From positions 127,527 to 191,526 of the forward strand of contig NZ_CP045687.1 of assembly GCF_009601705.1 (NCBI RefSeq): 64,000 nt of DNA. Direction: 5' to 3'. The notes under the pieces are model-generated. The model was given only the letters and a program-made list of their open reading frames with translations. It was not told where the DNA came from and did no database searches. The DNA is from Sulfolobus sp. E5-1-F (GTDB taxonomy: Archaea > Thermoproteota > Thermoprotei_A > Sulfolobales > Sulfolobaceae). Below are positions 1 to 64,000 of this stretch, in pieces; positions within the stretch are counted from its first letter, which is position 1, and each line of letters starts with the position of its first letter. The translations under genes and the position numbers were made by a program.

Positions 1-58
1 ATTGCATCTTTAATTTTCATATAAAATTTTATATAAGGAAGAGCTTTTAGTTTTTTAT

Positions 59-120
59 AAGATGAAGAGAATGGCAATTTATTGCCGGAATGATTGGTGA
101 ATGACCGGGCGCATAACTGA
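59..120 (+). ncRNA. possible C/D-box guide sRNA
   Basis: There is a C-like box AAGATGA at 59-65 (one mismatch to the consensus), a weak D'-like CGGA at 86-89, a C'-like TGAATGA at 98-104 and a perfect D box CTGA at 117-120. The spacer between C' and D is exactly 12 nt (105-116), the usual guide length. A TATA-like stretch at about 29-37 lies at the right distance for transcription to start near 59. The C-D' spacer (20 nt) is longer than usual and I could not name a target, so this is tentative. Confidence 0.25.
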
Positions 121-149
121 TATAAACGGGAGAAATAATAGTAGTATAA

Positions 150-911
150 ATGACAAAGCAATGTCCTAAGTGCGGGTATGTTAATCCGGATGATGCAAAT
201 TATTGTAGCAGATGCGGATATCCATTACCGCAACAGCCAGTAATATCTTCAAATTATCCCTCTACACCTCCACCTAATCCCCTCAGACCAGATAGGATAA
301 CTGCATCGCTAAATATCTTCACAAGGAATCTCTCAATTATATTCCCTTCAATAATAATGTTAATAATAGAGATTATATTAATAGCGGTCCTTGGTGCAAT
401 AACTGCTGGAATTGGTTTAATCTTACCTGTAGCCTTTACAGTTACGGCTGTAATATTTAGTATAATTATAGGGATTATTGATGCGATTATCTTCAGCATA
501 ACAGTACATACAACCACTTATATGGCCCAAGATGCTGTTATGGGAACTCCACTGAATTTAAGTACAGCTTTCACAAAGGCTAGAAATTCCTTAAATAGGT
601 TGTATCCTATAATTGCTATACTTGTAGTATTGGGAATATTGTTAGGAATAAGCAGGTCGGTTGGGTTAGGCTGGATAATAGAAGGACTAGTTGGAGTACT
701 ATTATATATATATTCTGCTTCAGCAGTCTTAAATAAACCAACAAGTTTATCTGAAACACTAAACTGGTATTCGAGAGCATTTAGCGCAGATGCAGGTGGA
801 GCAATAGTTATGCTAATTGGATCGTTATTTAGCTTAATACCAGTATTGAATATATTTGTAATACCTTATACTTCAATTTTAACCTATTTAATGGTAAAGG
901 ATATTAGTTAA
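150..911 (+). CDS. zinc-ribbon multi-spanning membrane protein
   Basis: The 253-residue protein starts with a double-CxxC zinc ribbon (CPKCG at residues 5-9, CSRCG at 19-23). A Pro-rich linker follows, then about five hydrophobic segments from residue 60 to the C-terminus. The fold (zinc ribbon plus membrane domain) is common in archaea and has no assigned reaction. A TATA-like sequence at about 120-127 sits 26 nt upstream of the ATG, which supports a leaderless mRNA starting at this codon. It lies just upstream of the Bas-type pilus genes on the same strand but looks separately transcribed. Function unknown. Confidence 0.75.
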   Translation: MTKQCPKCGYVNPDDANYCSRCGYPLPQQPVISSNYPSTPPPNPLRPDRITASLNIFTRNLSIIFPSIIMLIIEIILIAVLGAITAGIGLILPVAFTVTAVIFSIIIGIIDAIIFSITVHTTTYMAQDAVMGTPLNLSTAFTKARNSLNRLYPIIAILVVLGILLGISRSVGLGWIIEGLVGVLLYIYSASAVLNKPTSLSETLNWYSRAFSADAGGAIVMLIGSLFSLIPVLNIFVIPYTSILTYLMVKDIS

Positions 912-952
912 TATATAATAAGTAGAATTTTATTTTATTAACACCCTGAGAA

Positions 953-962
953 ATCATTATAA
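953..962 (+). promoter_or_regulatory. TATA box of the pilin-like operon
   Basis: CATTATAAGTA-like sequence about 40 nt upstream of the first pilin start. It predicts transcription initiation near 985-990 and a short leader before the ATG at 999. Confidence 0.45.
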
Positions 963-998
963 GTAGGGGAAATTACAAATTTATTATAGGGATTGTTA

Positions 999-1409
999 AT
1001 GAGGAGTATTTCTGAGGCTATAACTGTGGTATTTCTTATTTTAGTTACATTAATTGCAATTACAATTGTTACCATCTATTATCTGCATGTGGTTAACACA
1101 AATCAATATGGTCTCTCTCAAGAACTTAAAAATTACTACGTTGATACTGGCCAGGTTTTAAGTGTCGTATACTATCGTCAAATAAATAACCAATCATACT
1201 TTTATGTCGAGAATATTGGAAATGTACCAATAAATGTAACTAACATCTATGTTTATCATACTATTGTAAAATTTATAATATATAATAACACGAATACTCA
1301 CATTCAGATACTATACCCGAGAATAGTTTACGTGATTGAGGTCTATGACAACACTACCAGTATAATAATACAAACTTCTAATAATAATTTGATACAATTG
1401 GAGGCCTAA
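999..1409 (+). CDS. class III signal peptide pilin-like protein (Bas locus, 1st)
   Basis: Small secreted pilin-like protein (136 aa from the ATG at 999; a TTG six bases upstream would add two residues). The N-terminus MRSISEAITVVFLIL shows a basic residue followed by a small residue and then a long hydrophobic stretch (to about residue 28). This is the class III signal peptide layout processed by the archaeal prepilin peptidase PibD. The remainder is polar with several N-x-S/T sequons, as expected outside the cell. It is the first of three tandem small pilin-like genes ahead of an ATPase and a TadC-type membrane protein, matching the bindosome assembly (BasABC-EF) locus. Which of basA, basB or basC it is cannot be decided here. 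Confidence 0.7.
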   Translation: MRSISEAITVVFLILVTLIAITIVTIYYLHVVNTNQYGLSQELKNYYVDTGQVLSVVYYRQINNQSYFYVENIGNVPINVTNIYVYHTIVKFIIYNNTNTHIQILYPRIVYVIEVYDNTTSIIIQTSNNNLIQLEA

Positions 1410-1412
1410 AAG

Positions 1413-1802
1413 ATGAAGGGACAAGCTTCAGTTATCGCAATGATAATAATCTTCTTCTTACTACTTGTAACAATAGGTTTAATACTATATGTAAGTGCCT
1501 CATATATGAACCTTCAAAAAGAATATTTACAAGTTTCTCAAATACTTGAGAATAAAGCTAAAGAGAATTTATTGATAGGATATGTAAACAATACTTTGTC
1601 AATATATAATTCCGGATCAGTAGTAACTACAATCGTTGCCATATTATTAATAAATAAAACCAATGTGACAATTGTACCCGAAAACATTACAGTACCGCCC
1701 AATACAAATGTTATAATACACGTTAAGAGCGCTAGTGGGTATGTTATTGTAACATCTTATGGAAATAGTTTCTATATTGCGCCACCTTCTGGGAAAAAGT
1801 AA
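1413..1802 (+). CDS. class III signal peptide pilin-like protein (Bas locus, 2nd)
   Basis: This 129-residue protein begins MKGQASVIAMII, a textbook class III prepilin signal (cleavage expected after KG), followed by a hydrophobic helix to about residue 30. The mature domain is Asn/Thr/Val-rich with several N-glycosylation sequons and ends in a short Lys-rich tail. It starts three bases after the preceding stop codon, so the two are surely cotranscribed. By family knowledge these minor pilins form a cell-surface structure that places sugar-binding proteins; that role is inferred from gene order. Confidence 0.75.
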   Translation: MKGQASVIAMIIIFFLLLVTIGLILYVSASYMNLQKEYLQVSQILENKAKENLLIGYVNNTLSIYNSGSVVTTIVAILLINKTNVTIVPENITVPPNTNVIIHVKSASGYVIVTSYGNSFYIAPPSGKK

Positions 1803-1828
1803 AAAAGGAGAAATAAGATAATATCCTT

Positions 1829-2248
1829 ATGCGAAAGTATAGAAAAGGCTTAGAAAACGCTTTGGTTACTGTATTGCTAATATTAGTTGCAATAGCGGCA
1901 GTTAGCCTTATCAGTTATTACTTCTTTGGTGTACTCAGGCATAGTATGATCACTACTGGACTGAGTATAAGTAATGTCCAAATGGTTGGAGGTATTCTTA
2001 CTGGAGATTTAGTAAATCAAGGAGCTAGTAATATAACCAGTATTACAATTCAAGTACATCCTCAAAATAACGCTACGGTTATATCAAACTATACTAATTC
2101 TAGCTTAGATATACCACCTGGGCACTCATATGCCTTTACATTAGCAGTACCTAAGGCAATTGAAGGTAATAATTATGTTATTACTGTGATTGTTAAGTAC
2201 GATAATGGACAAACCTATGCTACATCAGTAGAAGTTATTGACGAGTAG
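1829..2248 (+). CDS. class III signal peptide pilin-like protein (Bas locus, 3rd)
   Basis: 139 residues. The N-terminus MRKYRKGLENALVTVLLIL has a basic stretch ending in KG ahead of a hydrophobic helix of about 24 residues. The rest is a beta-rich, Asn/Thr-rich extracellular domain with sequons. A purine-rich stretch (GGAG at about 1807-1810) lies roughly 20 nt before the ATG. It is third in the pilin tandem and is followed by a T-rich terminator-like tract before the ATPase gene, so pilins may be expressed at a different level from the assembly motor. Confidence 0.72.
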   Translation: MRKYRKGLENALVTVLLILVAIAAVSLISYYFFGVLRHSMITTGLSISNVQMVGGILTGDLVNQGASNITSITIQVHPQNNATVISNYTNSSLDIPPGHSYAFTLAVPKAIEGNNYVITVIVKYDNGQTYATSVEVIDE

Positions 2249-2260
2249 CTACAATAAAGT

Positions 2261-2279
2261 ATTTTATTTTTATTTTTTT
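2261..2279 (+). terminator. T-rich terminator-like tract between pilins and basE
   Basis: Almost pure T run (ATTTTATTTTTATTTTTTT-like) in the gap between the third pilin gene and the ATPase gene. Poly-T tracts act as intrinsic terminators in archaea; partial termination here would separate pilin from motor expression. Confidence 0.45.
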
Positions 2280-2289
2280 AAATAGGTAT

Positions 2290-3837
2290 ATGGTACTTAT
2301 TGGTAAAAAGAAATCACATAATAAATTTGAAGAATTATCCTATTATCTACAATCGATTGATGAATCCGGAATAATAACTCTAAGAGCTAACTTAGAAAAT
2401 TACAATATCGTGGAGCATTATTCCTTAAAAAACTTTGACGTCGAAGTTTACATTGGTGAGAAAGAGGGGATTGGTTACTACTTAGTAAACGAACCACAGC
2501 TAGATAAGAGAGAAGAGAAGATCTTGTTAGCGATTCTTGATGGCTTGATATATTCTCCCACAACTGCAGTATCAAATAAACAAATTAACTTAGAAAAACT
2601 TCAAGATGATGTATTAAAAATTTCGGCTAAATTAGGGGTTATAGGCGAGGTAAAGAGAAACTTAAAGAAATATATGTACTATATTACTCGAGAAATAAAA
2701 TATTCAGTCTTACAAGCTCCAATGAGTGATCCTTTTATCGAAGAGATAGAACTAGTATCCGCAGGTACACCTATTTCAGTAGTTCATAGTAGACATAGTG
2801 AATGGCCCAGATTGGAGACTAATATTATTTTAGGCAGTGAATTAAAGGTGAGGAGAATAGTAGAGAGGTTAGCATCATTAGGTGGGAGAAGTGTAAGTAC
2901 AGCTACCCCATTACAAGATTTCATGTTACCAGAAGGTCATAGAGTTGCCGTAACTTACGGGGAGGAAATAAGCAGAGGAACAACGTTTAACATAAGGAAA
3001 TTCCCTGAGAAACCTTTAACGATAATTGATTTAATATATAAGTATGGAACATTGAGCGAGTTAATGGCAGTTTACCTATGGATAATTGCAGAAGCTAAGT
3101 TATTTACATTCCTCGTAGGCCCAACAGGTAGTGGAAAGACTACAGCTCTAAACGCACTATTAATGCTACTTAATCCATTAGCTAAATATTTAACGATTGA
3201 AGATACGCCAGAGCTAAAATTGCCCCACAAATATTGGATCCAATTCTATACTAGGCCATCGAACTATGAAGGAAGTAAGGATATCAGTTATTATGAGTTA
3301 GTAAGACTTTCTTTAAGATATAGACCGGATTATATTATAGTAGGAGAAGTCAGAGGAAAAGAAATAGAATGGCTAGTTCAAGCAGTTGCCAGTGGTCACG
3401 GTGGACTAACAACCTTTCATGGATCTAATCATGTTGACTTAATAACTAGAATCAGTGGGTTACTAGGACAAGAGCTCTCATTACAATTCAGACAGTTAAT
3501 TTCAGTGATCGCAATCATAAAGAGAATTGAAACTGAGGATAGAAAGATGAATAGGAAAATGATATCTATTGTTGAAAACGATACAAACGGATTTAGGGAA
3601 GTATTTAGATATGATTATGAAAGAAAGGGATTCATTCCCGACAATTCAAAGGAAATCAATAGTGTTCAGTTAGAAAGGGCTAGAGAGTTATTAGGCTGGA
3701 GTAGAGATAATTTGTACAGAGAGATTGAAAATAGATTATTATTACTAAGGGAACTTGCTAAAAAGAACGTTTATGAGTATGATAATTTGGCTAGAGAATT
3801 AGTTAAGTATTACATAAATGGTGATAGGGGTGAGTGA
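2290..3837 (+). CDS. basE: type IV pilus/bindosome assembly ATPase BasE-like
   Basis: Secretion ATPase of the GspE/PilB/TadA superfamily (515 aa) that powers assembly of the pilin-like proteins at the inner face of the membrane. Visible motifs are Walker A GPTGSGKTT (residues 277-285), an Asp/Walker B region RPDYIIVGEVRGKE (about 345-358) and a His box GHGGLTTFHGSN (369-380). The N-terminal 270 residues are the usual helical and dimerisation part. The 3' end overlaps the next gene by 20 bp, so the motor and its membrane platform are translated together. Assignment to the Bas system rather than Ups or Aap pili rests on the three small pilins upstream and the BasF-sized partner. Confidence 0.85.
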   Translation: MVLIGKKKSHNKFEELSYYLQSIDESGIITLRANLENYNIVEHYSLKNFDVEVYIGEKEGIGYYLVNEPQLDKREEKILLAILDGLIYSPTTAVSNKQINLEKLQDDVLKISAKLGVIGEVKRNLKKYMYYITREIKYSVLQAPMSDPFIEEIELVSAGTPISVVHSRHSEWPRLETNIILGSELKVRRIVERLASLGGRSVSTATPLQDFMLPEGHRVAVTYGEEISRGTTFNIRKFPEKPLTIIDLIYKYGTLSELMAVYLWIIAEAKLFTFLVGPTGSGKTTALNALLMLLNPLAKYLTIEDTPELKLPHKYWIQFYTRPSNYEGSKDISYYELVRLSLRYRPDYIIVGEVRGKEIEWLVQAVASGHGGLTTFHGSNHVDLITRISGLLGQELSLQFRQLISVIAIIKRIETEDRKMNRKMISIVENDTNGFREVFRYDYERKGFIPDNSKEINSVQLERARELLGWSRDNLYREIENRLLLLRELAKKNVYEYDNLARELVKYYINGDRGE

Positions 3838-5806
3838 AAGAAGAATTAAATTGGCTAGTATAGTCTCATATGATTTCTTATTTCTAGTTCTATTATCAGG
3901 CTTATTGAATTTAATTATCGCACTATTTAGAGAACGACTTCTATATATAGTTAGTGGTTTCTTCCAATATATAGTGATTAACCCTTCAGTTGCACTTGGA
4001 GATGCTTTAGGTTTTCTATTTGTTCTTCAAGCATTACTTTTAGGATTATTTATTGGAGGAATAGTTGTTTTAAGTATAAACTTTACAATAAATTTAACGC
4101 GAATAAGAAGTGAATATGAAGAAGGTGTTCCATTATCAACTATTTTGAAATCTAGAATAATTACAAGCAGTAGATTGGGTTTTATAGCGAATTGGATAAG
4201 CGAGCGTACTAAGAGATATATTAATGCAAGTGCTGATTTGGAAAGCCCAACCGAAGTTGGCGTTAGATATGTTGCATATTTTTTGGTCTCGTTGCTTGTT
4301 GTAATACCGATATCATTAGTACTCAGTATAATTTTGCTCTCCCCTCTACCATTTCTATTATTACTTTTTCCATTAATTTTTATCTTTTATCCAGAACAGA
4401 AATACAAGAGTAGGGCTAGGGAAATGAGAGACAACATTCAAGATGAGATACCTTTCTTTGTTACTTTAATTACTATCATTAACGCCAGTGGTACGACTAT
4501 ATATGAGGGAATGAGAAAAATTGTACAATTTCCATTATTTAAAGCTATGAAAAAGGAAGCATTACTTATAATAAGAGATATAGAACTCTTTGGAAAATCC
4601 CCTCTTGACGCCCTAGAGCACAGAGCTCGGTTAACCCTAAATAGAGATTACTCTTGGTTTTTAGCCGGTTACACTTCGATTATAAGGAGTGGTGGTGATA
4701 TTGAAGCATATCTTTTTCAAAAGGCTAGAGAGTTTCTTAATTGGCTCCAGTTTCGTTGGAGATTTTACTCCGAAAGAACATCCTTCATAGGTGAGCTAAT
4801 AGTAATCTTGTTCCTTATTTTCCCAATGTTCTTAATTGCACTGGCATTCTTTACAAATGGTGCTGTTATATTATTTTTGCTTATAATACCAATATTATTT
4901 GGCACAATATTGTATGCAATTACAGCTAGTAATAGGCCAAGATATATGGATAATCTGGGTCTTACCAAGGTACAAGTACTAATCTCAGTTGTCGTTGCAT
5001 TACTAACAGCAGGAGTAGTAGAAATATATCTTAATGAAATATATTACGCAATTGGTCTAGGACTTCTAGTATTCTCCATTTCATCGACAATGTTGATGTA
5101 TAACCAAATAAGAGAAATCAATGATATTGAAAACTCGCTACCGCAATTTTTAAGAGATATCACGGAGTTTAGAAAGATAGGTTATGATCTAAGTCGAGCC
5201 ATTAAGACATTAGCTGAGGAAAAGAAATATAGAAGGGAACTTAATAGAGTATTAGATGAGATAGTAAAACAAGATTCCATGGGAATTCCAATAACTAGGG
5301 CTAAGATAAATACTAGAAGCTGGTTAGGCAGATTCTCACTTACTACTGTTCAGATATTAATAGAAAGTGGTGCTGTAAGACCAGACCTCCTTGAGTATTT
5401 AACCGAGTTTACTCTTAACTTTATACAGTCGAAGAAAGAGGCGTTCTCAAGAATGAGAGCCTATCAAGTTTTAGGAATCTTAACGCCAATCCTTCTAATA
5501 GCTACAATACTCATAGCTATTGTGATCATTAGTTCATTCACAGCAATTACTTTACCAACAAACACGCTTGGTCTACCTCAGTTTCCTAACATCATTAGCC
5601 AATTTATTTTATCACCGTTTATCCTAGCTGAAATGTTCATATTTATCTTATTGTCAACCTTTACTATAGGGTTACTAGTAACTAAAGCGCTATATGGTAC
5701 TGTTCAATATATGATAATGCCGTTGATTGGATTAGTATTAGCGTTACTTTCAATACACTTCTTCAGTGTAATAGAACCGATAATTTTGAAATTCTTCTCA
5801 ATATAA
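3818..5806 (+). CDS. basF: TadC/FlaJ-type pilus platform membrane protein BasF-like
   Basis: Polytopic membrane protein of 662 residues with two T2SSF/TadC-like halves. Hydrophobic clusters occur near residues 18-40, 60-90, 150-195, 320-375, 385-425, 550-590 and 600-660, with cytoplasmic helical loops between them rich in Arg/Lys/Glu. Such proteins anchor the assembly ATPase and extrude pilins. The ATG at 3818 overlaps basE; an in-frame GTG at 3830, preceded by GGGG, is an alternative start. Family membership is clear; assignment to Bas is by context. Confidence 0.82.
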   Translation: MVIGVSERRIKLASIVSYDFLFLVLLSGLLNLIIALFRERLLYIVSGFFQYIVINPSVALGDALGFLFVLQALLLGLFIGGIVVLSINFTINLTRIRSEYEEGVPLSTILKSRIITSSRLGFIANWISERTKRYINASADLESPTEVGVRYVAYFLVSLLVVIPISLVLSIILLSPLPFLLLLFPLIFIFYPEQKYKSRAREMRDNIQDEIPFFVTLITIINASGTTIYEGMRKIVQFPLFKAMKKEALLIIRDIELFGKSPLDALEHRARLTLNRDYSWFLAGYTSIIRSGGDIEAYLFQKAREFLNWLQFRWRFYSERTSFIGELIVILFLIFPMFLIALAFFTNGAVILFLLIIPILFGTILYAITASNRPRYMDNLGLTKVQVLISVVVALLTAGVVEIYLNEIYYAIGLGLLVFSISSTMLMYNQIREINDIENSLPQFLRDITEFRKIGYDLSRAIKTLAEEKKYRRELNRVLDEIVKQDSMGIPITRAKINTRSWLGRFSLTTVQILIESGAVRPDLLEYLTEFTLNFIQSKKEAFSRMRAYQVLGILTPILLIATILIAIVIISSFTAITLPTNTLGLPQFPNIISQFILSPFILAEMFIFILLSTFTIGLLVTKALYGTVQYMIMPLIGLVLALLSIHFFSVIEPIILKFFSI

Positions 5807-5840
5807 ATGTTTATAATCCTCTCCTTCCCATATTTTATTA

Positions 5841-7379
5841 ATGCAAGATAGTTTAGGATTACTTGCAATTACTCTAGCAATTATACTACTATTTTCCATT
5901 CTAACTGGTATAATAATATTAAATCACGAGGATATTATGGAGTTCTATAATACTCAAGATGCTATAAACGCCGAAAAATTAAGTAAAGCCAAAGTAGGTT
6001 ATTATTGGGTTGTTGAAGAATTAAAAAATAAGACAATCTCCTTTATTCCTCACGTTTACATATTAGACACTGAGGGGATCTATAATATTCAAAGCATTTT
6101 GGAAACTACCTTTAGTGGTGAAACTTACACATTTCCAGTTAAAAACTTGATGATTTTTACTAATGGTTCATTAATTAAAGATGGAATAATTTTAAGTCCT
6201 GGAGACGCAATAATAATCAGACCAAATATCACTAGTGGACAAATAAGCTTCATCAGCAATACTGGAAATTCGTTCTCACTAGCATTACTTCCTCCATCTT
6301 CCGATACATTACTTCAAAATGAATCAAACCAGAATTATACTGTTATAAGCCTTGGAAATGAAAGCATATTGTCGATAAAAACAATTCTTGACCGATTACT
6401 GGGACCCCAAAATATCACAAGTGGTGAATTAGTCTTTAATTCAACACCACCATTATATAACTATACCTATAATCCCTCTTCTACTGAGTTCCCATCTGCA
6501 GAACACTATCAAGTAAACATTACTTATTTTGAAAACGTAACTCCCGTAAAAGTCTTTAATTTAAAGGATAATACAACATATATTGTATATCTAGGTTATG
6601 CATGGTGGAGCGGTAAAGTTTACGCGTTTAAAGATGGAAACGACGGAAACTGTGTTGGTAATTTCAACATCTCATACAATACCTCATACGTTTACTATAA
6701 ATACGGCCCGGTGAATTTTATTGATAACTACAAAATTAATTTTCACACTCTTAGTTATGGTTACGTTCCACTGTATATGATAGTATATACTTATAATGTT
6801 ACCAATTCCAATTTGGGATCTTATAGCAAGATAGGAAATTACAGTCAACTGTGGGTTAGACCTATAGGAAATAATTCTCAAGTATATATAACTTATAGCG
6901 GTTCCAGCTATATTCATTATTATTACTACAACTTCTCAATAAGATACGTGGATAACAATAGTGTAAATTCAATTATAGTAGGAGGGTCAACTATATACTT
7001 AGGTTATTTTCCAATAAACATTACGATAGATGTAGTGGACAATGCAGGGATATATAATGAGATATCGTCATTCCAAATACTATACAAAAATGTCCCACAA
7101 ATAACTAATTTACCTATAATTATGAACTTAACATACAATATAACCTCGTATTCCCCTCCATTCATCCTTAACATTTCTTTAACCAACGCATCACTTACAA
7201 TAATGTTTAATGGTACAGCTAATTTACCAAACTACACTTTCTATAGTTACAAGTTACCTATTATAATTCCAACAAACGAAAGTATATTAAACATTAATGG
7301 TTATACTTTACCTATATTTGTTCCATACTTTATTATTATAGTTAATGGAAAAATCATCGGAGAAAACTTACCGCCCTAG
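5841..7379 (+). CDS. large Asn/Thr-rich surface protein of the Bas locus
   Basis: The 512-residue protein has one N-terminal hydrophobic helix (about residues 3-27) and then an extracellular-type domain rich in Asn, Tyr, Ser and Thr with more than 20 N-x-S/T sequons. The N-terminus MQDSLGLLAITLA resembles a pilin helix but lacks the basic residue normally found before a class III cleavage site, so it may be membrane-anchored rather than processed. It starts 34 bp after basF on the same strand. I do not recognise a family. Likely a heavily glycosylated surface component or adhesin that works with the pilin system. Its last 12 bp overlap the convergent gene. Confidence 0.65.
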   Translation: MQDSLGLLAITLAIILLFSILTGIIILNHEDIMEFYNTQDAINAEKLSKAKVGYYWVVEELKNKTISFIPHVYILDTEGIYNIQSILETTFSGETYTFPVKNLMIFTNGSLIKDGIILSPGDAIIIRPNITSGQISFISNTGNSFSLALLPPSSDTLLQNESNQNYTVISLGNESILSIKTILDRLLGPQNITSGELVFNSTPPLYNYTYNPSSTEFPSAEHYQVNITYFENVTPVKVFNLKDNTTYIVYLGYAWWSGKVYAFKDGNDGNCVGNFNISYNTSYVYYKYGPVNFIDNYKINFHTLSYGYVPLYMIVYTYNVTNSNLGSYSKIGNYSQLWVRPIGNNSQVYITYSGSSYIHYYYYNFSIRYVDNNSVNSIIVGGSTIYLGYFPINITIDVVDNAGIYNEISSFQILYKNVPQITNLPIIMNLTYNITSYSPPFILNISLTNASLTIMFNGTANLPNYTFYSYKLPIIIPTNESILNINGYTLPIFVPYFIIIVNGKIIGENLPP

Positions 7380-8123
7380 TAAATATATGTAGTATAGAAT
7401 CATTGAGACAATTATAACAAGATCATAAGCTATAGGATTAAAAAGGAGAATTAAGATACATACTGCCAAAACGGAGTATACATATCTCCAAAAGTTCTTT
7501 GAGAATATAACACCGAATGTAGAAAAACCCAGTGAGAATATAATAGCAGAATAGAACCATTCTTGATAATCAAATATAGTTGGGGGAAAAGTTGCTACTC
7601 CAATTAATGGGAAAACCTCTCTATACGTTAATCCCCTTAGGTAGTGCAATAAATATAACGCAAACATCTCAGCCATCATTGGGTAGAAAAACCAGTAGCT
7701 GTTTATGGAGTAGTAAAAAGCATAGTATAATGTTGAAAATTTTGAAGGGCCAAATTGAGCAATACCGAAAGTTAATCCCATTAATACTTCATTCAATACT
7801 AATAGTAGTGAGAAAATAACAATATGAACTCTTTCTCTATTGAACTTTTTATTTACAAAGTTTCTTATATTTAGTAGAAAATAAACAATTAGAGGTATCA
7901 TTATGAAAGTGTTTATGCCAAAAGCTATTGCCAACGATAAGGTTGATGGCGAGATTAAATAAACAGATGCCCCAATAAACATAGTTATCATCATTATTAA
8001 AGAAAAATATATGAAGAAGACTCCAACATAGGTTTTTATTTTCTCTATATAGTAAAGGATTAATATTATAATGATAATCATGATGGAGGCTATAAACGGT
8101 AATACTATTAGTTCATCTAGCAT
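7368..8123 (-). CDS. multi-spanning membrane protein, function unknown
   Basis: 251 residues and almost entirely hydrophobic, with about seven or eight membrane helices separated by short loops. No cysteine pairs, nucleotide-binding motifs or charged catalytic clusters are visible. It is convergent with, and overlaps by 12 bp, the large surface-protein gene. A TATA-like AATATAAAAT at about 8137-8146 lies shortly upstream, and an IS6-type element begins only about 20 bp beyond it, so any promoter elements further upstream have been displaced. Possibly part of the surface-structure region, but only by position. Confidence 0.6.
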   Translation of the reverse strand: MLDELIVLPFIASIMIIIIILILYYIEKIKTYVGVFFIYFSLIMMITMFIGASVYLISPSTLSLAIAFGINTFIMIPLIVYFLLNIRNFVNKKFNRERVHIVIFSLLLVLNEVLMGLTFGIAQFGPSKFSTLYYAFYYSINSYWFFYPMMAEMFALYLLHYLRGLTYREVFPLIGVATFPPTIFDYQEWFYSAIIFSLGFSTFGVIFSKNFWRYVYSVLAVCILILLFNPIAYDLVIIVSMILYYIYLLGR

Positions 8124-8212
8124 ATGTGAGTTATTTTATATTAAAAATAAAAAAGTATATGTGACTGAGTGTGGTCAACAATTTTATGCATTTGAGATAT
8201 TTGCATTTATTA

Positions 8213-8867
8213 TCACTCCCTATCCACTAAATATACTTGAGTGTAAAGAATGTTGTAGATTAGGAAGAAGGTCGAGAGCCAACTCGTAATCGTTAACCTA
8301 TTTGAACTTTAGGTGAAGCGAAAGCCCATAGAGGAGAGCCTATGCTTTAATGTCCTTTTTCAGCGTAATCCCTCCTACCAAACGTAACCCACTTGTGCCC
8401 AACATTAAACCAGTCAAAGGCATTATAAGCTGGTAAACCATCATGCAAGTAAACCACTCGATCAATCCTCTTAAAGTACCTACTCGCAATTTCCTCAATC
8501 CCCCTCATGTTAACTATTAACACGTGAAAACCACTCCTCAAGCCATGAAGAAAGGAATAGCCTTTGTCACAACATCCCTAATGATCCAAACGTAATAATA
8601 ATTACCCCTAACGCAAACAACCTTAGTCTCGTCAATGCCGTAAAGACCACTCAAGGACACTACATACTTAACCCTACCAAGCCTCTTGTAATAGTAAAGC
8701 AAAGTGGAGTGTGGTAGCGTTGTCCTCCAAGAGGATAAGCCAGCTAGATAACTCGCTAAGCCTAACGCGACCTCCTCCCTAACGTGAAATCTTGGCTTAA
8801 GATTAATATACTCCATTAGGATTAAAATAACTTGGGTGAGCACGGGAATACTCCACTTGTTAGGCAT
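8213..8867 (-). pseudogene. IS6-type transposase, frameshifted
   Basis: Read from the ATG at 8867. The first piece (to 8538) carries a helical N-terminal domain and the first catalytic Asp in GIDETKV followed by YYYVWIIRDV. A one-base shift near 8540 moves to a second piece with HDGLPAYNAFDW (second Asp) and a Glu-containing RRDYAEKGH, ending in a stop near 8347. After another shift the frame continues with KHRLSSMGF, is interrupted by a stop at 8309-8311, and ends with TSWLSTFFLIYNIL, the typical C-terminal YN motif region. At least three lesions make it inactive; it could only move if a related transposase acts in trans. Confidence 0.8.
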
Positions 8868-8900
8868 GTGCTCACCAATAAAAATCCCGTGCTCACCCAA
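8832..8900 (-). repeat. 16-bp inverted repeat around the IS6 transposase start
   Basis: Perfect 16-bp arms at 8832-8847 and 8885-8900 enclose a 37-nt loop containing the ATG at 8867-8865; a third partial copy of the motif (GTGCTCACC at about 8868-8876) sits in the loop. In RNA the start codon would be presented in or near a strong hairpin. The same arrangement occurs in the unrelated IS1-type element at 61903-61961. Confidence 0.75.
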
Positions 8901-9039
8901 AAAGGTATTACGCTAAATAAAAACAATTTATTTCTATAATAGAAATAACTTATACGATTAATTTCAAATTAAGTAAATTGTTGACCACACTCATGTGACT
9001 TACGGAAAACCTTTTATATAATAGGTTTTTATAAATATT

Positions 9040-9432
9040 ATGAACCCGTTTAAGAAAGAAAAAACATATCCTAAACAAGTTGATTTGAACAAAGTAGTAA
9101 ATGAGTTTGTATCTTACTTAAATAGTCAGAAATGGAAAGTTCAACAGAAAGTTGAGGGAAATAAGGCAATAGTTCAAGCACAAAAAGGTGGAATATTGAG
9201 GGATATAATTGCTGCAGATAGAGCCTTAACGTTTACTTTTGAGAACACGCCACAAGGCCTTAAGGTTACTGCTGGTATAGGTGGTTGGAAAAAGAATTTG
9301 GCGATAACAGCGTTAGAGACACTGTTCTTATCCGAATTATTCTTACTAATTGATGTTCCGGAAATGTTATGGAATGAACACATTGAAACAGAGCTTATGA
9401 AAAAATTAGATGAAATAATACAAAAGTACTAA
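9040..9432 (+). CDS. conserved hypothetical small protein
   Basis: 130 residues, mixed charge, with one hydrophobic stretch near residues 85-105 (ITALETLFLSELFLLIDV). No known motif. The sequence looks like a compact alpha/beta soluble or membrane-associated protein; the segment IIAADRALTFTFENTP suggests a beta-sheet core. A TATA box TTTTATATAA at about 9011-9020 is positioned for leaderless transcription from the ATG. It is tail-to-tail with the aminopeptidase gene, with only one base between the ends. Function unknown. Confidence 0.6.
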   Translation: MNPFKKEKTYPKQVDLNKVVNEFVSYLNSQKWKVQQKVEGNKAIVQAQKGGILRDIIAADRALTFTFENTPQGLKVTAGIGGWKKNLAITALETLFLSELFLLIDVPEMLWNEHIETELMKKLDEIIQKY

Positions 9433-9433
9433 T

Positions 9434-11788
9434 TTATAGTAACTTTTGTTTTAATCGTGAATATAGTTTTATTCTTTCTTCAGATTCTCTAGTAGGTCTT
9501 TCAATCTCCTTAAACTTAACCTTTTCAAGAAATTCGATAACATTTTTAGGCTTATCTACACCGCAGAATGACATACCCCTAACTATAGAGCCCAAACCCC
9601 AAGGACCTCCATAAACTGTATTTACAAATTTCTTAATTTCCTCAAAATTGTTCATAAGATAGCCACAAACTTCTTCCCTTATATAAGGATTGCGTACCAG
9701 AGAGGATATAACGAATCTAGTATCTTGAGCCTTTATAGTCTTATTAAATATTAATGAGAAAACCTTGTCTACAATAGATGGATCACGAAGTGATGAAATC
9801 GCATTTAATATTCTATTCTTCTCCTCATCTAAATTATACTTCTTATACTTTTCTAGAAGAGTATTGAAATCGTTGGTAGTTACTGCATATGCTATTGCAA
9901 CGGCATCCTTTATATTGCTATCTATATTTTCGTATTGATCAAATAGAGTCGATAATCCTAATGCAAAATCTTCATCCATTATAGCCAAGGCACTGCTAAC
10001 AGCTGAATACGCTAATTTACCTAAATCATCATTAGCCTTCCTAAATATCTTCACTTGATTAACCAGGAAATCTTTTCCATAATTATTCTTTAATAGATAA
10101 TATAAAGTTAAGAATTGGGAGGTTACTTCCCTTGATACAAAAGAGTTAGAGGCATATACGAACTTATTAATCACGTCAAAGTACGTCTTTGGGTTTATCA
10201 GATCGGCCAATAGGAAATTCCAATAATCATTAACTAACCCTAACTCTTCATAAACATTATACTTAGACGAGAAGGCCAGATCAAGAGAATCGTAAAGCAC
10301 TCTATAAAATCCAGTCCTATTTATGTTAACCTTAATACTTTTCAAGCCCTCTTCTATCTTTATTTCAGCTGATTCTTTATCTAAAAGGAGAGTTCCAAAT
10401 TTACCGTTAATCTCGTATGTAAGTGGAACCTTGTACGTCTCATTTAAACCACTATCAAAGAGCATGAATCTCTTCTGCGAAAACCTAACTGAATTGCCAG
10501 ACGCATTAACAAAAATTATAGGATAACCAGGTTTCGTAATCCAATCCGCCATAATATCCCCTATATTTTGCCCAGCTACTTTTGAAATTGAATCCCATAG
10601 ATCCTTGCCCTCTGCGTTCCCAAATTTGAAGGAGTTTAAGTAGTGAACTACACCCTTTCTGAAATTCTCCTCACCAACATAAGCCTCAATCATCCTTAAA
10701 ATACTAGCTCCCTTACCATAACTGATATTATCAAACATTTGTTCAATTTCATGGGGATCTCTTACATGCGCCTCTATAGGATGGGTAGTCGAAAGGGAGT
10801 CATCCTCTAAAGCGCTTAAAGTCTCGCTATAAATAAGATGACCTTCACTATCCCATTGAGGAAATAAATACTTTAGACTCTTAAAGCTCATGAATGTTGC
10901 GAAGCTCTCGTTTAACCATAAATCATCCCACCACTTCAAAGTAACCAAATTACCAAACCATTGATGAGCTAACTCATGAGCAACAACCTCGGCAACCCTG
11001 AACTTCTGATAAACAGATGAAGACTCATCAGCCAACAAAGCAGTCTCCCTAAAAGTAATTGCACCCCAATTCTCCATAGCACCTGCGGCAAACTCTGGAA
11101 CTTGTATCAAATGAACTTTTGGTAATTGATATGGTATCTCAAAATATTTTTCATAAAACTCAATAACATTTCTCGCAACATTAATTGCAAATACTCCTCT
11201 TTTTGACTTTCTAGGGACTGTAGCCAATATTATTGTAGGTCTCTTAGAGTTGTCCACAATCTCCTCAAAATCGTCTATTCCTAAGTATAACAAGTATGTA
11301 GACATTCTAGGAGTTTCTTGAAAATGATAAATTACCTTACCGTTCACATCCTCTTCTACTTTCTCAACTTGCATATTCGATATTACCTTTAATCCCTTTT
11401 GTACTTTAACACTTAATCTAAATTTTGCTTTCATTGCAGGATGATCAAAACATGGTATAAATCTTCTAGCGTATATCGCCTCAAACTGTGTTGTTATCAT
11501 TCCTTTACCATTATAAGGAGCGACATAAATTCCCAAAATTGAATCATTAGAAGCCTTTCCTTTAAACCTTATTTCAAGTTCCCTTTCTACCTTACCATAA
11601 ATTATTAATTTCTCACCCTTTACTTCAAATTTAGCATCTCTACCATCAGATTTCACACTTTCTATATCGAGATTGACACTATCAAGCTCTAATTTTTCTT
11701 CGTCAGAGGTAAGATATATTTTCTCTATGCCTTCATAATTATATCCATTAAAGTCCAGAAAAATTTCATACTTTTCCACGTTATGCAT
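9434..11788 (-). CDS. M1 family zinc aminopeptidase
   Basis: Cytosolic metallo-aminopeptidase (784 aa) of the tricorn-interacting factor F2/F3 and aminopeptidase N type, which trims N-terminal residues from peptides. The exopeptidase motif GAMEN is at residues 236-240. The zinc site HELAHQWFGN is at 271-280, with the third ligand Glu in WLNESFA (291-297). The N-terminal beta domain and the long helical C-terminal domain give the usual full length. There is no signal peptide. The ATG at 11788 is preceded at the right distance by a TATA-like TTTATTTA on the minus strand (about 11806-11814). It sits head-to-head with the GH116 gene. Together with the peptide-type importer downstream it may take part in peptide use. 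Confidence 0.92.
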   Translation of the reverse strand: MHNVEKYEIFLDFNGYNYEGIEKIYLTSDEEKLELDSVNLDIESVKSDGRDAKFEVKGEKLIIYGKVERELEIRFKGKASNDSILGIYVAPYNGKGMITTQFEAIYARRFIPCFDHPAMKAKFRLSVKVQKGLKVISNMQVEKVEEDVNGKVIYHFQETPRMSTYLLYLGIDDFEEIVDNSKRPTIILATVPRKSKRGVFAINVARNVIEFYEKYFEIPYQLPKVHLIQVPEFAAGAMENWGAITFRETALLADESSSVYQKFRVAEVVAHELAHQWFGNLVTLKWWDDLWLNESFATFMSFKSLKYLFPQWDSEGHLIYSETLSALEDDSLSTTHPIEAHVRDPHEIEQMFDNISYGKGASILRMIEAYVGEENFRKGVVHYLNSFKFGNAEGKDLWDSISKVAGQNIGDIMADWITKPGYPIIFVNASGNSVRFSQKRFMLFDSGLNETYKVPLTYEINGKFGTLLLDKESAEIKIEEGLKSIKVNINRTGFYRVLYDSLDLAFSSKYNVYEELGLVNDYWNFLLADLINPKTYFDVINKFVYASNSFVSREVTSQFLTLYYLLKNNYGKDFLVNQVKIFRKANDDLGKLAYSAVSSALAIMDEDFALGLSTLFDQYENIDSNIKDAVAIAYAVTTNDFNTLLEKYKKYNLDEEKNRILNAISSLRDPSIVDKVFSLIFNKTIKAQDTRFVISSLVRNPYIREEVCGYLMNNFEEIKKFVNTVYGGPWGLGSIVRGMSFCGVDKPKNVIEFLEKVKFKEIERPTRESEERIKLYSRLKQKLL

Positions 11789-11825
11789 ACCTATATAAAT
11801 AGAAGTGTAAATAAAAAATTAGTGA
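11788..11825. promoter_or_regulatory. interleaved divergent promoters (aminopeptidase / GH116)
   Basis: The plus-strand gene has a TATA box CTATATAAATAG at about 11790-11801, about 26 nt before its ATG at 11825. The minus-strand gene has a TATA-like tract at about 11806-11814, about 26 nt before its ATG at 11788. The two core promoters therefore overlap within roughly 40 bp and probably cannot be occupied at once. Confidence 0.5.
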
Positions 11826-13768
11826 TGAAGATAGAGAAGTACTTTGGTGTACCTTTGGGCGGAATAGGGACGGGAAAAATAAACTTCTACCCGGATCTTA
11901 CGATTGATGAGATAACTATTCTAAACAACTGGTCAAACCCACTCAGAAGGATAAGGGGCTTTCACGTATTAACGTTTCTAGATGGAGAACCTATCTTTCT
12001 TCAAACCAATCCTGGAAAAAACGTGGAAACGTCTCCTCGATACACCTTCATTAAGCACATGGACATGTGGGTAGAGTTCCCGATTATTAGGTATTCAACA
12101 CCTTTTGCTGAAATAGAAGTATATTCAATTTTAAGGAGAAATGATATTAAGAATTCATCACTCCCAGCAATAAAGTTTAAGATAAAGGGAAAAGGAAGAT
12201 TCGCAATTTCTTTTCCAAATATAGTCGGAAGTAAGAAAAGTGGAAGAGTAAATGAGGCTTATAAGGGAAAGTTAAACGGTGTTATAATGAAAAATGAGAG
12301 AGCCCTAAACTCTGATCCCGCTTATGGAGAAATTTTCCTAGGATGTGAGGGTTGTAAGGTTATAACAAACTTCGCCTACTATAAACCAGCTAAGGTTGGA
12401 ATGACTGAAGATATTACCTATTTCTATAATTTGGAAGAGCATGATGAAAAATATATAATAAAGCCTTATGCTAGAGAGGAAATAGGGGGTATCATCTATA
12501 AAGATGTGGATGAGGAACAAACGTTTATCCTTTCATGGTTTTTTAACGGAAGACCTCATCACTATCCGTATGGGCACTATTATGAAAATTTCTTTAAGGA
12601 TTCGATAGATGTAGCAGAATACGCTCTTAAATTAGAGCCAGAACTAGGAATAGAAGAAAAAGTAGAGTGGCTAAAAGACGCTTTACTAAATAGTCTTTAC
12701 ATACTAACCTCAAACACTTGGTTAACCAAAGATGGTAGATTAGCTGTATATGAAGATCCTTACATTAGTAAATTAATGAATACTATTGGTTCTATGACCT
12801 TTGATGGTCTCGGATTTACTCTTTTAGAGCTTTATAGAGATTTAGTGATATCTGCTGACAATAATTTCCTTAATTATGTAAATAATGGAGAGGCGCCTCA
12901 CGATATCGGAGAGGAGAGTATTGAGGATCCAATATACGGAGCGTCGTATCCATATTGGTGGACTGACCTAGGATCAACCTTAGTCCTAATGCTATATAGA
13001 GACTATGTATTTACTTCCGATAAGAGAATTTTAGAAAAGAATTATAATAGAATAAAGGAAATTATTGATTGGCTCATAAGAAAGGATATGGATGGTGATT
13101 GTATACCAGACTCGAAGGGTGGTTACGATAACTCTTATGATGGAACCCATATGTATGGAGCCTCATCCTACGTAGCATCAATGTTCCTTTCAACACTTAC
13201 CGCATTTATTAGAATATCTGAGATTTTAGATGTTAAGATTAATGATAAATACTATAGATTTTTGGAATGTGGAAAAAAGACATTTAACTCCTTATGGAAT
13301 GGAAAATATTTCATTCTATGGAAGAAGAATACCGAAGAAAATAGGTCTTGTCTAAACTCACAATTACTAGGCCAATTCTGGTGCGATATTTTGGGGTTAC
13401 CACCTATTACCGATAACGATAAGATAAACACGGCTCTAAGAAGTATTTATGAGCTTAACTTTAGAGCTTCTAAATATTGCTTAGCAAATGCAGTCAAGGA
13501 AGATGGAAGTATAGACACTTCAACAGGTCAACTTAGATCATGTTGGCCTAGAGTTACCTTTGCAATAGCTGCACATATGATATTAAGGGGTATGGTTAAG
13601 GAGGGAATAGAAGTAGCAGAAAGGGAATGGAACACAATTAAAGAGCTTAACCCATTCGATCAATCGTCAAGAATAGATGCGATAGAGGGAAAATACGTAG
13701 GGTTAATGTCATATATAGGAAGTACCTCAGTTTGGTTAGTGAAACTAGCGTTAGATAAAATACGATGA
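11825..13768 (+). CDS. GH116 family glycosidase (beta-glucosidase / beta-N-acetylglucosaminidase / beta-xylosidase group)
   Basis: The 647-residue protein belongs to the GBA2-like family GH116, known from Saccharolobus solfataricus enzymes with exo-beta-glucosidase, beta-xylosidase or N-acetyl-beta-glucosaminidase activity. The N-terminal beta-sandwich begins with the family-typical GVPLGGIGTGKI, and the C-terminal (alpha/alpha)6 barrel carries the conserved segments SMTFDGLGF and YDNSYDGTHMYGASSY. There is no signal peptide, so it acts inside the cell. I chose the ATG at 11825 because a longer frame starting at 11783 would run through the TATA box. The neighbouring NagA-like gene favours an amino-sugar substrate, but specificity cannot be read from the sequence. 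Confidence 0.85.
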   Translation: MKIEKYFGVPLGGIGTGKINFYPDLTIDEITILNNWSNPLRRIRGFHVLTFLDGEPIFLQTNPGKNVETSPRYTFIKHMDMWVEFPIIRYSTPFAEIEVYSILRRNDIKNSSLPAIKFKIKGKGRFAISFPNIVGSKKSGRVNEAYKGKLNGVIMKNERALNSDPAYGEIFLGCEGCKVITNFAYYKPAKVGMTEDITYFYNLEEHDEKYIIKPYAREEIGGIIYKDVDEEQTFILSWFFNGRPHHYPYGHYYENFFKDSIDVAEYALKLEPELGIEEKVEWLKDALLNSLYILTSNTWLTKDGRLAVYEDPYISKLMNTIGSMTFDGLGFTLLELYRDLVISADNNFLNYVNNGEAPHDIGEESIEDPIYGASYPYWWTDLGSTLVLMLYRDYVFTSDKRILEKNYNRIKEIIDWLIRKDMDGDCIPDSKGGYDNSYDGTHMYGASSYVASMFLSTLTAFIRISEILDVKINDKYYRFLECGKKTFNSLWNGKYFILWKKNTEENRSCLNSQLLGQFWCDILGLPPITDNDKINTALRSIYELNFRASKYCLANAVKEDGSIDTSTGQLRSCWPRVTFAIAAHMILRGMVKEGIEVAEREWNTIKELNPFDQSSRIDAIEGKYVGLMSYIGSTSVWLVKLALDKIR

Positions 13769-13850
13769 AAAATATTTAGTTACGATATAATGGATATTTC
13801 AATATATTCGTATATTGACAATATATTATCCCTGTCTTAAATATTAATTT

Positions 13851-14936
13851 TTAAATATTGGAGAAGACTACACTACCATCTTTTAACGTTAATATTACAT
13901 TAAGATTTTCGTCTAAAATAACTAAATCTGCAGCATAACCCCTAGATATTTGCCCTCTATCATCTAAGTTAAGTAAAGAAGCTGGAGAATATGTTGCATA
14001 TTTTATAGCCTCCTTTAATCCAATAACTTTACTAACCCTTCTTACACCTTCATCTAAAGTTATGTTACTCCCTACAAGCTTGTTATTATCTTTGAAACAA
14101 GCCTTATTGCAGACAATTTTTTCTCCATAAAGTAAAAATTCACCTTCACCTAGCCCTGCCGCTTGTAAGGAGTCTGATACTAATATCGTACTATCTCCTT
14201 TTAACCTACTTATAATATTTATTGTAATCTCATTAACGTGTATTAGATCTGGTATTACTTCAGTGTATATTGAAGAAGTTAATGCTACACCGATTATCCC
14301 AGGGTCTCTATGATGGAATGGCCTCATTGCATTAAATAAGTGCGTAACCGATGATACGCCAAAACCTATAGCTCTTCTAGTATCATCTGAGTTAGCGTCC
14401 GTATGACCTAAGGAAACTTGAAAGTTATCTACTATAGTCTCAAGTTCTCTATCACTCAAGATCTCGGGTGCTACAGTAATCCTCTTTATACTAAATAGTT
14501 TTGAAATTTCTAAAATTCTTTTATCAAAGTTGGTTAAGAATTTATGTGCACCAGCTCTATTTGGATTTATTATAGGTCCTTCAAGATGTATTCCGATACT
14601 TTTAACTTCACTCAAAATTCTTGCTATACTGATCAATTTTTCTATATCTTCAGAAATTGTTGAGGGAATAAAAGTGGTTACACCATGTGAATAATAATAC
14701 TTTACCATCTTTTCGTAGTCATTAATATTTCTAATGTCATTTACGAGAATTCCTCCTATACCGTGAGTATGAATATCAATTAGTCCGGGTACTACATAGC
14801 CACCTTTATATACCTTTATTTCCTCATTACATATTTCACTACCGATTTTTCTTATTTTTCCATCCGATATTACTAAATCATCCCTAAAACTCTCTAAAGG
14901 CGTTATTATCTCTAACCCCCTAATGCACTTGCTCAC
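13851..14936 (-). CDS. nagA: N-acetylglucosamine-6-phosphate deacetylase-like amidohydrolase
   Basis: Amidohydrolase-superfamily protein (361 aa) with the NagA signature series: IDIHTHG near the N-terminus, HLEGPIINP (metal-binding Glu), a His in SLGHTDAN, a His in THLFNAMRPFHHRDPG, and the catalytic Asp in VSDSLQAAG. The length fits NagA. The expected reaction is removal of acetyl from GlcNAc-6-phosphate. No GlcNAc kinase or NagB-type deaminase is in the window, so the physiological substrate is uncertain. Its start overlaps the upstream ABC ATPase gene by 17 bp, a strong sign of one operon with the importer ATPases. Confidence 0.85.
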   Translation of the reverse strand: MSKCIRGLEIITPLESFRDDLVISDGKIRKIGSEICNEEIKVYKGGYVVPGLIDIHTHGIGGILVNDIRNINDYEKMVKYYYSHGVTTFIPSTISEDIEKLISIARILSEVKSIGIHLEGPIINPNRAGAHKFLTNFDKRILEISKLFSIKRITVAPEILSDRELETIVDNFQVSLGHTDANSDDTRRAIGFGVSSVTHLFNAMRPFHHRDPGIIGVALTSSIYTEVIPDLIHVNEITINIISRLKGDSTILVSDSLQAAGLGEGEFLLYGEKIVCNKACFKDNNKLVGSNITLDEGVRRVSKVIGLKEAIKYATYSPASLLNLDDRGQISRGYAADLVILDENLNVILTLKDGSVVFSNI

Positions 14937-15903
14937 TTTCCTTCACCTTGCCATATAAGAAACATGCAACGTCATGCGAATATTTAAATAATTTAGGCTC
15001 CTCATTATTGCATATATTCATTGTAAAAGGGCATCTAAGTCTATAGGGGCATCCTTTATCTACCCTTTCGTAATTTATCTTAACGTCAATTTCTTTATAT
15101 AGGTTATCGATAGATGGTGTAAGATTTATCAAATCCTTAGTATAAGGATGTAATGGATCCTTTAATATTTCCTCTAAGTCACCTCTCTCTACTATTTTGC
15201 CAGCGAACATTACTATCGCATTACCCTTATTAAGTAGATGATAGAAGTATCTGGCTATTGGGATATCGTGAGTTATGAATACCATTGTAAGGTTAAGCCT
15301 ATTTTTTATTTCTGCTAACGTATTTAATATTCCAATTCTTAAAGAAGCATCAACCATGGTCACGGGTTCATCGGCTACTATTATCTTAGGGCTTACTGAA
15401 AGACTTCTCGCTATGTTAACTCTTTGCTTCTGACCACCTGAAAGTTGATGGGGATATTTACCTAAAAAATCTTGTGCAGGAGTCAATTTTACCAATTCCA
15501 ACAGGTTAATCAGACGTTTTTTTAGCTCCTCCTTGCTAATATTTTCCCAATGTACCATGGGAGCTGCTAAGATCTCTTCAACAGTCTTATTAAAGGGAAG
15601 TGTAGAATAGGGATCCTGAGGAATTAACTGCACATCTCTTCTGTATTTTTTAAATATTTTTCTCTTATTTTTCCATATATTATATCCATCATAAATAACC
15701 TCACCGGACGTAGGTTTCTGTAAACCTACAATTACCCGTCCTAAAGTTGTCTTACCAGCTCCACTTTCACCTAATACTATAAGTAGATCTCCTTGATTTA
15801 TGCTTAAAGATATATCCTTTATAGCGTAGAATTCTCGTTTTTTAAATAATCCAATCTTATCCTCAAAAATTACTGAAACTCCCTTAAGCTCCATTAGACC
15901 CAT
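14920..15903 (-). CDS. Opp/Dpp-type ABC importer ATPase (second ATPase, DppF-like)
   Basis: Peptide/oligosaccharide-class ABC ATPase of 327 residues. It has Walker A GESGAGKTT (about 47-55), the ABC signature LSGGQKQRVNIAR, Walker B IIVADEPVTM and a switch His in FITHD. The C-terminal oligopeptide-transporter extension has a Cys-rich segment (CPYRLRCPFTMNIC), which often binds an Fe-S cluster in this subfamily. It overlaps both its upstream partner ATPase and the downstream nagA gene, so the three are one transcription unit. In Sulfolobales this transporter class also imports oligosaccharides. Walker B reads ADEP rather than LDEP, a conservative variant. Confidence 0.88.
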   Translation of the reverse strand: MGLMELKGVSVIFEDKIGLFKKREFYAIKDISLSINQGDLLIVLGESGAGKTTLGRVIVGLQKPTSGEVIYDGYNIWKNKRKIFKKYRRDVQLIPQDPYSTLPFNKTVEEILAAPMVHWENISKEELKKRLINLLELVKLTPAQDFLGKYPHQLSGGQKQRVNIARSLSVSPKIIVADEPVTMVDASLRIGILNTLAEIKNRLNLTMVFITHDIPIARYFYHLLNKGNAIVMFAGKIVERGDLEEILKDPLHPYTKDLINLTPSIDNLYKEIDVKINYERVDKGCPYRLRCPFTMNICNNEEPKLFKYSHDVACFLYGKVKESEQVH

Positions 15904-16843
15904 ATAAGTGACACCTTACCTTTCTGTCTTTTACTAAATAAATCTCGGGTAATTCTTCTTTGCACCTTCCGAAAGCTTTAGAACATCTATTTAGAAAAGG
16001 ACAACCCTTTTCTCCTACTAGTAATGGTTCATCTAAGGAAACATTGATAATCTTCACTTCTCCTTTTAAGGAAGGAATAGAGGATATTAGTAACGATGTA
16101 TATGGGTTTAATGGATTCTTAATGATCTCCTCAGTATTACCCTCTTCCATAACATAGCCTTTATACATAACTAATAATCTATTAGCTATTTGAGCTATAT
16201 TAAGTATATCATGGGTTACATAAATTATTGTAACTCCTAATTCTTGATTTATATTTTTTATCAACTTTAATAGTAGTTCTTGATTAAGCATATCTAGCGC
16301 ACTTGCTGGTTCATCCATCAGTATTAACTTAGGATTTAGGAGAAGGCTTAACGCTATCATTACTCTCTGTCTCATACCACCAGACAATTGGAATGGATAC
16401 ATGTTAAGAACACGATTAGGATCTAAACTTACCAGTTTCAACAATTCCCTTGCTCTCTCAATTACACTTTTCCTATCAGTCTCACCGTGACTCATTGCTA
16501 TGTAGTAAAAATTCTCGCTAACGCGTAAGACTGGATTTAAAGCGTTCTGACTAGCCTGGGGGACATACGAAATTTCTTTCCACATTAGTTTTTTAAATTC
16601 ATAAATGGGAATAGCGAATAAATCTAAGCCATTAAAAATTACTTTCCCAGAAACTACTTTCCCTGGTGGTCTTATAGCTCTAAGTATAGCGTTAATGAGT
16701 GTAGACTTACCAGAACCGCTTTCACCAATAATTCCAAGAATTTCACCCTTTTCAACGCCAAAACTTACATCATTAACTGCCCTTACAATTTTACTATTAC
16801 CCTCATCATAAATCACATTCAGATTATGAACTTCTAATATCAT
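15884..16843 (-). CDS. Opp/Dpp-type ABC importer ATPase (first ATPase, DppD-like)
   Basis: ABC ATPase of 319 residues from the ATG at 16843. Visible are Walker A GESGSGKST, signature LSGGMRQRVMIAL, Walker B LILMDEPASALD and a C-terminal oligopeptide-transporter domain with clustered cysteines (CPFLNRCSKAFGRC). A frame extension up to 16915 exists, but its 24 extra residues do not fit the family start; the family typically begins with a strand like MILEVHNLNV. The 3' end overlaps the second ATPase gene by 20 bp. It forms a heterodimer with that partner to energise the permeases encoded at 16925 and 20012. Confidence 0.87.
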   Translation of the reverse strand: MILEVHNLNVIYDEGNSKIVRAVNDVSFGVEKGEILGIIGESGSGKSTLINAILRAIRPPGKVVSGKVIFNGLDLFAIPIYEFKKLMWKEISYVPQASQNALNPVLRVSENFYYIAMSHGETDRKSVIERARELLKLVSLDPNRVLNMYPFQLSGGMRQRVMIALSLLLNPKLILMDEPASALDMLNQELLLKLIKNINQELGVTIIYVTHDILNIAQIANRLLVMYKGYVMEEGNTEEIIKNPLNPYTSLLISSIPSLKGEVKIINVSLDEPLLVGEKGCPFLNRCSKAFGRCKEELPEIYLVKDRKVRCHLYGSNGA

Positions 16844-16924
16844 AACACATTTATATAACTTGAATTTGTTACTTATAGACTTTTCTTCTCGAGAAAATAT
16901 AAGGGTGTAAAGCAAATTTATACT

Positions 16925-17800
16925 ATGATGCAGAATAAATTATTTGAGTATTTCCGACTAGTATGGAAGAACAAAAAATCTAGAGCAGGATTAATTATTA
17001 CTGTATTTTATGTTTTACTCGCGATATTTGGAGAAATTATATTTCCTAGGACGTATTCTTTACCCCCTAGTTCAACTACTATATTTATGCCACCACAGCT
17101 ATCAAACTTTTATCTAATCTTTGGGACTGGTCCATTTGCAGAAAGCATTTTAGTACAAATCGTTCAAGGCGCTAAGTCTATAATTGAGGTAAGTTTCTTG
17201 GCTGGTCTATTCGCTACATTGATAGGTATAGCTGTAGGAATAGTAGCAGGTTATCTAGGTGGAATAATTGATGATATCCTCATGGGAATAACCGATATTG
17301 TCCTAACTTTACCTAGTATAATATTATTGATAGTAGTAGTAAGTGCATTCAAAACTAGTAATCCAATTATTCTTTCTCTAATATTAAGTATAACGAGTTG
17401 GGCTGGATTGGCTAGAGCTGTAAGATCTCAAGTTCTAGTAATTAGAAATTCCCCTACAATAGAAGTATTAAGAGTATTAGGGTTGTCTAGGGGATACATT
17501 ATATTTAGGGAAGTAGTACCAACCTTGGGTTCATATATCATAATACACTATATATTTAATGTAGAAGCCGCGGTTTACGCAGAAGTAGGATTATACTACT
17601 TAGGAGTATTGCCCTATAATCCAAATAATTGGGGAGCGATGATACAACAAGCACTCTCATATGGAGCAGCCTTAGGCGGGAAGGCAATATATTATCTAAC
17701 ATTTCCCACAGTTGCAATTATAGGCTTTATGAGTGGCTTAATATTACTAAGTTATGGAATTGATGAAATATCTAATCCTAGGATAAGAACCTATAAATAA
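16925..17800 (+). CDS. Opp/Dpp-type ABC permease (DppC-like)
   Basis: Integral membrane protein (291 aa) with an N-terminal TM helix (about residues 20-40), an extracellular loop and five further helices from residue 90 on. The EAA-type loop for ATPase docking is visible as EVLRVLGLSRGYIIFREVVP. This is the DppC/OppC subunit layout. It is divergent from the ATPase genes and separated from them by an 81-bp gap holding both promoters. Unusually for this transporter class the subunits are split over four transcription units: ATPases minus, DppC plus, binding protein minus, DppB plus. Confidence 0.87.
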   Translation: MMQNKLFEYFRLVWKNKKSRAGLIITVFYVLLAIFGEIIFPRTYSLPPSSTTIFMPPQLSNFYLIFGTGPFAESILVQIVQGAKSIIEVSFLAGLFATLIGIAVGIVAGYLGGIIDDILMGITDIVLTLPSIILLIVVVSAFKTSNPIILSLILSITSWAGLARAVRSQVLVIRNSPTIEVLRVLGLSRGYIIFREVVPTLGSYIIIHYIFNVEAAVYAEVGLYYLGVLPYNPNNWGAMIQQALSYGAALGGKAIYYLTFPTVAIIGFMSGLILLSYGIDEISNPRIRTYK

Positions 17801-17837
17801 AAAATTAAGTTAACTTTATTTTCTATTACAATTTTCT

Positions 17838-19916
17838 CTATCTCCTTCTCATCAAGAATACCACAACTGCAATAATTATGATAATAACAACAATCACTGC
17901 AGCTACAATTGGAATTATCGAAGAGGACGTTGTTGTAACTGTAGTTGTACTTACAGAAGTAGTCACTAAAGACGTGGTAGTTGTAGATACAGAAGTAGTT
18001 GTTGTAGTTAAAGTAGTAGGAACAGTAGTTGTTGACACAGAGGTTGTTGTTGTAGTAACTATTGTACTCTCATATAATGGAGCGTACCAATAATCGATTA
18101 AAGCTTGTATCATCGCAGTACCACCTATGCCATACTGTGCCTCTGACCAAATCCATGAATTAGCCGGAGGAGCTGCAATAAGAAGTGAAGGATTAACAAT
18201 AACGTAATTCTCAATCTCCACCACAGGTAAGATTGGAAGTAAATATTGGTTCATATAGTATGATAACTCTTGATTAGATTGAATTAGCTGCTGTGTACTA
18301 TTAGGAGACTCAGTTTCTTCTAGTAACTTATGGAAGTCGACTACAGTGCCATTGGGGAGAGTGAGATTCTCATTCCATTGAGTGACATTCCATGGGTATC
18401 CTCCAAAATATGAAAGCACTAAGCTCCATGGCGCGGTACCCGGAGAATATGAGCTACCCCAGTTCTCAAACCACAAATCATATCCAGTACCATTTTGCCA
18501 TGCTTGATGCCACTGATTAACTACAGTATATATATGTAACTGAGCATTAATTCCAAATTGTTGTAGTTCTTTCTGAACTTCTTCCATCATAGCTAACGCT
18601 TGTGTTGGTGGTGCACCTGCACCTATAGTTAAAGTAAATGGAGTCCCGTTCGGAGTATACCATACTCCAGATTTCTGATAGAACCCTACGCTTTCAAGTA
18701 GTTGCGCAGCCTTTGTCAAATTAACATTATATGGATTTAGCGATGAATAATACTGAGGAGATGTCATAAATGAATAGTATGACACATTGGGAATTGCATT
18801 AGGTATAGCTACTGGTGCCGTTAAAGGACCACCCACTGCAGCTATTGCAGTCCTATTTAGAATATATGCAATAGCAGCCCTAACTTGATAATCTCTTAGC
18901 CAAGGATTCTTTAAATTGAATGCTAAACCCCAACCGAAAGGTTGAGGTATTTTAATAACTTCAAGTGTAGTTGGCAAACTCTCTAGTTGGGTTGGTGATA
19001 GTCCAGTCAAACTTGACCAGTCCAGAGAAACTTGACCTCCAGTTATTGCGGCTGCCGCTAAATCTGGTTGCCCATATTGATACACCACTATTTGATTGAA
19101 TGGTATGTATTTAGCGTCATAGTAATATGGATTCTTATTCAGCACTATTTCATTTGATGACAGTTGCGATAGGTAGAATGGACCACTATATGGATACGTT
19201 GCAGGATTAGGTCTAAAATGAGTAATCTCTGATCGGATATTCTGAATTATCTGTTGTGCAAGTTTCATATTACTGGTATTTTGTATCTTCGTCCAATTAC
19301 CTAGGATCTGATCAATTATAGGCTTCCAAACCTGATACGGTATTATAATTGCAACTTCCCCTAGGCCTACAGTATTAATTAATGTATTAGTATACAATAT
19401 TGGCGATAAAGTATCATTAGGCCAGGTCTCGATTAGCGTATAATTATTAACAACAGTATAGTTTGGAAATGGTGGGGCACCGAACATATCTAGTATTAGA
19501 CATGTTGCCATTAGATCATAAGCAGTTAGCGGTTGTCCATTACTCCATCCACTATCGTTCCTTATAACTAAGGTAACATTTATTGGTTTTGTCTGCCAAA
19601 TTTGTTGCCAATTTGATGGGGAGAAGTTCCAAGAGGTTACTATCACTGGAATTGCTTGTCCATTAGTAACGTTTATTAACGCAGAATAGGCGTAAAGTAG
19701 ACCGTAGAAAGAGCCACCTAAACCTCCTGCAAATATATTAGGATTATAAGTCGCAAATGAAGAATACGCTTCTACGTTGGAATTATACCATCCTAGGTAA
19801 AGTGTCGATGGAAATACAGAAGATGCCGAACTTGCTACTATTATACCGCTCATTGAGGAAAGCATTACAATTATTGAGAATATTATACCTAGTTCTAATA
19901 CTAATTCCTTTCGCAT
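17838..19916 (-). CDS. membrane-anchored substrate-binding protein of an Opp/Dpp-type importer
   Basis: The 692-residue extracytoplasmic solute-binding protein (SBP_bac_5 type) captures peptides or oligosaccharides for the flanking permeases. It has a bacterial-type signal peptide (about residues 1-30), a large binding domain with segments such as RNDSGWSNGQPLTAYD and NLKNPWLRDYQVRAAI typical of the family, then a Ser/Thr-rich stalk of about 50 residues. It ends with a C-terminal membrane helix and the tail FLMRRR. This C-terminal anchoring is usual in Sulfolobales. I chose ATG 19916 because the TATA box TTTATAA lies about 26 nt upstream; the longer start at 19937 would be too close to it. 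No class III signal is visible, so it may not depend on the Bas system. Confidence 0.88.
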   Translation of the reverse strand: MRKELVLELGIIFSIIVMLSSMSGIIVASSASSVFPSTLYLGWYNSNVEAYSSFATYNPNIFAGGLGGSFYGLLYAYSALINVTNGQAIPVIVTSWNFSPSNWQQIWQTKPINVTLVIRNDSGWSNGQPLTAYDLMATCLILDMFGAPPFPNYTVVNNYTLIETWPNDTLSPILYTNTLINTVGLGEVAIIIPYQVWKPIIDQILGNWTKIQNTSNMKLAQQIIQNIRSEITHFRPNPATYPYSGPFYLSQLSSNEIVLNKNPYYYDAKYIPFNQIVVYQYGQPDLAAAAITGGQVSLDWSSLTGLSPTQLESLPTTLEVIKIPQPFGWGLAFNLKNPWLRDYQVRAAIAYILNRTAIAAVGGPLTAPVAIPNAIPNVSYYSFMTSPQYYSSLNPYNVNLTKAAQLLESVGFYQKSGVWYTPNGTPFTLTIGAGAPPTQALAMMEEVQKELQQFGINAQLHIYTVVNQWHQAWQNGTGYDLWFENWGSSYSPGTAPWSLVLSYFGGYPWNVTQWNENLTLPNGTVVDFHKLLEETESPNSTQQLIQSNQELSYYMNQYLLPILPVVEIENYVIVNPSLLIAAPPANSWIWSEAQYGIGGTAMIQALIDYWYAPLYESTIVTTTTTSVSTTTVPTTLTTTTTSVSTTTTSLVTTSVSTTTVTTTSSSIIPIVAAVIVVIIIIIAVVVFLMRRR
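17929..18066 (-). repeat. low-complexity Thr/Ser/Val codon repeat (stalk)
   Basis: Imperfect repetition of ACA/ACT/GTA-type codons on the coding strand, giving runs of Thr broken by SVS and SLV. It encodes the glycosylation-prone stalk of the binding protein and is prone to length change by slippage. Confidence 0.7.
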
Positions 19917-20011
19917 AGATATTATTTGTATTTTCACACTTATAAACTTTGCCTAAACTTTTATGGTAAACTTAAGAAACACTTATATCTTATTAAAAGC
20001 AATAATGATCT

Positions 20012-21013
20012 ATGAATTATAAATGGCTGATTAGGAGAGTTGCATCAGCTATTGTTGCAATATTTGCTACAATAGTGATTAGTTGGGCCTTATTGGAGTT
20101 TTCTCCATACTCTCCTGCAAATTACATCATGCAATTCATAAATCCACAAGATTTCGCTCAAAAACCTGAACTATATAGTTCACTCATAGACTACTTAAAC
20201 ACTCTAAGACCGCATGGGAATCCATTAATTAATGCAGCAGATTATATTTGGAATACATTACATGGAAATTTAGGCTTCTCGATAATTAGCAACGTACCAG
20301 TGGCTCAATTAATTGCAGTGGCATTGCCTTGGACATTATTCATCGTAGTAACGTCTCTTCTAATAAGTTTCTTCCTCGGGATAAGAATAGGTCAGAAACT
20401 AGGGTACATGAGAGGAACCAGGACTGATTCCATGTCCACAGTCTCACTATCGATCTTAAGATCAGTACCAATTTACATCTATGCTGTATTATTTATTTAC
20501 ATACTTGCGTTTACATATCATATCTTCCCCACAGGAGGGGCTTACAGTGTACATGCAACTCCGGGATTTAATCTCCCCTTTATAGCCAGTGTGTTGTATC
20601 ATGCGTTTTTACCAATACTCACATTAACCGTAGTAAATTTAGTAGGATGGATCTTACAGATGAGGGCAAACACAATATATGTACTTGGCGAAGATTTCGT
20701 AAACTTTGCTGAAGTTTCTGGAATTAAGAAGGATATAATAGAAAAGAAATATATTGGAAAGAATGCAATATTGCCCCTCTACACTAGTTTAATAATAGCA
20801 ATAGGATTCTCCTTTAGTGGATCAGTATTCGTAGAGCAGACATTTTCGTATCCTGGAGTAGGTAACTTACTAATTAACTCCATTACCTCTAATGACTATC
20901 CCACTGAAATGGGAGTATTTATCATAATAATTGTAGCGGTAATTGTAGGTAATTTGATAGCTGATTTGACATATTCCTTCTTAGATCCTAGAGCTAAAGT
21001 TGGTGAAGAATAG
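20012..21013 (+). CDS. Opp/Dpp-type ABC permease (DppB-like)
   Basis: Permease subunit of 333 residues with the DppB/OppB layout: N-terminal helix (about 8-28), a long external loop, then five helices from residue 105. The coupling loop EVSGIKKDIIEKKYIGKNAILP resembles the EAA motif, followed by FSGSVFVEQTFSYPGVG typical of DppB. It is divergent from the binding-protein gene and has a TATA-like CTTATATC at about 19982-19990, which predicts a leaderless start at 20012. It pairs with the DppC-like protein at 16925. Confidence 0.87.
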   Translation: MNYKWLIRRVASAIVAIFATIVISWALLEFSPYSPANYIMQFINPQDFAQKPELYSSLIDYLNTLRPHGNPLINAADYIWNTLHGNLGFSIISNVPVAQLIAVALPWTLFIVVTSLLISFFLGIRIGQKLGYMRGTRTDSMSTVSLSILRSVPIYIYAVLFIYILAFTYHIFPTGGAYSVHATPGFNLPFIASVLYHAFLPILTLTVVNLVGWILQMRANTIYVLGEDFVNFAEVSGIKKDIIEKKYIGKNAILPLYTSLIIAIGFSFSGSVFVEQTFSYPGVGNLLINSITSNDYPTEMGVFIIIIVAVIVGNLIADLTYSFLDPRAKVGEE

Positions 21014-21183
21014 TGGAGGTGAATAGAACACTATTGGCCATAGGTTATACGCTATTATTACTAGATATTTTTTCACTGCTAATATATAGGAGTCCCGCAA
21101 CATTATTTCCTCAGATAATCGTTCTAATATTATCAGCATTTATGATAATATATGCGATTAGCCAGATAAGGAACTTAAAATAG
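21013..21183 (+). CDS. 56-residue two-helix membrane microprotein
   Basis: Small open frame starting with GTG that overlaps the stop codon of the DppB-like gene by one base, so it is translationally coupled to it; a GTG two codons later is an alternative start. The product has two hydrophobic helices separated by a short polar turn (YRSPATLFPQ) and a basic tail QIRNLK. It could be an accessory subunit of the permease. There is no recognisable family. Its 3' end overlaps the convergent gene at 21158 by 26 bp. Short frames arise by chance, but the coupling and clean two-TM profile favour a real gene. Confidence 0.5.
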   Translation: MEVNRTLLAIGYTLLLLDIFSLLIYRSPATLFPQIIVLILSAFMIIYAISQIRNLK

Positions 21184-21664
21184 CTTCCTTAAAATTCGAA
21201 TCGGATTTAAAGAGAGCAGTATAGATTTGATCTTCCTTATCGTTAATCAAGATTGAATCATTGAATAATAATATCGAAGCAAATGTGAGATTAACATGAC
21301 TTGAATCACGTAATTTTTTTAACACTTGTTTGTATGCTAAATCGTATATTCTAAGAAGAGAAGATAAGGTAATCTCCGCCTCCCTTTTTCTGAAATACAA
21401 TCCTGGATTATATAAGCTAGATAATAAATAATCTAAAGAATCAAGTCTTTCTCTTTTCTCGTTAAGATTTTTTAGTTCAATATAACCATCCTCTAGTAAT
21501 TTGATAACTTGATTTAGGGGCATCGGTTCTAATTTTTCCCCAACCTCTCTTGATTCAAGATTAGCCCTCACCAATAATATTCTAATATGAGGCTTCGATA
21601 CGTTTTTAAGAAAATACGCGTCTATAAAAATATTATCAACTCTGTAGAATGGTAGTAATTTCAT
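21158..21664 (-). CDS. hypothetical protein, Leu/Lys-rich
   Basis: 168 residues from the ATG at 21664, which overlaps the preceding stop in an ATGA arrangement. An upstream in-frame extension to 21763 runs through the neighbouring gene and is unlikely. The product is soluble, rich in Leu, Lys and Glu, and probably mostly helical, with no recognised motif. The tight coupling to the small membrane protein gene upstream suggests the two proteins work together. Function unknown. Confidence 0.55.
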   Translation of the reverse strand: MKLLPFYRVDNIFIDAYFLKNVSKPHIRILLVRANLESREVGEKLEPMPLNQVIKLLEDGYIELKNLNEKRERLDSLDYLLSSLYNPGLYFRKREAEITLSSLLRIYDLAYKQVLKKLRDSSHVNLTFASILLFNDSILINDKEDQIYTALFKSDSNFKEAILSSLSG

Positions 21665-22134
21665 CTTCTTCGCCTCTCTTTTAATTGAACCGCGTAACCA
21701 AGAAGTATAAGGCCAATAAATAATATAACTCCAGAAGATAAGTAACCAATTCCTGAAAACCAAGAGTTGAAAACTTTTATGGTAAACGAAATAGTAGTTA
21801 AATTAGAATACGGAAGTGATCTAAACTGAATATAAACTGTACCAGAATTTGGAGAAATATATGATATACTAAATGAATTTGTGTTACTTGCAACTTGCTG
21901 AGGTACGATCCCTATAATGTAGATATTAATAGGTTTTGTGGAATTTCCTTCAATTACTATTCTATCATTTTCTCTAACTATAACTGGAAAACCTTGTGCT
22001 CCTTCTTCAGCTAAGGAAATAGTATCTTTAAGAGCATACACTACCAGAGAGGAGTAAAGATACGTGAAAATTACATCTATCAAACCTATAGTTAATATTA
22101 CAATTGAAACTATTAAAATTGTCCTCTTTCTCAT
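21661..22134 (-). CDS. small membrane protein with external beta domain
   Basis: 157 residues: an N-terminal TM helix (about 5-25), a roughly 95-residue polar beta-rich domain with an N-glycosylation sequon (EGNSTKP), a second TM helix (about 128-150) and a basic tail KERRRR. The topology suggests an extracellular domain held by two helices. No family recognised. It forms a two-gene operon with the downstream soluble protein, and is divergent from the gluconate-dehydratase-like gene with 63 bp between the starts. Confidence 0.6.
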   Translation of the reverse strand: MRKRTILIVSIVILTIGLIDVIFTYLYSSLVVYALKDTISLAEEGAQGFPVIVRENDRIVIEGNSTKPINIYIIGIVPQQVASNTNSFSISYISPNSGTVYIQFRSLPYSNLTTISFTIKVFNSWFSGIGYLSSGVILFIGLILLGYAVQLKERRRR

Positions 22135-22197
22135 ACAATATATACCCTTTTTCCTAGCTGATAAAAACTTTATTTTTCAAAGCCTTTACTTATACAT

Positions 22198-23379
22198 ATG
22201 TCGAAGATTTCTGAAATTGAGGCATATATTTTAGGTAAAGAGGTAACAAGCGCTCAATGGGCGTCACTAATGGTATTGGTAAAGGTTACAACAAGTGATG
22301 GTAAAGTAGGCTGGGGAGAAACTGTAAGTGCGTTAAGAGCCGAGGCTGTTGCAAATTTTGTAAAGAAGATAAACACTGTATTAAAAGGAAGCGACGTATT
22401 TAACGTTGAAAAGAACAGGCTAGAATGGTATAAGCATGATTTCAATATGACCATCTCCTTAGAGTCAACAACAGCCTACAGTGCTATAGATATAGCGTCT
22501 TGGGATATAATTGGGAAGGAATTTGGAGCTCCATTATATAAGGTACTTGGAGGAAAAACAAGAGATAAAATACTTGTCTACGCGAATGGATGGTATCAAA
22601 ATTGTGTGAGGCCAGAAGACTTTGCGGAAAAGGCCAAGGAAGTCATAAAAAAAGGGTACAAGGCTTTAAAATTCGATCCATTTGGCCCATATTTTAATGA
22701 AATTTCTAAGAGAGGTTTAGATATGGCTGAGGAGAGGGTAAAGGCTGTTAGGGAGGCTGTAGGCGACAACGTGGATATTTTGATAGAGCATCACGGTAGG
22801 TTTAGTGCAAATTCCGCAATCATGATAGCAAAAAGGTTAGAAAAATATAATCCATTGTTTATGGAAGAGCCAGTTCATCCTGAGGATATAGAAGGACTTA
22901 AGAAATATAGAGCTAATACGAGCTTAAGGATTGCGTTAGGTGAGAGGATAATTAATAAAAATCAAGCTCTTTATTTTATGAAAGAGGGGTTAGTGGACTT
23001 TTTACAAGCTGATCTGTATAGAATCGGTGGAGTTACTGAGACCAAGAAAATAGTGGGAATTGCAGAAGCCTTTGACGTATTGATGGCTTTTCACAACGCT
23101 CAAGGTCCGATATTAAACGCTGCAACATTACAATTTGATGCGTTTATACCAAACTTCTTAATACAAGAGTCCTTTTATGACTGGTTCCCGAGTTGGAAGA
23201 GGGACCTAATATATAATGGAACTCCGATAGATAATGGATACGCTATAATACCAGAAAGACCTGGTTTAGGAGTTGAAGTAAACGAGAAAATGTTAGATAG
23301 TTTAAAGGTTAAAGGTGAGGAGTACTTTAATCCAGAGGAACCAGTATGGGTAGTGAAAGGAACATGGAAGGATTACTAG
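22198..23379 (+). CDS. sugar-acid dehydratase, gluconate dehydratase-like (enolase superfamily)
   Basis: Enolase-superfamily protein (393 aa) of the mandelate racemase branch, very close in pattern to the Sulfolobus D-gluconate dehydratase of the branched Entner-Doudoroff pathway. Signs are the capping-domain start, [29 protein letters not shown] (catalytic Lys region), the metal ligands in ILIEHHGR and [16 protein letters not shown], and the C-terminal motif [14 protein letters not shown] shared with gluconate dehydratase. It differs in the region [15 protein letters not shown] and [13 protein letters not shown], so it is probably a paralog acting on another aldonic acid. A short TATA-bearing gap precedes it. 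Confidence 0.85.
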
Positions 23380-23383
23380 CTAG

Positions 23384-24142
23384 TTAGATCTCACCTCTAG
23401 TTATTTCCTCTGGATCCGGTTTTCTGCTTATTAGTCTACCTCCATCAATTACAATCTCAGTTCCAGTAATAAAGGTGTTTAAATCGGACGCTAAAAAGGC
23501 TAATAAATAAGATACCTCAATTGCCCTTCCCATTCTTCCTAATAAAGTGGCTGCTCTTTCGTCTAAATTTTTTGGTGGTTCATCATCTTTGCTATAGATC
23601 GGACCTGGTAATACAGTAATTACTTGTATTCCATATTTTCCTAAGTCTATGGCCAAACTCCTTCCCATAGATATTAATCCTCCTTTGGTAGTAACATAGG
23701 CAAAGGATCTCTCTAATGGAAACTTCGATTGAATTGCTGAGATATTAATTATTTTCCCCTTAATACTGTTTTTAATCATCAACCTTGCAGCCATTCTCGA
23801 TAGAAGAAAAGGTGCAGTTAAGTTTAAGCCGATAATTTCATCCCACTCTTCTATGGGAATGTCAAGTACTGAATATCTAGAATTTCGAGAAGCATTGTTA
23901 ATCAGCACATGAATTGTCCCAACGTTTTTCTCATACCATTCAATAAATGAGAGTATCTCTTCTCTTCGTGTTAAATCAACTTTTTTAAAATATACATTTT
24001 TAGGTAAAGAGTTGACTTCTCTCCTACCTATAACGTAAATAGTTGCACCTAATTTACTGAAAAGTTCTACAGTCTTTAAGCCTATACCAGAAGTTCCACC
24101 AGTTATGAGGCAAACTTTTTCGCTTAAATCTAATTTAGTCAT
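23384..24142 (-). CDS. short-chain dehydrogenase/reductase (SDR)
   Basis: Classical SDR of 252 residues. The NAD(P)-binding glycine motif TGGTSGIG is at about residues 14-21, NNAS at about 87-90, the catalytic Ser around ISAIQSK and the YxxxK pair in YVTTKGG. A C-terminal [10 protein letters not shown] closes the fold. SDRs of this type reduce or oxidise sugars, polyols or 3-oxoacyl groups. It is convergent with the dehydratase gene with four bases between the ends, so a role in the same sugar-acid route is possible but unproven. Confidence 0.85.
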
Positions 24143-24437
24143 ATAGAATGATCTTAGACCTAAATAAATAAGCTTTGAAGATATATTGAATTCGTTATAT
24201 AGTTTTTAATTATGATGTATTGTAATATATAAGTATATGAATAGTTTATTATATAATTATTATAGACGTATAGAGGAATGTATTTATGAGTACAGATATC
24301 AAAGCAATCTATCATACTTAAATGTGATTATCTATATACATAAATGTTTTAAAAATTGAATAAGAATAATTCTCAAATAACGTAGAAAATCTGTTATTGG
24401 GATAAAAGTTCTTAAACCGATTACGTTACTTTATAAT

Positions 24438-25004
24438 ATGATCTTAAGTTGGATCAAAGATGAAAAAATCACATTTAAGCCATTAATTCTCCCAATAGTC
24501 CTTCTCGTAATTGCATTTAACCCTTTCACAGAAAGCCTAGAATTTTACTCTCCCGCAGTTTACATGATATCACACTATATAGTTTACTTCTCTGGAATAT
24601 TTATTGGTTATAAGTACTTTAAGGGAGACGTAATTTCTTTAACGCTGGGACTAATACCACCCATTATATGGCACTTACCATACTTTTTCGCATTAGGCGC
24701 AGCTTTCATAACGTACAGAGCACTACTCGAAATAACACTTCTTGTTGGCGGGATTCTTGCTGGTTCGTCAATTAAATACATAAAGTTTTACCTAAAAGTT
24801 ACATTATTCGCACTCTGGATGTTAGGAGACAGTGTACTAGCAATATTATTTATCATAGCTAGCCCAATATATTCAAACACTATTTACAACTTTTCTCCAT
24901 ATTCTCCATCATCCCTTCCAATTGCTGGCGTAGCAATGTTTATTGCAATGAACGTGTTCTTAGGGTACGTTATAGCTAAATACATAAAAGGAATACTAGG
25001 GTGA
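24438..25004 (+). CDS. hydrophobic membrane protein, function unknown
   Basis: 188 residues with about six membrane helices after a short charged N-terminus (MILSWIKDEKITFKP). No catalytic motif recognised. It is preceded by about 295 bp of AT-rich sequence without a convincing gene and followed, tail to tail, by the two small membrane protein genes downstream of soxL. A TATA-like TTTATAAT lies immediately before the ATG but is too near to serve a leaderless start there, so the start is uncertain. Confidence 0.6.
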   Translation: MILSWIKDEKITFKPLILPIVLLVIAFNPFTESLEFYSPAVYMISHYIVYFSGIFIGYKYFKGDVISLTLGLIPPIIWHLPYFFALGAAFITYRALLEITLLVGGILAGSSIKYIKFYLKVTLFALWMLGDSVLAILFIIASPIYSNTIYNFSPYSPSSLPIAGVAMFIAMNVFLGYVIAKYIKGILG

Positions 25005-25047
25005 GCGTAAAGGCCTTTCACTAAAAAAGAGAAGTTACTTTTGAAAA

Positions 25048-25458
25048 TTAAATTGCGTAAAATAGAACAGATGACGTGCAAAATAGCGATCCGAAGAATC
25101 CTAGTGCCATTAAGTACGCATAATCTGGAGTTAATAAGCCATAAAAAACTAAACCACCTGCAGCTGCTATTCCTATAAACAGTAGATTCAAGAGAGAAAA
25201 TAGGTACACTGATCTTATACCTTCTCTCACAGATTGAGCAAGCATTGCTGCACCAAAAAACCCTACAAGCATCGCAAGTGTTATATGACTTGATAGTATC
25301 AAAGCCTGTGAGTAAGCATTTAGTGGGAATTTATCATAAAATAGTGTAGCAATTCCAGCATAAAATAATCCAGCTAGAAGTATGGTCTCAGTTAAGGAGA
25401 TATATAACATTAACCTACTTGGCCTTATCCTAGACTGTGACACCACCAATTTACTCAC
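25048..25458 (-). CDS. four-helix membrane protein of the soxL unit (2nd)
   Basis: 136 residues forming about four TM helices, with a cytoplasmic N-terminus containing SQSRIRPSR. It resembles the preceding gene product in length and helix pattern and may be a distant paralog. Its start overlaps the preceding stop region by 8 bp, so soxL and the two membrane genes form one unit. No heme-ligand His pair is evident. Possibly a membrane partner of the Rieske protein; this is inference from order. Confidence 0.6.
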   Translation of the reverse strand: MSKLVVSQSRIRPSRLMLYISLTETILLAGLFYAGIATLFYDKFPLNAYSQALILSSHITLAMLVGFFGAAMLAQSVREGIRSVYLFSLLNLLFIGIAAAGGLVFYGLLTPDYAYLMALGFFGSLFCTSSVLFYAI

Positions 25459-25891
25459 CCCTTCTTATACTATATATTAAACAGCCAGAGGCAGTTATAA
25501 GTGCAAATACAAAACCCATTCCCATTTGAAGCAAGTAACCCACATCAATTACACCTCCGAAATAAAATGATCCAGCAAATGCTGCAAAAAGGATTGAAAG
25601 AACGTTTAGAATTGAGATTAAAATTGCACCCTTATCTTTATAACTTACAGCAGACGCAAGCATACCTACGCTTAATATAGCAACTAGAATTCCACCGTAT
25701 AAGTGCATTATTAAGGGTATACCTTGAAGAGGAAGGTTATATACGGCTATTAACATACCTCCAGCATAGAGAACTAACAATATTGCTACCTCGCCGGCAG
25801 CTATTGCTGGCATGTAATTCATTCTGGACATCATCTTGCTTATCTGAATATACTTCTCATACATTAGTTCAATAGCTCCCAACACAATCAC
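25451..25891 (-). CDS. four-helix membrane protein of the soxL unit (1st)
   Basis: 146 residues, GTG start two bases beyond the end of soxL. There are about four TM helices with small-residue-rich segments (LYAGGMLIAVYNLP, AAFAGSFYFGGVIDVG) and a single His in the second helix region (IMHLYGG). No known family. The immediate linkage to the Rieske protein gene suggests a role in membrane electron transfer or in assembly of that protein. Confidence 0.6.
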   Translation of the reverse strand: MIVLGAIELMYEKYIQISKMMSRMNYMPAIAAGEVAILLVLYAGGMLIAVYNLPLQGIPLIMHLYGGILVAILSVGMLASAVSYKDKGAILISILNVLSILFAAFAGSFYFGGVIDVGYLLQMGMGFVFALITASGCLIYSIRRGE

Positions 25892-25892
25892 C

Positions 25893-26867
25893 TTATTGGT
25901 AGGTGTTTCCAGCGCTCTGAAGCTCTGTGTAACAATTACTTGGATTTTGGCCAGATTGTAATATCATTTTTGGACATCCAGTAGCCTGGTCATATGAAGA
26001 TAGATACGCATACCCTGAAAGATTATTAGTGCGTCCTAATATAGTAGGAGCGTTTAAGTTCATGCCAATTGCGTAAAGGTAATCAGTATTAGAATCCCAA
26101 TATAGTTGCACATAAGGTAGTGGTCTAACTGTGGGTCCTGTCAGTACAGAAGCTCCATGATAGGGATCATAAGTAGAACCATGACAATCGCAATGTATGA
26201 CTCCAGGTGCATTAGCTTGTTGAGCAGCTTGAAGCGCCACTTCCGGTAAGAAGTTAGGAGTAGGTAAACCAACTTTCATGTATTTCGGTGGAAAGAAGTG
26301 AATCTCAGGTGGAGTGCATCCCAAATGTTGACATATGGCTGAAAAAGCTACTATTGAATTATTGGGTCCAACTCCACCAGGAAAAGTATAAGTCTTACCA
26401 TTTTCCGGAATTACAACCGTGGTTGGTGGGATTTTTATAGGATTATCGTTCTCATCACCTAAGTTCAAAAGGAAAGTTATATCGCCTTGCATTGGATATT
26501 CAAATAGTAAGATCTCCGGGTTGTTTACAGGTATTTGAGATGCTTTAATCGGATTACCGCTGGAGTCGACTATGATTATCCAAGGAAATTGTTTCAAACT
26601 TATTTCGGGTTGATTTAGATACGAAATGACTGGAATTGCACTTAATACTGCAGCTGCACCTATACCTATGAGGATGCCCTTTAGGAAAGCTCTCCTACTG
26701 GGATCAAGAGGACCTACATTTTTCTCAGCGTAATTATATAAATAATCTCTACCACTTCTAACAAACTCTTTCTCATCAAACTTTGTTTTTGGATCTCTCA
26801 TTTTTCTTAAAAGTTTAATCGCAAATATAAGGTCATCACGCTTGATAATAGGTATTCCCTTAGCCAT
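25893..26867 (-). CDS. soxL: Rieske iron-sulfur protein SoxL
   Basis: Membrane-anchored Rieske [2Fe-2S] protein (324 aa from ATG 26867; a TTG four codons earlier is less likely) that carries electrons in the quinol-oxidising respiratory chain. The cluster ligands are in CQHLGCTPPE and CDCHGSTYD (Cys-x-His and Cys-x-x-His pairs, with the disulfide Cys typical of the family). The N-terminal SRRAFLKGILIGIG is a twin-arginine (Tat) export signal and membrane anchor, matching export of a folded Fe-S protein. An insert between the two ligand boxes (about 40 residues) is characteristic of Sulfolobus Rieske proteins. It is divergent from soxABCD, as in other Sulfolobales. Confidence 0.92.
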   Translation of the reverse strand: MAKGIPIIKRDDLIFAIKLLRKMRDPKTKFDEKEFVRSGRDYLYNYAEKNVGPLDPSRRAFLKGILIGIGAAAVLSAIPVISYLNQPEISLKQFPWIIIVDSSGNPIKASQIPVNNPEILLFEYPMQGDITFLLNLGDENDNPIKIPPTTVVIPENGKTYTFPGGVGPNNSIVAFSAICQHLGCTPPEIHFFPPKYMKVGLPTPNFLPEVALQAAQQANAPGVIHCDCHGSTYDPYHGASVLTGPTVRPLPYVQLYWDSNTDYLYAIGMNLNAPTILGRTNNLSGYAYLSSYDQATGCPKMILQSGQNPSNCYTELQSAGNTYQ

Positions 26868-26879
26868 ACTACTTACCAA

Positions 26880-27317
26880 ATTTACAATGAAACTTAAACC
26901 TTAAAAATTTTATTTTAAAATTTTCCATAGCAAATGTTAGCCTTATTTGTTGCAAAAGATTTTTTAGTAATATTATAACCATTTACCTTATATAGAGGGA
27001 ATTTATTATGCAATCAAATTAACTAAATAAATAAGTAAAAATAAGCACAAACCTTTACGTACTAGAAATGACATGATAAATTAAATAACACATATATAGC
27101 TATTTTAACAAGAATATTATTTATCTTGAAAATACCAAGCCAATAAATGAAGTATAGTGAATGTGCGTACCTACAATTTTTCTTATAGTTAACTAGATTG
27201 TGTAATTCTAATTTTAATTAACTCAACTTTAACGGAGTCTAAGTTATTAAATCTTTGAAAAATTTCAAATAAAGATTTATAAGCCTCAATACTCTAAAAA
27301 AGAATCAGGTGTGAACT
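26880..27317. promoter_or_regulatory. soxL / soxABCD divergent intergenic region
   Basis: 438 bp of AT-rich sequence with no gene. On the plus side, ATTTATAAGC at about 27271-27280 is the likely TATA box for soxA, leaving a leader of about 13 nt that contains AGGTGTG just before the ATG. On the minus side, GTTTAAG at about 26897-26903 could serve soxL. I see no strong palindrome or RNA gene in between; the length suggests further regulatory sites. Confidence 0.45.
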
Positions 27318-27824
27318 ATGGATATTAAGGAACACGCTGAAGAAGTGTGGTTTATAATTATGTTGATTTTAGTTGCAACATTCTTCAGTTTGAACGTTTA
27401 CTATATTCTAACTGGAAAGAGCTTCAGTTTAAGATACGGTTTACCGGAATTCTCTGGCTTACCTCCACAAGCTCAAGCAGCAGTAAGATATTTTGAAACC
27501 CACCCACCACCTTCTGGTCAGTATTCTGAGGTCATAAATGGGACATTAGTAGTTAATCTCACTGCAGTACAATACAGATGGATTCCCAACGTTATAGTAG
27601 CTAACGTGAGTGAACCAGTAGTATTAATAATAAATTCTCCACAAGTGGATACTGGGTTTTACTTAAGGCTTCCAAATGGGTTAGTTAATATAAATAATGT
27701 TCAAGGAATTACAAGCTATGTTTACTTTATAGCTCCTAATCAACCGGGAAATTACACGTGGTATAATGCAGAATACGACGGTTATGCTTCATCGTATATG
27801 ACTGGAACCTTGGAGGTGGTATGA
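27318..27824 (+). CDS. soxA: quinol oxidase subunit II SoxA
   Basis: Subunit II of the SoxABCD terminal quinol oxidase (168 aa), with an N-terminal TM helix (about 11-33) and a cupredoxin-fold outer domain. The segment that would hold the CuA ligands reads YNAEYDGYASSYM: the two Cys and the His of a cytochrome c oxidase are replaced by Asn, Asp and Ser. The subunit therefore lacks CuA, as expected for an enzyme that takes electrons from caldariella quinone. It is first gene of the operon and overlaps soxB by four bases (ATGA). Confidence 0.92.
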   Translation: MDIKEHAEEVWFIIMLILVATFFSLNVYYILTGKSFSLRYGLPEFSGLPPQAQAAVRYFETHPPPSGQYSEVINGTLVVNLTAVQYRWIPNVIVANVSEPVVLIINSPQVDTGFYLRLPNGLVNINNVQGITSYVYFIAPNQPGNYTWYNAEYDGYASSYMTGTLEVV

Positions 27825-29353
27825 TGAGTATTATGAATCAAATAAAAGATACTGTAGTGCCTAAAAATACGTTAAACGTAGTTTGGCTTTACACAATAGG
27901 TTCTATATTCTGGTTAGGAGTTTTAGGAATAGCTGCCATGAATTTGAGGACGTATTTAACGTTTAATAGTAATTCCCCCAACGTGGGAGAACTATACTAT
28001 ACTGCACTAACTATTCACGGTTGGGCCGGTATATTTGGATTTGTTCCTTTAGCTGCGGTAGCTGTAATAGCTTTCGCAATGTATAAGAGTAACTTATCGA
28101 TTTTGCATACTAAACTAATGTCCATTTTCTTCTGGCTATCTAACATCTTCTTAGCGATTGGGCTTGCTGGATCTCCGGATATGGGTTGGTACATGTACCC
28201 TCCACTTGCAATAGAATCAAATAACAACTTCCATGCCTTTCTGTTTTACACTTCGCCTGCACTAATGGGTATGGCTTACTTATCCCTAACTTTAGCCTTC
28301 ATATTACAGACAGCAATGTTCATAATCTTGATTGCGGACGCATATGCAACTAAACCAAAGAATGAAAGGCTAAACATATTTGGGGCTTATGGAGTAGCTT
28401 TTGCAATAGTTATTGCAATAACTCTTCCCGCATTAGCTGCATCTACGTTATGGTATACGTTGTATTTCTTTGCAGGAGTTCCAGTTAACCCGTTACTATG
28501 GGCATTACTATTTTGGTTCTATGGACATCCAGTAGTATATTACGTTCCGTTCCCACTATTTGGTGCTCTATACTACTATGTTCCAAAATACGCTGGGAGA
28601 GCACTCTTTAGTGAGAAGTGGGCTAGATGGAATATATACTTACTATCAATTGGCTCAATGCTTATATGGGTTCACCACTTGCAAACTTGGCCATTACCTA
28701 TAGATCTAAGAATCTGGGTAAACCTTTCGACACTGATTTTAGCCTCAGGGTCTGGTCTTACTGTACTTAACTTAGGATTAACAATACTTCTTTCCCAGAA
28801 ATATAACTGGAAGGATCCAGTTGGAATGGGAGCACTAATTGCATTAGTGGGTTTCATATTAGCCGGTGTCCAAGCATTAGTTTTACCAGAGAACTCAATA
28901 AATCCATTATTCCATAATACCTATTACGTAGTAGGACATTTTCACTTAATGATATGGACATTAATAGTAATGGGCTTTACTACAGTGTTTTTAGACATGT
29001 TAAGAAGCACATTTGGTGGATTCGACTTCAGTGCACAGGCCTCTAAATGGATGAGAATCGGAATGGTATGGTGGACTGCGCCATTTTTGGGTGTAGGCTA
29101 TGCCATGTCAGTTATTGGCTATCTAGGAATGTTAAGGAGAATGATAACATATCCAGCAATGTTCCAACCATATAACTTGTTAGAGTCGATCCTCGCTGAG
29201 ATAGGGATTCCAGGGTTATTATTAACTATATTTGTAGGTATTTTCGATGCGTTAGCTTATGCTTCTAAGCAGAATGTTTTTTCCACTTCAACACCCTCAA
29301 CTCCCTCTAGTTTACCCGTAATGGCAAAAGATGGGGTGAACAAAAATGGGTGA
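27821..29353 (+). CDS. soxB: quinol oxidase subunit I SoxB (heme-copper oxidase)
   Basis: Catalytic subunit (510 aa) with about 12 TM helices that reduces O2 to water and pumps protons. Heme and copper ligands are visible: His in TIHGWAGIFGF (low-spin heme a), His-Tyr region in FYGHPVVYYVPFP (CuB His), the His pair in VHHLQTWP (CuB), and the two His in GHFHLMIW (heme a3 and heme a). It belongs to the B-like oxidases of Sulfolobales. The 3' end overlaps soxC by 8 bp. Confidence 0.94.
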   Translation: MMSIMNQIKDTVVPKNTLNVVWLYTIGSIFWLGVLGIAAMNLRTYLTFNSNSPNVGELYYTALTIHGWAGIFGFVPLAAVAVIAFAMYKSNLSILHTKLMSIFFWLSNIFLAIGLAGSPDMGWYMYPPLAIESNNNFHAFLFYTSPALMGMAYLSLTLAFILQTAMFIILIADAYATKPKNERLNIFGAYGVAFAIVIAITLPALAASTLWYTLYFFAGVPVNPLLWALLFWFYGHPVVYYVPFPLFGALYYYVPKYAGRALFSEKWARWNIYLLSIGSMLIWVHHLQTWPLPIDLRIWVNLSTLILASGSGLTVLNLGLTILLSQKYNWKDPVGMGALIALVGFILAGVQALVLPENSINPLFHNTYYVVGHFHLMIWTLIVMGFTTVFLDMLRSTFGGFDFSAQASKWMRIGMVWWTAPFLGVGYAMSVIGYLGMLRRMITYPAMFQPYNLLESILAEIGIPGLLLTIFVGIFDALAYASKQNVFSTSTPSTPSSLPVMAKDGVNKNG

Positions 29354-31019
29354 GGAAAAGAAGGGAATTATAGATACTATAATCGATAGAGTAGGTGTAA
29401 CTGAAGCGCCACTATTTAAAACACCAGATTACATGTATAATCTATCCTACTGGCTAGGAGCAATGGTAGCTGCAGCTTTCATATATACTGTCATAACTGG
29501 TTTATTCCTCTTAATGTATTATCAACCAGCTTACGCGTATCAATCAACACAAAGTATAATTTCCAGTGTTCCATATGGTCCAGTCTTATTATTTAGTCAC
29601 TTATATGGTGCATACATCATGATTATCTTGGCATATATACATATGTTTAGAAACTTCTACAAGGGAGCATATAAAAAGCCTAGAGAATTACAATGGATAA
29701 CTGGAGTTATACTTCTATTATTAACACTAGGAGCATCTTTCTTTGGATATAGCCTAGTCAGCGATGTCCTTGGAGTCAATGCAATAAATATTGGAGATCA
29801 ATTATTAGTAGGTACTGGTATCCCAGGCGCAACAACCATAGTGGGATGGCTTTTTGGACCAGGAGGAAGTGCAGCGCTATCTTCAGATCCCTTAGTGAGA
29901 TCAGAATTATTTGATAGATTGTTAGGATGGCATATATTACTAGTATTTCTATTAGGAGTTCTATTTCTATTTCACTTCATGCTAGCAGAAAGATATGGAA
30001 TGACACCTTCAGTTAAGGATAAACCCAAAGTCCCGGCATATTACACTAAGGAGGAACAGCAAAGATTTAATGAGTGGTGGCCTAGAAACTTTGTTTATAT
30101 GTTATCAATAGTATTACTAACATGGGGGATAATATTATTCGTTCCCAACTTATTAGCAAATATAAATGGGTTACCAATAGTGATCAATCCTTATCCCGCT
30201 CCACAAGCAGGATCGCCAGAGTCTACAAGCGTACAACCGTATCCCCCATGGTTCTTCTTATTCCTCTACAAGTTTGTTGACTTCCTATTACCTAACGGAA
30301 TGCCAATCACTCCAATCTTAGTTTTGGCAGTACTTATTATAGGTCTTTTGATACTAATCTTCCTTCCATTCTTAGATCCCAGTGACGATTTACGTGTTAC
30401 TAGAAGAAAGTTCTGGACATGGATTGTTAGTACTTTGGCTGTATATCTAATAGAGCTGTCTGTATGGGGATACTTAGAACCAGGTGTCCCAGTCCCATTC
30501 TCACAAGAGATAGAATACTTAGGGTTACCGTTAGTCGTTATAGGAGTAATTGTGTACTTATGGCCAGTAAAGCAAGATAGTACCCCAATCACAAGGACTG
30601 AGACAAAGGTAATTAAAATGAATATAACTCCAATGGAAATACTCCTCGCCTGCGTATCCTCCTTGTCGTTAGCAGGGACATTTGTAAACTTCCTAACATT
30701 TCCAACAGTCATAAATGGTATTATTTTAATACCAGTGGGATTATTTACATTATATATGCTAAGAAGAGTTGCAGCATTTATGGTTGGAAGAAAACCAGTA
30801 GCAGCTATGGGAAGCAGTGTAACGGCTAGTTGGAGCAAGAAGGCGGCTTTTTACGGAATAATAATAATTTTCATTGTTTCCCTATTCCTATTAGGTCTAA
30901 TGTGGACCTTACCAAGTATAGGACCACAATCAACTTATGCTGGAATGGATTTAGGTGTAATCCTAATGCTCTGGGGAATAGCAGTGCAGCTTTATCATTA
31001 TGAAATCTATGTAAAATAG
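29346..31019 (+). CDS. soxC: cytochrome b-type subunit SoxC
   Basis: Cytochrome b homolog (557 aa) that in this complex carries heme and delivers electrons from quinol to SoxB. Ligand His residues occur in FSHLYGAYIMIILAYIHMF (helix B) and GWHILLVFLLGVLFLFHFM (helix D). A quinol-site-like segment PYPPWFFLFLYKFVDF corresponds to the PEWY region. An extended C-terminal part with about four more helices follows, as in other Sox C subunits. It is cotranscribed with soxB. Confidence 0.92.
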   Translation: MGEEKKGIIDTIIDRVGVTEAPLFKTPDYMYNLSYWLGAMVAAAFIYTVITGLFLLMYYQPAYAYQSTQSIISSVPYGPVLLFSHLYGAYIMIILAYIHMFRNFYKGAYKKPRELQWITGVILLLLTLGASFFGYSLVSDVLGVNAINIGDQLLVGTGIPGATTIVGWLFGPGGSAALSSDPLVRSELFDRLLGWHILLVFLLGVLFLFHFMLAERYGMTPSVKDKPKVPAYYTKEEQQRFNEWWPRNFVYMLSIVLLTWGIILFVPNLLANINGLPIVINPYPAPQAGSPESTSVQPYPPWFFLFLYKFVDFLLPNGMPITPILVLAVLIIGLLILIFLPFLDPSDDLRVTRRKFWTWIVSTLAVYLIELSVWGYLEPGVPVPFSQEIEYLGLPLVVIGVIVYLWPVKQDSTPITRTETKVIKMNITPMEILLACVSSLSLAGTFVNFLTFPTVINGIILIPVGLFTLYMLRRVAAFMVGRKPVAAMGSSVTASWSKKAAFYGIIIIFIVSLFLLGLMWTLPSIGPQSTYAGMDLGVILMLWGIAVQLYHYEIYVK

Positions 31020-31030
31020 AGGTGGGGTTG

Positions 31031-31153
31031 ATGAATAAGCTAGGTATAGCAATTTTGGCTCTAATATTTGGAGCCACTGCGTTCATGGCTGGATTTATGG
31101 CGTATAATCTGCTGTGGGACTCTGTTAGAATTATATCAATGTTGGTGAGATAA
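31031..31153 (+). CDS. soxD: small Sox complex subunit SoxD
   Basis: A 40-residue single-helix membrane protein (MNKLGIAILALIFGATAF...LVR), placed 11 bp after soxC and preceded by a strong GGTGGGG ribosome-binding sequence. Length, position and one TM helix match the about 4.7-kDa SoxD subunit known from the SoxABCD quinol oxidase. The next gene begins two bases after its stop. Confidence 0.75.
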   Translation: MNKLGIAILALIFGATAFMAGFMAYNLLWDSVRIISMLVR

Positions 31154-31154
31154 C

Positions 31155-31349
31155 ATGAAAATTTATACAATAGCTGGAATTATATCGGGAATAATGGCTT
31201 TATTTTTTATAATACTTTCTCTACCTCTTAACCTTATTTCAGCACGGAGTATAGGAGTTGACCCTACAAGCATAATTATGGCAACACTATACATGCTCTT
31301 AGCGAGTATAATATTCGTAATACTCTTTAAGGGAATAAACAAGTTGTGA
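31155..31349 (+). CDS. small Sox complex subunit (SoxD'-like)
   Basis: 64 residues with two TM helices (about 5-24 and 38-58) and a basic C-terminal NKL tail. It starts immediately after the 40-residue gene and is followed by a T-rich terminator-like tract. By position it corresponds to the extra small subunit reported for Sulfolobus SoxABCDD' oxidases; the sequence itself carries no diagnostic motif. Confidence 0.65.
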   Translation: MKIYTIAGIISGIMALFFIILSLPLNLISARSIGVDPTSIIMATLYMLLASIIFVILFKGINKL

Positions 31350-31370
31350 AGATTTATAAATATTTCTAAG

Positions 31371-31380
31371 TTATTTTTTT
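31371..31380 (+). terminator. T-run downstream of the sox operon
   Basis: GTTATTTTTT followed by ATTC, about 22 bp after the last sox stop codon; consistent with an archaeal poly-T terminator. Confidence 0.4.
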
Positions 31381-31562
31381 ATTCATAACACAACTTTGAG
31401 TAACATATAATGTTCATAATTGACGTGCAATAGTTATTATTTTTAAATATCTTATGCGTCTTTATAAAACACTTATTATAGAAGGGTATAAAAATGAATT
31501 GCGTTATGAACTTAGATTTGGATTAACTATATATACTAAAAATTCTATCATTGTTATCGGCC

Positions 31563-32222
31563 ATGAAATGGAAATATATAATAGTAATTTATGCAATATA
31601 TATAATTATATCGATGATAGTCAAAATTGTAGGAGAAGCTAATTTTCCAGGTAATATATATTTCTTTTATTTGATCAACCACTCACAACTTGAGGCACTT
31701 AATCCCATTATGATATTCTTCAGTAAATACGGCAGGGAGTATATTTGGATACCGGTAACTGCAATCTTATTCATTATAGGTGGGAAGTTTAGGAGAAGTT
31801 CACTCTTATTAGTTGGAGGATTTATAATAGCTATAATTTTAGGAGAGGTGTCAAAATATGTAATGGCTCAGCCAAGACCATTTCTAATACTACATAACAT
31901 AAATTTGCTAGTTTCAGAACCCACTGATTATTCTTATCCCTCGGGACACGCATTAATAGTGGCCGTAGGTGCAACGATAGCTCTCTTAACGTTACCATAT
32001 TACATCTCAATACCTTTATTTATAGAAGCACTACTTACAAGCTATTCTAGAGTTTATGTAGGGATTCATTGGCCTTTAGATGTACTAAGTGGATGGATAT
32101 TAGGAATAGCAATAGCTTTAACTGCAATGAATCTGGAAAAGTTTATTTCAACGATTTATAACAAGCTAGTTAACTCCGTTGTTGGTAGTGGAAGAAAAAC
32201 AAATTTAAAACGTCAAAAGTAA
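31563..32222 (+). CDS. PAP2-superfamily membrane phosphatase
   Basis: The 219-residue membrane protein carries the PAP2 phosphatase motifs: KYVMAQPRP (KxxxxxxRP), YPSGHALIV (PSGH) and SRVYVGIHWPLDVLSG (SRxxxxxHxxxD). About six TM helices are present. Such enzymes dephosphorylate lipid phosphates such as phosphatidate analogues or polyprenyl/dolichyl diphosphates on the outer membrane face. The ATG at 31563 is preceded by CTATATATAC (about 31527-31536) at leaderless distance; a TTG 12 bases upstream is less likely. A role in dolichol diphosphate recycling for N-glycosylation is plausible but not shown. Confidence 0.85.
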   Translation: MKWKYIIVIYAIYIIISMIVKIVGEANFPGNIYFFYLINHSQLEALNPIMIFFSKYGREYIWIPVTAILFIIGGKFRRSSLLLVGGFIIAIILGEVSKYVMAQPRPFLILHNINLLVSEPTDYSYPSGHALIVAVGATIALLTLPYYISIPLFIEALLTSYSRVYVGIHWPLDVLSGWILGIAIALTAMNLEKFISTIYNKLVNSVVGSGRKTNLKRQK

Positions 32223-32234
32223 AGGAAAAATCTT

Positions 32235-32714
32235 GTGGAAAAACTAACAGATTTAGAATTTAGAGCATTGGAAATTTTAAGAGAAGATTCTAGGATAAGT
32301 GTTACGGAGCTAGCGAAGAGGCTTAATATTAGCAGGAGTACTGCTACCAGACTTTTGAGAAATCTTAGAAGGAGAGGGGTGAAATTCACTATTAAATTTC
32401 AGAATGAACCTTTCATCGCTTTTGCGATTTCAGAGTCTTGTGACAGTGACGAATGTTATAAACTGTTGGATGGTAGATTTATTAATATAGTAAGAGCCAA
32501 TACACTAGAAAGTTTAGAAAATAAGTTAAAAAATGTGAAGAGAAAAGATTTAGTATTTATAGGCAAGAGCAACTTTGTTGTTAAGTGTGATTACTGTGGT
32601 AAAGAAATATATGATAACCCATTAACATACAAGGTGGGAAGAAGAACATATTACGCTTGTTGCAATTCTTGTTTGACGGAGTTAAAGAAAAAATTTGCAC
32701 GTAATGATGATTAA
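32235..32714 (+). CDS. copR: copper-responsive regulator CopR (winged helix + TRASH)
   Basis: Transcription regulator (159 aa). An N-terminal winged-helix domain (residues about 5-60, with ISVTELAKRLNISRSTATRLL as the recognition region) is joined to a C-terminal TRASH domain with the metal-binding pattern CDYCGKE...YYACCNSC. In Sulfolobales this Lrp/AsnC-like plus TRASH protein senses Cu and activates the copMA genes directly downstream, which is the order here. It uses a GTG start. The PAP2 gene upstream ends 12 bp before it. Confidence 0.88.
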   Translation: MEKLTDLEFRALEILREDSRISVTELAKRLNISRSTATRLLRNLRRRGVKFTIKFQNEPFIAFAISESCDSDECYKLLDGRFINIVRANTLESLENKLKNVKRKDLVFIGKSNFVVKCDYCGKEIYDNPLTYKVGRRTYYACCNSCLTELKKKFARNDD

Positions 32715-32788
32715 CATTTACACAAGTTTTAGAGTCATTTTGATCGTTATATGATGTAAGTAGATGCAAATTGATAGAGGAAAAAGTT

Positions 32789-32797
32789 CTTTATAAT
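32789..32797 (+). promoter_or_regulatory. TATA box of copMA
   Basis: CTTTATAAT-like box centred about 25 nt upstream of the ATG of copM, so the mRNA is expected to be leaderless. The 70 bp between the copR stop and this box presumably carry the CopR site; I see no clear palindrome there. Confidence 0.5.
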
Positions 32798-32816
32798 AGA
32801 GGCAATAATTGATATT

Positions 32817-32987
32817 ATGATAATTGATCCCGTTTGCGGAATGGAAGTAGATGAAAAAAGTCAATATAAAACAATGTACAAAGGGAAGGTATATTACTTT
32901 TGCTCATCTCACTGTTTAAGGGAATTTCAGAAGAACCCAGAGGAATACTTAAGGAGTGGACCCAAAGGGATGCCACATGGCCACTGA
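32817..32987 (+). CDS. copM: copper metallochaperone CopM (YHS/TRASH)
   Basis: A 56-residue protein with the pattern DPVCGMEVD then YKGKVYYFCSSHCLREF, a YHS/TRASH-type metal-binding domain, and a His-containing tail PHGH. It matches the small copper chaperone gene found between the regulator and the P-type ATPase in Sulfolobus copper clusters. Its last 11 bases overlap the start of copA, so chaperone and pump are made together. Confidence 0.85.
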   Translation: MIIDPVCGMEVDEKSQYKTMYKGKVYYFCSSHCLREFQKNPEEYLRSGPKGMPHGH

Positions 32988-35229
32988 AAAGAAGGAGGAG
33001 TTGAAAATTAAAGATAATGAGGAACAATTAAGAATAGTTGGGATGCATTGTGCAACATGCGTGATGACTGTATCCAAATCTTTGAAGTCAGTTAGTGGAG
33101 TTAAAGATGCCGATGTAAATCTAGCAACTGGAAGTGCTAAAGTAATCCTAAGCGGAAACGTCAAATTAAAAGAATTAGTAAAGGCGGTAAGAAAGGCAGG
33201 CTATGATGTTGTCACACAAAAATTTGCTATAAAATTGAATGTTAACCCAGAGGAAATGCCTAAAATTGAGAGGAAATTTGAAACTATTAAAGGTATAGTT
33301 GATGTGAAATCCAATGCTGGTTTAGGATTAGTAAGTATAGAATACAATCCAGAATCCACTACTCCAGAGAAGATACTGAAAGAGGCTGGAGTAAAGGGAG
33401 AAATAATAGATGAGCGACGTAGCGAGAGGAGTATACTCTATAAGGACTTCTATGATATATTAAGGAGATTGATAGTAGGTATAGTATTTACACCTTTGAC
33501 GTATCTATTTCCATTCTTTTTTAGCATATTAGCATCAATACCAGTACAGTTCTACTCGGGGTTAAGATTTCATAAAGGCGCGTATAGAGCATTAAGAAAT
33601 AAAACTACTAATATGGATGTGCTCGTCTCCTTAGCGTCAAACATATTATGGTTCTCTGGAATTCTCCTTCATACCACATTTTACGCTGACGCTTCATTAT
33701 TGATAACCTTCATACTTGTAGGTAAAACATTAGAAGCGTATATTAAAGCTAAGATGAGTACCGAAATACGTATAGAGCCCTATAAGGCTACTCTGAAAGA
33801 CGGAAGAGTAGTTAACTCTAATGAATTAAAAGTAGGTGATATAGTAATTGTTAGGACAGGGGAAAGAATACCAGCTGATGGAATAGTTGAGAGTGGAGAG
33901 GGTGAGGTAAACGAGGCAATACTTACTGGAGAGCAGAAACCAGTATTAAAGAAAAAAGGGGATAACGTCCTAGCTGGTGGTATTTTAGTAAATGGTTACT
34001 TAGAAATATATGTTACTAGAAACTGGGATAGGAGTTATATTGTACAAGTAACAGAGAGTGTAAAAGAAGCCTATAATGCTAGAGTTTCTATCCAAAACCT
34101 GGTGGATAAAGTTTCATCAATATTCGTACCTATAGTTATCACTCTTTCAGTACTTACGTTTCTGATTTGGAAATTAGTATTGGGTTATGACCTATATTCT
34201 TCACTACTTTTTGCTGTTGCAGTATTAGCTGCAGCTTGCCCATGTGCATTAGGCTTAGCCTCACCTATGGCAATGTTAGTCAGTGTTCGTAGGGCATTAA
34301 AAAGAGGTATTATAATTAGGGACGGTAGTATTTTAGAAGAAATAAGAAATGTTAATGTTGCAGTCTTAGACAAAACTGGTACTGTAACTGAGGGTGAGTA
34401 TGTAATTGTTAGTAAGAAGGAGCTTATTAAAGGAGCTTTAGATTTGGCTGCAATTGCAGAAAGTAGAAGTATACATCCTATTGCTAAGGCATTTCATAAA
34501 ATGAATATGAAAGGGGGAGAGGTTGAGCAATTTGAGGAATTTCCGGGTAGGGGAATATATGCTAAAGTAAACGGATATGATGTAATTGTAGGAAGTAAAG
34601 ATTTCGTGAAGAGCAATTGTGATTGGAATGTAGAAGATGAGGGAGATATTTTGATTTGTGTTAATGGAAGAGCGGGAGGAATAGTTAGCATAAGAGATAA
34701 GCTTAGAGATGATGCTAAAAGGGTTATAAATTATATGAAAGAAAGGGGAATTAAAGTAATAGTAGCAACTGGAGATAGTAGTGCTTATGCTGATGAAATA
34801 GGGAAGGAGTTAGGTGTTGAAGTTCGTAAGGGATTAACTCCAGATGATAAAGCAGAGTTCGTGAAGGAATTAAGGAAAAATGGTAATAAAGTGATGTTCA
34901 TAGGTGACGGAATAAATGATGCCATTGCTATGAGAGAAGCTGACGTAAGTATAGCTATCTCCAGTGGTACAGATTTAGCTAAGAGTGCTGGTAAAGTTAT
35001 AATTAATTCATTAGATGACGTAATAGAACTATTTGAGCAAGCGAAATTAGGAGTTAGAAAAATTAAGGAGAATTTAGCTTGGGCATTTGGCTATAATACA
35101 GTGATAATACCTATTGCTGCCGGAATATTTTACCCAACTCTATCTCTATATTTACCTCCGGAATATGCAGCACTTGCAATGGGATTTAGCAGTGTGATAG
35201 TGAGTTTATGGTCACTGGTTCCAATTTAA
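32977..35229 (+). CDS. copA: P1B-type copper-exporting ATPase CopA
   Basis: Copper-translocating P-type ATPase (750 aa from the ATG at 32977; a GTG 21 bases upstream would read through the copM end). It has an N-terminal heavy-metal domain GMHCATC (residues 22-28) and a second ferredoxin-like module that lacks the CxxC. Then follow the actuator TGEQKP, the membrane metal site CPC in AACPCALG, the phosphorylation site DKTGT, HP in SRSIHPIAKA and GDGIND. About eight TM helices. It pumps Cu(I) out of the cytoplasm, and is regulated by CopR. Its location next to the copper enzyme SoxB may be functional or chance. Confidence 0.93.
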   Translation: MATEKKEELKIKDNEEQLRIVGMHCATCVMTVSKSLKSVSGVKDADVNLATGSAKVILSGNVKLKELVKAVRKAGYDVVTQKFAIKLNVNPEEMPKIERKFETIKGIVDVKSNAGLGLVSIEYNPESTTPEKILKEAGVKGEIIDERRSERSILYKDFYDILRRLIVGIVFTPLTYLFPFFFSILASIPVQFYSGLRFHKGAYRALRNKTTNMDVLVSLASNILWFSGILLHTTFYADASLLITFILVGKTLEAYIKAKMSTEIRIEPYKATLKDGRVVNSNELKVGDIVIVRTGERIPADGIVESGEGEVNEAILTGEQKPVLKKKGDNVLAGGILVNGYLEIYVTRNWDRSYIVQVTESVKEAYNARVSIQNLVDKVSSIFVPIVITLSVLTFLIWKLVLGYDLYSSLLFAVAVLAAACPCALGLASPMAMLVSVRRALKRGIIIRDGSILEEIRNVNVAVLDKTGTVTEGEYVIVSKKELIKGALDLAAIAESRSIHPIAKAFHKMNMKGGEVEQFEEFPGRGIYAKVNGYDVIVGSKDFVKSNCDWNVEDEGDILICVNGRAGGIVSIRDKLRDDAKRVINYMKERGIKVIVATGDSSAYADEIGKELGVEVRKGLTPDDKAEFVKELRKNGNKVMFIGDGINDAIAMREADVSIAISSGTDLAKSAGKVIINSLDDVIELFEQAKLGVRKIKENLAWAFGYNTVIIPIAAGIFYPTLSLYLPPEYAALAMGFSSVIVSLWSLVPI

Positions 35230-35308
35230 CATAAATAAAAAGGGAATAGAGAGGTATATCTTGAAAATTAAATATAAAATATTTTATATACAAAAATTCT
35301 ATCTTTTA

Positions 35309-35746
35309 TTAAGCGTTAACGACAACTTCTTTCTTGTTAGCTTCTTCTTGTTTCTTCTTTCCCTCAACTTTAGACATAATATAGTTTATTGCTCTTTGTA
35401 ACTCAGCCTTATGCTTAGTCGTAATGTGTTTTTCTAATTTCCCTTCGTCAAGTTTTTCATTGCAGAGAAGGCATGTGTACATTCCATCTGTTTTATATAC
35501 AATTGGGCTTACTTTGGCATTTGATTGTTTTATCAACGCTATTAGTCTTCTAGCCTTCCCCTCTCCACCAGCCTTCTCTACAAATCTCATTATGTTTCCC
35601 CTGATTGTGTGCTTTGTTATTCCATATTTATATGCTAGTACACTTGGTCTTTCTCCTTCTACCAGATAGCTATATATAGCATCAACTACATATGCTTTAT
35701 CAGCAAGCATCTTTATGGCTATATATTTTATACTCTCATTAGTCAT
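35309..35746 (-). CDS. HTH and C2H2-like zinc-finger DNA-binding protein
   Basis: 145 residues. The N-terminal half contains a helix-turn-helix-like segment (GERPSVLAYKYGITKHTIRGNIMRF split over residues 31-55), and the C-terminal half a C2H2-type finger CLLCNEKLDEGKLEKHITTKH (about residues 90-110, Cys-x2-Cys...His-x4-His). The tail is Lys/Glu-rich. It is a likely transcription regulator of unknown target. Palindromes lie just upstream of its promoter, between it and an ABC exporter operon. Its ATG is preceded by TAGGAG about 12 nt upstream. Confidence 0.75.
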   Translation of the reverse strand: MTNESIKYIAIKMLADKAYVVDAIYSYLVEGERPSVLAYKYGITKHTIRGNIMRFVEKAGGEGKARRLIALIKQSNAKVSPIVYKTDGMYTCLLCNEKLDEGKLEKHITTKHKAELQRAINYIMSKVEGKKKQEEANKKEVVVNA

Positions 35747-35786
35747 ACATGATATATTCTCCTAGTAGTTTTTAAACCTTTCTATT

Positions 35787-35842
35787 ATAAGTATCTAATA
35801 CTTATACCCTATTAATCTTATCAACAATACTAATATAGTATT
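35787..35842. promoter_or_regulatory. two operator-like palindromes
   Basis: ATAAGTAT-CTA-ATACTTAT (35787-35805, perfect 8-bp arms) and AATACT-AATAT-AGTATT (35826-35842, perfect 6-bp arms) share the core AATACT/AGTATT. A further AATACT occurs at about 35906-35911, just before the ABC ATPase gene. They lie upstream of the TATA-like element of the zinc-finger gene and could bind that protein. Confidence 0.4.
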
Positions 35843-35920
35843 AAAGGGAGTTAACTTAAGAAGAAAAATCCTTATGTTTTCTGCAAAAAGTTTTTAGCAT
35901 TATTGTCAATACTTTAACTA

Positions 35921-36850
35921 ATGATTAAAACAATTGATATTTCAAAGACTTTTAAAGTAAAGAATAAAGAGATAAAAGCTGTTGACAAGGTATCCTTTGA
36001 AATAGAAAGGAACACGACAGGGGCTTTGGTGGGTCCAAATGGTGCAGGAAAAACAACCTTAATTAAGATGCTTTCGACTCTCATAATACCTAGTTATGGT
36101 GATGCTTTAGTTAATGGCTATAGCATAACTAAAGAGGAAAAGAAAGTTAAAGAATCAATAGGTTTAGTTACGGTGAGTGAAAGGTTATTCTATTATAGAC
36201 TAACTGCCCTAGAGAACTTAGTATTCTTCGCCAGTTTACAAAACTTATCCCTATCTGACGCTAGGAGAAGGGCAAAGGAGGTATTGGAAATTGTAGGATT
36301 GTCGGAATGGGAAAACATACCATATATGAAGTTTAGTACCGGAATGCAGAGAAAATTGGCATTAGCCAGAGCGCTAATAACAGATCCACCAGTTTTGCTA
36401 TTAGATGAACCCACCTTAGGTTTAGATCCACTCTCAGCTAGAATGTTTAGAGATTTAGTTAGAAGAATTGGTAGAGATAAAACTATTCTCCTTACCTCGC
36501 ATTACATGAAAGATATTGAGGAGTTAGCGGAGAAGATAATACTATTAAAGAAAGGTAAAGTAATAGCTGAAGGAAACAAAGAGAATTTAAAGAATTATTT
36601 AGGCAAAGTAATAGAAGTAGAAGTAAACGAGTATCCATTATCATTAGGCAAATACGTAGTGGAAACTTCAACACACTACTACATTTTGAGGATTCCAGAG
36701 AAGGAACTTGAAGAATTAAAGGATTATAGGGTGATTAAAGAGGAGGAGCCGTCATTAGAAGATGTGTATATATATTTGATAGGAGACGTTGAGGATTCTG
36801 CAAGGCTTGAAGCAGTAAGGAGAGGAGAATGGGGAGGAAGATGGGGATAA
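35921..36850 (+). CDS. ABC-2 type exporter ATP-binding protein
   Basis: ABC ATPase of 309 residues: Walker [10 protein letters not shown], a Q-loop region, signature [15 protein letters not shown], Walker [13 protein letters not shown] and switch His in TSHYMKD. The fold is that of DrrA/NatA-type exporters (drug, lipid or ion extrusion). The signature reads STGMQ instead of SGGQ, as often in this class. Its 3' end overlaps the permease gene by 22 bp. A T-rich TATA-like element lies at leaderless distance before the ATG. Confidence 0.88.
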
Positions 36851-37644
36851 GCGGAAAACTCTACTCCTTCTTGTATTTAAGAGGATTTAAGGTATGGGTA
36901 TCGTATAGGACCCAAACAATATTAACAGTATTAGGTTGGGTTCTTCCAGTTTTCACATATTACTTCACCGGGACTGCATTAGGAAATAGACTAGTGAGTG
37001 AAGTAGGAGTAAGTAATTATACGGCATTTTTTACCATAGGATTAGCTTTCCAGGGATATGTATCTTCAGTTATTTCTACTATAAGTCAAAGGTTGCGTAA
37101 TGAACAACTATACGGAACAATTGAATACTATGTTATCTCAAGGACCGGAACGTTTGGGTTTTTGTTATATTCTGCACTCTGGGGTCTTACTCTAAATACA
37201 ATAAACGCTGTTATTATTTTAGCCATAGGGTTTGCGTTAAACATACATTATAACGTTAATGTACTCAGTGCAATAGTAATTATAGTGTTGTTGATATTAT
37301 CAACCTTAGGTATAGGTATGATAGCTGGAGCTGTCACAATGATAACAAAACAAGGTAATCCTATTTCATTCTTCTTTAATACCTTTACAAACCTAATTGG
37401 AGGTACAGTATTTCCAGTCACAGTACTTCCATTATTTGTTAGGTATATAAGTTACGGAATTCCTTTAACGTGGGCACTAGAGGGACTAAGAGAAGCATTC
37501 TTAAATGGAACTCCTATAACGGGCGTTGCCCAGTTTATTATAATATTAACCATATTTGATATAGTTCTATTACCATTAGGTATATTTTCATATAATTACG
37601 CATTCAAAAAAGCTAGAGAAAAAGGTACTTTAGCAGAATACTAA
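36829..37644 (+). CDS. ABC-2 type exporter permease
   Basis: 271 residues with six TM helices and the ABC-2 family pattern near the C-terminus ([33 protein letters not shown] in pieces: [13 protein letters not shown], then [12 protein letters not shown]). It pairs with the overlapping ATPase. The substrate cannot be inferred. An internal ATG four codons later (MGISGKL) is an alternative start. Confidence 0.85.
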
Positions 37645-37711
37645 TAGACAAGTGACGATTTAACACTATGGCAATATCTTAAAAAGTATAAGAAGAAAGA
37701 TTACTCGTGAG

Positions 37712-38134
37712 TTAAAATGTTATACCGAGAGAGTATAGATTTAGATGAGTTTTTGACCCTTGAGGCTCTGGGTGCATACTAATCATTCTATTTTTGTCGC
37801 TATTGGCTTCGCTATTAACGGTTTTACTAGCAATGACACGAAATCCGATAACCATTCTATCTTTCTCCACTCTAGTACTATATAATACAATTATTGAGCA
37901 ACTAGTCCTTATCCTAGTTAATTCATTTTTGATTGTATTACCCAAATCATCTCTACTAGTTGGTAATATGACGAGGACATCTCTTACATCTTTAGGCAAT
38001 ATAAGGTTAAAGAACTTCGTATAATCAGATATTATCCTTAAGCTATAGCTCTTAAGGTTGAAAATCTCCCTGCTTCTAGCCACAGTCATAATGAAATCTT
38101 CAAGGTTTCCAGTGCCGGCAGAATTAGTCAACAT
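37712..38134 (-). CDS. hypothetical soluble protein
   Basis: 140 residues with alternating hydrophobic strands (FNLILPKDVRDVLVILPTS, CSIIVLYSTRV in order) and charged helices, plausible as a small alpha/beta protein. No recognised family. An AAAGGTAG sequence shortly upstream of the ATG could be a ribosome-binding site. A shorter frame on the opposite strand (37794-38024) overlaps it; I prefer the minus strand because of its length, balanced composition and agreement in direction with the downstream genes. Confidence 0.45.
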   Translation of the reverse strand: MLTNSAGTGNLEDFIMTVARSREIFNLKSYSLRIISDYTKFFNLILPKDVRDVLVILPTSRDDLGNTIKNELTRIRTSCSIIVLYSTRVEKDRMVIGFRVIASKTVNSEANSDKNRMISMHPEPQGSKTHLNLYSLGITF

Positions 38135-38260
38135 AACTACTACCTTTTATTAAATATATTAGCATTAGACTTTTTAAAGTTTATATGTATTTGGCACTTT
38201 TTATGCTCTATATAAAAATTATAGCGTAATACACTATCTAATTCTTGGGAAAAAGAGTTT

Positions 38261-38833
38261 TTATATCTTTTCACAAACATCGTACGCTTCTCTGATCAAA
38301 TCCTCTGCTAGGCTCTTATCTATTTTAGTCGAATATCTATAATTCTCATGAATTACATGAACTTCCATATCAGTATTTTTCTCACCCTCAAGATCAAATG
38401 TTAAATATTGAACTGTAGAAAACTCTCTACCTTGATCCCTTCCTCCTTCTGGGATTCCTTGAATTAGCTTGTTTCCCACTTTTAGAAATATTGAATTATA
38501 TATACCTCTTAGATTATCATAGACCCAATCCAGGTCCTTAAAGTCATAGGAATGGATATAAAGAGAGGCTTTTATCTTACCATCGCATGGAAGTAATGTT
38601 GAGTAAATCCTTATCTCTTCAAGTATATCTTCTTTTTTCTCCTTTTTATCTAGATATACCATTTCTTGAATCTGTTGAAGCACTGTATCTCTATTTTCAA
38701 ATAATAACGTCAACCTATCTCCTAACTCTATTCTTCTTTTGTTCTTTATCTCAATAATTCTCCTTATTCTATCCATTCTTACTTTTTCATATGTCTCCCA
38801 AGGTAGGATATCTTGTAAAGTTATTTTAACCAT
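38261..38833 (-). CDS. DUF3501 family protein
   Basis: 190 residues matching the DUF3501 pattern: start with LQDILPWETYEKVRMDRIRR, the segment GDRLTLLFENRDTVLQQIQEM, and a C-terminal YRYSTKID region. The function is unknown. The family regularly sits beside rubrerythrin and GlpC-like Fe-S proteins in aerobic archaea and bacteria, as here. It overlaps the Fe-S protein gene by 8 bp, so it belongs to the same operon and probably the same oxidative-stress task. Confidence 0.8.
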   Translation of the reverse strand: MVKITLQDILPWETYEKVRMDRIRRIIEIKNKRRIELGDRLTLLFENRDTVLQQIQEMVYLDKKEKKEDILEEIRIYSTLLPCDGKIKASLYIHSYDFKDLDWVYDNLRGIYNSIFLKVGNKLIQGIPEGGRDQGREFSTVQYLTFDLEGEKNTDMEVHVIHENYRYSTKIDKSLAEDLIREAYDVCEKI

Positions 38834-40013
38834 TTTTCATCGCCTCCTTTAACAATTGAATTGGATGTAAGGGTCTTCTTCCCGAAGACTTTTCTATTTG
38901 AAGCCCAGCTAAGGGGCATTCAGTTGAAAAAAGATCAGCTTTACTTTGTTTGAAAGCTTCCATCATTTTACTTCCTACTCTTTTAGCAGTATCATAATTT
39001 CTTAATCCCCATCCACCATCTATACCAGAACAACCGTTATTGGAAATGTCGACTTTCGCTCCCATAGACCTCAATAGCCTAACCCCAGGTAATCCTAACT
39101 GTAAGAACTTAAGGTGACATGGAGGATGATAATACACATTCTTCTCAATCTTACCCTTTAGTTCTATCTTGCCCTCATTCTTCAATTTTAAGAGATACTC
39201 CATTGCGTCATAAACCTTAGGTACTTCCTTGTCCAGAATCTTCTTATATTCCCTAATCATTAACGTACAAGTTGGTATGGGTGAAACTATGTCATAACCT
39301 TTCCTTACCAAATCCTCTATCATCTTAGTATTATACTCGGCGTTTTTCTTAAGCCTGTCAACATCCCCAGAATCCAGCATTGGAGCCCCACAGCAAACAA
39401 AATTAGGAACAATTACTTCTATACCCAATTCGTTATATACCTCTATTAAATCCTCTCCGATTTCTGGAAAGAAATTCTCTACTAAGCAAGTGGGGAATAG
39501 TGCAACCTTTGCTTTTGGATTATCAATAGGTTTCGGCTTAACTCTTTCCCTTAAGCCTTTCTCCGCAACGGGTAGTGTTGGAGCTTCTTTATGAATCCCT
39601 AATAACTCCTTGTTCTTCTCCATAATTACCTTGGCTAAGGGTCTAGCAAACTTCACACCATCTAACATTTCAAATATAAAGTCCCTTACAGTTAGTCCTC
39701 TCTTTTTCTTATAATATAGCCACGCCCATTCCATAAGACTAGGAAAGTCCATGTTAAACTCATGAGGAGGAACATAGGGACAATTAACGTAGCACATCTT
39801 ACAGTGGAAACACTTAGATGCCACATCAAATAAGTCATCTAAGGTTAAGTTCTTGGGACCTTTTTTATCAGTATAAGTAAACATAAGAGGAAATGAGTCA
39901 CAATAATTGAAACATAACCTACAACCGTGACAAACACTCGCTTGTCTTATAAATTCTGATAATAATTTATTTGAATCAAAAAAAATAGGATTACTTGGAT
40001 TTAAAGTATACAT
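38826..40013 (-). CDS. GlpC/HdrD-like iron-sulfur oxidoreductase
   Basis: 395 residues. The N-terminal part holds two Cys clusters (CHGCRLCFNYC at about 33-43 and CFHCKMCYVNCP at about 72-83), typical of two [4Fe-4S] clusters. The C-terminal part has two CCG-type domains (FVCCGAPMLDSG and NGCSGIDGGWGLR; the second reads GCSG rather than CCG) that resemble the HdrB/GlpC fold. It should carry electrons to or from a membrane pool or its operon partners. The start codon overlaps the sulerythrin stop by one base. Confidence 0.85.
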   Translation of the reverse strand: MYTLNPSNPIFFDSNKLLSEFIRQASVCHGCRLCFNYCDSFPLMFTYTDKKGPKNLTLDDLFDVASKCFHCKMCYVNCPYVPPHEFNMDFPSLMEWAWLYYKKKRGLTVRDFIFEMLDGVKFARPLAKVIMEKNKELLGIHKEAPTLPVAEKGLRERVKPKPIDNPKAKVALFPTCLVENFFPEIGEDLIEVYNELGIEVIVPNFVCCGAPMLDSGDVDRLKKNAEYNTKMIEDLVRKGYDIVSPIPTCTLMIREYKKILDKEVPKVYDAMEYLLKLKNEGKIELKGKIEKNVYYHPPCHLKFLQLGLPGVRLLRSMGAKVDISNNGCSGIDGGWGLRNYDTAKRVGSKMMEAFKQSKADLFSTECPLAGLQIEKSSGRRPLHPIQLLKEAMKNG

Positions 40014-40447
40014 TACTTGCCTCCCTTTAGCTGGTTAAGGACAGCTGTGAATTTCTCCGCATGACTCTTTTCTGCTCTTGCCAAGGTTTCAAACCACTCA
40101 GCAATTTCATTGAATCCTTCTTCTCTAGCTACCTTAGCATACCCTGGATACATTTGAGTCCATTCGTAAGTCTCTCCTGCTACCGCTGATTCTAACATTT
40201 GCTCTAATGTTCCAATAGGTTTGTCAGTAGCTGGATCACCAATTCCTCCTTGTCTTATGAAATCTAAGTGTCCAAACGCATGGGCAGTTTCACCTTCCGC
40301 TATGCTTCTCAATAACCCAGCAATTTCGGGATATCCCTCCTCGTCAGCTCTCTTAGCGAAATATAGATATCTTCTATTTGCCATTGCTTCTCCACAGAAT
40401 GCCTGCCTTAGGTTCTCGGCAGTTTTAGTTCCTTTTAACTCTTTCAT
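40013..40447 (-). CDS. sulerythrin (rubrerythrin without rubredoxin domain)
   Basis: Ferritin-like di-iron protein of 144 residues, matching sulerythrin of Sulfolobus in length and pattern. The ligands are in FCGEAMANRRYLYFAKRA and EGETAHAFGHLDF (ExxH) of the first pair, and AGETYEWTQMYPGYA and ARAEKSHAEKF (ExxH) of the second. It lacks the C-terminal rubredoxin domain of bacterial rubrerythrins. The likely role is peroxide reduction or O2 stress protection, with electrons perhaps from the GlpC-like protein encoded next. Confidence 0.92.
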   Translation of the reverse strand: MKELKGTKTAENLRQAFCGEAMANRRYLYFAKRADEEGYPEIAGLLRSIAEGETAHAFGHLDFIRQGGIGDPATDKPIGTLEQMLESAVAGETYEWTQMYPGYAKVAREEGFNEIAEWFETLARAEKSHAEKFTAVLNQLKGGK

Positions 40448-40529
40448 CTTCTCACGCTATACTACTTTATTACTGCTAGTTTTTAAAAGTTTCTATCATT
40501 ATTACCTACAAGTATATTTTAAAAAAGAG

Positions 40530-41006
40530 TCATTCTAACCTATAGGAGAAAGTAGATTTAGAAAGTGCTAGAAATATTACTCCTATTATTAATAGGAGTG
40601 TTGGTATATAAATGCGGGGTTCTGGTGCCATAAAATTAAATATAGGGGTAAAAAGTGAATAATAGAATAGTAATATTGAAAGAACAACTAATACTGCTCC
40701 AGTTATTATGAAGGCTTTAGTATAGGTATAATATGTGAATAAATCTTGCCAATCAGCTTTCTCGTTATCTATAATTATAGCTAAACCCCTCATAAAGGTT
40801 AAAGACTTATCATTGCCGAACATTGCGAAACCATTTATCTTGTTAAAACCTAGTTCTTTTGCTTCTTCATTTCCCTTTTTCAAATTAAATTTTATTACAT
40901 CAACTAATTTAGATGGATCCTCGATATTTGAACTTTCCTCAATTTTACCTTCTTCATTGATTTTTACATGTCCAATATATCCTTTCAATTTCTTTATATT
41001 AGCCAT
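40530..41006 (-). CDS. DUF2173-like protein with membrane tail
   Basis: 158 residues. The first 85 resemble the neighbouring 105-residue protein (pattern KLKGYIGHVKINEEGKIEESS, then a FAMF...LTFMRGLAIIID strand pair) and so look like a DUF2173/roadblock-type alpha/beta domain. A fused C-terminal part has two TM helices (about residues 98-120 and 132-150). It may be the membrane tether for the soluble partner. The two genes overlap by 8 bp. Confidence 0.6.
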   Translation of the reverse strand: MANIKKLKGYIGHVKINEEGKIEESSNIEDPSKLVDVIKFNLKKGNEEAKELGFNKINGFAMFGNDKSLTFMRGLAIIIDNEKADWQDLFTYYTYTKAFIITGAVLVVLSILLFYYSLFTPIFNFMAPEPRIYIPTLLLIIGVIFLALSKSTFSYRLE

Positions 41007-41316
41007 TTCTTATGACCTCACCTTTTAAGATAGCCTTTATTAATAAGTCCCAATTAGTTTTCTTGGCATTAGTTATTACTAAGTAATCATCTAAAAATAC
41101 AACTCCCATGTCATCTAATATCATAGCAAACCCTCTAAATGGTTCAAGAAATTTTAACTCTCTAGCTTCGTTTGCTCCAATTTTCATATTCTCCATTAAA
41201 ATCTCACTTAATTTATCAAGATCAATCAAGATATCCTCACCTTGTATTTTAGTGAGTTTACCTTCATGAAATCTAAATATTGCAATTACACCGGGTATTT
41301 TATCCATCATTTCCAT
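40999..41316 (-). CDS. DUF2173-like small protein
   Basis: 105 residues starting MEMMDKIPGVIAIFRFHEGK, the pattern of DUF2173 (a roadblock/LC7-like fold linked to sulfur metabolism and Hdr-like clusters in acidophiles). It has a GFAMILDDMGVVFLDDYLVI strand region and no membrane helix. It is coupled to the membrane-tailed paralog. Function not established. Confidence 0.6.
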   Translation of the reverse strand: MEMMDKIPGVIAIFRFHEGKLTKIQGEDILIDLDKLSEILMENMKIGANEARELKFLEPFRGFAMILDDMGVVFLDDYLVITNAKKTNWDLLIKAILKGEVIRNG

Positions 41317-41441
41317 TCACTCATTATATAAATATGGTATTTTACATAAATAAGCTTTACCTTCAAAATAATAACTTATTACACTAAATCTAAAAGATAG
41401 TTATTAATTATATTTCTAAAAAATAATTAATAAAAAAGTTA

Positions 41442-43691
41442 TCATCTTTTACTCATGATTGCCTTTAAAATTTCCTCTGGAGTTGTTGGAGTTTTAGTGA
41501 ATCTAGCACCAACAGCATCTTCTAAAGCCCTAATTATCACTGCCGGACCTACTATTAATGCAGCCTCGCCAACACCTTTACTACCAGTTGGATAATTGGA
41601 TGGATGGTACTGATCAGCAAATATCGAGGTAAACTTAGGCGCTTCAACAGCTGTAGGAACATAATAGTCAGCATAAGTTACAATTAATTGGCCATTCTCG
41701 TTAAGTAATGCTTGTTCATATAACGCTTGCCCAACAGCTTGAACACCTCCACCATGAATTTGTGCTTCCGCTAATGCCGGATTTACAACCTTTCCAATAT
41801 CGTCATATGCCCTATATTCTAAAACTCTGGCAATTCCAGTATCATCCACTTCCACTGTCGCAATATGGACTCCATATGGGAAAGTTACGTCGTTCTCATA
41901 CATTATCTTCTCCACTAATCCGGGGTCATGACTTCTATAAGCTATGCTAGCAACGTCATCCCAACTCATCTTCTTACTTGGATCACTCTTTAACTTAAAC
42001 TCTCCTTTCTCATACTGAACTTCTTGAACATCGACATTCCAAGTAGATGCGGCAATTCTCTTCATCTTATCCAAGATCTTTTCCGCAACTTTGATTGCAG
42101 CAGAGCCTCCTATTGTTACAGATCTTGAACCGTAAGTTCCCATGCTAGCTGCCACGGTATCAGTGTCTCCCCAAATAACCCTAACCCTGCTTATATCTAT
42201 TTGTAACGCATCCGCTACTATTTGAGCTATGGCAGTTTCTGTCCCTTGACCATGTGGTGTTGTACCAGTTATTACTAATACATCTCCCCTCTCATCTACT
42301 CTAATTTCAGCGTATTCCCACGGACCAAAACTGCATATCTCCAGATAATACGCTAACCCTACTCCAACCCTATGACCTTTCTTTCTCTCCTCTTCAGCCC
42401 ACTTCTTAAGTTCGTAATAACCTAGCCTCTTCACGCCTTCTCTTAATAATCCCACATAGTCTCCACTATCATACCTTAAACCAAATGGATTAGTATATGG
42501 TAATTCGGTAATTAGATTCTTTTCTCTGATACTTACGTCGTCTAATCCTAACTCATCAGCTACAGTACTCATTATCCTCTCAATAATATATGTTGCTTCT
42601 GGTCTACTAGCTCCTCTATACATAGTAATTGGGGGAGTATTAGTATAAACTGCAACGCTTTCAATATCCAGGTTACGTATCTTATAGGGACCGGGTATCA
42701 TCATAGGTATTATTAATGGTTGGATACCAGCGGTTACTGTTATATAAGCTCCTAGATCTAGTAACAATTTACCCCTAATACCTAGGATAGTTCCATCTCT
42801 TTTAGCTGCAACCTCACCGGTGAAAATATTATGCCTAGCTTCACTTGCTAACATCTCTTCACTTCTGGTAGCTGTCCATCTCACTGGTCTTCCTAAAATA
42901 ATTGATGATGCTACAACTGCCAGTTCTTCTGGCATTAGATGAACCTTAGCTCCAAAGGCACCTCCAACGTCTGGCATACTGACTCTTATCTTACTTTCAG
43001 GTATACCAAATATTCTAGAAAATTCCAAACGCATATAGTGAGGTACTTGCGTAGAATACCATACTGATAGCGTACCTCCTTCATATCTTGATACTATTCC
43101 CCTAGGTTCCATGGGATTAGGAATTAATCTTTCATTTATGGCTTCAACCCTAATTACCTTATCAGCTTCACTAAATGCCTTATCAACCTCTCCTGCCTTA
43201 AATGGAATCTTAAAGGATATATTAGTCTTTAACTCCTCATGGATTATAACTTGATCTTTCTCAGCATCTTCCATTTTAGTTACTGGTTTCAAAGGCTCAT
43301 AATCCACTACTACCTTATCTATAGCATCTCTAACGCTATACTTATCTTGGCCAAGAACAATTGCTACCGGTTCGCCTACATATTTAACCTTATTATCTGG
43401 AAACGCCTTCCTCTCACTATATCTAAATGATCTTATATCTATATACGTTGGCCAAGGTCTAATTCCACCTTTTAATAAGGGGTTGATTTCCTTTGCAGTA
43501 AATACTGCAACTATACCATTGACCTTCAATGCATCGCTAACGTCAATTCTCTTAATGATCGCATGAGGATAAGTACTTCTAACAAAACCTGCATATAGGG
43601 CTGGTATCCTTATATCATCAACATATGTACTTTTGCCTGTTACGAATTTGTCATCATATAATCTTTTTACTGGTTTACCCACGTAACTCAT
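41442..43691 (-). CDS. cutA: molybdenum hydroxylase large subunit (aldehyde/glyceraldehyde oxidoreductase, CutA)
   Basis: Molybdopterin-binding subunit (749 aa) of the xanthine oxidase family. Mo-site landmarks are [51 protein letters not shown] and the catalytic Glu in [11 protein letters not shown]. The active loop has YRGASRPEA, the aldehyde-oxidoreductase form, not the Cys-containing loop of CO dehydrogenase, so the enzyme should oxidise aldehydes, as shown for Sulfolobus glyceraldehyde oxidoreductase. It is last gene of the three-gene unit (FAD, Fe-S, Mo) and overlaps the Fe-S gene by 4 bp. The complex is cytosolic. Confidence 0.9.
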
Positions 43692-44179
43692 GCTCTCAAC
43701 CTCCTCGAGGCATCTAAAACTGCCTTAACTATGTTTTGATACCCAGTACACCTACATATGTTACCATGAAGTCCATCTCTAACCTCCTCCTCAGAAGGAT
43801 TTGGATTTTCTTTTAGCAAGAAATACGTTTGCATTATCATTCCCGGCGTACAGAAACCACACTGAAGTGCAAAATTCTCCTTAAACGCCTCTTGAATTGG
43901 ATGAAGCTTAGAATCTACTGAGAGACCCTCAATTGTAGTTATTTCTGCACCATCAGCTTGCACCGCAAACAACGTACAAGATTTTACTGATTTGCCATTC
44001 AATAAAACTGTACATGCGCCACAAGTAGTAGTATCGCAACCGATTTTTGTCCCCGTTAAACCTAATTCTTCTCTTAAAAAGTCAACTAATAGCATCCTTG
44101 GACTTACATATCTCTCATACAATACTCCGTTTACCTTAACTTTTATTTTAACTTTCTCTCCTTGATTAACTATTAACAT
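43688..44179 (-). CDS. cutC: molybdenum hydroxylase small [2Fe-2S] subunit (CutC)
   Basis: 163 residues with both [2Fe-2S] cluster sets: a plant-ferredoxin type [16 protein letters not shown] with an upstream Cys-bearing loop, and the helical type [10 protein letters not shown] plus [13 protein letters not shown]. It passes electrons from the Mo site to FAD. It begins exactly where the FAD subunit gene ends and overlaps cutA by four bases. Confidence 0.92.
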
Positions 44180-45028
44180 TTAACCAGACACCTCCTTTAA
44201 GGCTTTTCTAGTTATAACCTTCACAACTTCCTTCCTATACCAAGAACTCCCCCTAGTATCAGAAGGGGGATTTATTTGACTCGAAACCTTATTTACAATT
44301 TCCTCTATTAAGTCATTATTTAACCTTTTACCTATTGCATTTTTCTCAACTTCTAGCGCTCTAAATGGCTTCTCCCCAACTCCACCATAGGCTAATCTAA
44401 TATCTTCCACCTCATTTTGCCTTAATTTTATTGCTAATGCTAAGGATACAAGTGCAAGGTCTCCAGCTCTTCTCACAACTTTTCTATAAGTTGTTTGATA
44501 TCCCTCCAAGTTAGGTAAAACAATCTCAGAGATAATTTCGCCTTTCCTTAAGTCTGTGGTGAATGCGCCTTTAAAGAAATCTAAAGCATTAACTGATCTA
44601 TTGCCAGATGCTGAGGATAGAACAATTTCGGCATTTAACGCAGTAAGTACAGTGGGGATATCAGCTGATGGATCAGCGTTTGCAGCGCTACCACCAATAG
44701 TACCTAAGTTTCTAACTTGCATATCTCCTACTACTTTAACTGCTTGATGAAGCAATGGTACGTTTACCCTTACTAGATCGTTCTTTAGTATTTCATTATA
44801 TCGAGTTAGAGCACCGATTTTAGTCGAGTTATAGGAACTTCTTACATAACTTAATGAAGTTATAGGATTTAGGTCAACTATATAATTGGGCGATATCACA
44901 CGAAGTTTAAGCATAGGAATTAAACTTTGTCCTCCTGCAAGGGGCCTCGCATCATCGTGGGAATCTAGGAATTTCGTAGCCTCCTCAATACTACTAACCC
45001 TAACATATGTAAAATCTGGTGGATACAC
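44180..45028 (-). CDS. cutB: molybdenum hydroxylase medium FAD subunit (CutB)
   Basis: FAD-binding subunit of 282 residues with the two flavin motifs ARPLAGGQSLIPMLKLR (about 27-43) and RNLGTIGGSAANADPSAD (about 106-123). It is first gene of the cutBCA unit. Between it and the SelD-like gene upstream on the same strand is a 204-bp gap that contains no gene I can support; weak promoter-like AT stretches near the start are present. Confidence 0.92.
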   Translation of the reverse strand: MYPPDFTYVRVSSIEEATKFLDSHDDARPLAGGQSLIPMLKLRVISPNYIVDLNPITSLSYVRSSYNSTKIGALTRYNEILKNDLVRVNVPLLHQAVKVVGDMQVRNLGTIGGSAANADPSADIPTVLTALNAEIVLSSASGNRSVNALDFFKGAFTTDLRKGEIISEIVLPNLEGYQTTYRKVVRRAGDLALVSLALAIKLRQNEVEDIRLAYGGVGEKPFRALEVEKNAIGKRLNNDLIEEIVNKVSSQINPPSDTRGSSWYRKEVVKVITRKALKEVSG

Positions 45029-45232
45029 ATGTTATATTATGCTATTAGCTATTTATTTTATCATGTAAAAAATATTTAGGTAGGAATATTGAGTAATAAA
45101 ATGTTTCTTGTTTTTCTACGTCTGAGTCATAAGGAGAGTTCCAACATAAGAACTGATAATTAAACATTTTACATTAACATAGATAAAAAGGAGAAATATA
45201 ATAAGTAAGAAATATTTCCATCCAGAAATGTT

Positions 45233-46627
45233 TCATTTTATTTTGAACTGCTTTAACACATTATTTCTATGAATATACTTCGTAATAGTTGGTGGGACTA
45301 TAACACTACCGTTTCCTTTCCCTATAACCTTACCTATGATATGAGGTTCTTGTGACTTTCTCTTTAATTCATCGAAAATTTCATCAATAACTTTCTTATG
45401 AGCAAAAATAACTATGGCTCCATTTGTACCTGCAGTAGAATTCGGTATGATGAAATTCTCAGTGGCGAATTCATGTATATCCGGATCTATTACTGGAATA
45501 TCAAACAACTCCACATCTACTTGTGCCTTTTCAGCAAATTCCTTTATTACAAATAATCCCGGACCAGTAACATCAGTAGTCATTGCGATATGAGAGTTTT
45601 CGTCAAATGAGCCTCCAAATGGTGGTAGATGATCATATATTATCTTCGCTACATCAGTATTAGGTTTCCTCATGTAAGTTAGGGCTTTTCTCTTAGCCTC
45701 TTCTACTCTCTGTATGGTAATCCCCCTAGCTTCCATATCTTCTATTAACTCAGGAACAGTTAACATCCACATAAAGACGTTTATTGGAGTTAATTCACCA
45801 ACTGGTCTAGTCACTAAGATCTCCATATTCTCATTAACCCTATTGTAATATGTGGGCAATTCATGATCGGATTTACCTATTACAGTAGCTCCTATCATCA
45901 GCGTCTTAGAATTAGGTTGAATATCGCTTAGTAATTCAATTGAATATTGCCTAGAGTAATTTTCAGCATTTCTTAGTAATTGTTCCTTTAGGTCCTCCGT
46001 TGGAGCATCAACCACAGGGATCATTCTTAAATCTTGGAAAACACCTTTAGTGAAAAGGTCATTTAGAGAGTTGGAAATAGCAACATCAACCTGCATCTGA
46101 GATCCTGGATCATCCAACGGATCTACTATTTGAATAGTATCGTTATTTGCAACTGTGTACGATTTTTCCTTTTCACCATCTAGCCTAAATAGATCTAATA
46201 CTGCTACTTCACCTTTGGGATTCGATGTAACTATTGAATGTCCTTTACCTATCGTAAGCTTTCTATTTGTCTTTATCGAAGTGTAAACATTCAGTAGGAA
46301 CTCAGCGAATTTATCTGGACTACCCGCGGTCTCTTGATTCACTTGAATAAGACTAATAGCTCTATCAGCATCAAATTCTCCCCCGTTTATTATTCTCTTT
46401 ATGTAAATTTTCTCTCTGCTTATGAAAATATCAGCGTCTTCTCTAGGTAATATTTCTATATTTCTTCTCATCAGTTCATCTCTTATCTTGTGTATAGCTG
46501 GATAGACTGTATCTATTAGATCTACTTTTACAGCGCAACCTGTAGCAAGGGATAGTGGATTCAATCCCATTTTTTTGTACTTATCTAAATTAACTCTAAA
46601 TTTATCAATCAGCTTATCAATAGCCAT
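45233..46627 (-). CDS. orphan SelD-like (selenophosphate synthetase / AIR synthase-related) protein
   Basis: 464 residues. SelD features: an N-terminal ATGCAVKV (Cys31 and Lys34, equivalent to the catalytic Cys-x-x-Lys of selenophosphate synthetase), the dimer/ATP segment [17 protein letters not shown], and the C-terminal [16 protein letters not shown] corresponding to the ATDVTGFGL signature. It is longer than bacterial SelD (about 350). Sulfolobales are not known to use selenocysteine, so this is an orphan SelD-like enzyme. It probably activates selenide or a sulfur species by phosphorylation; the actual donor is unknown. It lies upstream of and co-oriented with the Mo hydroxylase genes and next to sulfur-carrier genes. 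Confidence 0.78.
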
Positions 46628-46769
46628 CAGTTTAGCATATTCTCCTAAGAAAATAAAAAGTTAGCTATCATAATGTTTATGCATTTTTTGTAAATTTCAT
46701 TTTAAATAAAAGTAGTTTTGCAAATCAAAAAATCCAATAAATTTAAATTCTCAATAAAAGGTTTAGATT

Positions 46770-47177
46770 ATGATGCTAATAACTGAGAGAAGGTCTCCCT
46801 TTTATCCAAATATACAAGATGTACCACCATCAGTAATTAGAAAACTCACCAAGAACAAGGCAATTACACTAATTGATATTAGACAACCTTGGGAATACGA
46901 GGATCACCATATACCAGGGTCAATATTATTACCTTTGGATTACTTTGAAGAATTGTTTCCCCTAATATTAAATAATAAACACGTAGCAATTGTATGTGAG
47001 CACGCAAATAGGTCTACTTGGTTAGTTTATACTAAACCTTCCCTATTTAAAGAAGTAAAAGTTTACAATATGTTAGGTGGAATAGAATTATGGATGATGA
47101 TGGGCTATGAAGTTGAAAAAGGGATGGATGAAAATGGCACACTATGGTATAAATTACTAACTAAAAATTTACGATAG
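46770..47177 (+). CDS. rhodanese-domain sulfurtransferase
   Basis: Single-domain rhodanese (135 aa). It has the strand-helix pattern ITLIDIRQPWEYEDHHIPGS and an active-site loop CEHANRS with Cys76 as the persulfide residue. The segment NMLGGIELWMMMGYEVEKG completes the fold. It carries sulfane sulfur from a donor such as thiosulfate or a persulfide to an acceptor protein. It is divergent from the SelD-like gene across a 142-bp gap. Confidence 0.85.
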   Translation: MMLITERRSPFYPNIQDVPPSVIRKLTKNKAITLIDIRQPWEYEDHHIPGSILLPLDYFEELFPLILNNKHVAIVCEHANRSTWLVYTKPSLFKEVKVYNMLGGIELWMMMGYEVEKGMDENGTLWYKLLTKNLR

Positions 47178-47230
47178 AACTACTTTTTGCATATAGCGAA
47201 AGTCTTAAGAAATACGAATAAAAACATTAA

Positions 47231-47470
47231 ATGATGGAAAGACTTCCGCCCTCAGCAAAGCTTGTATTAAAGGTTATATTGGAGAAGAAGGTAATTAGAT
47301 TTAAAGAATTACAAGAGCAAACTAAATTACCCACACGTACATTAAGATATGCTCTAAGAGTACTTAGGGAAAAAGGCTTAATAAAAACATTACCTTGTTT
47401 AGATGATGCAAGAGAAAGAATGTATTCAGTATATGAGATAGACGAGTGCTATAAACTGTTTAACGATTAG
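47231..47470 (+). CDS. small winged-helix DNA-binding protein
   Basis: 79 residues with one winged-helix domain: FKELQEQTKLPTRTLRYALR as helices 2-3, then VLREKGLIKTL and a wing. It is MarR/TrmB-like in pattern, with no ligand domain. It contains one Cys near the middle (LPCLDD) and one near the end (DECYKLF). It may be the local regulator of the sulfur cluster. It ends four bases inside the convergent NifX-like gene. Confidence 0.7.
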   Translation: MMERLPPSAKLVLKVILEKKVIRFKELQEQTKLPTRTLRYALRVLREKGLIKTLPCLDDARERMYSVYEIDECYKLFND

Positions 47471-47820
47471 AACTCTTCCATTTCTTCTGCGTACATTTCT
47501 TCTTCTAATTCTTCCTTAATGTTTTTCTTTATTTCCTCTAAATGTTCTAATACTTCCTTGAGATTTCCATATTTTGTAGGAATATACTTTAATCTACCGT
47601 ATGACATCATATAAGAGCCTGGGCATAAGAACTTAGGGCCTACCACTATTGCATCGGCATTTAAATCTAAAATTACTGACATTGTAGCTTCCTTGCTGCC
47701 TACCCCAGGATTCTCATATTGTTCAACTTCCCTTTTCTCCTCATCAATGATTCCTATAATTTCCGCTTCATCGAGAGGTTTTAATTGTTGTGACCTATCA
47801 TATGTTAAAACTATTCTCAT
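47467..47820 (-). CDS. NifX/NifB-type (dinitrogenase Fe-Mo cofactor-like) fold protein, tentative
   Basis: 117 residues. The pattern MRIVLTYDRSQ, EIIGIIDEEKREVEQYENPG, NADAIVVGPKFLCPGSY and LKYIPTKYGNLKEVL resembles the alpha/beta NifX/NifB cofactor-carrier fold, followed by a very acidic helical tail (EELEEEMYAEEMEEF). Some archaeal proteins of this fold bind metal clusters; here the single Cys (LCPG) is the only obvious thiol. It neighbours a DUF1641 and DsrE genes, so it may hold a cofactor or persulfide. Assignment is tentative. Confidence 0.5.
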   Translation of the reverse strand: MRIVLTYDRSQQLKPLDEAEIIGIIDEEKREVEQYENPGVGSKEATMSVILDLNADAIVVGPKFLCPGSYMMSYGRLKYIPTKYGNLKEVLEHLEEIKKNIKEELEEEMYAEEMEEF

Positions 47821-47889
47821 ACGCCTCTATTCCAAAGCATTTCTTAAATATTTTGTGATCAATAGATTTAGAAAAATTAGGAAAAAAAT

Positions 47890-49397
<1,508 letters not shown>

Positions 49398-49398
49398 G

Positions 49399-50556
49399 TT
49401 AAACCACAGCTTTAGCTGTAACCGTCCAATACATCTTATTATACATTATCTTTCCCCACCAATGTATATATGAAGGTGGTGGTGGGCTCTCATTCATAGT
49501 ATAGCTAAATCTTATATAGGTTGCTTGATCAGTACCAGTAGCTATATAACATAGAACGTCTCCTCCATAGTGCTTAACTCCAAGATTGCCCTTTATATCA
49601 TTTGCAATATTGTGTGCAACAACATAAGATTCGAAATCTGCAGTTGAACCTGCCTTAGAAACTGGCAAGTCGGTAGCATCACCCATTACGTAAACATTTG
49701 AGTGATCCTTCATCCTAAGTGTAAATTTATCTGTTGGAACCCATCTCCTTCTATCACCTATTCCAGAGTCCTCAATAACCTTAGCACCCATATTAGGTGG
49801 TATGCCAATTAACATATCGAACTTTAACTTCTCACCTTCTTGTGATTCTATAACCTTGTTATTAGGATCTACACTGGTTACCGTAAATGGAGAGTGAACT
49901 TCTATTCCTCTTTGTTCAAATAATCTTAGCATAAACTTGTTTGTTATCGGTCTCCCAAATACTCCTTGCACAGGATATGTGTAAATTATTTTAGTCTTTT
50001 CCCTTATTCCTCTCTTTCTTAAATAATCTTCCAAAATTAATGTAACTTCCAATGGAGCTACTGGACATCTATGAGGTAATCTTGCGGTGTTAACAACAAT
50101 TGTACCACCCTCAAATTTCTCTAATGCTTCCCTCATTTTAATGGCAGCATCATATTCGTATACCGTATGTGCTGCAGCCCTATAGCCAGGAATTTCATCC
50201 CATGTATATTCTACACCCGTAGTTATCACTAAGTAATCGTAGCTATGCGACACCCCATCCGCAGTTTGAACTGAGTGATTAGCAACATCTATTTTACTAA
50301 TCGTGCCCTTCTCTCCATGTAGGAATTTGATTCTGGGATCCAGTAATTCGCTCTCTTTTCTGACTAGCTCACCTGGAGTTTCAAGACCAAAGCCAACTAA
50401 TAGTTGCCCTGGTAAATAAATATGATCATCTGATTTATTTAATGCTACTATTTCGACATCTCCTTTATTAACTTCATGCTCTAACTTTTGAACCAATCTG
50501 TTTGCTACAATTGTACCCGCAATATTTCCTCCTGCTATTATAATCCTTTTAGCCAT
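49399..50556 (-). CDS. sulfide:quinone oxidoreductase-like FAD protein
   Basis: 385 residues. The FAD-binding motif [10 protein letters not shown] is at residues 9-18, the second nucleotide region at ITTGVEY (111-117), and [17 protein letters not shown] (287-303) is the FAD-contact motif shared by SQR and type II NADH dehydrogenases. There are two cysteines, C164 (HRCPVAP) and C336 (DVLCYIA), spaced like the redox pair of SQR. The C-terminal [14 protein letters not shown] is amphipathic and could bind the membrane. It probably oxidises sulfide or a protein persulfide with quinone as acceptor. It is cotranscribed with TusA-, DsrE- and DUF1641-type genes. Confidence 0.85.
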
Positions 50557-50568
50557 TTATCTCATCTC

Positions 50569-50802
50569 CTATTTGCTTATTAATAACACGTATTTACTAC
50601 CTTCTTGAGATTCTTGAACGATCTTCAAACCCCTCTTCTTACTCCACAAAGTGATATCTTTCTTCGTTGCCTCATCACCCAAAATAACCTTAACAGCCTC
50701 ACCATCTCTTAACTCATCAACAACACTAGACAACTCACCAATAGGTCCAGCACAAGAAGAACTCGTTAAATCAAGCTCCTTATATATCTTAAGACTACTC
50801 AT
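50569..50802 (-). CDS. tusA: TusA-like sulfur carrier
   Basis: 77 residues with the TusA two-layer fold pattern. The sulfur-carrying Cys17 is in SSSCAGPIGEL, corresponding to the CPxP motif but with CAGP in place of CPGP; later come LRDGEAVKVILGDEATKKDI and a C-terminal KYVLLISK strand. It is the first gene of the operon with the flavoprotein, 12 bp upstream of it. It likely exchanges sulfur with the DsrE proteins, as shown biochemically for related archaeal TusA/DsrE pairs. Confidence 0.85.
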   Translation of the reverse strand: MSSLKIYKELDLTSSSCAGPIGELSSVVDELRDGEAVKVILGDEATKKDITLWSKKRGLKIVQESQEGSKYVLLISK

Positions 50803-50973
50803 CTTTTACACTCACCTACATTCTATGTTACATTCATACTTTATAAATATTACGTTTATTTCAACAATATATTTTTTCAAGAATGTTATTACTTAATTTA
50901 GTTATACCTAAAATTACAAATGTTTTAAATTTTAAGTATCTCTAGACTGTATATAATTATACACAAAACTACA

Positions 50974-51336
50974 TTATGAAATTATAATCTGGAAATCTCT
51001 GTTAACCAAATCAGTTAAAGCGTAATGATGTTCCTCATCTCCAATCAATTTTATTGCGTTAGATAGTTTATCCCTAATGTTCAAATGAGGTGGAGAGGCA
51101 CAATAGCCGCATGCACCTAATACAATGCCTTCTCTTAACGCTTTTTCATAGGCCGGTCTTAATCCCTTATAAGGACTTTCAGATATTGGTATTTTAGTAC
51201 CTAATCCATCAAAATAAACGTAAACTTCGTGTCCTTCTTTCTTAAGCTCCATCGCGTAGTGTAAGGCATGAGCTGCCCTTATCGATTCGGATAAATTAGT
51301 TGGATCATCCATCATTACGAAAAGAAGCTTAGCCAT
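50974..51336 (-). CDS. DsrE-family protein (second)
   Basis: 120 residues of DsrE fold: LLFVMMDDPTNLSESIRAAH at the start, HEVYVYFDGLG, and ACGYCASPPHLNIRD with Cys76 and Cys79. It has two cysteines where the other DsrE protein has one, which suggests a different step (perhaps disulfide release or a second sulfur site). It has its own gap upstream (56 bp to the PaaK gene) and is separated from tusA by 171 bp, so it may be a separate transcript. Confidence 0.8.
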   Translation of the reverse strand: MAKLLFVMMDDPTNLSESIRAAHALHYAMELKKEGHEVYVYFDGLGTKIPISESPYKGLRPAYEKALREGIVLGACGYCASPPHLNIRDKLSNAIKLIGDEEHHYALTDLVNRDFQIIIS

Positions 51337-51392
51337 ATTTATTTTATATTCTACTAATTATTTTAAAATTAACTATCTTTGCTTATTGTAAA

Positions 51393-52700
51393 TTACTCTT
51401 TAATAACTACCCTCTTAGATTTACCCTCAAATCTAGGCAATGTACCTAAATCTACAAGCTCCACTTCAGGCGTTACAAATGCTACTGTTCTAATTTCTTC
51501 TATCAGTTTTTCGACTAGCTTTTCTGATGGTTTTTCAGTTTCTACTTTAATTATTAATCTATGTTCTCTATTTGTCCTATCTACAACTATTTGAAACTCT
51601 TCTACTTCCTCGTGAGACATTAAAACATTAGCAATAGCAGTAGGGAATATCTTAACCCCTTTATAGAATATCACGTCATCTAATCTACCCTTTAACATTT
51701 TGATTTTAGGAAATGGTATTTCATCATCACTTTCAATAAGACTAGTAATATCTCTTGTCCTATATCGGATTAGTGGGACCGCCTCCTTACTAAGCGTAGT
51801 TATCACCATTTCCCCTTCTTCACCTTCAGAAACTCTCTCACCAGTCTCTGGGTCAATAATTTCAACCAAATAATGATCAGTCCATATATGTAACCATTCG
51901 TGATTATCCTCTGGACACTCTTGCGCAACTCCTGGTCCTAAAGCTTCGGTTAAACCATAAATTTCCAACGCTCTTCCTTTTCTAGCTTTTAGGCCTAGTT
52001 CCTCCTCAATTCTCTCTAACATTTCTTTTGTCATTGCCTCAGCACCGGGAATTGCTAACCTGAGTTGCAATTCCTTCTCAGCATCTATGTTGAGTTTACG
52101 CAGGGTTTCAGCAACTAGTAATTCGTAAGAGGGAGTGCCAGTTATTACAGTAGCTTTAAAATCCTTTAATGCTCTTGCTAACGCTTCGGTTCTACCAGTA
52201 CTCCACGGTATTACCTTCGCGTTTATTCTCTGAATACCTTGATGCAAACCTATCCCACCAGTGAATAGTCCGTATCCATAAATGTTCATAACAATATCGT
52301 TCTTTGTAACTCCAGCAGTTACTAGACTTCTTCCCACGAGGTTTGTCCATACTTCAATGTCATTCCAAGTATAGGCGTTTACTGTAGGAATACCTGTAGT
52401 CCCAGATGTCATGTGCCATCCAACTAAACTCTCAAAAGGCACTGCTAAGAAATCACCACCATGTGGATAAGCATGTTTCCTTAAATCATCCTTAGTTGTA
52501 AAAGGAATTTTAACCAAATCTTCAGGGGTTTTTATATCTTCCTGCATTAATCCCCTTTCTTTAAACAATTTGTGATAGTATGGGGAATTCTCATAAACTC
52601 TCTTAATCAGAGCCCTAAGTCTAAACCTCTGAACTTCTTTAATCTCCTCTTTACTTAATACCTTGGGATCTACTTCGTTATAAGTTAACTTAAGGCTCAT
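51393..52700 (-). CDS. phenylacetate-CoA ligase family protein (PaaK-like)
   Basis: AMP-forming acyl-CoA ligase (435 aa) of the PaaK family. Motifs: MTSGTTGIPTVNAYTW (P-loop-like Thr/Gly/Ser motif at about 116-131), EIYGLTEALGPG, and the C-terminal RYRTRDITSLIE plus GRLDDVIFYKGVKIFP. It converts an aryl or acyl acid plus ATP and CoA to the CoA ester, in the cytosol. It overlaps the DUF35 gene by four bases, making a unit with the thiolase. The substrate is unproven; phenylacetate or a related aromatic acid is the family default. Confidence 0.87.
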   Translation of the reverse strand: MSLKLTYNEVDPKVLSKEEIKEVQRFRLRALIKRVYENSPYYHKLFKERGLMQEDIKTPEDLVKIPFTTKDDLRKHAYPHGGDFLAVPFESLVGWHMTSGTTGIPTVNAYTWNDIEVWTNLVGRSLVTAGVTKNDIVMNIYGYGLFTGGIGLHQGIQRINAKVIPWSTGRTEALARALKDFKATVITGTPSYELLVAETLRKLNIDAEKELQLRLAIPGAEAMTKEMLERIEEELGLKARKGRALEIYGLTEALGPGVAQECPEDNHEWLHIWTDHYLVEIIDPETGERVSEGEEGEMVITTLSKEAVPLIRYRTRDITSLIESDDEIPFPKIKMLKGRLDDVIFYKGVKIFPTAIANVLMSHEEVEEFQIVVDRTNREHRLIIKVETEKPSEKLVEKLIEEIRTVAFVTPEVELVDLGTLPRFEGKSKRVVIKE

Positions 52701-53083
52701 CCAACCACCTCACCAATTATCCTCATGTTATCCGTAGTTAGTCTTACCTTGCCACCTACCTTAGGCTGACCTTTAATCCATGCCATCAAATTTATTCCAT
52801 CCTTTGTCCTTACTATTCCTATAATGTAGTCTTCATAATTTTCGAAACCCTGGGGTTTCTGCGACACAATGCTATATGTCATTATTTCACCCTCATTAGA
52901 TATCCTAATCCACTCCATCTCGTTCTTGCCACAGTTATAACAATCCTTTTGAGGGGGGAAATAGACTGAACCGCAATTCTTACATTTAGTAGCTACGATT
53001 TCTCCTCGCTTAACGGCTTCAATAAATTCGTCAGGATACTTAATCTTATACTTTATCGACAAGGGTAGTGCATCTATTTGCAT
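52697..53083 (-). CDS. DUF35 OB-fold / zinc-ribbon acyl-CoA-associated protein
   Basis: 128 residues: a rubredoxin-like zinc ribbon (CKNCGSVYFPPQKDCYNCG, about residues 34-52) followed by an OB fold (IMTYSIVSQKPQGFENYED, GKVRLTTDNMRIIG). DUF35 proteins form complexes with archaeal thiolases and channel acyl-CoA intermediates. It sits between the thiolase and the ligase, with 6 bp to the former and a 4-bp overlap with the latter. Confidence 0.88.
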   Translation of the reverse strand: MQIDALPLSIKYKIKYPDEFIEAVKRGEIVATKCKNCGSVYFPPQKDCYNCGKNEMEWIRISNEGEIMTYSIVSQKPQGFENYEDYIIGIVRTKDGINLMAWIKGQPKVGGKVRLTTDNMRIIGEVVG

Positions 53084-53089
53084 TCAAGA

Positions 53090-54253
53090 TCACCTTCTTA
53101 GAATCATAACATACGCGAAATGACCAGTACCGCCTACATTGTGAACTAGCCCAATATACTTTTTAAGAGGTTGTTGCAATTTATCAGCTTCATCTCTCAA
53201 TTGCTTAGTTATTTCGTAAATCATTGAAAGTCCAGTAGCTCCTAATGGATGTCCCTTTGCCTTTAGGCCACCAAACAAATTAACCCCTACTTTGCCTCCT
53301 TTCTCGCTTTGACCCTCCTCTACGAACTTACCTCCCTTCCCTTTTTCTGTAAAACCTAAATCCTCATATCCCATTATTTCAGCTATTGTAAATGCATCAT
53401 GTACTGTAGCTACTTCTATATCATTAGGAGTTACCTTAGCCATCTCATAAGCTTGCCTTGCAGCCAACTGAGTTGCTCTAAAACCCACCCATTCTCCCCT
53501 TCTTGCAACATAGGCATAATCATTTGCATAACCAATTCCGGTTATCCAAACTGGAGAATCAATTTTCAATTCTTTCACTTTCTCCTCTGATGCAAAGATT
53601 GCAGTGGCGGAACCATCACTTATGGGACAAGAGTCAAGTAATTTTATTGGCCATGAGATTATTCTGGACTTGAGAACTTCTTCTACAGTGACAGGTTTTT
53701 GAAGGTGAGCTTTAGGGTTCATTGCGCCATATTTATGCGCTTTTACCGAAACTAGAGCCATCTGCTCTTCAGTCGTGCCATAGACTGCCATATGTCTTGT
53801 AGCATAAAGAGCGTAATATGTTGGGAAGGTGGTTCCATAAAAGTGGTATTCCCACTGATAATTACCCCCTCTACCGCCTATTGCTAAAGATGTAGAAGTG
53901 TCAACTTCAGTCATCTTATCAACTCCTACAGCCATTGCAATATCAACTAATCCTGAAGCTACAGCGGTATATGCAGATAATGCTGCGGCTAACCCTGTAG
54001 CACACATTGCCTCTACACGTAAGGGGACCTTGCCTGTCAGTCCAGAATATTCAGCAACAATTGGAGCAGGGTATAACTCTATACCCCTATAAGCAGTACT
54101 ACCTACAACGACCATTCCTATATCACTTTGTGATAAACCACTATCATGTAATGCCTCCTTAATAGATTCCCAAGCTAGTTCTTGGACGGAAACGTCATCT
54201 CTTCTCCCGAATTTTGAATTACCTACTCCTATTACAGCAACTCTTCTTGCCAT
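53090..54253 (-). CDS. thiolase (acetyl-CoA acyltransferase, SCPx type)
   Basis: 387 residues. The nucleophilic Cys is in EAMCATGLAAALSAYTAV (about residue 84). Catalytic His residues are in the VHDAFTIAE region and in LKAKGHPLGATGLS, and the C-terminal HNVGGTGHFAYVM replaces the usual C-G-G box, as in archaeal SCPx-type thiolases that need a DUF35 partner. It cleaves 3-oxoacyl-CoA or condenses acyl-CoA. It is first gene of the thiolase-DUF35-PaaK unit. Confidence 0.88.
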   Translation of the reverse strand: MARRVAVIGVGNSKFGRRDDVSVQELAWESIKEALHDSGLSQSDIGMVVVGSTAYRGIELYPAPIVAEYSGLTGKVPLRVEAMCATGLAAALSAYTAVASGLVDIAMAVGVDKMTEVDTSTSLAIGGRGGNYQWEYHFYGTTFPTYYALYATRHMAVYGTTEEQMALVSVKAHKYGAMNPKAHLQKPVTVEEVLKSRIISWPIKLLDSCPISDGSATAIFASEEKVKELKIDSPVWITGIGYANDYAYVARRGEWVGFRATQLAARQAYEMAKVTPNDIEVATVHDAFTIAEIMGYEDLGFTEKGKGGKFVEEGQSEKGGKVGVNLFGGLKAKGHPLGATGLSMIYEITKQLRDEADKLQQPLKKYIGLVHNVGGTGHFAYVMILRR

Positions 54254-54335
54254 ATTGGACTAACCAAGATTTCTTACAATACTAAACTATATAAACTTTT
54301 GTGAATAGTACTATATGCGGGTGAATTACATATAT

Positions 54336-55112
54336 ATGTATAGTACAGTACAAATAGAAGCTATAGAAAATATAGCAATTATAAAACTGAACAGACCGGA
54401 TAAATTAAATGCAATTAATTTCCAAATGGTTGATGAATTGGTAGATGTTTTGAATAAGTTAGATAGTGATGACAAGACCAAGGTCGTAATAATAACAGGG
54501 AATGGGAAAGCATTTTCTGCTGGAGCAGATGTTAAAGAAATGCTGGAAACACCCCTCCAAGAGATAATGAAAAAGGGCCATATGCCATTATGGGAAAGAT
54601 TAAGGACATTTAAAAAACCAGTGATAGCTGCGGTAAATGGTATTGCTGCTGGTGGTGGGCTAGAACTGGCAATGGCATGCGATATTATTATTGCTTCAGA
54701 ATCTGCAAAATTAGGTCAACCTGAGATAAATTTAGGGATTATGCCAGGAGCTGGAGGAACACAGAGATTAACTAGGGTTTTAGGAAAGTATAAGGCTATG
54801 GAGCTAGTACTCACTGGGAAGCTAATTGACTCTAAAGAAGCAGAGAGATACGGATTAGTAAATAAGGTAGTACCAGATAATGCGTTAATGGATGAGACAA
54901 TCAGATTAGCGAAGGCAATAGCTGAAAAACCAATAATCTCCCTAATGTTAGCCAAAGAGGCAGTTGTCAAAGCATGGGATACATTACTGCAACAAGGATT
55001 GGATTTCGAAAGAAGGAATTTCTATTTAGCTTTAAGCTCGGAGGAGGCTAAAGAAGGTATGAGAGCGTTTTTAGAAAAGAGAAAACCCAGGTGGGAGAAT
55101 GATAAAAGTTGA
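54336..55112 (+). CDS. enoyl-CoA hydratase (crotonase family)
   Basis: Crotonase-fold protein (258 aa from ATG 54336). It has NRPDKLNA near the start, the oxyanion-hole segments GNGKAFSAGADVKEM and GIAAGGGLELAMACD, and both catalytic Glu residues (in GQPEINLGIMPGAGGTQRL and KAMELVLTG), so it should hydrate 2-enoyl-CoA. The start is a choice: a TATA box CTATATAAAC at about 54288-54297 predicts transcription from about 54315, where an in-frame ATG exists. The ATG at 54336, preceded by GGTGA, fits the family N-terminus better. It is head-to-head with the thiolase unit. Confidence 0.87.
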   Translation: MYSTVQIEAIENIAIIKLNRPDKLNAINFQMVDELVDVLNKLDSDDKTKVVIITGNGKAFSAGADVKEMLETPLQEIMKKGHMPLWERLRTFKKPVIAAVNGIAAGGGLELAMACDIIIASESAKLGQPEINLGIMPGAGGTQRLTRVLGKYKAMELVLTGKLIDSKEAERYGLVNKVVPDNALMDETIRLAKAIAEKPIISLMLAKEAVVKAWDTLLQQGLDFERRNFYLALSSEEAKEGMRAFLEKRKPRWENDKS

Positions 55113-55848
55113 AAATAAGGAAAGTTATGCAATCGTTATAATGAGTAGAGCTGATAAATTAAATGCATTAAACTTGCAAATGAGAAATGAATTGATATCA
55201 AAACTTAAGCAAATTAACGCGGATCCGAAAATTAGAACTGTAATAGTAACTGGAGAAGGAAGAGCATTCTGTGTGGGAGCTGATGTAAACGAGTTCGCTC
55301 CAGATTTTGCCATAGACTTACGGGAGACGTTTTATCCAATAATTAAAGAGATTCGGTTCTCAGATAAAATTTATATATCTGCAATAAATGGGGTAACAGC
55401 TGGAGCTTGTATCGGGATAAGCCTATCCACAGATTTTAAATTTGCCAGGCGTGATGTAAAATTCGTTACTGCATTTCAAAGACTCGGACTAGCTTCAGAT
55501 ACTGGAGTAGCATACTTCCTTTTGAAGTTAGCTAGAGATCAAAGAGCCTATGAGATCGCTGTCCTAGGTGGAGAATTTACTGCAGAAGAAGCCGAGAGAT
55601 GGGGATTATTAAAGGTATCGGAAAATCCACTTCGTGATGCTGAGGAGATGGCTAATAGAATAAATAATGGACCATTTCTGTCATATCTTGCCGGAAAGAG
55701 AATGGCTAATCTAGTATTATATAATGATCTAGAAAGATTCCTAGAGTATGAATCTGCTATACAAGGTTATTTAGGTAAAACGAACGATTTCAAAGAAGGT
55801 ATATTGTCGTTCAAAGAGAAAAGGGAGCCTAAATTTAAGGGAATTTAA
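55099..55848 (+). CDS. enoyl-CoA hydratase/isomerase, PaaG-like
   Basis: The 249-residue crotonase has SRADKLNA, GEGRAFCVGADVNEF and GVTAGACIGISLSTD. The position of the first catalytic Glu is lost (KFVTAFQRLGLASDTG), while an Asp follows in the ASDTG segment, the pattern of PaaG-type isomerases. It may isomerise an aromatic epoxide or unsaturated ring acyl-CoA. It overlaps the upstream hydratase by 14 bp and abuts the thioesterase gene, so the three form an operon. Confidence 0.83.
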   Translation: MIKVENKESYAIVIMSRADKLNALNLQMRNELISKLKQINADPKIRTVIVTGEGRAFCVGADVNEFAPDFAIDLRETFYPIIKEIRFSDKIYISAINGVTAGACIGISLSTDFKFARRDVKFVTAFQRLGLASDTGVAYFLLKLARDQRAYEIAVLGGEFTAEEAERWGLLKVSENPLRDAEEMANRINNGPFLSYLAGKRMANLVLYNDLERFLEYESAIQGYLGKTNDFKEGILSFKEKREPKFKGI

Positions 55849-56229
55849 ATGCTGAAAGAGAGTCCTTTTCTTAAATTTCTCAACATAGGATTAGAGGAGA
55901 TAAGGGAAGGCTATGCTAGAGTCTCTGGAGTAGTGACTAAAGATTTCCTAAACTCACATAACACTGCACATGGGTCGTTTATTTTCGCTATTGCTGATGC
56001 AGCTTTCGAATACGTTAGCAACTTTTCCCGTGATTCAGTAGCCTTACATATAGATATTGATTTTAGAAGACATGTAAAAGAAGGAGAAAAAATTATGGCA
56101 GAGGCATTTGAAGAGAGTGCAGGGAAAACTACTTCCTTATATAGAATAATTGTGAAAAATAAAGAGGGAAAGCTTGTAGCATACGTTACCGCTCTAGTTT
56201 TTCATCTTGATAATAAGAGAGAAAGTTAA
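55849..56229 (+). CDS. hotdog-fold thioesterase, PaaI-like
   Basis: 126 residues with the hotdog pattern: FLNSHNTAHGSFIFAIADAAFEYVSN (here in two parts: HNTAHGSFIF and AIADAAFEY) with the catalytic Asp/His region, DIDFRRHVKEGEKIMAEA and a C-terminal strand. PaaI enzymes hydrolyse stalled aromatic or hydroxyaryl acyl-CoA. It starts on the base after the stop of the PaaG-like gene. Confidence 0.87.
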   Translation: MLKESPFLKFLNIGLEEIREGYARVSGVVTKDFLNSHNTAHGSFIFAIADAAFEYVSNFSRDSVALHIDIDFRRHVKEGEKIMAEAFEESAGKTTSLYRIIVKNKEGKLVAYVTALVFHLDNKRES

Positions 56230-56325
56230 TTTCCGTCCTTTTATAGTACACTTATCTTCATTAATATATTAAAGTAGTTGGAAAAGCTTATATATTTGAA
56301 GCAATAACATATATATGGTGAACGC

Positions 56326-57336
56326 ATGGATATAAATTATGATAATGATCCAATATATCCGGAGAATAATGTCTATCCACCGACATGGGAGTTTGATGAT
56401 GAAAAGGCTATGAGACTTTATAGAAGAGCTAAAAAGGAGCAATGGGATGAGGAAGATCTAGATTGGAAAAAATATGAGGAAATTATATCTGGCCTTGACA
56501 GAAAACAGAGACTAGCGTTGGCCTATTGGTGGGCTCTATTATCTAACTTTGATAATGCTACACCAGTGTTCGCTTACGCACTAGTTAAAGCTAGTGAGAA
56601 AAGATTACCAGTAACTATCAAAGCCATCTTATCAACAATAACTTTTGATGAAAATAGACATAACGTATTGTGCGGATTTGCAATAGATAAGGCAATGAAA
56701 GGGTTTCCCTTTAATTTTAAGCCACAAGACGATTTGGAAAGAAAGGCTAAACTGAACGTCGAGTGGGTTTGGTGGAATGGTTCTAGATATTGGAAAGGTT
56801 ATGTTGAAGCTTATAATAAATACACTCTAGACATTCTATTTACCTCATTTATGATGGGCGAAGCAGCAGCTACAACGGTATTTAGCGGAATGAAGGACAA
56901 GACCAAAATACCTACCTTTAAGGATGCCTTCAGAAATCTAACTGTAGATGAGACTAGACATTACGCTTTTACTCATCTGATATTAACTAATAGTTTAAAT
57001 AGGATGAATGAGGAGAGGAAGATGTTTGTAACTAAACAGATGAGAGCCGGATTTGTCTTTCTATCTCTAATAACCTATAAAGCCCCTAAGGAATTCTGGA
57101 AATTACCTCCTTGGTATCAAGAAATACATGAAAAGATGGAGGAGTTAGCAATTGATGCTGGTTTAGGATTACCAACAATAGAGGAGAGAGAAAGAATTTG
57201 GAGAGAGGCAGTAGCGAGGGTTGCTAGCAACGTTAAGAGGTTTAACGTTAAGGTTCCATCAATGCCAGAGATTGGGATAAATGGGGACGAGGATATAGAA
57301 TTAAAAGAAGACGATTTAGTAGCTGCGATATTCTAA
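56326..57336 (+). CDS. ferritin-like di-iron protein (R2 / PaaA-like oxygenase candidate)
   Basis: 336 residues, mostly helical. Two metal-site pairs are visible: TFDENRHNVLCGFA and TVDETRHYAFTHL (each ExxH), with further acidic residues in helices such as NVEWVWWNGSRYW and FMMGEAAATT. This is the ribonucleotide-reductase-R2 / phenylacetyl-CoA epoxidase PaaA type of carboxylate-bridged di-iron site. No PaaB, C, D or E homolog is adjacent. Given the neighbouring ligase, isomerase and thioesterase it may be an aryl-CoA oxygenase, but an R2lox-like or desaturase role is possible. The TATA-like TATATATTTG about 30 bp upstream supports a separate promoter. Confidence 0.7.
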   Translation: MDINYDNDPIYPENNVYPPTWEFDDEKAMRLYRRAKKEQWDEEDLDWKKYEEIISGLDRKQRLALAYWWALLSNFDNATPVFAYALVKASEKRLPVTIKAILSTITFDENRHNVLCGFAIDKAMKGFPFNFKPQDDLERKAKLNVEWVWWNGSRYWKGYVEAYNKYTLDILFTSFMMGEAAATTVFSGMKDKTKIPTFKDAFRNLTVDETRHYAFTHLILTNSLNRMNEERKMFVTKQMRAGFVFLSLITYKAPKEFWKLPPWYQEIHEKMEELAIDAGLGLPTIEERERIWREAVARVASNVKRFNVKVPSMPEIGINGDEDIELKEDDLVAAIF

Positions 57337-57378
57337 ATTCGCAAACCTTTTTATTAGGTCTTTAATTTTTATATATTA

Positions 57379-58329
57379 ATGGAGAAGAATCTGAGGAGAA
57401 GAATTCAGAAGATCAAAGGTGGTAGCTATATAATAACGTTACCTCCAGAGTGGGTTAGGAGAAATAGCTTAGATGCTAAAAGTGAGGTCTTTGTTATAGA
57501 GAAAGATGGAGAACTATTAATAAAACCTAAAAGGGATTACATTACTAAGAAAACCATTGATCTTGATTTAATTGACTTAGAAACTACCAAATATTTAATA
57601 ACAGTATACTACATGCAAGGTATTTCAGAAATAGAAATAACATCGAAGTCCGTAATACCAGCCTCTATAAAAGATGAGCTGAAAAATTTGCAATTATACC
57701 TACCAGGTTTAACGATTGAGAGTGAAAGTTTCAACTATATTACGTTCAGGGTTCATGATAATATTGGTACTAATCTGATTGAAGATATGAAAACTTTCTC
57801 CAGTAAATTACTAATACTACTAGAAGATCTTGCAAAGATAATTGAAAATCCTAACAAGGAGATGGCTATAGATTTGAAAAATAGAGCTGATGAGTTGAAT
57901 AAATTATATAATTCAGTGATAAGAGAGATAGCCCTAATCTCACAAAAAGAAGAGGAATTCGAAATAAAAAATCTGCCTACAAGAGATTTAATACTTTATG
58001 CCATAGCAATGCGCGATATGGGAAGAATGCTATCTCATATTAAAACTGCGTCCCTAGCCGTAACTGAATGTACAAATACATCTAATAAAGACCTTAAGTT
58101 CATAATTAAAGCCATCGTGAATATGTTCAAGAGATCACAGGAAGTTTTCTTTGATAAAAATATAGATCACATAAGAGATATAAGGGAAAGTATGAAAGAA
58201 ATAAACAAAATAGTCTATGGAAACGAAATAGAATGCAAAGAACTAGCAAGAGAATTAGCAAGAATTGCTAGTTACTGTGTAGCTCTAATGGATGATGGTG
58301 TACATAAAAGTGTTAAGATAATAGTATAA
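57379..58329 (+). CDS. AbrB-PhoU family regulator
   Basis: 316 residues. The N-terminal 50 residues form an AbrB/SpoVT-type swapped-hairpin DNA-binding domain (RIQKIKGGSYIITLPPEWVRR), and the remainder is helical with PhoU-like repeats (LKNRADELNKLYNSVIREI; ELARELARIASYCVALMDDG). Archaeal proteins of this type are usually annotated as phosphate uptake regulators. No phosphate transporter is present in the window, so its target is unclear. It follows the di-iron gene by 42 bp on the same strand, and a TATA-like TTTTTATATA lies just upstream. Confidence 0.82.
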   Translation: MEKNLRRRIQKIKGGSYIITLPPEWVRRNSLDAKSEVFVIEKDGELLIKPKRDYITKKTIDLDLIDLETTKYLITVYYMQGISEIEITSKSVIPASIKDELKNLQLYLPGLTIESESFNYITFRVHDNIGTNLIEDMKTFSSKLLILLEDLAKIIENPNKEMAIDLKNRADELNKLYNSVIREIALISQKEEEFEIKNLPTRDLILYAIAMRDMGRMLSHIKTASLAVTECTNTSNKDLKFIIKAIVNMFKRSQEVFFDKNIDHIRDIRESMKEINKIVYGNEIECKELARELARIASYCVALMDDGVHKSVKIIV

Positions 58330-58467
58330 ATACTTCTCTGTGATAAGATAAGTCAAACTTTAATTTGTAAAATCCTTTAATTACTATTTTAGAAAAGTCT
58401 ACATATAACTAACTCACATTTCCATAAATCTTTTAAACATAAAGTGATAATCATGATGGGATTATAA

Positions 58468-58674
58468 CTGTCTAGTCTCAAAGGTCTAACATTTTTATTA
58501 ATAATGTTAACAGGCTTAATTCTGCCATCACTATTTTTCCTACAAACTTTAGCACAAACATCTATAACGATATCTCCCCCAAACTCTTCTGTACTTGTTG
58601 ACGTATCACAAGTTAATCCACCAGATGCACTAGATCCCGCCACAGGATCTTATGTTCAAGATGGACCATATTAA
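58468..58674 (+). pseudogene. truncated Opp/Dpp-type substrate-binding protein
   Basis: Reading from 58468, the frame gives a signal peptide (LTFLLIMLTGLILPSLFFLQ), an Ala-Gln cleavage region and the start of a binding protein with VNPPDALDPATGSYVQDGP, the motif that opens SBP_bac_5 peptide-binding proteins. It then stops at 58672-58674 and runs into an ABC ATPase sequence in another frame. The first codon is CTG where an ATG would be expected (CTGTCTAGT), so the start may be mutated. More than 600 residues and the permease genes are missing: a deletion relic. Confidence 0.75.
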
Positions 58675-59054
58675 GTGATGTAAATCTTGATATAGAAAAA
58701 GGGGAAATAGTAGGAATTGTTGAAGAAAGCGGTTCTGGGAAATCCACATTAGGTCACGCAATCTCCAGAATCTTACCTCCGAATGCGAGAATTCAAGGCG
58801 ATATCATAATAGATGGAGTTAATTTAGCTAAGTTAAAAGATAACGATTTGCAGAAATATAGAGGAACATGGGTTTTCATGATATTTCAAAATCCATTAAA
58901 CAGTCTAAACCCAGTAAAGAAGGTAGGTTCTCAGCTCCTAGAAGCTGTAAAAATTAGGCATCAAAGGGATGGAAAGAAGGTTGAAGAAGAAAGTTTAATG
59001 AAGGACGTTATTGAAGTTCTCAAAGACTTAAGATTGCCAGATCCTTATTCCATT

Positions 59055-60198
59055 TAGTACTTTATAGATTTTATCGTAGTCTGAATAGTTTCTTATAGTC
59101 AAAGAAGTATCCATAAACGTTTTTCAAGTACCTTGAGAGAGCCTTTACACCAAGGTGGGAACCGAGCTCATACTTCAAGATGTGGAGGAAGTTCACAACT
59201 AGGCCAACAAGCTTCATGTATCCGAGGATCTTGACTACGCTCTTGAACGAACTGCTCCTAAGGCCTAGGACCTTCAAATCCCTTATCATAGTTTCAACAT
59301 CCCACCTATTCTCCCAAGTCGTTATTACCTCCTCAGAGGTCATGGTTAGATCGGTCGTGAAGAAGTACCTCCTCCCGCAACCTTTATAATTGTCAACTAC
59401 AATTAATTTAATAGGAACGCCGAGGTACGTGACGGAGAACTCTCCCTCGGGGAACTCGGCGACCGGCACGGATCTACCTCCCTCGGTAACCCGCGCGCTC
59501 GCCTTGAGTTCCGAAACAACACCGGGCAGAAGAGTTCTCCCGTTCACGTACCACGAATCGAACGCTATTGAACTAACGTTAAGCCTCCTCCTCACTTTCT
59601 CTATCAGCTCAATTGCGATTTCGATCTTCGTTCTGAACTGGACTGGCTTCCCTTCTTGTTTCAAGATATTCACGACTTTTTGTGGTAGGTAGATCTCGAG
59701 GTGGATCAGGTAGACCTCGTTGGTTTCCAAGTCTCTTATTGTGGCTACAAGGATTTGGTGTGCTGGGATGTAGGTTTTATCCTTCCTGGAGTAGAAGAAT
59801 TGGGTCATGTGACCTGAGACCCACGCGGCTTTAGCGTAGTATTTCTCGTTTAGTGTATCGTCTATTGAGAGCTGGACCTTGTGTTCCCCTACTAATTCCT
59901 TCACTACTTCGATTAGATCGACCTTAGCGACCTCCTCTAACTTCCTCAAGGCGTATTCGTAGTCAATTCCAGCCGTGGTGCACTTGGCCCTCATTGATCC
60001 ATCCTCGATCAGAGATGCACCCAGTAACTTCTCTAGGGATTTACTGCCTAGCGTCTTCTTCACTTTCTCTAGGTACTTCCTTACCCTTGCAAATCTCCTG
60101 TTGAAGAGACTCGTTATTTTCATTGTTTAGTCTTGGTATTATCATCCTAAAAAGTTTTTAAGGTATTTCAAATTGACGTCATTTTCAGGAAACTACTA
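59055..60198 (-). mobile_element. IS4/ISH3-like insertion sequence, 1144 bp
   Basis: The boundaries were set by reconstructing the interrupted ATPase gene: TCCATT is duplicated at 59049-59054 and 60199-60204, and the ends share a short imperfect inverted repeat (TAGTACTTT at the left, TAGTAGTTT as the complement of the right). It contains one transposase gene on the minus strand that fills almost the whole element. The duplication could be read as 5 or 6 bp. Its internal base composition is richer in G+C than the host DNA around it. The exact ISfinder name cannot be given. Confidence 0.85.
59071..60123 (-). CDS. DDE transposase, IS4/ISH3-like
   Basis: Full-length transposase (350 aa). A helical N-terminal part is followed by a DDE domain: first Asp in VQLSIDDTLNEKYYAKA, second in VSSIAFDSWYVNGR, and the Glu in TWENRWDVETMIRDLKVLGLR (quoted in part: WENRWDVETMIRDLK), the Y-(2)-R-(3)-E-(6)-K-like motif of the IS4 superfamily. 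The frame is intact, so it may be active. ATG at 60123 lies 75 bp inside the element's right end. The third-position GC bias in residues about 160-240 contrasts with the host. Confidence 0.87.
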   Translation of the reverse strand: MKITSLFNRRFARVRKYLEKVKKTLGSKSLEKLLGASLIEDGSMRAKCTTAGIDYEYALRKLEEVAKVDLIEVVKELVGEHKVQLSIDDTLNEKYYAKAAWVSGHMTQFFYSRKDKTYIPAHQILVATIRDLETNEVYLIHLEIYLPQKVVNILKQEGKPVQFRTKIEIAIELIEKVRRRLNVSSIAFDSWYVNGRTLLPGVVSELKASARVTEGGRSVPVAEFPEGEFSVTYLGVPIKLIVVDNYKGCGRRYFFTTDLTMTSEEVITTWENRWDVETMIRDLKVLGLRSSSFKSVVKILGYMKLVGLVVNFLHILKYELGSHLGVKALSRYLKNVYGYFFDYKKLFRLR

Positions 60199-60712
60199 TC
60201 CATTATTGACCGTTACCCTCACCAACTCTCAGGTGGACAGGTTCAGAGAATAGTTATTTCAATGGCTTTATTACTAAAGCCCAAATTGCTCATAGCTGAT
60301 GAACCAACATCTGCATTAGACGTTACAATACAAGCGCAAGTAGTTAATCTATTTAAACAATTAAATAAGGAAATAAATACAAGTATCATTTTTATAACCC
60401 ATGATATTTCCTTAGCTTATGTAGTATCGGATAGAATAGTAGTAATGTATGCTGGAAGAATTATGGAAGATGGAAAAGTTGAAGAAGTCTTAAAATCGCC
60501 TATGCACCCATATACACAAGGGTTAGTAGCGAGTATACCAACTGGAGATAAAACTCAAAAGTTAACTGCCATTCCGGACAATCCACCATCTTTTTTCGCG
60601 TTACCTACTGGGTGTAAGTTTAGTAATAGATGCATTAAAGTTTTTGACGTTTGTAGAAAGAAAGAGCCTAACATTATTGAGAAAAATGGAAGAAAAATAA
60701 GGTGTTGGTTAT

Positions 60713-61684
60713 ATGAGTGATAATATACTTTATAAGGCAACTAATATAAATAAATACTATCTTGCGAAGAAAAGAGGAATATTGGAATCATTATCAAGAG
60801 AACCTCCAATTTACGTTAGGGCATTAGATAATGTATCAGTAGAGATAAGAAAAAGCGAAGTCTTAGGTGTAGTGGGCGAAAGTGGTTCTGGCAAAACTAC
60901 ATTAGGCAAAGTACTAGCTACATTAGAAAAGCCTACTAGTGGAAACTTATTCTTTATGGGAATAGAGGTAAATGATCATAATGTAAACCTTATCAGAAAA
61001 CGAATACATATGGTTTTTCAAAATCCTATGACATCCATAAATCCAAGAATGAAAGTTAAGGATATAGTTAAAGAAGCTATGAGGGAAAAAAGTGAAGAAA
61101 AAGTGAAGAAATTATTAGAAGAGGTTGGACTAGATTATAATTACGTAAAAGATAAGTATCCTAGAGAACTATCTGGTGGGCAGACACAGAGAGTAGCAAT
61201 AGCGAGAGCGCTTGCTAAAGAGCCGGAATTTTTAATTCTAGATGAACCGACTTCAGCTTTAGATGCATCAGTACAGGCTCAAATTCTTAATCTACTCGTA
61301 GACTTACAAAAGGAAAGGAAACTAACATATCTCTTCATTACCCATAATATCGCGGTAGCTAGATACATCTCCGATAGAGTCATAATTATGTATGCGGGAA
61401 AAATTGTGGAAGAAGGAAATACAAAAGAAGTTATTTCGGAACCAATGCATCCATATACTCAATCATTGCTTAGCTCAGTACCAGAGTTGGGGAAGAAAGA
61501 GCTTAAACCGCCAAGCGGGGAAGTACCTAGCTTAATAAATCCGCCTAAAGGGTGTAGATTCAATCCTAGATGTCCTTTTGCTATGCCAATATGTAAAGAG
61601 AAGGAACCACCAATGGTGGAAATAAATGGAAGAAAAGTCTCTTGTTGGTTGTACGAAACCAACTGGAAGAAGGCTTCTGGTTGA
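60713..61684 (+). CDS. Opp/Dpp-type ABC importer ATPase (DppF-like), intact
   Basis: 323 residues, complete: Walker A GESGSGKTT (about 54-62), Q-loop FQNPMTSINPR, signature LSGGQTQRVAIARALA, Walker B LILDEPTSALD and switch His FITHNIA. The C-terminal oligopeptide extension with CRFNPRCPFAMPIC follows. It is the second ATPase of an importer whose binding protein, permeases and first ATPase are deleted or broken upstream, so it is orphaned and may be non-functional unless it pairs with the ATPase encoded at 15884-16843. Confidence 0.88.
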   Translation: MSDNILYKATNINKYYLAKKRGILESLSREPPIYVRALDNVSVEIRKSEVLGVVGESGSGKTTLGKVLATLEKPTSGNLFFMGIEVNDHNVNLIRKRIHMVFQNPMTSINPRMKVKDIVKEAMREKSEEKVKKLLEEVGLDYNYVKDKYPRELSGGQTQRVAIARALAKEPEFLILDEPTSALDASVQAQILNLLVDLQKERKLTYLFITHNIAVARYISDRVIIMYAGKIVEEGNTKEVISEPMHPYTQSLLSSVPELGKKELKPPSGEVPSLINPPKGCRFNPRCPFAMPICKEKEPPMVEINGRKVSCWLYETNWKKASG

Positions 61685-61902
61685 AGGAACCATCATACTT
61701 GTGATTTTTTCTTTATTCTTGGAAATAACTAGCATAATTAATTATCTTATTTTCGTTGGAATATGGGGGAGTGTTCTCATGCAGTCATCTTATTCGATAT
61801 CTAGCTGTAAAATTATATCAAGTTAGTAATTTTTATAATTACTCATCTTGATCTAGAGGTAACCGCGAAACTAGAACGTACAAAATAACTTAAGAAACTT
61901 TA

Positions 61903-61961
61903 TGTGCGAGAACTGCGAGTTTTTTGAGGGTAAGCGACATGGATCTCGCAGTTCTCGCACA
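61903..61961 (+). repeat. 17-bp inverted repeat around the IS1 transposase start codon
   Basis: Perfect 17-bp arms at 61903-61919 and 61945-61961 with a 25-nt loop that contains the ATG at 61939-61941. In mRNA the stem would place the start codon in the loop next to the stem base. The right arm is coding (it specifies residues LAVLAQ), so base pairing and protein sequence are both constrained. Confidence 0.8.
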
Positions 61962-62889
61962 ACTAATACTTTTGATTTTAAGAAATTTAAATCTTAAGCC
62001 AAGAAAGTACGCGCTAAAGGATATTGCACTAGCGTTAGCAGCATACTCCTTGGGAGTTCAGATCACGAAAATAGGAATCCCACCATCAACACTATACTAC
62101 TACTTGAGGAAAGTGGGAATAAGAAGGAGAAGGGAGAAGAGACCAACATGCCCATCATGCAACTCCAACAGAGTAGTCAAGAACGGCTCATCCAGAGGGA
62201 AGGCAAAGTATAGATGCAAAGTGTGTGGAAGAACGTTTTACAACACGTTGAAGCACAGAATGAATAAGGAACAAAGGGAGAGAATCTTAAAGGAGTACTT
62301 GAACAGGATGAGCATGAGGGCAATATCAAGAGTTGAGGGAAAGCCATTAACTACGATCTACAGCCTAGTGAAGAGGATTGGAGCAAAGGCCTTCACGAGC
62401 TTAATAATATTGAGGGGGCAACTCAAGAGTTTCGTGGCCAAGTCTACAGTGTTTGACGAGTTCTGGACTTATCTTCGTGTTAGGCATGGGAAGGTTAGAG
62501 CGGATCTCTGGATTTGGACTGCTCTTTCTGATGGGATACCTTTCTACGAGTCTGGGGACAGAAGTTATGGGACTTTCCGTCTCCTCTTGAGCTGGTTACC
62601 TAGGAGTGGGGTAAATTATACTGATCACTACTGTGTTTATCAAGTTCTTGATAAGCGCGTAGCTAGTAAGAAGTACACTTACATTGTGGAGAGTCATAAT
62701 TCTCGGTGTAGGTCTCATCTTGCTAGGTTAGCTAGGGATACTAGGGCTGTTAATAGGAGTCAGAGGATGGTGGAATATAGCTTGGCCTTGTTGAACGTTA
62801 TGTATCCTCACGTGTTCTCAAGGGAGATAACGCCCTTAAACGAGACTTACTTGAGGGCAGTACAGTATATTAGAGATAATCTGATATAA
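61939..62889 (+). CDS. IS1-family transposase (single frame)
   Basis: 316 residues from the ATG at 61939; a TTG at 61924 in the same frame is an alternative. N-terminal helix region and LPPSTLYYYLRKVG-like HTH (here IPPSTLYYYLRKVG). A zinc ribbon CPSCNSNRVVKNGSS plus CKVCGRTF, an HTH (MSMRAISRVEGKPLTTIYSL) and the DDE core follow: Asp/Glu in VFDEFWTYLRV, Asp in VNYTDHYCVYQVL, Glu in YIVESHNSRCRSHLARLARD. Unlike bacterial IS1, InsA and InsB are in one frame with no frameshift. It appears functional. Confidence 0.92.
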   Translation: MDLAVLAQLILLILRNLNLKPRKYALKDIALALAAYSLGVQITKIGIPPSTLYYYLRKVGIRRRREKRPTCPSCNSNRVVKNGSSRGKAKYRCKVCGRTFYNTLKHRMNKEQRERILKEYLNRMSMRAISRVEGKPLTTIYSLVKRIGAKAFTSLIILRGQLKSFVAKSTVFDEFWTYLRVRHGKVRADLWIWTALSDGIPFYESGDRSYGTFRLLLSWLPRSGVNYTDHYCVYQVLDKRVASKKYTYIVESHNSRCRSHLARLARDTRAVNRSQRMVEYSLALLNVMYPHVFSREITPLNETYLRAVQYIRDNLI

Positions 62890-63245
62890 TTTTACTAACA
62901 GTTCTCGAATAAGATGACTGCATGAGAACACTCCCGAATATGGTATTCCACATTACTTATTATAATTGCTTGGTTCAAGAGTTATACTTACTGTATCTCG
63001 GAAAAAGAGATAATAATAAAATCACTATTAGGTAAAAAAATAATCAAAGTAGAAAATTTTAAAGAAAGCTTTGTATCACAAGGACCTATAGCAAAGAGAT
63101 TGAAGTGTGGCTCAGTTTACATCATTTTAAATAACGGAAAGACCGCGATCTTATACGATATAAAAAATCCAGAAAAATTCTTCGAAAAAATTCAGAATTC
63201 CCGCCCTTAAATCATCACGTTGTCAGTACCTAGCCATAACATCAC

Positions 63246-63716
63246 TTAAGATAGTTTAGATACGACATTTTTTATCTCATCGTAGTTTGGTTCCTTCGTT
63301 GGATCTTCGGAAACCCACTTATACCTTATTATACCATTTTTGTCAATTACAAATACTGATCTCTTAGCGAGTACATATCCCTTTAGGATTGGTAACTCTC
63401 CAGCTACACCATAAGCTTTTACAGCTTCCCTATTAAAATCACTAACAATAGTGAAATTTAGCTTATTTTGCTCCTTAAATGCTTTATTACTAAACGGCGG
63501 ATCTACACTAATTCCTATAACTACTGCATTAACTTCATTAAATTTAGCAAGAGAGTCTCTAAAAGTACACATTTCTTTCGTACAAACTGAAGTAAACGCT
63601 GCTGGGTAAAATGCTAAAACCACTACTTTACCTTTAAAATCAGATGGTATTTTAACTTTTTTCAAATCTGTATCTACTAATTCCAATTCTGGAGCTTTCT
63701 CTCCTACTTCTACCAT
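63246..63716 (-). CDS. bcp: peroxiredoxin (Bcp type)
   Basis: Thiol peroxidase (156 aa) of the AhpC/TSA superfamily that reduces hydroperoxides. The peroxidatic Cys lies in FYPAAFTSVCTKEMC (about residue 45), with a second Cys five residues later, the spacing of Bcp-type enzymes that form an intrahelical disulfide. The catalytic Thr and Arg are in the same loop and in VFVIDKNGIIRYKW. It starts with MVEVGEKAPELELVD, the family opening. It stands alone between the decayed transporter region and the HtrA-like gene. Confidence 0.9.
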   Translation of the reverse strand: MVEVGEKAPELELVDTDLKKVKIPSDFKGKVVVLAFYPAAFTSVCTKEMCTFRDSLAKFNEVNAVVIGISVDPPFSNKAFKEQNKLNFTIVSDFNREAVKAYGVAGELPILKGYVLAKRSVFVIDKNGIIRYKWVSEDPTKEPNYDEIKNVVSKLS

Positions 63717-63773
63717 ACAATAGGTTTAGTATGAGAAGATAAAAAACTCAACACTAAAAGACTTTTAAAAAAT

Positions 63774-64000
63774 TTAAGTAGATATGCCAGGGACTGGTAT
63801 CGAAAGATCAATCTCCTTGGAGTCTCTTAACACCTTTATATCAACTTGTGAACCAACCATCTCTTCTAGTGTAGCTAATAAATCTATAGGAGATTTAACT
63901 TCTTGATTATTGACTTTCAGTATAATGTCGCCCCTTCTTATACCATTTCTATACGCAGTTCCATTTGGATCTATGTTCATTACAAGTAGGCCACTTTGCC
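63774..64000 (-). CDS. HtrA/DegP-like protease, C-terminal PDZ domain (partial at window end)
   Basis: The frame is open to the window edge, so only the last 75 or so residues are present. They form a PDZ domain: GLLVMNIDPNGTAYRNGI, RRGDIILKVNNQEVKSP, LLATLEEMVGSQVDIKVLR. This arrangement is typical of the end of serine proteases of the HtrA family. The protease domain with the catalytic triad would lie beyond 64000 and cannot be checked here. An internal ATG at 63980 is not the true start because the PDZ carboxylate-binding loop GLLV precedes it. Confidence 0.75.
   Translation of the reverse strand, partial: QSGLLVMNIDPNGTAYRNGIRRGDIILKVNNQEVKSPIDLLATLEEMVGSQVDIKVLRDSKEIDLSIPVPGIST

Follow-up and report, generated by a model that had tools for sequence, protein, structure and literature searches.

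Two insertion sequence (IS) families in the window, the 64,000-nucleotide stretch of DNA analysed here, open their transposase genes with a hairpin of the same design, in which complementary arms flank the start codon and lead into a homologous N-terminal protein domain. We put slightly better than even odds (about 0.52) on the reading that this start-region hairpin silences read-through transcripts and was inherited by both families as part of one module.

Start-codon hairpins in an IS6-type and an IS1-type element

The IS6-type hairpin lies on the minus strand. Its arms are complementary at all 16 positions (8832–8847 and 8885–8900) around a loop of 37 nt that contains the minus-strand ATG (8867–8865), as a preliminary description of this DNA had reported. 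The same description called the element dead, and several stops do interrupt its transposase frame; the 8-bp target duplication (8159–8166 and 8993–9000) is intact. In the lists below, features are assigned from the sequence, the arms also from covariation, and whole elements from their ends and their copies.

8159–8166: target site duplication ATGTGACT, first copy
8167–8992, minus strand: broken ISC774-type (archaeal IS6) IS of 826 bp, with terminal repeats that begin GAGTGTGGTCAACAATTT
8661–8846, minus strand: N-terminal domain of the IS6-type transposase that is shared with the IS1-type protein (PVLTQ...LGRVKYV)
8832–8847, minus strand: right arm TCCCGTGCTCACCCAA, in the codons for IPVLTQ
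8848–8884, minus strand: loop, with SD-like GGTGA at 8876–8872 and ATG at 8867–8865
8885–8900, minus strand: left (upstream) arm TTGGGTGAGCACGGGA
8899–8906, minus strand: TATA-like ACCTTTTT, a putative promoter element that abuts or slightly overlaps the left arm
8993–9000: target site duplication ATGTGACT, second copy

The counterpart of this TATA-like sequence in other IS6-type copies is CTTTTTA, ATTTAA or CTTATAAA.

On the plus strand, an IS1-type element, which we take from its length and terminal repeats to be ISC1173-like, has an open transposase frame and carries the similar start hairpin to which the IS6-type one had been compared. Here the arms match at 17 of 17 positions (61903–61919 and 61945–61961), and the ATG at 61939 sits in a loop of 25 nt.

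61759–61766 and 62936–62943: target duplication GAATATGG
61767–62935, plus strand: IS1-type (ISC1173-like) IS of 1169 bp, with terminal repeats GGGAGTGTTCTCATGCAG
61893–61902, plus strand: BRE/TATA-like element AGAAACTTTA, a putative promoter element that abuts the left arm
61903–61919, plus strand: left arm TGTGCGAGAACTGCGAG
61920–61944, plus strand: loop, with SD-like TGAGG at 61925–61929 and ATG at 61939–61941
61945–61961, plus strand: right arm CTCGCAGTTCTCGCACA, in the codons for LAVLAQ
61942–62118, plus strand: shared N-terminal domain, placed as a prefix ahead of the zinc ribbon and the IS1 catalytic part

Both elements are multi-copy in the 2.54-Mb genome. Apart from their start hairpins, no perfect repeat in the 64-kb window reaches 16 bp with a short loop. 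The feature exceeds chance by a wide margin: across 864 kb of the genome (window included), 13 perfect repeats have arms of 12 bp or more, a loop of 8–60 and a G+C content of at least 35%, and each of the 13 is a copy of one hairpin or the other.

The idea that the arms were copied from the terminal repeats is rejected, as the two show no resemblance. The tips of the terminal repeats (8167/8992 and 61767/62935) have GAGTGT in common between the families and differ in the remainder, possibly because both transposases bind their ends through the shared N-terminal domain. Six other IS6-like matches in the family were checked as further carriers, and in none of the six is the start codon flanked by a strong stem. 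A transposase-like gene, L212, has a perfect 14-bp repeat (TGGGGAGATGCTGG) about 90–29 nt upstream of its frame start and wholly outside the frame; no 14-bp stem of this kind was found in L201, the protein of which is near-identical to that of L212.

Conservation and covariation of the stem

In relatives' genomes the letters of the arms change but the pairing is kept: standard pairs fill 95.2% of pair cells in 37 IS1-type sequences, where compensation by double changes is seen at 10 of 17 pairs (57 cells), and 94.1% in 34 IS6-type sequences, where it is seen at 7 of 13 pairs (30 cells); these covariation counts are inflated by kinship among the copies. Sliding the partners by one to three columns leaves 28–55% paired, and whether judged by pairing, by double changes or by covariation score, at most one of 500 shuffles equals the real sequences. 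The number of further pair types is unexceptional against 500 shuffles. Three IS1 arm variants occur within this genome, each pairing largely with itself, and at IS1 arm positions 9–13 a single genome holds several different sequences, for the most part with the matching change on the opposite arm. Where the frame is open, mismatches number at most two in 30 of 31 IS6-type copies and at most three in 25 of 26 IS1-type copies; the corresponding fractions in broken copies are 18 of 42 and 23 of 32, a contrast that is no proof of selection because old copies decay throughout.

Covariation specific to RNA was sought as an excess of G-U pairs, and none was seen: over distinct IS1 arm haplotypes, G-U pairs (6) are not favoured over A-C mismatches (16). 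A constraint purely on the sense RNA should make G-U the commoner of the two, and in view of this missing preference, action through RNA is something that we infer. The loop is inverted between the arms in 2 of 113 copies of clear orientation, both in broken elements and one in each family (L021, IS6-type, at about C1:2351330; L044, IS1-type, at about C1:826751). These inversions point to exchange or template switching between the arms, which suggests that part of the paired change may have arisen by template switching.

A homologous N-terminal domain in two transposase families

In their catalytic parts the two transposases belong to different families, IS6 and IS1, as had been proposed. An intact IS6-type copy from the same genome (L051) scores 311.9 bits against NCBIfam NF033588 (ISC774/IS6; cut-off 200) and is a member of that family, and the open part of the broken window copy alone scores 151.4 bits, below the cut-off. 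Against the bacterial IS6/IS26 model NCBIfam NF033587 the ISC774-type copy reaches 22.1 bits, short of the cut-off of 125, a low score that is consistent with the separation of archaeal from bacterial IS6 members proposed in PMC6807381. The window IS1-type protein exceeds the cut-offs of both NCBIfam NF033558 (IS1; 119.9 bits, cut-off 100) and Pfam PF03400 (33.2, cut-off 24.1). The IS1 model begins at residue 76 of this protein, in the zinc ribbon, and a 59-aa prefix lies outside it.

The window IS1 protein and the intact same-genome IS6 copy align at their N-termini over 59 residues with 39% identity (E = 2e-12). The preliminary description had seen in this region a leader of ten residues shared by unrelated elements. 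The likeness is indeed significant, but it extends over 59 residues, and the word unrelated suits the catalytic parts and not the N-terminal domains, which, judged from their sequences, are homologous. The ISC774 model also matches residues 15–67 of the IS1-type protein at 3.7e-9. The domain belongs to the ISC774-type IS6 model itself but is an extra prefix in the IS1-type protein, so that transfer from IS6-type to IS1-type would be the simpler direction. Further copies of each family also carry the hairpin, and in both families it is found together with the N-terminal region.

A tree of the domain, built on only 61 columns, shows one split between IS6 and IS1 with support of 100/97, which points to one ancient transfer of the module with no sign of repeated exchange. 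Module exchange and convergent regulation had both been offered as origins of the likeness; what stands is one old transfer, as convergence is ruled out by the homology of the N-terminal domains and repeated exchange by the single, strongly supported split in these 61 columns. Of 229 genomes of the class, 22 carry the domain; all 22 belong to the same taxonomic family as the window, which we take from its IS content and from a control hit in Sulfolobus acidocaldarius to be Sulfolobaceae, and none of the genomes outside this family has the domain. No solved structure matches it by sequence. A scan of genome contigs with the IS1 protein gave a single match, to a bacterial zinc ribbon.

Layout and predicted silencing of read-through transcripts

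Both families share a common order of TATA-like box, left arm, loop (with an SD-like sequence and usually the start codon) and right arm, and in both the TATA-like box abuts the left arm or lies within about 4 nt of it. An archaeal TATA box usually lies about 26 nt from the transcript start. With this spacing, transcription is predicted to begin inside the loop, near 8876 in the IS6-type window copy, and the left arm would therefore be transcribed only in read-through from outside; its absence from the element's own mRNA is predicted from the position of the TATA-like box only. SD matches of at least 5 nt occur in 28 of 37 and 14 of 29 loops, against 10 and 6 expected. Loops measure 23–28 nt in IS1-type copies and mostly 36–45 nt in IS6-type copies, and the stem encloses the SD-like sequence and usually the start codon, with exceptions in some IS6 lineages. 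ACG or ATC replaces the loop ATG in IS6-type L081, L085–L087, L053 and L058, L130, where translation may begin at a non-standard start, at an upstream TTG or GTG, or at the downstream ATG of MEYINLKP where present.

The predicted read-through RNA is more stable than the predicted own RNA in all 20 copies folded, at both 37 and 78 °C, and the two window hairpins have folding z values of −6.6 and −6.9. The own-promoter RNA self-folds in several copies (−18.3 kcal/mol in the window copy) because part of the left arm is repeated a short way ahead of the ATG. In the IS6-type window element this proximal second copy (GGTGAGCAC) lies at 8868–8876, directly before the ATG, with equivalents in relatives, and the right arm can pair with it too. 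An apparent deletion in L022 and L057 has fused the left arm with this second copy.

Taken together, layout and folding suggest that the hairpin likely protects the element from transcription of neighbouring genes. Transcription from the element's own promoter would begin in the loop, past the left arm, and the resulting mRNA, unable to form the full hairpin, would be translated. A transcript arriving from a neighbouring gene would contain both arms and form a stem of 13–17 bp, which would lock the ribosome-binding site and the first codons, so that little transposase is made. The module, comprising the TATA box, left arm, transcript start, ribosome-binding site, start codon, right arm and 59-aa domain, would have reached two IS families of one archaeal family by one ancient transfer. 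We hold a broader version only tentatively, as it is more probably wrong than right: that the palindrome acts at the DNA level, spanning promoter and start codon and kept perfect by arm-to-arm copying, as a transferable expression-control module passed between transposon families with an N-terminal, probably DNA-binding, domain, and that it is the first such archaeal read-through protection to be described.

Alternative explanations

The arms may instead form a DNA operator, with half-sites for a repressor, perhaps the transposase N-terminal domain itself, that blocks the polymerase between the TATA box and the transcript start. The left arm lies just downstream of the TATA-like box, which is a usual position for archaeal repressors, the domain common to both families is a natural candidate binder, and the absence of a G-U preference in the arms agrees with a role in DNA. 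A protein that reads sequence would, however, not need IS1 arm positions 9–13 to vary within one genome and still be largely matched on the opposite arm, and the differing loop lengths mean that the half-sites do not lie on one helical face. The arms are also unlike the terminal repeats. A conserved half-site at fixed spacing was not found, since both arm cores and loop lengths vary, and an operator, which fits poorly with these differences, is in our estimation unlikely.

Somewhat less likely still is that the pairing reflects a mutation process, in which template switching or conversion copies one arm onto the other and paired changes need little or no structural selection. The inverted loops, one per family, are direct evidence of exchange between arms, and double changes are far more numerous than G-U intermediates. 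Such a process leaves unexplained why the repeat occurs only here. Also against it, the position of the repeat relative to the TATA box, ribosome-binding site and domain has been kept in two families at about 40% identity, and many broken copies have lost the stem. The same two inversions (L021 and L044) could be read as an invertible DNA switch, in which inversion of the start-codon loop would switch transposase expression on and off. If such switching were frequent, inverted loops should be common in working copies, but both of the inverted copies among the 113 are broken and working copies were not found in both orientations; on this frequency the switch is rejected as very improbable. Silencing of read-through transcripts remains the reading that we prefer.

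Comparison with known systems

Genomes of this archaeal family are rich in IS, and little was found on the self-limitation of archaeal transposons besides antisense RNAs. A hairpin conserved in its pairing in two IS families is a concrete, testable control element, and the many arm variants that nature supplies amount to a ready set of compensatory mutants. Control region and protein domain appear to have moved together between transposon families. For ISC774- or ISC1173-like elements, no description of either the start hairpin or the N-terminal domain common to both was found in the portions of the literature searched, the IS6 literature included, where ISC774 or ISC735 is named in one paper and ISC1173 in none; as the search took in few subscription papers, this does not prove the feature new. 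The hairpin is probably an archaeal read-through safeguard with a known bacterial counterpart and no archaeal report found.

In bacterial IS10, IS50/Tn5 and IS200, translation is limited by a stem close to the start of the transposase gene, as is predicted here. The 5' hairpins of IS10 and IS50 hide the ribosome-binding site and act on read-through RNA, and the ribosome-binding-site hairpin of IS200 is comparable to the archaeal start hairpin. Unlike these, the hairpins described here are archaeal, hold the start codon in the loop and not in the stem, have a left arm that abuts a TATA-like box, and are common to two IS families along with a protein domain. The elements themselves are members of ISC774 (archaeal IS6) and IS1 by protein models. 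In ISPpu9 of Pseudomonas putida, transposase expression depends on the structure of the mRNA 5' region, and two small RNAs are involved there (PMC8450116). Within the same group as the window, antisense RNAs directed against the transposase genes of Sulfolobus solfataricus are another proposed means of transposon silencing (PMC3674436); an antisense RNA is a separate RNA, whereas the control element described here is part of the transposase region itself.
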